A stretch of 23,483 nt of DNA, taken from IMG/VR virus record IMGVR_UViG_3300043409_001574, positions 1 through 23,483 of that record; one strand, written 5' to 3'. The DNA is from a virus. Of this stretch, positions 1-23,483 are shown piece after piece (the first letter of the stretch is position 1; each line of letters starts with the position of its first letter). The position numbers were made by a program, and so were the translations under genes. The notes under the pieces were generated by a model that saw nothing but the letters and a program-made list of their open reading frames with translations, did no database searches and was not told where the DNA came from.

Positions 1-54
1 GATGTGAATTACGCAACAAACAAGGGCTTGGATACCGTAAAAGTTGGATTTTAA
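1..54 (+). CDS. 3' end of an unidentified gene (partial)
   Basis: An open frame enters from the left edge and reads 17 residues (ending DTVKVGF) before a TAA at 52-54. The next gene starts 76 nt later behind its own promoter-like sequence, so this is probably the last gene of an upstream transcription unit. The fragment is too short to recognise. It could also be a chance open frame at the edge, although its codons look like those of the neighbouring genes. Confidence 0.45.
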   Translation, partial: DVNYATNKGLDTVKVGF

Positions 55-70
55 AATAATTAAAATTTAT

Positions 71-102
71 CTTGATTGTTAAAATTTGTTATAGTAGATT
101 TG
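71..102 (+). promoter_or_regulatory. Bacteroidetes-type promoter before the first complete gene
   Basis: A TAGATTTG at 95-102 matches the TAnnTTTG -7 element of Bacteroidetes. A CTTG at 71-74 lies 20 nt upstream and is a one-mismatch -33 TTTG. The start codon of the next gene is 28 nt downstream of the -7 box. The near-consensus sequence and sensible position support it, but no regulator site is visible. Confidence 0.5.
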
Positions 103-130
103 TGGAAGTTAAACTTTAAAAATAAATCAA

Positions 131-952
131 ATGGAAAAGATTAAAGCTAGTGAGGTGTTAAAAGGTTTTGCATATTGGGCAATTGATAAAGATGGTCATG
201 CTAGAATTCATACTCGAATGCCTTCAATTGCAGGGGATTGCTGGAGAATAGAAGATTTTAATCCAAAGCTAGACAACGTATATACTGTCGATGTACTTAC
301 TGTTCCGATAACAAACTGGCAAAACTCCCTTCGTGAAATTGATTTTTCAGAGGACTTTGCGGAGGAAAGATTAAGCCTAGTTAATTATATTTCGTCTTAT
401 CTTGCAAAAGAATTAAGCCTAAGAGATTACAATAGAATCAAAGGCTTTTTTGAAGAAATGGAAAAGCCTAAATTCTTTGATTGTTCGCCACCTGATTATG
501 CTAATATATTTAAGTCAGGTAGAATTACGGCAGGTGGGATTACAACAGAAAACCAACAAGACCAGATTGAAAACAAATCAATCTTCCAAGAAGGCGACAC
601 GGTTCACGTTTTATCATACTCCAATCAAGGAGAATTGGGCGTATCTACCCAAGGAGTCGTAGGGGCTATTAAATCAAATTCATTCATTGCCGTAGAAATA
701 GTAAACGGTATTGAAGAAATTCATGAAGAAAAAAATATCTCCTTTACGCCTTTTAGTATTCACGAGGCTGGTTTTAGTCAGGTTCGACCTACTAAAAAAG
801 GCAGTTGGGGTTGGTTTTGGGATAATGACGATGATGCAGATGACGGATATAGGTACTCTATGTTTGAGTGTGTTGATGGGAAAAGATTTATGAACACAAA
901 TGGAATGTGTTACGACAACTTCTCACTCAAAAATCCTGTACAACATTGCTAA
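131..952 (+). CDS. Phage protein of unknown function, 273 aa
   Basis: I do not recognise this protein. It is soluble, without signal peptide or membrane segment. The C-terminal part has a tryptophan-rich segment (GSWGWFWDNDDD, about residues 226-237) followed by a cysteine-containing tail. The middle part (about 150-200) is rich in beta-type residues and could be a small barrel, which is only an impression. The ATG at 131 is the first in frame and is preceded by a TTAAACTTTAAAA stretch resembling the pre-start element of several other genes here. It overlaps the start of the RuvC-like gene by up to 46 nt, which suggests co-transcription. Confidence 0.7.
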   Translation: MEKIKASEVLKGFAYWAIDKDGHARIHTRMPSIAGDCWRIEDFNPKLDNVYTVDVLTVPITNWQNSLREIDFSEDFAEERLSLVNYISSYLAKELSLRDYNRIKGFFEEMEKPKFFDCSPPDYANIFKSGRITAGGITTENQQDQIENKSIFQEGDTVHVLSYSNQGELGVSTQGVVGAIKSNSFIAVEIVNGIEEIHEEKNISFTPFSIHEAGFSQVRPTKKGSWGWFWDNDDDADDGYRYSMFECVDGKRFMNTNGMCYDNFSLKNPVQHC

Positions 953-1434
953 AAGCCATCCTAACAATAGACCCCGACGTTAAAAAGTCGGGGTTTTGCC
1001 TAAAGGTTCAAAACGAGCCTTTAGTTTTCGGTTCAGCAGACATTAGGGGACTTTTAGGTATTATCCACGAACTCAAAGAACTACAAGCCAAAGAATACAC
1101 GGTTAATGTAGTTATAGAATCATCTTGGTTAGTAAATAAATCCAATTGGAGAACGAACAATACAGGAAAATCCAAAGAGTATTACGCAAGTCAATCACTA
1201 GATACAGGCAGAAACCAAGGAATAGGTATGGCAATCGTTCAATTATTCAAGGCTTACGGTTTTGACGTTGAAGAGTTAAAACCACTATCTAAGCCGAAAG
1301 GATGGAAAGTTAATGGCACTTGGACACCAACAGGAAGGCAGTTATTTTCTCGTTCAATTTTGGACGCTCGAATGAATGATGATTGTAGGGATGCTATTTA
1401 TATTATGTACTCAAAATTTGGACTTAATAATTAA
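907..1434 (+). CDS. RuvC-like Holliday junction resolvase (RNase H fold)
   Basis: Likely cuts branched DNA during phage recombination, or resolves branches before packaging. The acidic residues of the RuvC fold are in the right order. D22 lies in the first strand (LTIDPDVKKSGF). E71 follows a hydrophobic strand (NVVIESSW). A C-terminal helix carries DDCRDA, with D158/D159 and D162. A glycine-rich RNQGIGMAIV helix lies between, as in the family. At 175 aa it matches RuvC-type length. The GTG at 907 overlaps the previous gene by 46 nt. A TTG at 946, spanning that gene's stop, is an alternative start that keeps the whole fold. The family assignment rests on motif order only; another RNase H-like nuclease is possible. 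Confidence 0.7.
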   Translation: MLRQLLTQKSCTTLLKAILTIDPDVKKSGFCLKVQNEPLVFGSADIRGLLGIIHELKELQAKEYTVNVVIESSWLVNKSNWRTNNTGKSKEYYASQSLDTGRNQGIGMAIVQLFKAYGFDVEELKPLSKPKGWKVNGTWTPTGRQLFSRSILDARMNDDCRDAIYIMYSKFGLNN

Positions 1435-1436
1435 TC

Positions 1437-1703
1437 ATGGAAACTATAATTTCAGAAAAATACAAAGTAGGGGGATATGTATTTGAAGACAAAGATTTAG
1501 CCCTAAAATTAGATAAATTGCTTTCTGAGGGTAAGGGCAAAGTTATTTGTCCAGATTGTAAGGGTACCTGCGTGGTTGATAAGATAGAAAGCGGGTACCA
1601 TTACGAAAGCGATGGGATTGTTAGTCGTATAGTAAAGTCTGAGTGTAGTACTTGTAACGATGGAACTTTAACAAAAATAACGGAGGTTAGATATGTAAAA
1701 TGA
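1437..1703 (+). CDS. Small zinc-ribbon protein with DnaJ-like cysteine pairs
   Basis: An 88-residue protein with CPDCKGTC at about residues 38-45 and CSTC at about 70-73. These are two CxxC pairs about 30 residues apart, with the CxGxC arrangement seen in DnaJ-type zinc fingers. It probably binds one zinc ion; the role is unknown, and protein or nucleic-acid binding are both plausible. It starts 2 nt after the resolvase stop and shares a 4-nt ATGA overlap with the next gene, so all are likely translated from one message. No J domain is present, so it is not a true DnaJ. Confidence 0.65.
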   Translation: METIISEKYKVGGYVFEDKDLALKLDKLLSEGKGKVICPDCKGTCVVDKIESGYHYESDGIVSRIVKSECSTCNDGTLTKITEVRYVK

Positions 1704-1984
1704 AAGACCTAAAAAATAGGGAACAGGTAAGGAAATTTAAGCTAAAAATTAGACGGCTTAAATTGAAAAAGAAATCCATTGAGAATAAATACCCTCACAT
1801 AGATTTTATGGACGCAGGGATTAGGCAGGCATTTAGGGATTGGCAAGATACGACAAATAAGCTAGTTTACGCAGAGGTGGATTTAAAATACTGCTTCTTA
1901 GCTGATAAAGATAAAATGTGTAGTATTTGTAATTGTGATAAGTATAAATTAATTCCAAATTTTCATGAAAAACGGAAGTCTTAA
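1700..1984 (+). CDS. Small basic phage protein, unknown function, 94 aa
   Basis: Unrecognised. The N-terminal third is strongly basic and likely helical (many Lys and Arg in residues 1-30), suggesting nucleic-acid contact. The C-terminal part contains CSICNC, a possible metal-binding cluster. It begins inside the ATGA overlap with the zinc-ribbon gene and overlaps the next gene by 20 nt, so translation is probably coupled in both directions. There is no membrane segment. Confidence 0.65.
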   Translation: MKDLKNREQVRKFKLKIRRLKLKKKSIENKYPHIDFMDAGIRQAFRDWQDTTNKLVYAEVDLKYCFLADKDKMCSICNCDKYKLIPNFHEKRKS

Positions 1985-2267
1985 AGAGAAATTAGATCGT
2001 GCAAGTTTGCTATTAAACGTTTTGGTGAGAATTAAGAATAAAAACATGATACCTTGTGATAGGTATTACTATGTTTTAAAAATATACCAACAAGCAAGAA
2101 AAGATTACGAAGCAAGCAAAATCTCCAATCCATTAATAGCACAAAGTGTAAATAAAAAATGCTATTTCGACTATCCAGAATTAAAAGTAACATCTTCCAC
2201 TCACGAAAGATGGAAGAAACGAATAAACAAGGATGTTGACGATAAATTTTTTAACAGAAGGCTTTAA
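1965..2267 (+). CDS. Small basic phage protein, unknown function, 100 aa
   Basis: Unrecognised. It is basic and probably mostly helical, with a tyrosine-rich stretch (CDRYYYVLKIY, about 31-41) and a basic C-terminal end (KKRINKDVDDKFFNRRL). Its ATG lies 20 nt inside the preceding gene in another frame. It is the last gene of this overlapping group, since a 58-nt gap follows. Confidence 0.6.
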   Translation: MKNGSLKEKLDRASLLLNVLVRIKNKNMIPCDRYYYVLKIYQQARKDYEASKISNPLIAQSVNKKCYFDYPELKVTSSTHERWKKRINKDVDDKFFNRRL

Positions 2268-2302
2268 CCTGTAACAAATTTCACCCTTTTTAGTTACAAA
2301 TT

Positions 2303-2315
2303 TTCAACTTTTAAC
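2303..2315 (+). promoter_or_regulatory. Recurring pre-start element, copy at the 203-aa gene
   Basis: TTCAACTTTTAAC ends 10 nt before the ATG at 2326. Near-identical sequences stand at the same distance before the starts at 3688 and 10337, with a weaker version before 9125. No TAnnTTTG promoter is visible in this gap, so the element may itself aid transcription or ribosome binding. Confidence 0.45.
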
Positions 2316-2325
2316 AATCAAAACA

Positions 2326-2937
2326 ATGAGTAATCAAAACCAAGACGTAGTAACAATCCAAACATTAAGAAGAGATTCGGGAGTCTGTTTAAATCTCTTA
2401 GACAAAATCGTAAAAAGCCGAAACGATACGGCATCGGTGGCAAGGTACGGGAAAACCTTTTTCACTGAGGTTCAAAAGTGGATGCGTGGAGTCGCTGATA
2501 AAGAGTATAGAGATAGATTCGAGCAAGATTTAATTATGTTGTTATCCACTACTCAGCAACTTATTTTGGTAGCCGATCAAGTAAACCAGAATAGTGACAT
2601 TTTCAAGCAGGAATTTAAGGCGGCTTTGAAAAATATGTCTCGTGAGTCCGAAAAGTCTATGAATAAGTTTTATAGGCTTCACGCCCAAAAAGGTACTAAG
2701 TATGAAAACCCGAAAACAATTGAAACGTCTGAGGGTGTTCTGGAAGTTCCCGACGTTGATATGAGTTCTCAGTACATTAATGAACAGGTAGATGGAACTA
2801 TCAGGATTTACGAGCAGTCTGTCAAAATCTCCTTTTTGCTTAACGAGATGGAAGAAGAAAGACAAGAAGGGTATTTTAAGGAATTAGATATTTTAAACGC
2901 TAAATATTTTAAGAATGAAATCACAGGCACATATTAA
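2326..2937 (+). CDS. Phage protein of unknown function, 203 aa, mostly helical
   Basis: I do not recognise a family. The sequence is charged and rich in helix-forming residues, with a probable coiled coil near the C-terminus (about residues 155-195, rich in Glu, Leu and Lys). There is no signal peptide or membrane helix. It begins after a 58-nt gap that carries the recurring pre-start element, so it may head a new translation unit. Its end overlaps the next gene by 23 nt. Its place in a row of small genes ahead of the packaging module suggests an early or accessory role, but that is inference. Confidence 0.65.
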   Translation: MSNQNQDVVTIQTLRRDSGVCLNLLDKIVKSRNDTASVARYGKTFFTEVQKWMRGVADKEYRDRFEQDLIMLLSTTQQLILVADQVNQNSDIFKQEFKAALKNMSRESEKSMNKFYRLHAQKGTKYENPKTIETSEGVLEVPDVDMSSQYINEQVDGTIRIYEQSVKISFLLNEMEEERQEGYFKELDILNAKYFKNEITGTY

Positions 2938-3172
2938 AAACCTGATCACGCTAATTGATTTGAGATTAGCAAGAAATCAGGATGCACCCGAAACCGTAAA
3001 AGAGGGCTTTGTTTTGTTCAAAGAGTGCCTTTTGTCGGAAAGTGAAGACCATGAGCCAATAATCATTAAGGGTAACTCCGAGCGGTCAAGGGCTATTGCT
3101 TCTTTGGCATTGGATTGGATGCAGGGGATTGTATCACGTGATTCTGATATTTTGGGGATTATTGGTAAATAA
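2915..3172 (+). CDS. Small phage protein, unknown function, 85 aa
   Basis: Unrecognised. A soluble protein with a likely helical N-terminus and C-terminus and an acidic centre (ESEDHEP). It overlaps the 203-aa gene by 23 nt and ends 80 nt before the next start, so it closes this pair. A perfect inverted repeat lies in the gap after it. Confidence 0.55.
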   Translation: MKSQAHIKNLITLIDLRLARNQDAPETVKEGFVLFKECLLSESEDHEPIIIKGNSERSRAIASLALDWMQGIVSRDSDILGIIGK

Positions 3173-3206
3173 ATCAATTAGTTACAATCAATTTTTCAAT
3201 ATCATT

Positions 3207-3236
3207 TGTCCAGTTTTTTAGTGTAAAAACTGGACA
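3207..3236. repeat. Perfect 12-bp inverted repeat in an intergenic gap
   Basis: TGTCCAGTTTTT at 3207-3218 pairs perfectly with AAAAACTGGACA at 3225-3236 across a 6-nt loop. It lies between the stop at 3172 and the start at 3253. The sequence after it is TTTAACTAAC rather than an uninterrupted T run, so it is a poor terminator on the plus strand. It could be a protein-binding operator, an RNA stability hairpin or a weak terminator. Confidence 0.6.
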
Positions 3237-3252
3237 TTTAACTAACAATTAA

Positions 3253-3489
3253 ATGACTCAACAAGAAGAAAAGTACCGAATTAAAGAACGTTGTGAAAGT
3301 GACGTTAAAAAATACGGGTCGATCGAAAATGCTATCAAATCCATAAGTGAAGAACTTGAAAAGATGGAATCGTCTTGGAGTAAATTTTCTAGTGACTGCA
3401 TGGGTCATGGAATAACTTGCAATAGATTAAAATTAAGATACTTAACCGAACAATCAAATGGAAAAACAGAAAATAAAAATCCAAATTGA
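3253..3489 (+). CDS. Small phage protein, unknown function, 78 aa
   Basis: Unrecognised. A charged, probably helical protein (heptad-like Glu, Lys and Ile spacing over residues 20-40) with two cysteines near the C-terminus. The ATG at 3253 lies 16 nt after a perfect inverted repeat and behind TTTAACTAAC, which resembles the recurring pre-start element. It overlaps the next gene by 32 nt. Confidence 0.55.
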   Translation: MTQQEEKYRIKERCESDVKKYGSIENAIKSISEELEKMESSWSKFSSDCMGHGITCNRLKLRYLTEQSNGKTENKNPN

Positions 3490-3664
3490 AAAAGGGAAAT
3501 GCGATAATTGCAAGCTATTAGGGATATACAGAACTGGGTCAGACGAATACCCTCAATATGCATCAATACCATATTGTAAGAAAGGACACTGGGAGGAAGG
3601 GGATATTATTGATACTGTCAAAAAAGACCCTTGGGAAGATTGTAAAGACTTTGAGCAAAAATAG
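3458..3664 (+). CDS. Small cysteine-motif protein, possible zinc binder, 68 aa
   Basis: A 68-residue protein with CDNC at about 15-18, a further Cys-Lys-Lys-Gly-His (CKKGH) at about 40-44, and a Cys near the C-terminus (WEDCKDFE). The spacing fits a small metal-binding fold, and short proteins of this look (C-terminal DCxDFE) recur in phages with no known role. It starts within the previous gene in another frame. I cannot name the family. Confidence 0.6.
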   Translation: MEKQKIKIQIEKGKCDNCKLLGIYRTGSDEYPQYASIPYCKKGHWEEGDIIDTVKKDPWEDCKDFEQK

Positions 3665-3678
3665 GTTTAACTTTTAAC
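3665..3678 (+). promoter_or_regulatory. Recurring pre-start element, copy at the 64-aa gene
   Basis: GTTTAACTTTTAAC ends 9 nt before the ATG at 3688. The same 14 bases occur at 10313-10326 before another start, and a near copy is at 2303-2315. Confidence 0.5.
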
Positions 3679-3687
3679 TAATTTATT

Positions 3688-3882
3688 ATGAGGTATTTTA
3701 ATGTAACACTACAAATAGAAAATGCAGTAGTCGAGGCAACGGTAAAGATAAAAAGCCTTAATAGAAAAGAAATAATAGAGGGCGTTAACTTTCACCATCC
3801 AGCCCTAAACCTTCTAAGGGCAGTAATTATACATCTTTACGAGTTTAAAGACGAAGAAGAGGCAAGCAATTTTCTTTTATAA
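3688..3882 (+). CDS. Small phage protein, unknown function, 64 aa
   Basis: Unrecognised. A compact soluble protein with an N-terminal beta-type stretch (FNVTLQI) and a helical second half. It is the last gene of the left plus-strand block. Its stop codon forms the base of the following bidirectional terminator. The start is supported by the recurring element just upstream. Confidence 0.6.
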   Translation: MRYFNVTLQIENAVVEATVKIKSLNRKEIIEGVNFHHPALNLLRAVIIHLYEFKDEEEASNFLL

Positions 3883-3923
3883 CAAAAACCCCTGTTAGCC
3901 ACAAACTAACAGGGGTTTTTGTT
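3881..3923. terminator. Bidirectional rho-independent terminator between convergent genes
   Basis: A stem of at least 17 bp, ACAAAAACCCCTGTTAG (3882-3898) with CTAACAGGGGTTTTTGT (3906-3922), with a 7-nt loop. It has T runs on both strands, so it can stop the plus-strand genes on its left and the minus-strand portal gene on its right. The CCTGTTAG/CTAACAGG core recurs in the terminator at 10642-10678. Confidence 0.92.
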
Positions 3924-5276
3924 TTACATTGCAATAGGAATACTACTTTCCTCCTCAATTCTTAATAGTTCCGCTTCTGGATTATCGGTTTTCCCTAAAT
4001 CCTTGATAGCGGTCAGTGTTGACATGATTTGTTTTCCACCCGTGGCAGTTGTTAATTTCTCAATATGTCCCATTTCATCATCTATCATAAACGGACGCAT
4101 TTCAAAGGATGGTTTTAGTTTCAAGTAATCAGCTTTTTGAGAAATTTTACTCAGTAACGCCTTAACAATAGAAGCTCTCCGCTCAAACCACGAATTATAA
4201 ATTAAAGACCTATCTAAAACTACCTTTAAGTGAGAATCGGTAAATAGCAGTTTTAGGGCTATTCCCGTGACATTGCCGATACCTTTTACCGAATCAAAAG
4301 AAACGTCGGACGTTTGGGTAAAGGTGTTGATAATCTTAAAATGAGTCTCAATTTCTAATTTTACCGATTCACTAGCTTGATTCCAAGAAAGATAATTTAC
4401 CTCCGCATTTTCACCAATTTGAATGATATTCGATTGTTCGCCCTTTTTCCCGATACTTACTAGATCGCCCTTAACTACTACGGAAGGCGAAGCATGGTAA
4501 TCATTGCAATCAGCAAAATTAGAAAGTAAGTACTCCAAACGTCTAATCGAGTATTCAACATCCTTAAATTCGGTTTGTTCCTGATTAATATAAACAATCG
4601 GAATTTTTTCAAGCAGGTTCGGAATTTCTGAAATTAACGTTAATTCCTGTTTGTTTTGCACAAACTTATAAATCAAACTTTCCGTGTAAATATCAAAATG
4701 CGTAACCTCCAAGCTATTAACCTTTCTTACATATTCCCTACCGAACGCTATCATGTCCCCAAACTCGTCAAAAACGGGGTAAAGTTTATTATTCTTTGGG
4801 GACAAAACCGAACATCTAAATTTTGCTTTTGCTTGAAAATCCACGTAATCAATACTATCTTTTGTTTCTAACACATACCATAATTCAGCAGTTTCTGTGT
4901 AGGATTTCAACGCTATACACATTTCAACGTCAACGCTCGAATATTTCGCTAAATCAAGCGCGGACTTAAAGGCTTCAATTTTTGTATCAGTCGTTTCTTT
5001 TTGAGATTCAGACCACAAAACAGGATTTCCAAAAGCAAAAGCAACGGCATTTTTTATGATTCGTTCTTGAAAGGGAATAGGTACTCTCCCCACCTTTACA
5101 ACTTCACCGTTTACTATCTTGTCTTGCCTAATGCTTTTGTCCGAAACATCATGCTGAGTAATGTCTAATTGCTTGTTAATTGTAGCAACGTCAGGCAATG
5201 AGCCGACACGGTTGTTTTTAATCCAATCGAGTTGTTTGATATAATCGGTTTGACCCGTAATTTCTTCTAATGTCAT
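3924..5276 (-). CDS. Portal protein (SPP1 gp6-like)
   Basis: Forms the dodecameric ring at one vertex of the capsid through which DNA is packaged and ejected, and to which the head-tail connector binds. The 450-aa length, the N-terminal region with VPIPFQERIIKNAVAFAFGNPV (about residues 65-86), the beta-rich stem region and the helical C-terminal third fit the SPP1 gp6-type portal family. It starts 2 nt after the terminase large subunit stop on the minus strand, the expected terminase-to-portal order. It is the last gene of the packaging operon and ends in the bidirectional terminator. No Mu gpF-type head morphogenesis gene follows it. The family call is from recognition of the sequence pattern, not a profile search. 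Confidence 0.85.
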   Translation of the reverse strand: MTLEEITGQTDYIKQLDWIKNNRVGSLPDVATINKQLDITQHDVSDKSIRQDKIVNGEVVKVGRVPIPFQERIIKNAVAFAFGNPVLWSESQKETTDTKIEAFKSALDLAKYSSVDVEMCIALKSYTETAELWYVLETKDSIDYVDFQAKAKFRCSVLSPKNNKLYPVFDEFGDMIAFGREYVRKVNSLEVTHFDIYTESLIYKFVQNKQELTLISEIPNLLEKIPIVYINQEQTEFKDVEYSIRRLEYLLSNFADCNDYHASPSVVVKGDLVSIGKKGEQSNIIQIGENAEVNYLSWNQASESVKLEIETHFKIINTFTQTSDVSFDSVKGIGNVTGIALKLLFTDSHLKVVLDRSLIYNSWFERRASIVKALLSKISQKADYLKLKPSFEMRPFMIDDEMGHIEKLTTATGGKQIMSTLTAIKDLGKTDNPEAELLRIEEESSIPIAM

Positions 5277-5278
5277 CT

Positions 5279-6769
5279 TTAAAAAAATGCTTGTTTAAGT
5301 TTATCGTTAGGAATAACCGTTTTGTATTTTAACTTTTTGGCAATGGCATAGACCAGAATATCCACGTACTCGTCATGTTTCTTGTTAGGGAATCCGCAAA
5401 CCTCCTCCTCGAAATCATCATTCCAAGCCCCTTCTACTAAAAACACCCTGCCAGATTCAATAATTGCCGCTTTGCTTTCTAATCTTGCTTGTTTACTTTG
5501 TTTAATTAATTCCCTTTCAGATTCTGGACTGTTTGAACTTGGATAAGCCTGTACGTTTAAGCCAGTTTCGTATTTTATCGTTTGCACCGCACTAATACCG
5601 CTTGCTTTTGGTTCAATGTTAATCGTGCTTTCAGGTGTGTAATAATTAGATAAGGCAAACGAAGGAATAAACTTGACTAATGCAGGCATTGCCATTCTAA
5701 CTTTTTCAACATTGTAAATGTACAGGTTATTGTTAATTTCGCAAAAAGAACCTATACCTGTCGGGTCATTATCTAATTCCTCAGTATAGGCAGTATCGGC
5801 AAAAAAATCAAACGGTCTTTTTCCTCTAAGCATCATAAAATCATACTTAGATATTTTTTTCATCCATCCTTTTTTAATAATATTACCACCTTCGGCAGTA
5901 GGACTTTGGCTGAACTGATTGGAATAACCACGGCTACCCAAATCGACCTTCATTTCTTCGAGTACTTCAAGATTGAGCCTGTTTGTGTCTAACAGTCCAT
6001 CAACATAGAATTCTTTGTACTGTTCGGTAGTTAATTCCGACAATTCCGCAGGTAAACAAACGTGTCGTAATTTCTCCTTTTTTCGACTTAATAGAAAGCC
6101 CGTCGGGTCATTCTCATTAAGTCGTTGCATAATCAAAATAGTAGGAGTAACCGCCTTGTTTGTTTTACGGGTCGGCAAGGTGCTTTTAAAAAAATGATTA
6201 GCCGTTTCTAGTCCTGATTCAGACGCAGCCATTTTCGGATTCAATGGATCATCGACTTTTAATATATCAAAGTGCTTTGAAGTTAACGTACCGCCAACCG
6301 TAAAAGCATAAAAAGCACCGTTTGCCGTTGTTTTGAATGCGTGCTTTGTGTCTTGCCCTTTTCTTATTGAAACGTCAGGAAAGTATTTTTTAAACTTTTC
6401 GCAATGCACTAATACTCTAATCTTATCGGCAATGTCTTTGATAGCATCGTCAGAATACGAACCAACGGCAGTACGAACAGAAGGCTTACAGGCAAATTCC
6501 CAAGCCGTCGCCATAATTGAAACCAATGTCGTCTTTGAAGTGCCAGGGGGAACGTTGATAATTAGGTCATTCTTTTTTACTTCACCTTTTAACGCTTTTC
6601 CCGAAACATCTTGCACCTCATCACACAAAACCTTCATGTGCCAGTTCCATTCCAGCTTGTCGGCAATGATAACGTCCCAAAACTCCATAGCAAAAAACCA
6701 GAGATGCCTTTTACAATACTCCGCTTTTACTTTGTCTATGTCGATATTAGGTAGTCTTGGTGCTTGCAT
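5279..6769 (-). CDS. Terminase large subunit (packaging ATPase and nuclease)
   Basis: Drives DNA into the prohead and cuts the concatemer. The N-terminal ATPase has a Walker A-like NVPPGTSKTT (residues 72-81) and a Walker B ILKVDDP (169-175). A motif III-like TILIMQRLN follows near 210-218. The junction SQSPTAEGGNIIKKGW (288-302) leads into the C-terminal RNase H-type nuclease. There FFADTA gives catalytic D325, IEPKASG supplies a likely second acidic residue, and DEYVDILVYA near the end a third. The 496-aa length is normal. The ATG at 6769 lies 23 nt inside the small subunit gene, suggesting coupled translation. Confidence is high because both domains are complete. Confidence 0.96.
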   Translation of the reverse strand: MQAPRLPNIDIDKVKAEYCKRHLWFFAMEFWDVIIADKLEWNWHMKVLCDEVQDVSGKALKGEVKKNDLIINVPPGTSKTTLVSIMATAWEFACKPSVRTAVGSYSDDAIKDIADKIRVLVHCEKFKKYFPDVSIRKGQDTKHAFKTTANGAFYAFTVGGTLTSKHFDILKVDDPLNPKMAASESGLETANHFFKSTLPTRKTNKAVTPTILIMQRLNENDPTGFLLSRKKEKLRHVCLPAELSELTTEQYKEFYVDGLLDTNRLNLEVLEEMKVDLGSRGYSNQFSQSPTAEGGNIIKKGWMKKISKYDFMMLRGKRPFDFFADTAYTEELDNDPTGIGSFCEINNNLYIYNVEKVRMAMPALVKFIPSFALSNYYTPESTINIEPKASGISAVQTIKYETGLNVQAYPSSNSPESERELIKQSKQARLESKAAIIESGRVFLVEGAWNDDFEEEVCGFPNKKHDEYVDILVYAIAKKLKYKTVIPNDKLKQAFF

Positions 6770-7349
6770 TAATTAATTCCTGTAATGTATTGTCGCTCAA
6801 TTTTGAGTATTCGATAATCGTTGTTTTGTTTTCGGTTTGGATTGCACCACCGTTAGAGCCTGTTAGCTCTTTTTTCTCAGGGCTGTATAAGCCTAATAAC
6901 TTTCTACGCTCGATTAAGTTAGCCCTAATTTCGGATATATACCTAACGTCTCCATAGTTGATTTCGGATTTTACCGCCTCCTCAATTTCCTTTGTTGTTA
7001 TCTTAGATGAATCGCCCTTTGATATTTCGCCTTTCTTTTTGCTTGACCTCAATTCTTGATCAAGTACCGATTTATCCCAAGCTATCCAAAGCTGTTTGAT
7101 TATATCGTCAATGATAGCTAGTTCTTTTTGTATTGCGTCGTCAACATTTTGGACTCTTTCTTCTTTCCATTGCTTTAGAAGCAATTGACAATCTAAAAAA
7201 ATAGTTTGCTTAGAATACGGTCTTTCTGGATTTAATCTGCTAGTTGCTTCCCTTGCTATTTCCGCATAAGAATACCCTCTTTTGTAGAGTTGCCCGACTA
7301 CTTCAAGTCTTGCTTCTTTGAGTTTATTTCTTTTTACGCTAACGTGCAT
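6747..7349 (-). CDS. Terminase small subunit-like protein
   Basis: Probably recognises phage DNA and recruits the large subunit. Residues 15-60 look like a helix-turn-helix DNA-binding region (YKRGYSYAEIAREATSRLN, then KQTIFLDCQ). The centre is helical and suits oligomerisation. ERRKLLGLYSPEKKEL (about residues 148-163) is a pattern I associate with small terminase subunits and related phage DNA-binding proteins. It lies directly upstream of the large subunit with a 23-nt overlap, the usual gene order. The sequence alone would leave some doubt; the context makes the call. Confidence 0.78.
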   Translation of the reverse strand: MHVSVKRNKLKEARLEVVGQLYKRGYSYAEIAREATSRLNPERPYSKQTIFLDCQLLLKQWKEERVQNVDDAIQKELAIIDDIIKQLWIAWDKSVLDQELRSSKKKGEISKGDSSKITTKEIEEAVKSEINYGDVRYISEIRANLIERRKLLGLYSPEKKELTGSNGGAIQTENKTTIIEYSKLSDNTLQELINASTKTT

Positions 7350-7368
7350 ATTTTTACGTATTTAAGTT

Positions 7369-7899
7369 TTATGATTTGTTAATTAATTGAATAAAAGCCG
7401 TATCTAGGTCTGAATTTAACCTTTGAAGTACCTGTTTAGCCTTTTCATAATCCGACTCACTCAAATTAAAAACCAATTTCTTTAATTTTTCGGGTCCTGG
7501 TTCTGGTTGTTCGATCATGTCGCTAACATCATCTATCCAAACATTAACGCCCCACTGATCAAGCAAAACAGAATCCCAATCGTTAGCCAATAAATCCCAG
7601 TCCCATTCACCGTTACTTACATTATCACGGATAATAATTTCACGCTCTTTTTGTTCGGTAAGTCCTTCAATTAAGTGTGTTGGTACTTCGGTTAATCCCA
7701 ACGCCTTACTTGCTTCATAACGCTGATTTCCGCCCAATACTACTAATTTTCCCGTACGGTTCGATAAAATCAATGGTCTAGCTTCAAAAAAATCTGGATT
7801 ATCCCGTATTGACTGCATTAACTTTGCCATGTCAATATCCTTAATCGTTCTAGGATTATTCTCTAGCTTATGCAGCTCACTTAATTTTCTGTATTCCAT
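7369..7899 (-). CDS. ParB/Srx-type domain protein upstream of terminase
   Basis: The N-terminal half carries the ParB N-terminal fold: NNPRTI (14-19), an acidic/aromatic segment, and the signature GGNQRYEASKALG (56-68). The second half has no obvious DNA-binding helix-turn-helix, so it is not a full partition ParB. Such proteins beside phage terminases may act in DNA recognition or modification, but their roles are poorly defined. The ATG at 7899 (176 aa) is preferred. A TTG at 7920 would add seven residues but lies within a likely -7 promoter box. The gene is 19 nt upstream of the small terminase gene and probably heads the packaging operon. Confidence 0.8.
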   Translation of the reverse strand: MEYRKLSELHKLENNPRTIKDIDMAKLMQSIRDNPDFFEARPLILSNRTGKLVVLGGNQRYEASKALGLTEVPTHLIEGLTEQKEREIIIRDNVSNGEWDWDLLANDWDSVLLDQWGVNVWIDDVSDMIEQPEPGPEKLKKLVFNLSESDYEKAKQVLQRLNSDLDTAFIQLINKS

Positions 7900-7917
7900 T
7901 ATATCAACTTTTTGAAA

Positions 7918-7925
7918 CAAATATA
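7918..7925 (-). promoter_or_regulatory. Possible -7 promoter box for the packaging operon
   Basis: On the minus strand TATATTTG matches TAnnTTTG and lies 18 nt before the ATG at 7899. No TTTG stands 19-21 nt upstream, so the match is partial. The position, between a terminator and the first packaging gene, is where a promoter is needed. Confidence 0.4.
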
Positions 7926-7945
7926 CAGATTTTGGATTTAATCGT

Positions 7946-7953
7946 TATCTTTG
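7946..7953 (+). promoter_or_regulatory. Plus-strand -7 box facing a terminator
   Basis: TATCTTTG followed by CA is a perfect TAnnTTTG match on the plus strand, but no -33 TTTG stands at the usual distance. The only thing downstream is the terminator at 7997-8031, so if active it would make a short RNA of about 70-80 nt. Confidence 0.3.
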
Positions 7954-7996
7954 CATACCATTTTGATTGTTATTTAGATTTAGAAAGTTGAACATA

Positions 7997-8036
7997 AAAA
8001 AACCCTAGCCTTTTTGAGACTAGGGTTTTTTGTTTG
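7997..8036. terminator. Bidirectional terminator upstream of the packaging operon
   Basis: AAAAAACCCTAG (7997-8008) pairs perfectly with CTAGGGTTTTTT (8020-8031) over an 11-nt loop. T runs exist on both strands. On the minus strand it separates the 64-aa gene at 8052-8246 from the packaging operon. Confidence 0.88.
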
Positions 8037-8051
8037 GGGGTGGGGTTTGCA

Positions 8052-8246
8052 CTAGCAACAAATATCGTTATACAAAGAAGTTAGAGCACCTCCTATTTTT
8101 TCCACAACAACAGTCCTTTCTGTGGATACGGTATTTTTACCCAAAACCGATGCGTAGGTTATAGATATTAACCCTTTTGCCAAAGGGTGTGATTTGTAAA
8201 TTCTTACTGTTGATTTGAATTCTTGCTTAGTCATCTTGTTTATCAT
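8052..8246 (-). CDS. Small phage protein of unknown function, 64 aa
   Basis: Unrecognised. A short basic protein ending in two cysteines (NDICC), without membrane segment or visible helix-turn-helix. It has its own near-perfect Bacteroidetes promoter just upstream and a terminator just downstream, so it is transcribed alone. A second ATG at 8234 (MTKQEF) is an equally possible start and would shorten it by four residues. The isolated, regulated position suggests an early or regulatory role, but the sequence does not show one. Confidence 0.6.
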   Translation of the reverse strand: MINKMTKQEFKSTVRIYKSHPLAKGLISITYASVLGKNTVSTERTVVVEKIGGALTSLYNDICC

Positions 8247-8279
8247 TTAACCGCCTAACACCGTTGTTATTTGGTATTT

Positions 8280-8310
8280 CAAAGGTACGAACTAATTTCA
8301 ACAATTCAAA
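8280..8310 (-). promoter_or_regulatory. Consensus Bacteroidetes promoter (leftward)
   Basis: On the minus strand a TTTG (8310-8307) is followed after exactly 19 nt by TACCTTTG (8287-8280), a full match to TTTG-N19-TAnnTTTG. It reads into the 64-aa gene whose ATG is at 8246. The spacer and -33 region overlap a 15-bp direct repeat that could be an operator. Confidence 0.8.
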
Positions 8311-8323
8311 CTAATTTCAACAA
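8290..8323. repeat. Tandem 15-bp direct repeat overlapping the leftward promoter
   Basis: AACTAATTTCAACAA occurs at 8290-8304 and again, identically, at 8309-8323, a 19-bp period (nearly two helical turns). The first copy fills the spacer between the -7 and -33 boxes; the second overlaps and extends beyond the -33 box. The first eight bases (AACTAATT) recur at 8421-8428, just downstream of the rightward promoter. This layout is typical of a repressor or activator binding site. Confidence 0.7.
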
Positions 8324-8377
8324 AAAGTTATAATATTTTTCAGTTTAATTTATTTTCAAAAGTTTTTAACATTTTGT

Positions 8378-8408
8378 TTTGATATTAACATTTAGGCTTG
8401 TAGCTTTG
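8378..8408 (+). promoter_or_regulatory. Consensus Bacteroidetes promoter (rightward) for the RNA unit
   Basis: TTTG at 8378-8381 is followed after exactly 19 nt by TAGCTTTG at 8401-8408, a full consensus match. It points into the noncoding leader, tRNA-like genes and tRNA-Phe, ending at the terminator at 9056-9091. A partial operator copy (AACTAATT, 8421-8428) lies just after the expected start site. Confidence 0.8.
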
Positions 8409-8619
8409 CAAACGTAAGATAACTAATTCGCCTAACTAGATTATTCACATTTTAAACATTTAAGGCTATGTAAGGATTATAAAAGCAATCGGGTTTAGAA
8501 CTTGGATTGAGCCGATTAAACGGAAAGGATAAGCAAGATAAAGGCGTTTGTTTCTGATATGCAACGCTAAAAAAACTTACTACTGGAGTTTTCCTAAAGG
8601 GTTTAGAAGGTAGAAAATT
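8409..8619 (+). other. Noncoding leader of the tRNA-region transcript
   Basis: About 210 nt between the rightward promoter and the first tRNA-like gene with no open frame of useful length. It can form local hairpins, for example AATCGG (8487-8492) with CCGATT (8512-8517) and GCGTT (8544-8548) with AACGC (8563-8567). These are short and could be chance. I see no complete tRNA in it. It may be an untranslated spacer or part of a larger structured RNA. Confidence 0.45.
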
Positions 8620-8694
8620 GGATAGTTAGTTTAGTGGTAAAACGAGGCAACATTAATGGGGGTCTTATCAAAGGTTCGAGTCCTTTACTATCCG
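8620..8694 (+). tRNA. tRNA-like gene 1, abnormal anticodon arm
   Basis: The acceptor stem GGATAGT/ACTATCC (8620-8626 with 8687-8693) is perfect. The D arm is GTTT-loop-AAAC (8629-8643). The T arm is AAAGG-TTCGAGT-CCTTT (8670-8686). Between the D and T arms 26 nt are present where a type I tRNA has about 23, and no standard 5-bp anticodon stem with a 7-nt loop fits. The best fold pairs AGGC (8645-8648) with GTCT (8662-8665, one G-U) around a 13-nt region holding the palindrome CATTAATG. I therefore assign no amino acid. The 3' CCA is not encoded (G, then CA). It could be a decayed tRNA, a tRNA with a modified decoding arm, or a tRNA-like RNA with another job. Confidence 0.6.
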
Positions 8695-8719
8695 CAAAAC
8701 ATATTAATTATTGTATTAC

Positions 8720-8781
8720 ACAAAAGAATATCTGTATAAGTCCAAAGGTTGTACGGTTTCGTTTATAACGTATTCTTTTGT
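8720..8781 (+). repeat. 11-bp inverted repeat between the two tRNA-like genes
   Basis: ACAAAAGAATA (8720-8730) pairs perfectly with TATTCTTTTGT (8771-8781), enclosing 40 nt. An inner TATAAG/TTTATA pairing is possible. The enclosed part holds GTCCAAA (8740-8746), identical to the 5' acceptor strand of the tRNA-like gene that starts at 8789. It may be a processing or stabilising structure in the precursor RNA. Confidence 0.55.
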
Positions 8782-8788
8782 TTTATTT

Positions 8789-8877
8789 GTCCAAATAGTT
8801 TAATGGTAAAGCAAAATACAATACCGTAAAAAGTATTGAGGCATATTTAAATAACGGTTCGATTCCGTTTTTGGACT
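8789..8877 (+). tRNA. tRNA-like gene 2, long insertion in the anticodon arm
   Basis: The acceptor stem GTCCAAA/TTTGGAC (8789-8795 with 8870-8876) is perfect. The D arm is GTTT-loop-AAGC (8798-8812, one G-U). The T arm is AACGG-TTCGATT-CCGTT (8853-8869). The anticodon region is far too long. AAATA (8814-8818) pairs with TATTT (8844-8848) where the anticodon stem belongs, leaving 25 nt instead of a 7-nt loop. Inside, CAATAC (8819-8824) pairs with GTATTG (8833-8838), with an 8-nt loop CGTAAAAA and a 5-nt 3' bulge AGGCA. No clear anticodon can be read. The 3' CCA is not encoded. An 18-nt insertion, a degenerate tRNA or a purpose-built tRNA-like RNA are all possible. Confidence 0.6.
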
Positions 8878-8915
8878 CAATTTTCATAGTTTGTTTATAA
8901 TGGGTTAATAGACGG

Positions 8916-8944
8916 ATAGGAGGAGGTTTTTAATTTCCTCCTAT
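8916..8944 (+). other. Hairpin with SD-like and anti-SD-like arms before tRNA-Phe
   Basis: ATAGGAGGA (8916-8924) pairs with TCCTCCTAT (8936-8944), 9 bp with an 11-nt loop. The 5' arm looks like a Shine-Dalgarno sequence, but the only ATG nearby (8954) opens a three-codon frame inside the tRNA. It is probably a processing or spacer hairpin; the T-poor tail makes it a weak terminator at best. Confidence 0.55.
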
Positions 8945-8955
8945 ATTTTAAAAAT

Positions 8956-9028
8956 GGATTCGTAGCTCATTTGGTAGAGCGTTAGACTGAAAATCTAAAG
9001 GTAGTATGTTCGATTCATACCGATTCCA
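8956..9028 (+). tRNA. tRNA-Phe (anticodon GAA)
   Basis: A canonical tRNA. The acceptor is GGATTCG/CGATTCC with one T-T mismatch at the fourth pair (8959/9024). The D stem is GCTC/GAGC. The anticodon stem TTAGA/TCTAA (8982-8986 with 8994-8998) has loop CTGAAAA, giving GAA at 8989-8991. The T arm is GTATG-TTCGATT-CATAC. The variable loop is 5 nt. The 3' end reads A, CA, so CCA must be completed by a host enzyme. It is the last RNA before the terminator at 9056. Confidence 0.93.
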
Positions 9029-9055
9029 CAAAATAATAAGTAAGGGTTTAAGTTT

Positions 9056-9091
9056 ATACGGTTATTTAATTTTAGATAGCCGTATTTTTTT
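9056..9091 (+). terminator. Terminator of the tRNA-region transcript
   Basis: ATACGGTTAT (9056-9065) pairs with ATAGCCGTAT (9076-9085), 10 bp with one G-U pair and a 10-nt loop, followed by six more T (9086-9091). It closes the transcript that begins near 8415, giving a precursor of about 680 nt. Confidence 0.88.
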
Positions 9092-9124
9092 AAATGAATG
9101 TTCAGCTTTTAAATAAACACTAAA

Positions 9125-9295
9125 ATGCAAAAATCAGAAATACAACTAAAGCAAGAACTCGCAAAAGTGCAGCACAACAAGCACTTTTTTGCTGTCCAGT
9201 CGCTCAAAAATCCAGAGGACAAGGATTTATCCAAAAAGGTTCAAGACCTGAGAAACCAAGAATCTAAAATCAAGGAGGGGTTAGGCCGTGGTTAA
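9125..9295 (+). CDS. Small coiled-coil-like protein, 56 aa
   Basis: A 56-residue open frame starting MQKSEIQLKQELAKV. It is charged and helical with heptad-like Leu, Val and Ile spacing, so it probably forms a coiled coil; function unknown. It is supported by its position just after the tRNA terminator, by a variant of the recurring pre-start element (TTCAGCTTTTAAA, 9101-9113, 11 nt before the ATG), and by its 8-nt overlap with the next gene, whose Shine-Dalgarno sequence lies inside it. Confidence 0.55.
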   Translation: MQKSEIQLKQELAKVQHNKHFFAVQSLKNPEDKDLSKKVQDLRNQESKIKEGLGRG

Positions 9296-9545
9296 GAAGT
9301 TTGTAAGATGGTTTAATGAACGGTTTTTAGGGGTCGTTTATTATGAAATGGTGGTTTGTAATTACACAAAGTCCGAATTTAGAATAATAGCTTTTGACTA
9401 TTCGGGTGAGGTAAAAACAGAAATGCACACTCATTTTGAATACGCCCCAAACGAAGTAGTACTTGAAACCAAAATGAAAAGGATTATCAATACGTTTGAA
9501 GGAACTCCAATTGATAAAATTAAATTCGTTAAGAAATATGTATAA
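9288..9545 (+). CDS. Phage protein of unknown function, 85 aa
   Basis: Unrecognised. The N-terminus is basic and aromatic (KKFVRWFNERF), followed by beta-type sequence. No clear membrane helix. It starts with GTG at 9288. A strong Shine-Dalgarno AAGGAGG (9272-9278) stands 9 nt upstream and decides this start. The next gene overlaps its end by 8 nt. Confidence 0.6.
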   Translation: MVKKFVRWFNERFLGVVYYEMVVCNYTKSEFRIIAFDYSGEVKTEMHTHFEYAPNEVVLETKMKRIINTFEGTPIDKIKFVKKYV

Positions 9546-9681
9546 GCCAGAACACATACTCGCATACGCTTGCTTGTTTTTCACAGCACTGCCAATATTT
9601 TGTATTTATCTGATGTTTTTAGGTAGGTGGATTAAGAAGTCTATTAAGAAGAAAGGAGGGGACGATGTGCCAAAGGGTTAG
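9538..9681 (+). CDS. Small single-pass membrane protein, 47 aa
   Basis: From the ATG at 9538 the protein is 47 residues with one membrane helix (about residues 8-27, ILAYACLFFTALPIFCIYLM) and a lysine-rich tail (RWIKKSIKKKGG), so the C-terminus should stay in the cytoplasm. It could be a holin-like or other membrane-acting protein, but it is far from the endolysin and this is only a guess. A TTG at 9496 would extend it by 14 residues inside the previous gene and is less likely. Confidence 0.5.
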   Translation: MYKPEHILAYACLFFTALPIFCIYLMFLGRWIKKSIKKKGGDDVPKG

Positions 9682-10120
9682 CATTAATTGGGTGGTAAAC
9701 AATGCTAAGACGAATGCAAAGTCTTTGTTTCCACTAGCAGACGAAATTTTGATATTAAGAATATCTTTATTTTCAGTAGTATCTTCAAGGGTAGTTATCC
9801 CAATGTACACGGGTAATCTGAATCCCGATTGGGTAATTTATAATGAAGCTGCTAAGGTTTTAGAAAGTGAGATACTAGATATTAGTAAGGTTGGTTTGGC
9901 TGACATCCAAAAAGCCAAAACCGAAAAGGATATTATTGATAAATTCAAGGATGTTAAAATGACTGAATTCAAGCCAATTTCAAGAGTTAATTTGCTTAAG
10001 GCTTGCCATGAATTTGTTAAGGATTTTGAGTTAGACCATGTTCTTAACGGTGAGATTGTCGATAATCCTAGTGAAATTATGATAAATCATTACAACAATC
10101 TTAAATCAATCTTAAAATGA
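9665..10120 (+). CDS. Phage protein of unknown function, 151 aa
   Basis: Unrecognised. The first 45 residues are moderately hydrophobic (ILILRISLFSVVSSRVVIPM); the rest is soluble and helical with alternating charges. AAGGAGG (9653-9659) lies 5 nt before the ATG at 9665, an ideal Shine-Dalgarno placement, so this start is firm. It overlaps the upstream membrane-protein gene by 17 nt and the downstream gene by 4 nt (ATGA). The strong SD suggests higher expression than its neighbours. Confidence 0.6.
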   Translation: MCQRVSINWVVNNAKTNAKSLFPLADEILILRISLFSVVSSRVVIPMYTGNLNPDWVIYNEAAKVLESEILDISKVGLADIQKAKTEKDIIDKFKDVKMTEFKPISRVNLLKACHEFVKDFELDHVLNGEIVDNPSEIMINHYNNLKSILK

Positions 10121-10308
10121 AAGCACTAATAATTTTAGCTGTCGGGGCTTTGTTAGCTACCGTGTTATTTGCAATATCAACTATTTCAGACTTGGAAATC
10201 AGAGGGTTCTGTATTGGGTTTTTAAGTGTGGCGTTATCGTATTTACTGGTTGATTACGTAGATTTTGATAGTGACCACGAATTAGATGAACGTCACGATT
10301 TTGATTAA
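10117..10308 (+). CDS. Small membrane protein with two helices, 63 aa
   Basis: Two hydrophobic segments (about residues 2-22 and 30-48) separated by a short charged turn (SDLEIRG), followed by a very acidic tail (DFDSDHELDERHDFD). The size and hairpin topology resemble small class II holins, but the acidic tail is atypical and the endolysin is not adjacent, so the role stays open. It begins in a 4-nt overlap with the preceding gene. Confidence 0.55.
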   Translation: MKALIILAVGALLATVLFAISTISDLEIRGFCIGFLSVALSYLLVDYVDFDSDHELDERHDFD

Positions 10309-10312
10309 TTAT

Positions 10313-10326
10313 GTTTAACTTTTAAC
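10313..10326 (+). promoter_or_regulatory. Recurring pre-start element, copy at the 100-aa gene
   Basis: GTTTAACTTTTAAC, identical in all 14 bases to 3665-3678, ends 10 nt before the ATG at 10337. Confidence 0.5.
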
Positions 10327-10336
10327 AACAATTGAA

Positions 10337-10639
10337 ATGGGATATTACACAACACACAAACTATCTATCATATCAGAAAATGATTTAGATGTAGATTTTG
10401 AACAAGAAATACAAGAATACACAAACGGGTGTGCTATTTTTGAAGATAGTACAAAGTGGTACGATTGCGAAGACGACATGAAGGATTATTCCAAGAAATA
10501 CCCAACCATAGTTTTTATTATTAATGGAGAAGGAGAAGAGGTTGGCGACATTTGGAAGGCTTATTTTAAGAATGGCAAAATGTTTAAAACAAAAGCCAAA
10601 ATAGTTTTTGAAGAGTTTTCGGAGGATAAATTATCGTAA
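10337..10639 (+). CDS. Conserved phage protein, unknown function, 100 aa
   Basis: The start MGYYTT and the central segment WYDCEDDMKDYSKKYP, followed by GEGEEVGDIWKAYFKNGK, resemble a small conserved phage protein that I have seen annotated only as hypothetical. It is a mixed alpha/beta soluble protein with an acidic core. It lies 28 nt after the previous gene, has the recurring pre-start element, and ends just before a bidirectional terminator, so it is the last gene of this plus-strand block. Confidence 0.65.
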   Translation: MGYYTTHKLSIISENDLDVDFEQEIQEYTNGCAIFEDSTKWYDCEDDMKDYSKKYPTIVFIINGEGEEVGDIWKAYFKNGKMFKTKAKIVFEEFSEDKLS

Positions 10640-10641
10640 CA

Positions 10642-10678
10642 AAAAAAGCCTGTTAGCTAAAAACTAACAGGCTTTTTT
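10642..10678. terminator. Bidirectional terminator between convergent genes
   Basis: A perfect 15-bp stem, AAAAAAGCCTGTTAG (10642-10656) with CTAACAGGCTTTTTT (10664-10678), and a 7-nt loop CTAAAAA. It serves the plus-strand gene ending at 10639 and the minus-strand gene ending at 10683. The inner stem CCTGTTAG/CTAACAGG equals that of the terminator at 3881-3923. Confidence 0.93.
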
Positions 10679-10682
10679 ATGC

Positions 10683-11012
10683 TTAATAATTACCTCTCTC
10701 CCAATTGAAGTAAAATCTACTTTCTTTGTCTATTTCATCCAACTCAACTGTTTGCCCTGATAGTTCATGAGGGCAGTCAGATAGAAATTGAATTTTGCCA
10801 TCATTCACAAAACTATGGCAAGCAGTTTGCCAAATTCCATTTGGTGCATTTTGGGTTAAAATACTTGGCGTAAAAGTTGGAGCGTCTAAGCTTCCATTAA
10901 ATCCCCAATTTTGAGAGTGAGTATGCTTTGTTGGCACTTGGTGTAAGCCCTTACAACCTGGACACCAGAATAACATTAACCCTTCTACCTTTTTTGATTC
11001 TAAAACTTTCAT
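10683..11012 (-). CDS. DUF6527-like phage protein
   Basis: A 109-aa protein with CPGCKGLHQVPT near the N-terminus (17-28), a centre with PTFTPSIL, and the C-terminal signature CHSF...GKIQFLSDCPHELSGQTVEL. This pattern matches the DUF6527 phage family as I know it. The conserved Cys and His residues suggest metal binding. Its function is not established. It is the last gene of the minus-strand lysis module, 11 nt after the previous stop, and ends in the bidirectional terminator. Confidence 0.75.
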   Translation of the reverse strand: MKVLESKKVEGLMLFWCPGCKGLHQVPTKHTHSQNWGFNGSLDAPTFTPSILTQNAPNGIWQTACHSFVNDGKIQFLSDCPHELSGQTVELDEIDKESRFYFNWERGNY

Positions 11013-11023
11013 ATCTTTTTTGT

Positions 11024-11461
11024 CTAAAACAACACCCTTAAAAGTAAATAACCACTAAACCCAAGTAAGCCATATTTTTGAACCCGTAACCAAAAGATTG
11101 ACCTATCCTTCCTTTCAACCTCCGCAACTAGCACATTATTTGTATTAATCAATCCAACCTTATCATAACTACAAGACCCTAATTTTCCTTTAATCTCAAA
11201 TAGTTCATTTTCTGCCAAACTCAGATTCATCTTACACCGATTAAGATTCAACCTTTCTTCAGTAACTTTCAAAAATCCATTTTCGTTTAATACGTAATAA
11301 CCAGACGGCAAAACTACCTTAATCGCATTCAAAACGCTATCTTGATAGATTGTACAGGCTATCAAGTAGGGATTGTTTGCGGTCGTTTGATAGGGAAATG
11401 ATAGAATCACGCTTAATAAAATAAACGCTATCAAGTTGCTTAATTGCTTTTTGATTCTCAT
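11024..11461 (-). CDS. Exported membrane protein of the lysis module, 145 aa
   Basis: A basic N-terminus (MRIKKQ) and a hydrophobic stretch (residues 9-24) form a signal peptide or anchor, followed by an outer region of about 90 residues and a second hydrophobic segment near the C-terminus (YGLLGFSGYLLLRVLF). This places the middle of the protein in the periplasm. LIAC at 33-36 resembles a lipobox but lies too far behind the hydrophobic stretch to be convincing. The first 125 nt overlap the preceding gene in another frame. Its position after an endolysin, a lipoprotein and a membrane protein suggests a role in envelope disruption. Confidence 0.55.
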   Translation of the reverse strand: MRIKKQLSNLIAFILLSVILSFPYQTTANNPYLIACTIYQDSVLNAIKVVLPSGYYVLNENGFLKVTEERLNLNRCKMNLSLAENELFEIKGKLGSCSYDKVGLINTNNVLVAEVERKDRSIFWLRVQKYGLLGFSGYLLLRVLF

Positions 11462-11630
11462 TTGAATAGATTTTTATAGGAACTTCAATTACAATTTGCT
11501 GAGGAGGTTTAGCTTCTTTTCGCTTAATAATTCCCCTGAGTACAAGAATTAGAATAATGATAAAAGGTGCAAAAATAAACACCCTGTAGTTATTCCACAA
11601 ATTGAGCATAAACTCCTTTACCTTCTGCAT
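11337..11630 (-). CDS. Small membrane protein, i-spanin or holin candidate, 97 aa
   Basis: One membrane helix at about residues 18-33 (VFIFAPFIIILILVLR), then a basic stretch (KRKEAK), a proline-rich linker and a charged helical tail. The shape (N-terminal anchor plus coiled-coil-like tail) and the location next to a lipoprotein fit an inner-membrane spanin. However, the positive charge after the helix would favour a cytoplasmic tail, which argues against it. A holin role is the main alternative. It overlaps the lipoprotein gene by 41 nt and the next gene by 125 nt. Confidence 0.55.
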   Translation of the reverse strand: MQKVKEFMLNLWNNYRVFIFAPFIIILILVLRGIIKRKEAKPPQQIVIEVPIKIYSNENQKAIKQLDSVYFIKRDSIISLSNDRKQSLLDSLYNLSR

Positions 11631-12036
11631 TCTGTTTTCTGTGTTTAATTGAATTGGCCACCTCTGAGTCTATTTTATCTAACTCTCTTAATTTCCCATC
11701 TAGCTTAGATATGGCGTTCTTCATTTCCATATTTTTGTCGTGAAGTTTCTCTAAATAAAGACTTGACTTGTAGGCTTCGTCGTCAATCATGTTAGCAAGT
11801 TCCTGAGATGTTTTGTATGCAGCGGTCAAAGAAGTATGAGATGTATCGCTTACGCCATTTTGGAATTGAATCACATATTTGAGTGAATCAGCTAATGATT
11901 TTGATTTGATGATTGAATCTTGACGGGCAATCGTAGTGTTATCTACACGATCGATAGACAACGTGTAAGTCGGCTTATCATTTGTGCAAGCCGAAAAGAT
12001 TAAAATACTAAGTACGATAAAAAGGAAATTTTTCAT
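11590..12036 (-). CDS. Phage lipoprotein, o-spanin candidate, 148 aa
   Basis: The N-terminus MKNFLFIVLSILIFSACTND is a type II signal peptide with the lipobox FSAC and lipidated Cys17. The mature part is helical and charged, with long stretches suited to a coiled coil (about residues 85-135). A lipoprotein next to an endolysin and a small membrane protein is the usual layout of the outer-membrane spanin partner in phages of Gram-negative hosts. At 148 aa it is longer than most o-spanins. It overlaps the endolysin gene by 29 nt. Lipoprotein nature is clear; the spanin role is inferred. Confidence 0.65.
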   Translation of the reverse strand: MKNFLFIVLSILIFSACTNDKPTYTLSIDRVDNTTIARQDSIIKSKSLADSLKYVIQFQNGVSDTSHTSLTAAYKTSQELANMIDDEAYKSSLYLEKLHDKNMEMKNAISKLDGKLRELDKIDSEVANSIKHRKQNAEGKGVYAQFVE

Positions 12037-12652
12037 TGCAGTTTTTGTTAAATTGTTTTACGAATGTATTTACTCTGTTTGCCCAACCTCTTTTGCAATT
12101 AACATACGTTTGAGGTCGGTATTTTTTCATCATTACGAATAGCCAATTACCACGGGTTTTGATAACTATTTTGGTAAGCAGGCATTCGTTTATTGAATTG
12201 ATTCTATTTAAGGTTTTGACTCCAATAATGCCGTCTTGCTTAACACCTACAATCTTTTGAATTGACTTTGCGTTAATACCCCCGTTTACATGAAAATCAT
12301 ATATATTTGACGCAAGTAGTTGAGAGCGAACAGAATCAAGGCTTAGTTTATCCCAATAATATTTTTTATAGATTGCCTTTCCCTGACCAAACGACATTAA
12401 TCTAAGGTCGTTCTTTGTAATTTTCCCGTCGTTATCATTATCATAAATCCCTTTCTCCGCTTTGGCTATTGCCTTTAAGGTCTTTAGAGTTATACCATAT
12501 TTTGTCCCCCCTCCGTCATTATCGTAATGAAATGACGTAAACACCGCACCGCCTTCGTGTTGGAGCGTAACATTATACGCTTGAAAGAAATCCGCACCGC
12601 TTGATTTATTGAGTACGAATACACAAAGTAAAATTATTAACAAATGTTTCAT
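12008..12652 (-). CDS. Exported GH108-type endolysin with an EF-hand-like loop
   Basis: Degrades peptidoglycan at lysis. Residues 1-20 form a signal peptide (hydrophobic 4-14, ending SSGA), so it may use host secretion. The GH108 core has the EGG motif with the likely catalytic E33, followed by NDGGGTKYGIT (45-55). Residues 71-82 (DNDNDGKITKND) fit the EF-hand calcium loop at positions 1, 3, 5, 6, 8 and 12. The C-terminal half has NGGINAKSIQKIVGVKQDG, typical of the peptidoglycan-binding domain that follows GH108. The 214-aa length is normal. It is the first gene of the minus-strand lysis operon and lies divergent to the scaffold gene. Confidence 0.85.
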   Translation of the reverse strand: MKHLLIILLCVFVLNKSSGADFFQAYNVTLQHEGGAVFTSFHYDNDGGGTKYGITLKTLKAIAKAEKGIYDNDNDGKITKNDLRLMSFGQGKAIYKKYYWDKLSLDSVRSQLLASNIYDFHVNGGINAKSIQKIVGVKQDGIIGVKTLNRINSINECLLTKIVIKTRGNWLFVMMKKYRPQTYVNCKRGWANRVNTFVKQFNKNCNEKFPFYRT

Positions 12653-12742
12653 TTTATAACATCTTTTAAGTTTAAAAACAAAATAAATTTCATATTTTTT
12701 TACAAATATGCTAGAAATTAAGCAAATAAGTAAAATAATTGA

Positions 12743-12750
12743 TAGATTTG
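12743..12750 (+). promoter_or_regulatory. Possible -7 box for the capsid and tail genes
   Basis: TAGATTTG followed by C matches TAnnTTTG, and is identical to the -7 box at 95-102. It lies 39 nt before the ATG at 12790. No -33 TTTG is found 19-21 nt upstream, so a late promoter using an activator or another sigma factor would fit; that is inference. Confidence 0.4.
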
Positions 12751-12789
12751 CTTTATAGTTTCATAAACAAAATAGATAATATCTATAAA

Positions 12790-13404
12790 ATGAAGGACAA
12801 AATATTATTGGCAATCAAAACCAAGTACGCAAACTTGGGGTTGAGTGCAAAAACTTTAGAGGGCTTCGCCAATATCCTAGTAGCTACGGTGACGGAAGAA
12901 GAACAAATTGAAACGGCTGTTAGCGGATTAGAATCTTTTGCTAAATTGGCTCAATCAGAAGCCGATAGGGTACGTCAAGAGGCTAGACCCCCAAAACAAC
13001 CAGAAACACCAAAACCAGAAGTACAACCAGGAATGCTAAAACCATCAGAGAATCCAGAACTTAATGCTATTCTACAATTAGTTCAAGGGTTAAAATCTGA
13101 TTTAGATTCTTTCAAAACAGGTGTAACAGGTAAGTCAAGAAAAGAACTTTTAGAAGCATCTTTAAAAGATGCACCAGAAGGGATTAAAACGATGAACTTA
13201 AAGGCATTTGAAAAGATGCAGTTCGCAAATGATGAAGAATTTACGGCTTATTTGGGGGACTTACAAACAACAGTAACAGAGTTCACGCAGTCGCAAACTG
13301 TTTCGGGATTGGCAGGACAAAGACCTACGGGAAGCAATCAGCCAACTAACGCAACAAAGGCAACAAAAGAGGAAATTGATAACATAGTTTCAAACATTAT
13401 TTAG
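12790..13404 (+). CDS. Capsid scaffolding-type protein, 204 aa
   Basis: Probably the internal scaffold for prohead assembly. The N-terminal MKDKILLAIKTKYANLGLS is of a type found in scaffold proteins of Bacteroidetes prophages. A helical region is followed by a proline-rich linker (about 75-105), a second helical domain and a short C-terminal helix (KEEIDNIVSNII) like the capsid-binding tail of scaffolds. It is the first gene of the plus-strand structural block, two genes upstream of the major capsid gene. ATG at 12790 is chosen; a TTG at 12739 would add 17 residues and lies next to the promoter-like TAGATTTG. Confidence 0.65.
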   Translation: MKDKILLAIKTKYANLGLSAKTLEGFANILVATVTEEEQIETAVSGLESFAKLAQSEADRVRQEARPPKQPETPKPEVQPGMLKPSENPELNAILQLVQGLKSDLDSFKTGVTGKSRKELLEASLKDAPEGIKTMNLKAFEKMQFANDEEFTAYLGDLQTTVTEFTQSQTVSGLAGQRPTGSNQPTNATKATKEEIDNIVSNII

Positions 13405-13408
13405 GATT

Positions 13409-13807
13409 ATGGCATACGCATCATTAAATAACGAAGGCCAAATGCTCATTGATGGTAACGATTCAATCGTAATCGTCAATAATTTTGAGAGCATTAAAGG
13501 AGGTCGCACGCTAAACGTAACAGGTTTTGCACCTACTACAATTCCTGCTGGTCACGTGATTATTAAGGAAACGGCAACGGGTGATTATAAGCCTATGCCG
13601 ATTTCTGGCACAGCCTATGACGCTTTACCGTCGGGTCACACTTACGCAGGAATTAACGTGGCAACCGTATTAAAAACACGTCCTTTTTGTGGAATTATGG
13701 TAAGAGGTACAGTTAATACCGTAGCGTCACCTTATACAATCGCTTCGATTTTGTCGGCAGTTAAAACGGCATTACCGCAAGTAATTTTCACAAACGACAC
13801 AATCTAA
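13409..13807 (+). CDS. Probable capsid decoration protein, 132 aa
   Basis: Lies between scaffold and major capsid genes. The sequence is beta-rich and glycine-rich (NNFESIKGGRTLNVTGF, PAGHVIIKETATGDYKPMP, GHTYAGI) without membrane segments or enzymatic motifs. I recognise the pattern from Bacteroidetes phage and prophage head gene clusters, where it stands in the place of a decoration or head-stabilising protein. It starts 4 nt after the scaffold stop. The structural role is likely; decoration is an inference from order. Confidence 0.6.
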   Translation: MAYASLNNEGQMLIDGNDSIVIVNNFESIKGGRTLNVTGFAPTTIPAGHVIIKETATGDYKPMPISGTAYDALPSGHTYAGINVATVLKTRPFCGIMVRGTVNTVASPYTIASILSAVKTALPQVIFTNDTI

Positions 13808-13812
13808 AAAAG

Positions 13813-13820
13813 AAAGGAGG
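13813..13820 (+). promoter_or_regulatory. Strong Shine-Dalgarno sequence of the major capsid gene
   Basis: AAAGGAGG lies 12 nt before the ATG at 13833. Most genes here lack such a site, so its presence before the most highly needed protein is notable. Confidence 0.65.
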
Positions 13821-13832
13821 TAAAATAGCAAT

Positions 13833-14915
13833 ATGGAAACATCACAATTTATTGAAAGAATTAATAAGTACTTCCCTGGGATTGTCATTAGCATTGTTGA
13901 AAAGCTAAATGATACTACCGTACCTTTACCGTACTTACACAAGCAGTTACTTCGCAAAGATTTTTCGGTAACTGGTAAATGGGAATCTTTATCGTCTTCA
14001 AAGTCTATCGTAATGGCGGACGTTGTGGCGATGGATAGCGAATTGCCTTTGAAAAAAAGGGATTCAATCGGAAAAGCCACTGGAGAAATTCCAAAAATGG
14101 GTATGGAATTGAAGTTGAACGAGCAACAACTTACAAACCTTTATACGCTTATTGCAACAGGCGGAACAGAGCAACAAATTGCTGCAATGATTTTCGAGGA
14201 CACGCCAAAAGTTATTTCGGGTGTTTATGAGCGTAACGAATCTATTTTCTTACAAGGATTATCGACAGGCGTTGCGTTAGTTGATACGGATAACGTGGGT
14301 ACAGGTGTGAGAATTGATTACGGTTACAAAACTGCTAATCAATTGCTACCTACTGTTACTTGGGCAACATCGGCAACTGCAAAACCTATCGACGATATGG
14401 AGGCAGTAGTAACAAAAGCAACAAATGATGGTGTCACTTTAGGTGTTGTCTATATGGACAAAACAGCCTTTAATAACATGGTCAAGACTACTCAGTTCAA
14501 AGAGATGTTCGCATTCTCTCAAAACTTCGTAGGTGGAAATATTCCTGCACCGTCTATGGCTCAGGCTCAGGGCGTTTTGCTTGACCGCTTTGGCTTAACT
14601 GTTCAGATTGTTGACCGCTCGGTACGTTACGAGAAAAACGGAACTCAAACGAGTGTCAAGCCTTGGGCTGATGGTCGTGTGGTTCTTGCTCCTGCTGGAC
14701 AAATTGGCTCATTGGTTTGGTCACGTTTAGCGGAGGAATTAAGCCCCGTAGCTGGTGTAGCTTACCAAAAAGCAGACGACTATGTTTTGGTTTCAAAATA
14801 CCGTGTTAACCGTCCGTCATTGGCAGAGTTCACAACCTCACAGGCCCGTGTAATTCCTGTTATTTCGGGTGTGAATAGTATCTATACATTAGACACAAAA
14901 ACAGCTCAATCGTAA
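13833..14915 (+). CDS. Major capsid protein
   Basis: Forms the icosahedral shell. The 360-aa length, the middle segment with LPLKKRDSIGKATGEIPKMG and the following KLNEQQLTNLYTLIATG, and the C-terminal RSVRYEKNG to GQIGSLVWSRLAEE part fit a HK97-fold capsid protein of the type found in Bacteroidetes phages (similar in outline to the lambda E family). It follows the scaffold and decoration genes and precedes the connector genes, as expected. A strong Shine-Dalgarno sequence precedes it. No separate protease gene is seen, so whether the N-terminus is trimmed is unknown. Confidence 0.88.
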   Translation: METSQFIERINKYFPGIVISIVEKLNDTTVPLPYLHKQLLRKDFSVTGKWESLSSSKSIVMADVVAMDSELPLKKRDSIGKATGEIPKMGMELKLNEQQLTNLYTLIATGGTEQQIAAMIFEDTPKVISGVYERNESIFLQGLSTGVALVDTDNVGTGVRIDYGYKTANQLLPTVTWATSATAKPIDDMEAVVTKATNDGVTLGVVYMDKTAFNNMVKTTQFKEMFAFSQNFVGGNIPAPSMAQAQGVLLDRFGLTVQIVDRSVRYEKNGTQTSVKPWADGRVVLAPAGQIGSLVWSRLAEELSPVAGVAYQKADDYVLVSKYRVNRPSLAEFTTSQARVIPVISGVNSIYTLDTKTAQS

Positions 14916-14918
14916 GTA

Positions 14919-15173
14919 ATGGCTAAGAATAAACCATCAAACAAGAAGGATATAGTAGCTACATCCTTCTATATAGCACTTTCAAGATTTAGAACAAAAG
15001 ACCATTCAAAAATATTTGAAATTGGTGATGATGTTTCCGAATTGAAGCAAGATGAATTAGATTCTTTGGTTGGAAGAAAGCTAGTAAGTGTAGATGTTGT
15101 AGAATCTAAGGTTATAGAAGATCCGTCTGAAAAAGAACAAGACGAGGACGAGCCGAAAAACGAAAACGAATAA
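14919..15173 (+). CDS. Small acidic head-region protein, 84 aa
   Basis: Unrecognised. The N-terminus is basic (KNKPSNKKD), the middle a small alpha/beta unit ending in LVGRKLVSV, and the C-terminal 20 residues are very acidic (EKEQDEDEPKNENE). The LDSLVGRKLV segment resembles the small Rho-N-like or head-associated domains often found just after phage capsid genes. It starts 3 nt after the capsid stop. Its role in the head is assumed from position only. Confidence 0.55.
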   Translation: MAKNKPSNKKDIVATSFYIALSRFRTKDHSKIFEIGDDVSELKQDELDSLVGRKLVSVDVVESKVIEDPSEKEQDEDEPKNENE

Positions 15174-15179
15174 AGCAAA

Positions 15180-15497
15180 ATGACAATAAAGGAATACATA
15201 TTATCTATAACAACATTGTACGGTTTTGACGAATCGGCTTTAATAGATGCAACGCTGATCGGTGAAGGTATCGACGGAGGTCAGGCATTTAGTCCAGAAA
15301 CGAAACAAACCGCACGATTAGGATTATATGAAGTTATTCCTTTATTGTTTGCTTTACCCGATATTCAAGAAGCAGGGTTTTCGATTACTAGAAACATCGA
15401 GGGATTGAAAAAATACTATTCGCTAGTTTGTGCCGAACTAGGTAAGCCCGACAAAACAAAGTCTAATCAGGTTGTTAGTAAATCATATATGTGGTAA
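15180..15497 (+). CDS. Head-tail connector (adaptor-type) protein, 105 aa
   Basis: A small helical protein (MTIKEYILSITTLYGF, then GLYEVIPLLFALP) in the position of the head completion adaptor that docks to the portal. It resembles the DUF6706-type proteins of Bacteroidetes phages, a weak personal recognition. It lies 6 nt after the previous gene and its TAA shares one base with the next ATG. Confidence 0.6.
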   Translation: MTIKEYILSITTLYGFDESALIDATLIGEGIDGGQAFSPETKQTARLGLYEVIPLLFALPDIQEAGFSITRNIEGLKKYYSLVCAELGKPDKTKSNQVVSKSYMW

Positions 15498-15817
15498 TGA
15501 TAAAACAATATCCATACAATTTGTACATTCTAAGTGTACAAGATGCTACCCAAAACGAAAACGGGGACTTTGTAGAGGGTTCTGAATCGTGGGAATTGGC
15601 TTGTACGTGCAGGGACGAAGCTAATACGAAAGGTCAAAACGTTTTGGTCGATAGCGTTTACTATCCATACGATTCTATTGTTTACACTCCAAAAAGTTGC
15701 CCTATCCTAAAGAATGAAACAAAGGTTGAAATCAGATACCAAAACGGAGTGGTTCGTTTATCGGGTCACGTTAAAAGATTTTCACAGGATCAATTACACT
15801 CTAGGATATGGCTTTAA
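15497..15817 (+). CDS. Head closure-type connector protein, 106 aa
   Basis: A small beta-rich protein (NLYILSVQDA, SVYYPYDSIVYTP, KVEIRYQNGVVRLSGHV) in the place of the stopper or head closure protein, with the right size for that family. The ATG at 15497 overlaps the previous stop by one base (TAATG), a standard coupling arrangement, and is preferred to the GTG at 15491. The next gene overlaps by 10 nt. Role by order and fold impression. Confidence 0.6.
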   Translation: MIKQYPYNLYILSVQDATQNENGDFVEGSESWELACTCRDEANTKGQNVLVDSVYYPYDSIVYTPKSCPILKNETKVEIRYQNGVVRLSGHVKRFSQDQLHSRIWL

Positions 15818-16278
15818 GGGCAACGTTTACAATGGAAGATGTTAGGCATCAATTAGAGTTAGCACACAATTTGTTTGAAAAGACGGTTATTGCTAGGCTT
15901 GAATACTTGGGTGAGGAATGTACAAATTTAGCACGTGATAAAGGTTCGTATATTGATAGGACAGGGGCGTTAAGAAGTTCTACGGGTTACATGATTGTTG
16001 TGGATGGTGTGGTGCTGAAAAAGGGAGGTTTTGAGGAGGTGAAAGGAACAGAAACAACTACGATAAAGGGAACTGAAATAGGGCTTGAATTAGCTACAAG
16101 ATTGGCTTCCGAAATTGAAGGTGATTATGTTTTGATTGTCGTGGCTGGCATGAACTATGCTAGTAGTGTAGAATCAAAAGGTTACGACGTTTTGACCTCC
16201 GCAGAAATGCACGCCAAATCAGAAGTTCCCAAAATCCTGCAAAAGTTATCAGACCAATTGAAAAACCGTAAATTATGA
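15808..16278 (+). CDS. HK97 gp10-like tail completion protein, 156 aa
   Basis: Carries the pattern of the gp10 family: an N-terminal helix, DRTGALRSSTGYMI (about 51-64), and VAGMNYASSVESKGYDVLTSAE (about 111-132), where the family has a conserved NYA-x-x-x-E-x-G motif. These proteins join the head-tail interface or complete the tail. It lies between the head closure gene and the tail terminator gene, as usual, with a 4-nt overlap downstream. Confidence 0.75.
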   Translation: MALRATFTMEDVRHQLELAHNLFEKTVIARLEYLGEECTNLARDKGSYIDRTGALRSSTGYMIVVDGVVLKKGGFEEVKGTETTTIKGTEIGLELATRLASEIEGDYVLIVVAGMNYASSVESKGYDVLTSAEMHAKSEVPKILQKLSDQLKNRKL

Positions 16279-16664
16279 GAACTCAGTTCGACGCTATTAA
16301 TATCCTGTACGCTAAGATAAATGCAAGCCCTTTAAAAACGGCAATAAACGGGGCTATTTACAAGCTAAAACGCCCTACCTCCGCAAAAGAGGACATTGTA
16401 ATTAACTCTATAGTTTTGGGTAATAGCAATTTTCAAGAGGGTGTTTTTAACGTAAATATCTATGTTCCGAATATTACGGTTTCGGGTGCATCTTTGCCCA
16501 ATACGGCACGATTAAACGAACTAGAAACGCTAGGTAATAGCTTGTTTGAACACGTTACGACACAAGATTATTCGATTTACAAGGAATCGGCTTCATTATT
16601 CGAGGAGGTTTCAATAAGTCAGCACTATATAAATTTTAGGATAAATTTTAAATCATTAGGATAA
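16275..16664 (+). CDS. Tail terminator-type protein, 129 aa
   Basis: By position and size this is the tail terminator, which caps the growing tail tube. The sequence alternates helices and strands (FDAINILYAKI, FNVNIYVPNI, then a C-terminal YINFRINFKSL strand), consistent with that fold. It begins in an ATGA overlap with the gp10-like gene and ends one base before the tail tube gene. No strong sequence motif is known for this family, so order is the main evidence. Confidence 0.65.
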   Translation: MRTQFDAINILYAKINASPLKTAINGAIYKLKRPTSAKEDIVINSIVLGNSNFQEGVFNVNIYVPNITVSGASLPNTARLNELETLGNSLFEHVTTQDYSIYKESASLFEEVSISQHYINFRINFKSLG

Positions 16665-16665
16665 A

Positions 16666-17160
16666 ATGGCAAAAAAATCAATGTTCGGACTCGATGCGGT
16701 TGAGTTTGGAGATATTGCAACAGATGGCGGTGTAGCAACTACATTCAGTGCTTTAGGACTTACGTTCAAAGACACTTTTGAAATCTTAGAAGCCGACCCT
16801 ACGGAAACAGATTTCTTTTCGGAAGAAAACGATGATCCCGAATTAAGTATTACCACAAAAGGAGCGTTAACAATGAAGTTTCAGTTGATGAATTTTGATG
16901 CCGACTCAATCGCTGAATTAAAAGGTGGTACGGTTGCATCAGAAGTTTATTCTGCTGATTCTTTCACAATCAATATCGAAAAGTCCGTAAAGGTTACACC
17001 TAAAGAAGGTTTTATCTTTACAATTCCACGTGCAAAAATTACCGCCAAGTTTGTGGGTAAACTTTCAAAATCGGAACTAATGAATATTGAAGTGATGGTT
17101 AAGGTAATGAACCCGAAAAAATCAGGTACAAAACCTTACACAATGACCCCAATCGCTTAA
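16666..17160 (+). CDS. Major tail tube protein, 164 aa
   Basis: Forms the stacked rings of the tail tube. A beta-rich acidic protein with the expected length and place, directly after the tail terminator and before the tail assembly chaperones and tape measure. Segments such as PELSITTKGALTMKFQLMNFD and a C-terminal KITAKFVGKL strand suit the tube fold. It is followed by a terminator at 17180-17210, which would let it be made in excess over the downstream tail genes. Confidence 0.8.
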   Translation: MAKKSMFGLDAVEFGDIATDGGVATTFSALGLTFKDTFEILEADPTETDFFSEENDDPELSITTKGALTMKFQLMNFDADSIAELKGGTVASEVYSADSFTINIEKSVKVTPKEGFIFTIPRAKITAKFVGKLSKSELMNIEVMVKVMNPKKSGTKPYTMTPIA

Positions 17161-17179
17161 TCTTTTCACCTTCAAAATT

Positions 17180-17210
17180 AAAGCCGAAATTAACCGTTTC
17201 GGCTTTTTTT
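17180..17210 (+). terminator. Terminator after the tail tube gene
   Basis: AAAGCCGAAA (17180-17189) pairs with TTTCGGCTTT (17197-17206), 10 bp with a 7-nt loop, and the T run continues to 17210. It lies between two genes of the same strand, so it probably acts partially and lowers transcription of the chaperone and tape measure genes relative to capsid and tube. Confidence 0.85.
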
Positions 17211-17219
17211 ATATAACTT

Positions 17220-17684
17220 ATGCAAGAGCAGGAAGAATTAAAACTAATGCTTAGTAAAGGCGTTGAAATTAAGGTAAAAACAAAGTCTTTTATCAGTAGA
17301 TTACTTAGAAAGCAGGAACGAGTATTTACCATTAGACCACTTTTTAACGGTACGCTTTTAGAATTATCCTACGAATTTTCAAAGATGGAATTTTCACAGG
17401 AAAGGTTGCAAGAAGACGGGCTAAATGAGGTTAAAAGGTTGATGCAACACACGCAAGTATTAAGCAATATTATCGCTATTGCAATACTAAACAACAGGCT
17501 AAAAATAAGGCTATTCAAGGGCATTCTAAGCCGTTATTTGATGTGGAGATTAAACCCTTCGGAAACCGAAAAAATAACCACTACGATTCATTTTTTAATG
17601 GATTTAGAGGGTTTTACAAGCTCTATCAGATTGAACGCAATTCACAAAGCGATGAGTCCGAACCTGATGGAGGAAAACAACTAG
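17220..17684 (+). CDS. Tail assembly chaperone, zero-frame product (gpG-like), 154 aa
   Basis: Lies between the tail tube gene and the tape measure gene, where siphoviruses encode the chaperones that coat the tape measure during tail assembly. The protein is helical and charged, with no catalytic motif. Its last third overlaps a second open frame (-1). The heptamer T TTT TTA at 17591-17597 is in zero-frame phase (codons CAT TTT TTA ATG), so part of the ribosomes should shift and make a longer fusion: 126 residues of this protein plus 95 from the -1 frame. The unshifted product ends at 17684. Confidence 0.8.
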   Translation: MQEQEELKLMLSKGVEIKVKTKSFISRLLRKQERVFTIRPLFNGTLLELSYEFSKMEFSQERLQEDGLNEVKRLMQHTQVLSNIIAIAILNNRLKIRLFKGILSRYLMWRLNPSETEKITTTIHFLMDLEGFTSSIRLNAIHKAMSPNLMEENN

Positions 17685-17884
17685 GACTAAAAAGCCCTTA
17701 CGGACAGTTACATTCTATTGTTACTACGTACCATTGGAGTTTAGAGTATATCATGTGGGGTGTTCCGTGGATGGTACTTCAAAGAATGCTGATTGATGCA
17801 CCACGATACGCAACAGCAAAAAAGAAAGACGAACAGAAACAGGGTGGAAGTTTAGAGGAAATTTTTAAACGAAATTTAGGCTAA
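17543..17884 (+). CDS. Tail assembly chaperone, -1 frame part (gpT-like)
   Basis: This frame is open from 17435 to 17884 and overlaps the zero-frame chaperone gene by 250 nt. The GTG at 17543 could start it alone as 113 aa, but it has no ribosome binding site, and a -1 shift at 17597 is the better explanation: the T part is then residues 127-221 of the fusion. It includes a tryptophan-rich segment (HWSLEYIMWGVPWMVLQ) and a basic tail (KKKDEQKQGG). It shares one base with the tape measure ATG (TAATG). Confidence 0.75.
   Translation: MEIKPFGNRKNNHYDSFFNGFRGFYKLYQIERNSQSDESEPDGGKQLGLKSPYGQLHSIVTTYHWSLEYIMWGVPWMVLQRMLIDAPRYATAKKKDEQKQGGSLEEIFKRNLG
17591..17597 (+). promoter_or_regulatory. Programmed -1 ribosomal frameshift site (U UUU UUA)
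   Basis: The canonical X XXY YYZ slippery heptamer, in the zero frame of the first chaperone (codon TTT at 17592-17594, TTA at 17595-17597). The destination frame is open to 17884. A small hairpin, TAGAG (17605-17609) with CTCTA (17621-17625), starts 7 nt downstream and could act as a stimulator, although it is weak. Such -1 shifts are a conserved feature of siphovirus tail chaperone genes. Confidence 0.82.
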
Positions 17885-20800
17885 TGAATAATAATAACGG
17901 AGCAATATCATTTGATGCTATCATAAACGATTCAGATTTTCAACGAAAATTTGATGACATGGAGCGTCGCATAAAAGGCTTTACAGATAATACGGGCAAA
18001 GAGACGCAGAAAGTTGATGATCAGTTCAAAAAGCTATCTACATCAATCGCTGCCTATTTCACATTCGATGCCTTAAAAAACCTAGCTAATGAAATTATAA
18101 CCGTTAGAGGCGAATTTCAGCAAATGGAGACGGCATTTAAGGTGATGCTAGGCAGTAAGGAAAAGGCAAATGCTCTAATGGCTCAAATAGCCGAATTGGC
18201 AAGCACAACGCCTTACGGATTAAAAGATATTGGTACGGGTGCAAAGATGTTAATAGCTTACGGAACGAGTGCAGATAATGCCGTTAAGACCTTAACAATG
18301 CTAGGAGACGTAGCTTCTGGAGTTTCCGCACCTTTGAATGATATTGTTTATCTGTACGGTACGTTACAATCAAGTGGACGGGCTTACTCACAGGATATTC
18401 AGCAATTTGCAGGGCGTGGTATTCCTATTTACAAAGAACTTGCCAACGTTTTAGGGATTAATCAATCTGAGGTTAAAAAGTTTGTAGAAGCTGGAAAAGT
18501 TGGATTTAAAGAGGTTGAACAAGCCTTTAAGAATATGACTTCTACGGGTGGGATGTTTAGCGGTTCAATGATGGAACAAAGCAAAACTATCACTGGCTTA
18601 ATTTCTACCCTAAAGGACAATATCGACCAAATGTTTAACGACATTGGTAAAAATCAAGAAGGTTTTATCTCAGATACGATTAAGTTTGCAACCTTAGCAA
18701 CTCAGAATTATAAGACTATTGCCGACGTTTTAATGGTATTAGTGGCAACGTATGGGGCTTACAAAACGGCAGTAATACTAACAACCACAGTTGAAGCAGT
18801 AGCAACCGCAACGACTTCTGGATGGACGGTAGCGACTTTATTGCAGTACAGGGCTTTATTAATGGCGGAATCGGCACAAAAAGCATTGAACCTAACAATG
18901 CTAGCCAATCCATACGTTTTAGCTACTACCTTATTAGTTGGATTAGGAGCGTCTATTTATTTGCTTTCTAAGAATAGTAACGCCGCATCTATGGCACAAG
19001 AAACATTATCTAACGCAACAAAAAAGGCTAGTGAATCAATGGCTGGGGAGATTTCAAAAATTGAGATTCTAAAAGCACAAATTAACAGTGAGTCGCTATC
19101 AAGACAAGCGCGAAATGAAAAGCTAAAAGAGTTTATTGCAATTGCACCAGACCAGCTAAAAGCTATTACCTTAGAAAATTTCAATACAATAGAGTCCAAA
19201 AAGGCTATTGACGACTATATTACTTCAAAAACTAGACAAATAGAAATGAAGCAAATAGAAGCCGATTTGGAAGACTCAATTAAGAGAAAGCAGAAGTTAA
19301 AGGCTGGTGAAGGTTCTGCGATGAGTTACGGACTTTCGATTATTGATAACGCACTCGGAACAAGACTGTACGAAGATAACCTTAAAAAGCAAATAGCCAT
19401 TGAGGAGGAATATCAGAAGACAATAAAGAAAAGAGTTATTGAGGTAGCAAAAGCAAATGATCCGAAAGCAACACCAACAGCAAAACCTCCGCAAGTAGTC
19501 AAAAATCAAGAATGGTACAAAAATGAGATTAAGAATCTTGAAACGCTTCAATCTAAGTATGCAGTAGGTAGTAAACAGTATATCGAATATGCTAACAAGA
19601 TTGAAAAATTACAGTCCATTCTTAACCCTAAGTCAGCCACAAAGCCCAAAAAAGAAGAAGAACCCGCACCGTTTGGCTCGTTGAACTATTGGGATAATGT
19701 GATTCAAAAGGCACAAATAGCAATGGAATCAACCGCCAATCCTGCTATTATTACGAAAAACAATGCAATCAAACAGGATGCGGAAAGAAAAGCGGAGGAA
19801 ATAAGAAAGGGCTTTGTAATTAAGACCTTTGAACAGGAATTGGAGGAAAAGAAAAAACAATATGACCTATACGAAAAATGGGTGCAGTTTGTTTCCAAGG
19901 AGTCGGCAGACGCTCAATTTAGTACGCTAAGAAAAAACGGCAAAACGTATGCTGATTATTTGGCTAATCAAATTGAAATGCTTAAAATTCAATCTGAACA
20001 GGGTGTTATATCGGAAAAAGGTAAAAAGACGTTAGTTTCCTTATCAGTAGAATACGAGACGGTAACCTCCACAAAATCGGGAATTGATATTTTCAAAGAG
20101 GGGCTAATTAAAGCACAACAGGAATCTAAGAATTTAGCTGATTATTTGGTTAAGTTAAAGGAGCTGCAAGACTCTTTGAGGGGTGATACCACTACGGCAG
20201 GGATTCAGAAAAATGTTGAAGTAGCAATCGAATTAAACCAAACGCAAGCCAAAATCCAAGAGAATTTAAAAACCTTTGTTGAAAATTCTCAGAATTATGA
20301 ACAGCAGATTTTAAACATCAATAAAAAGTACGATGATTTAAAGTCGGCAGCTGATAGTCAATATTCCGATAAAAAGAATATGGAATACTTGAAAACGATT
20401 GAACTGATTAGACAAGGACGGGCAACGGAATTGAAAGAGGTTGAAGATAGTAATATCAAAAATCTTGATTCGTACAAAGCCCTTCAAAGTACGTTAATTG
20501 AATCAAACCGTGATGGATTGAAGAAGCGTTTAGAACTTGAAACAAAGTATCTAAATGACCTAAAATTAAAATACGGTGAGCAGTCGAAGGAGTATTTGGC
20601 ACAGCTCAAAATAGTTAGTGAGACACAAGGCAAATTACAGCAAGACACCTTAAAAACAGCTTTGGAGTTCGCAAGTTTGGCGGGTGAATTAGGGGGTGTT
20701 TTGTCTCAGCTAAGCGGAGGTTTTGGAGATTTCGGAAGAACCTTGCAAGGCGTGGCAAGTTCGGCAAAAAGTATATCGGTAGGATTTGATAAAACCGCAA

Positions 20801-22065
20801 CCGATTCACAAAAAGCACAAGCAGGGATTGACGGGGTTTTACAGTTGACTAATATGTTAATTTCGGCAAGTGCAGAACGGGAACGAGCAGAAAATGAGTA
20901 TCGAAGAAACGCCTTACAGTTTGAGCAGGATTATAAATTAGCAATTAATGAACGCTTAGGGCTTGTTTCTGCTTCGGAAGAAAACGTATTTGTCAAGAAC
21001 TTTCAAGGACGTTTAAGGGATTCGTTTGCAATGTTCAATGATGCTTCAAAGGAATATAAGGACGCTTTGGATAAGTTAAATGAAGGGCTTGCAAAGGTGG
21101 GTCAGGAAGACGCTACTTCATGGGCAAATATCGGAAAAGGTGCAGGGGCAGGGGCGGCAATCGGTGCTACAGTTGGCTCAATAGTTCCTGTTATTGGTAC
21201 AGCAATCGGTGCAGCAGTTGGGGCTTTAGTTGGTGGTTTGGCAGGATTATTCGGTGGAAAAGTAAAAGAAGATACTTACGCATCCCTTTTAAAACTATAC
21301 CCAAACCTAGTCAAAACGGCAGCCAATGGGCAAAAAATCCTAAACAAAGAATTGGCTCAAACTCTAATTACCGATAATCAGGTTGATGACGCTACAAAAC
21401 AGATGCTTCAATCTGCAATAGATTGGACTACACAACTAGAAAAAGCCCGTGACGCTGTTAAAGGTATCATTAGTGAACTTGCAGGTAATTTGGGCAATAA
21501 GCTAAGAGACAATCTAGTAAATGCGTTCAAAGAAGGCACAAGTGCAGCACAAGCCTTTGGGGATTCGGTAGGGTCTGTTTTAGAAGACATTTTGAGTCAA
21601 TTAATCTTTAATCAGGTTTTCTCTAAAGCATTCGACGATTTACAAGCCCAATTGATTGCAAGTTCGGACGTAGTAAACGGAGGTGATAATAACTGGATAG
21701 ATGATTTCGGAGCGTTTTTTGCTCAAGCTGATGGACTTTGGAATGAATTTTATAAGGGCTTAACCTCTGCACAGGATGCAGCAAGTAAATACGGTATCTC
21801 AGTTTTCGGCAAGTCTAACGATAACGCTACTGCAATGGCAGGGGCAATTAAGGGGATGAGTGAAGAAACGGCTGGGTTATTAGCAGGTCAGTTTAACGCT
21901 TTACGTATTAATTCGGCTGTTCAAGTTCAACTAACACGGGACGCAAACGGTTATTTATCTCGTATGGCCCAGGATATTTCACTTTATTTGCCATATTTAC
22001 GCTCAATAGATGTGAGATTGGAACGATTAAATAGTGGGGATTCTTTACGCTCAAAAGGTTTATAA
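17884..22065 (+). CDS. Tape measure protein, 1393 aa
   Basis: Sets tail length and enters the host during DNA ejection. The N-terminal 250 residues carry the phage tape measure domain (EFQQMETAFKVMLGSKEKAN, STTPYGLKDIGTGAKML, DIQQFAGRGIPIYKELA). Hydrophobic segments lie around 275-300 and 343-362. A long helical, Lys/Glu-rich coiled-coil region fills about 400-960. A glycine zipper (GAGAGAAIGATVGS to GALVGGLAGLFGG, about 1083-1122) could insert in membranes. At about 0.15 nm per residue it predicts a tail near 200 nm. The ATG shares a base with the stop of the chaperone frame. Confidence 0.94.
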   Translation: MNNNNGAISFDAIINDSDFQRKFDDMERRIKGFTDNTGKETQKVDDQFKKLSTSIAAYFTFDALKNLANEIITVRGEFQQMETAFKVMLGSKEKANALMAQIAELASTTPYGLKDIGTGAKMLIAYGTSADNAVKTLTMLGDVASGVSAPLNDIVYLYGTLQSSGRAYSQDIQQFAGRGIPIYKELANVLGINQSEVKKFVEAGKVGFKEVEQAFKNMTSTGGMFSGSMMEQSKTITGLISTLKDNIDQMFNDIGKNQEGFISDTIKFATLATQNYKTIADVLMVLVATYGAYKTAVILTTTVEAVATATTSGWTVATLLQYRALLMAESAQKALNLTMLANPYVLATTLLVGLGASIYLLSKNSNAASMAQETLSNATKKASESMAGEISKIEILKAQINSESLSRQARNEKLKEFIAIAPDQLKAITLENFNTIESKKAIDDYITSKTRQIEMKQIEADLEDSIKRKQKLKAGEGSAMSYGLSIIDNALGTRLYEDNLKKQIAIEEEYQKTIKKRVIEVAKANDPKATPTAKPPQVVKNQEWYKNEIKNLETLQSKYAVGSKQYIEYANKIEKLQSILNPKSATKPKKEEEPAPFGSLNYWDNVIQKAQIAMESTANPAIITKNNAIKQDAERKAEEIRKGFVIKTFEQELEEKKKQYDLYEKWVQFVSKESADAQFSTLRKNGKTYADYLANQIEMLKIQSEQGVISEKGKKTLVSLSVEYETVTSTKSGIDIFKEGLIKAQQESKNLADYLVKLKELQDSLRGDTTTAGIQKNVEVAIELNQTQAKIQENLKTFVENSQNYEQQILNINKKYDDLKSAADSQYSDKKNMEYLKTIELIRQGRATELKEVEDSNIKNLDSYKALQSTLIESNRDGLKKRLELETKYLNDLKLKYGEQSKEYLAQLKIVSETQGKLQQDTLKTALEFASLAGELGGVLSQLSGGFGDFGRTLQGVASSAKSISVGFDKTATDSQKAQAGIDGVLQLTNMLISASAERERAENEYRRNALQFEQDYKLAINERLGLVSASEENVFVKNFQGRLRDSFAMFNDASKEYKDALDKLNEGLAKVGQEDATSWANIGKGAGAGAAIGATVGSIVPVIGTAIGAAVGALVGGLAGLFGGKVKEDTYASLLKLYPNLVKTAANGQKILNKELAQTLITDNQVDDATKQMLQSAIDWTTQLEKARDAVKGIISELAGNLGNKLRDNLVNAFKEGTSAAQAFGDSVGSVLEDILSQLIFNQVFSKAFDDLQAQLIASSDVVNGGDNNWIDDFGAFFAQADGLWNEFYKGLTSAQDAASKYGISVFGKSNDNATAMAGAIKGMSEETAGLLAGQFNALRINSAVQVQLTRDANGYLSRMAQDISLYLPYLRSIDVRLERLNSGDSLRSKGL

Positions 22066-23247
22066 ATGTCAACAAGAATATGTTATGTACCCTTCGACGA
22101 ATCGGAGGGTACAATCGCACACGATTTGGTTAATGATTTCGATTTTACATTAACTAATTCCGTGTTCAAAAAAGGCAAGAAAGGAAATGCTTTATCTATG
22201 CCCACGCAGGATTCATTTGCGGAGGTAATCGGCACGCCAATTATAGATTTTAGTGCTGATTATACTTTTGCAACTTGGTTGCGTGTAAATTCAAATAATG
22301 CTGAATCAATCTTTTTGATTTACAAGTTTGTTGGAGCGGAAAACTATCTTTATCTTGATTTAGGTAATCCGTTTAACGAGTGGTTTTACTTGACGATGAT
22401 TCAAGAATCCGACAAAATAAGTATCTTTGTTAACGGTAAATTAGTCGCAAATGAAACATTTCCTAATGGATGGGGAACGCCAACAGGTTTTATTTTTCAA
22501 CACGACGGAAATGGGGAAACATTAATTGATGAACTTCAAATTTTTGAGGGTGTAAACGTAGATTCGTTATTCCCTCCACCGCAAAATATGGATATACAAT
22601 ATAGCATAAACTATAAAACATTTAAGTCGTTTGGTGTAACAGTTTCAGAATCACAAGGGATTTATTCATCTTTACAAATGAAAGAACCCTTTAAAATTGA
22701 TTGGGCAGACGTTCACGGGGAGGTAGTAGATTTGACTGCACCACGTTATCAAGCCCGTGCAATTAGTTTGAAATGTTGGTTACACGCTCAAACATTTGAA
22801 TTGTTTGAAGAAAAAATGAAGGGCTTTTTAGACGAATTTTACGGAGCAGGAACAAAAAGATTGTCTATCCTAAAAGACGGGTTTATGTCTGTTTTTGAGG
22901 TCTATAAATACGATGCCGTAGCGGTCGCAAAACGCTTCCGTTCCCGTGACATGGTAGGGGAATTTACGTTAAACCTAGTCGAACCGCAACCGATAAAACG
23001 AGTAATTTACTTTGTTCGATCGGATGGCAACACTACCGTTTCAATCACCCTTACAAGCCCGAAACCTGTCAACATTTATTGGGGTGATGGCGGCTCGTTC
23101 AAAAACGTTTACGGAACGGCTCAAACAATTACACATACTTATTCGACAAATGGAGAGAAATATATAATTGTCGCTGGAGTTGTTGAAGAAATAACTAACC
23201 TAAGTACTAACGGAATATTAATCAATGGAGCAAATAGTTATTTTTAG
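22066..23247 (+). CDS. Distal tail protein with LamG-like and PKD-like domains
   Basis: Starts immediately after the tape measure stop. Residues 1-165 look like a LamG/concanavalin-type carbohydrate-binding sandwich (YVPFDESEGTIAHDLV, DYTFATWLRV, NGKLVANETF, GETLIDELQIFEG). Residues 178-312 look like a distal tail (Dit) domain (KTFKSFGVTVSESQG, ARAISLKCWL, then a strand-rich segment ending EFTLNLVEP). Residues 313-393 are PKD-like (VNIYWGDGGSF, THTYSTNGEKYIIV). It is expected to form the ring at the tail tip, with two added binding modules. Domain borders are read by eye. Confidence 0.75.
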   Translation: MSTRICYVPFDESEGTIAHDLVNDFDFTLTNSVFKKGKKGNALSMPTQDSFAEVIGTPIIDFSADYTFATWLRVNSNNAESIFLIYKFVGAENYLYLDLGNPFNEWFYLTMIQESDKISIFVNGKLVANETFPNGWGTPTGFIFQHDGNGETLIDELQIFEGVNVDSLFPPPQNMDIQYSINYKTFKSFGVTVSESQGIYSSLQMKEPFKIDWADVHGEVVDLTAPRYQARAISLKCWLHAQTFELFEEKMKGFLDEFYGAGTKRLSILKDGFMSVFEVYKYDAVAVAKRFRSRDMVGEFTLNLVEPQPIKRVIYFVRSDGNTTVSITLTSPKPVNIYWGDGGSFKNVYGTAQTITHTYSTNGEKYIIVAGVVEEITNLSTNGILINGANSYF

Positions 23248-23483
23248 AGGTAATCAATCTTTTCTTTTGAACTCAATAGACCCGATTATTTCAGTAGAAA
23301 CGGCAGAGCAAAAGAAGGAATTATTAGGAGTTAATGAAGTGTTCTTGAAAATAAAAACCGTGTCCCCTATTGATTTACGAATAGGGGATTATACGGTTAT
23401 TTTTGGGGAAAAATACACGATTAACAGACTACCAAACCCCACAAAATTAGGTACAAGAAATTTTGAGTATAGTATTATCTTAG
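23225..23483 (+). CDS. Tail hub or fibre protein, N-terminus only (partial)
   Basis: Begins with ATG at 23225, 23 nt inside the distal tail gene in another frame, and is open to the window edge (86 residues seen). The visible part has IDLRIGDYTVIFGEKYTINRLP and ends FEYSIIL. This is the pattern of the N-terminal domain of tail proteins that follow Dit in Bacteroidetes phages, where a hub or endopeptidase-like tail protein is expected. The rest of the gene lies outside the window. Confidence 0.7.
   Translation, partial: MEQIVIFRGNQSFLLNSIDPIISVETAEQKKELLGVNEVFLKIKTVSPIDLRIGDYTVIFGEKYTINRLPNPTKLGTRNFEYSIIL

Follow-up and report, generated by a model that had tools for sequence, protein, structure and literature searches.

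The window, the whole stretch of DNA analysed here, corresponds to one complete IMG/VR record of 23,483 bases. It carries tailed-phage genes encoding a portal, TerL, an E-type major capsid protein, a tape measure protein and a GH108 endolysin. Judged by TerL, its nearest named relatives are Phage vB_RanS_PJN03 (46%), Croceibacter phages (37–39%) and Cellulophaga phages (35%), which makes a host within the Bacteroidota probable.

We identified three plus-strand genes with the Rfam tRNA model (RF00005) within approximately 1 kb that lacks plausible coding genes. Leftward genes for ParB-like, TerS-like, TerL and portal proteins flank this stretch on one side, and rightward small genes flank it on the other. 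RF00005 was the only model matched in a cmscan search of the window, which returned no tmRNA model and no Rfam intron. The features of the stretch are as follows:

8620..8694, + strand: tRNA-like gene 1 (RF00005, 48.6 bits; 16/16 scaffold pairs; absent from ARAGORN output)
8715..8786, + strand: A+T-rich long hairpin between the two tRNA-like genes, with T-rich sequence after it (inverted repeat, fold)
8789..8877, + strand: tRNA-like gene 2 (RF00005, 50.2 bits; ARAGORN tRNA-???)
8814..8848, + strand: anticodon domain of gene 2 (sequence; shuffles; isolated-domain fold z −2.0)
8956..9028, + strand: ordinary tRNA-Phe(GAA) (RF00005, 69.3 bits; ARAGORN)
9056..9085, + strand: terminator-like hairpin of 13 pairs followed by a T run, closing the tRNA stretch (consensus scan, consensus match only)

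Gene 2 matches RF00005 over the full model (50.2 bits, E 3.3e-8; gathering score 29). Its acceptor stem (GTCCAAA/TTTGGAC, 7/7 pairs), D stem (GTTT/AAGC, 4/4) and T stem (AACGG/CCGTT, 5/5) are completely paired, and a strict cloverleaf detector set to these pairings found no matches in 60 whole-window shuffles. An earlier note on this DNA had called the three arms essentially perfect and not random, an assessment that our analysis bears out: the covariance model fits a tRNA scaffold and leaves 24 letters of the anticodon loop unaligned. ARAGORN likewise finds the gene and does not name its anticodon (tRNA-???, ‘(ta)’). The minimum-free-energy fold of the whole sequence favours other pairings over the cloverleaf, so the cloverleaf assignment rests on the covariance model. 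Such a fold is not unusual for an unmodified A+T-rich tRNA.

The anticodon stem of gene 2, AAATA (8814–8818)/TATTT (8844–8848), has five of five pairs and encloses a 25-nt loop (CAATACCGTAAAAAGTATTGAGGCA), 18 nt above the usual 7. This loop holds a 6-bp inner hairpin, CAATAC (8819–8824)/GTATTG (8833–8838) with loop CGTAAAAA, and a 3' bulge, AGGCA (8839–8843). The earlier description of this domain, a stem around 25 nt with a 6-bp hairpin and a 5-nt bulge, was correct in every count. When the sequence was compared with its dinucleotide shuffles, an outer 5-bp stem in the proper position had p = 0.013. The value for the inner hairpin was p = 0.004, and the domain folded alone forms this hairpin (z −2.0).

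Gene 1 was missed in the earlier note, whose picture of a lone feature is thus incomplete, as this neighbour has the same kind of defect. Its anticodon stem is a 4-bp pairing of AGGC (8645–8648) with GTCT (8662–8665) that encloses 13 nt and is not significant alone (p = 0.06, dinucleotide shuffles). Genes 1 and 2 are 93% identical in the D-arm stretch and 82% identical in the T-arm stretch. Their acceptors differ and are both perfectly paired (GGATAGT/ACTATCC in gene 1), which would mean, if the genes are paralogues, that the acceptors diverged with compensation. Both genes have the intact acceptor, D and T arms of a decoding tRNA; neither has the 7-nt loop with U33 on a 5-bp stem (25 nt in gene 2, 13 nt in gene 1).

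The hairpin between the two genes is built from an inverted repeat (8715–8730/8771–8786) that is 88% complementary (fold z −2.1), and it is possibly a terminator or a processing element. Within its loop (8731–8770) lie GTCCAAA, the very sequence of gene 2's 5' acceptor strand, and ACGGTTTCG, which is similar to the T arm of gene 2. These sequences are perhaps a remnant copy of gene 2 or a pairing partner for it.

The two genes could be decaying phage tRNAs: both would once have been tRNAs, related in their D and T arms, and small insertions would have wrecked the anticodon arms while the scaffold is as yet uneroded. Two adjacent copies with different anticodon damage would fit this account, and remnants of tRNA genes often occur around mobile elements (PMC9897764). 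Two features of the locus point the other way. First, all 16 scaffold pairs are kept in both tRNA-like genes, whereas the adjacent decoding tRNA-Phe(GAA) has one acceptor mismatch. Second, the inserted hairpin of gene 2 is non-random in the shuffles described above. Together with the comparative evidence presented below, these observations lead us to consider decay of the two genes unlikely.

Close homologues of genes 1 and 2 were not found in the viral or phage collections searched with patterns for the window genes, a result that is also compatible with decay. In a blastn search of the region against phages, all of the matches listed fall on the normal tRNA-Phe. The relatives of TerL and the major capsid protein (MCP) in viral contigs were limited to L001 and L002 (TerL, 25%) and L003 (MCP, 58%), and none of these three contigs has tRNA genes.

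Related phages nevertheless contain elements with similar anatomy. PJN03 shares the ParB-like – small gene – TerL – portal arrangement of the window, and an unannotated non-canonical tRNA-like element lies directly upstream of its ParB genes, at the syntenic spot of the window's two genes. This element has the acceptor GAAGTGG/CCACTTC, the arm TCAAGT-AGCATTCCAA-ACTTGA and a long arm closed by GTGTG/CACAC, and its Rfam score (22.8 bits) is below threshold. Croceibacter phage P2559Y encodes a tRNA-like with an expanded anticodon loop in an unannotated gap (26696–26782, 52 bits), and MT835773 is a third related phage with such a gene. No such gene was detected in Nekkels_1, P2559S, phi17:1 or L003, and the four relatives that lack one are a further point in favour of decay.

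We identified 24 viral stretches that combine the window's type of D arm (TAGTTTARTGGTARARC) with a long central gap. A few have a merely slightly long arm; several have intact scaffolds and a stem around a loop of 12–21 nt, as in L142 (TGGCG-GTTTCCTTGAAACCTCCTTTA-CGCCA) and L087 (TGCTAG-TTTTTCCTTAAAAATTTTT-CTAGCA). Across a collection of 84,980 species genomes of bacteria and archaea, this pattern has only four matches; one of them, in a Bacteroidales contig, is the element also present in viral contig L137. A D-arm pattern with a gap of 28–58 was discarded, as nearly all of its matches are ordinary class II tRNA-Ile(TAT) genes with long variable arms.

A second scan used a Leu-like D arm (GGCGGAATTGGYAGACGC) with a gap longer than in class II tRNAs and left the acceptor outside the pattern. 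It identified at least 120 viral stretches. Among the matches listed, 116 elements are distinct, of which 101 have a 7/7 acceptor and 113 have U at base 48, as the Leu-type A15–U48 pair requires. When elements with the commonest acceptor (AGTCAGG) are set aside, 58 of the 61 that remain among the matches listed are paired at 7/7, with 46 different acceptors, and the mean number of acceptor pairs across the 61 is 6.8 (3.7 when shuffled). The Leu-like pattern also matches 3 of 395 Bacteroidota genomes. A third scan, with the most ordinary D arm (TAGCTCAGTTGGTAGAGC), likewise identified at least 120 stretches; 66 of the 102 distinct stretches among the matches listed have 7/7 acceptors, and the remainder include chance pairings of neighbouring tRNAs. 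Statistics are given only where the pattern fixes the D arm, since the classifier label ‘other’ includes canonical tRNAs with a mis-parsed D arm. In the submitted loci, Rfam matches such elements as tRNA only.

The elements also occur in arrays, with eight in L262, six in L216 and four each in L244, L245 and L253, and members of an array have like scaffolds and different middles. L064 and L137 contain both the Leu-like type and the window's TAGTTTA type in one locus, and L136 combines the TAGTTTA type with an element whose D arm closely resembles the Leu-like one. Leu-like elements lie unannotated in gaps of the Bacteroides phages BS-TP2 and BI-TP1 and the Phocaeicola phage PV4-TP1. The earlier statement that ordinary phage tRNAs do not have this anatomy thus holds for decoding tRNAs only, as genes of this kind are common in phages.

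Several further tRNA-like arrangements were observed. Large-phage tRNAs in L038, L045, L096 and L121 carry an insertion of another kind: approximately 45 additional nt follow the D arm and precede what looks like a canonical anticodon arm, and these tRNAs share a small hairpin and a CAGCA-containing motif. L145 (Eubacterium sp. MAG) has three tRNA-likes in 0.9 kb with one acceptor (CGGAACG) and differing abnormal anticodon domains. Leu-like elements in L271 and L272 (Bacteroidota genomes G178 and G041) have a GCTTCGA..CGGAGT loop on a very long anticodon stem and are mutually related, with changed stems. Phage tmRNA or permuted tmRNA lies less than 1 kb from non-canonical tRNA-likes in L152 (5468–5866), L149 (8080–8325) and L387 (3492–3715).

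Covariation is found within the rebuilt domains. A family of 14 elements with different acceptors and one TCA-GG-AAGG-CC-A motif shows two-sided compensation at 13 of the 22 pairs predicted, and the inner stem within the inserted domain is among the compensated parts. L171, L181, L218, L247 and L256 have compensatory changes in the anticodon stem and variable arm. L152 and L254 contain the same inserted domain on unrelated acceptors (AGTCAGG and TACCGGG), and its stems have changed yet remain complementary. The Leu-like elements of L137 and L170 have the anticodon-loop sequence TGAGAGTC..GATGYTAAA in common; their stems (AGGAT/ATCCT and AGTGT/ACACT) differ, and each is complementary. In alignment A2 (L298, L330, L327, L284 and others), TCA-GG-AAGG-CC-A is conserved inside the replaced anticodon domain and GCC is invariant immediately before the T arm; this has the look of a motif bound by protein or RNA. 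Identical copies were uninformative as evidence of purifying selection: L087/L113/L139 and L137/L146/L270 are identical over kilobases, and L141, at 98.8% identity, is likewise uninformative.

The elements are likely selected rather than decaying, because change is confined to one domain, acceptors are compensated and inserted domains covary. The earlier argument that maintained arms speak against plain decay has thereby gained comparative support from similar phage genes, namely 46 different fully paired acceptors and the covariation of inserted domains in one family. For the two window copies we infer the same from the wider set: the covariation of an inserted domain was seen in another family, and the window genes themselves have no homologues found.

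A translation tRNA with a very small intron or insertion would regain a normal anticodon loop once the extra nucleotides were excised, cleavage followed by RNA ligase repair being one possible route. Such a precursor is suggested by some elements elsewhere that have a plausible loop at one end: L171, L181, L218, L247 and L256, in which ATAATA or ACAATA plus CTCAAAA amounts to a Leu-CAA loop with 6 extra nt, and L304, which ends in ATGAAAA. Across 41 expanded arms, U33 occupies position 2 in 17% of the 3' 7-mers and in 29% of the 5' 7-mers, and an internal control gives 27%. With no excess of U33-bearing 7-mers over the control at either end of the loop, a tiny-intron model fails in general, and by inspection of the window no junction leaves 7 nt flush with the stem that restore U33. 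Known bacterial anticodon-loop introns, moreover, are large and self-splicing. They resemble gene 2 in lying within the anticodon loop and differ in spanning hundreds of bases and carrying a ribozyme; as the earlier note had recognised, the 18 extra nt of gene 2, which match no Rfam intron, are not such a case, and neither a group I nor a group II intron lies in the loop. The very small insertion needing removal that had been offered as one option is weakened by these results, and we consider it highly improbable. The tRNA-likes of the window and of the wider set very probably do not decode.

A class of phage tRNA-likes with a rebuilt anticodon domain is thus well supported. Genes 1 and 2 have its anatomy, with intact acceptor, D and T arms and a non-canonical anticodon arm, and on this sequence-level likeness they appear to belong to it. 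The wider set may itself comprise several unrelated things. The elements are a variant of phage tRNA genes, and there is a real chance that they form a class of phage RNA in their own right. Our search of open-access papers found none that describes them.

RNase P, RNase Z, the CCA-adding enzyme, EF-Tu and many tRNA-binding enzymes recognise a tRNA through its acceptor stem and D/T elbow. The parts that the elements retain are those used by host tRNA maturation and tRNA-binding proteins, and for this reason we favour tRNA mimicry. A mimic of this kind would keep the acceptor stem and D/T elbow and, with its anticodon domain rebuilt, would present no normal anticodon. The RNA would be processed and 3'-matured like a tRNA and would accumulate during infection, where its scaffold could bind a host tRNA-handling protein and titrate or block it; the altered anticodon domain would make the bound RNA a decoy or inhibitor. 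Among 127 proteins neighbouring Leu-like elements, no family occurs in more than 4, and the location of the elements beside different genes without a common partner suggests that they act on host factors.

The most plausible target would be a tRNA-targeting antiphage nuclease or toxin, since published phage tRNAs counter tRNA-cleaving defences (PMC11555353, PMC13096335, PMC10264068). By analogy with these tRNAs, a decoy or inhibitor role against such defences is conceivable, at somewhat less than even odds. We infer transcription, processing, target and anti-defence role, as well as a function common to the window copies and the wider set. Our best single explanation of genes 1 and 2, that they are non-decoding tRNA mimics exemplifying a broad heterogeneous phage set and may act as decoys or inhibitors, is as a whole correspondingly tentative.

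The main rival is a tRNA-scaffolded regulatory or processing RNA, followed by decay of the two window copies. The tRNA fold would here serve a non-tRNA payload, either as a stable scaffold or as RNase P/Z punctuation, and would have no role against defences; the payload could be antisense, protein-binding or a maturation signal. The scaffold parts kept are indeed those read by RNase P and RNase Z, the middles are hypervariable and structured, and a Bacillus cereus pseudo-tRNA forms part of a regulatory RNA (PMC3399842). This account lacks a known target, however, and punctuation alone would not predict structured, covarying middles; we judge it rather unlikely, if somewhat less so than decay.

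Phage tRNAs that escape host defences, or that stand in for the tRNAs those defences cleave (PMC10264068, PMC11555353, PMC13096335), resemble the window genes in having a phage tRNA scaffold with changes concentrated in the anticodon domain and a plausible link with tRNA-targeting defences. Those tRNAs decode, and they act through a normal 7-nt loop with base substitutions or through higher dosage; the window genes, in contrast, have a loop of 25 nt (or 13 nt) and no readable anticodon. B. cereus tRNA-Other is likewise a tRNA-like RNA without a translation function that was recruited to another role. It is a single chromosomal gene adjoining a genomic island and is part of a longer regulatory RNA (PMC3399842), whereas the elements described here are phage genes, often in arrays, whose anticodon domain has given way to another structured one.

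tmRNA and permuted tmRNA (RF00023, RF04321) share a tRNA-like acceptor/T-arm domain in which the anticodon domain is replaced. They lack a proper D arm and contain a reading frame and pseudoknots over approximately 350 nt, whereas genes 1 and 2 are 75 and 89 nt long, respectively, have a full D arm and match RF00005 only. Class II phage tRNA-Ile(TAT) and tRNA-Leu are alike in having a similar D arm and a long D-to-T-arm stretch, and differ in their canonical 5+7+5 anticodon arm, U33 and long variable arm, which the window genes lack.

More broadly, the elements could represent a large unrecognised phage class of modular RNAs, in which a conserved tRNA scaffold is combined with interchangeable structured domains that serve as anti-defence or host-takeover ligands. 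Such RNAs would be encoded singly or in arrays of up to eight, the scaffold being processed, stabilised and possibly aminoacylated, and the window would carry two of them. We hold this reading, too, at a little under an even chance.

The elements checked in named phages sit in feature-free gaps and ARAGORN skips or mislabels many, which has consequences for annotation. Culturable test systems are offered by Croceibacter phage P2559Y on C. atlanticus HTCC2559, Bacteroides phage BS-TP2 and Phocaeicola phage PV4-TP1. The role of phage tRNAs is a long-standing question that is usually framed as codon supply or the replacement of cleaved tRNAs. Common non-decoding phage tRNA-likes would separate tRNA mimicry from translation.
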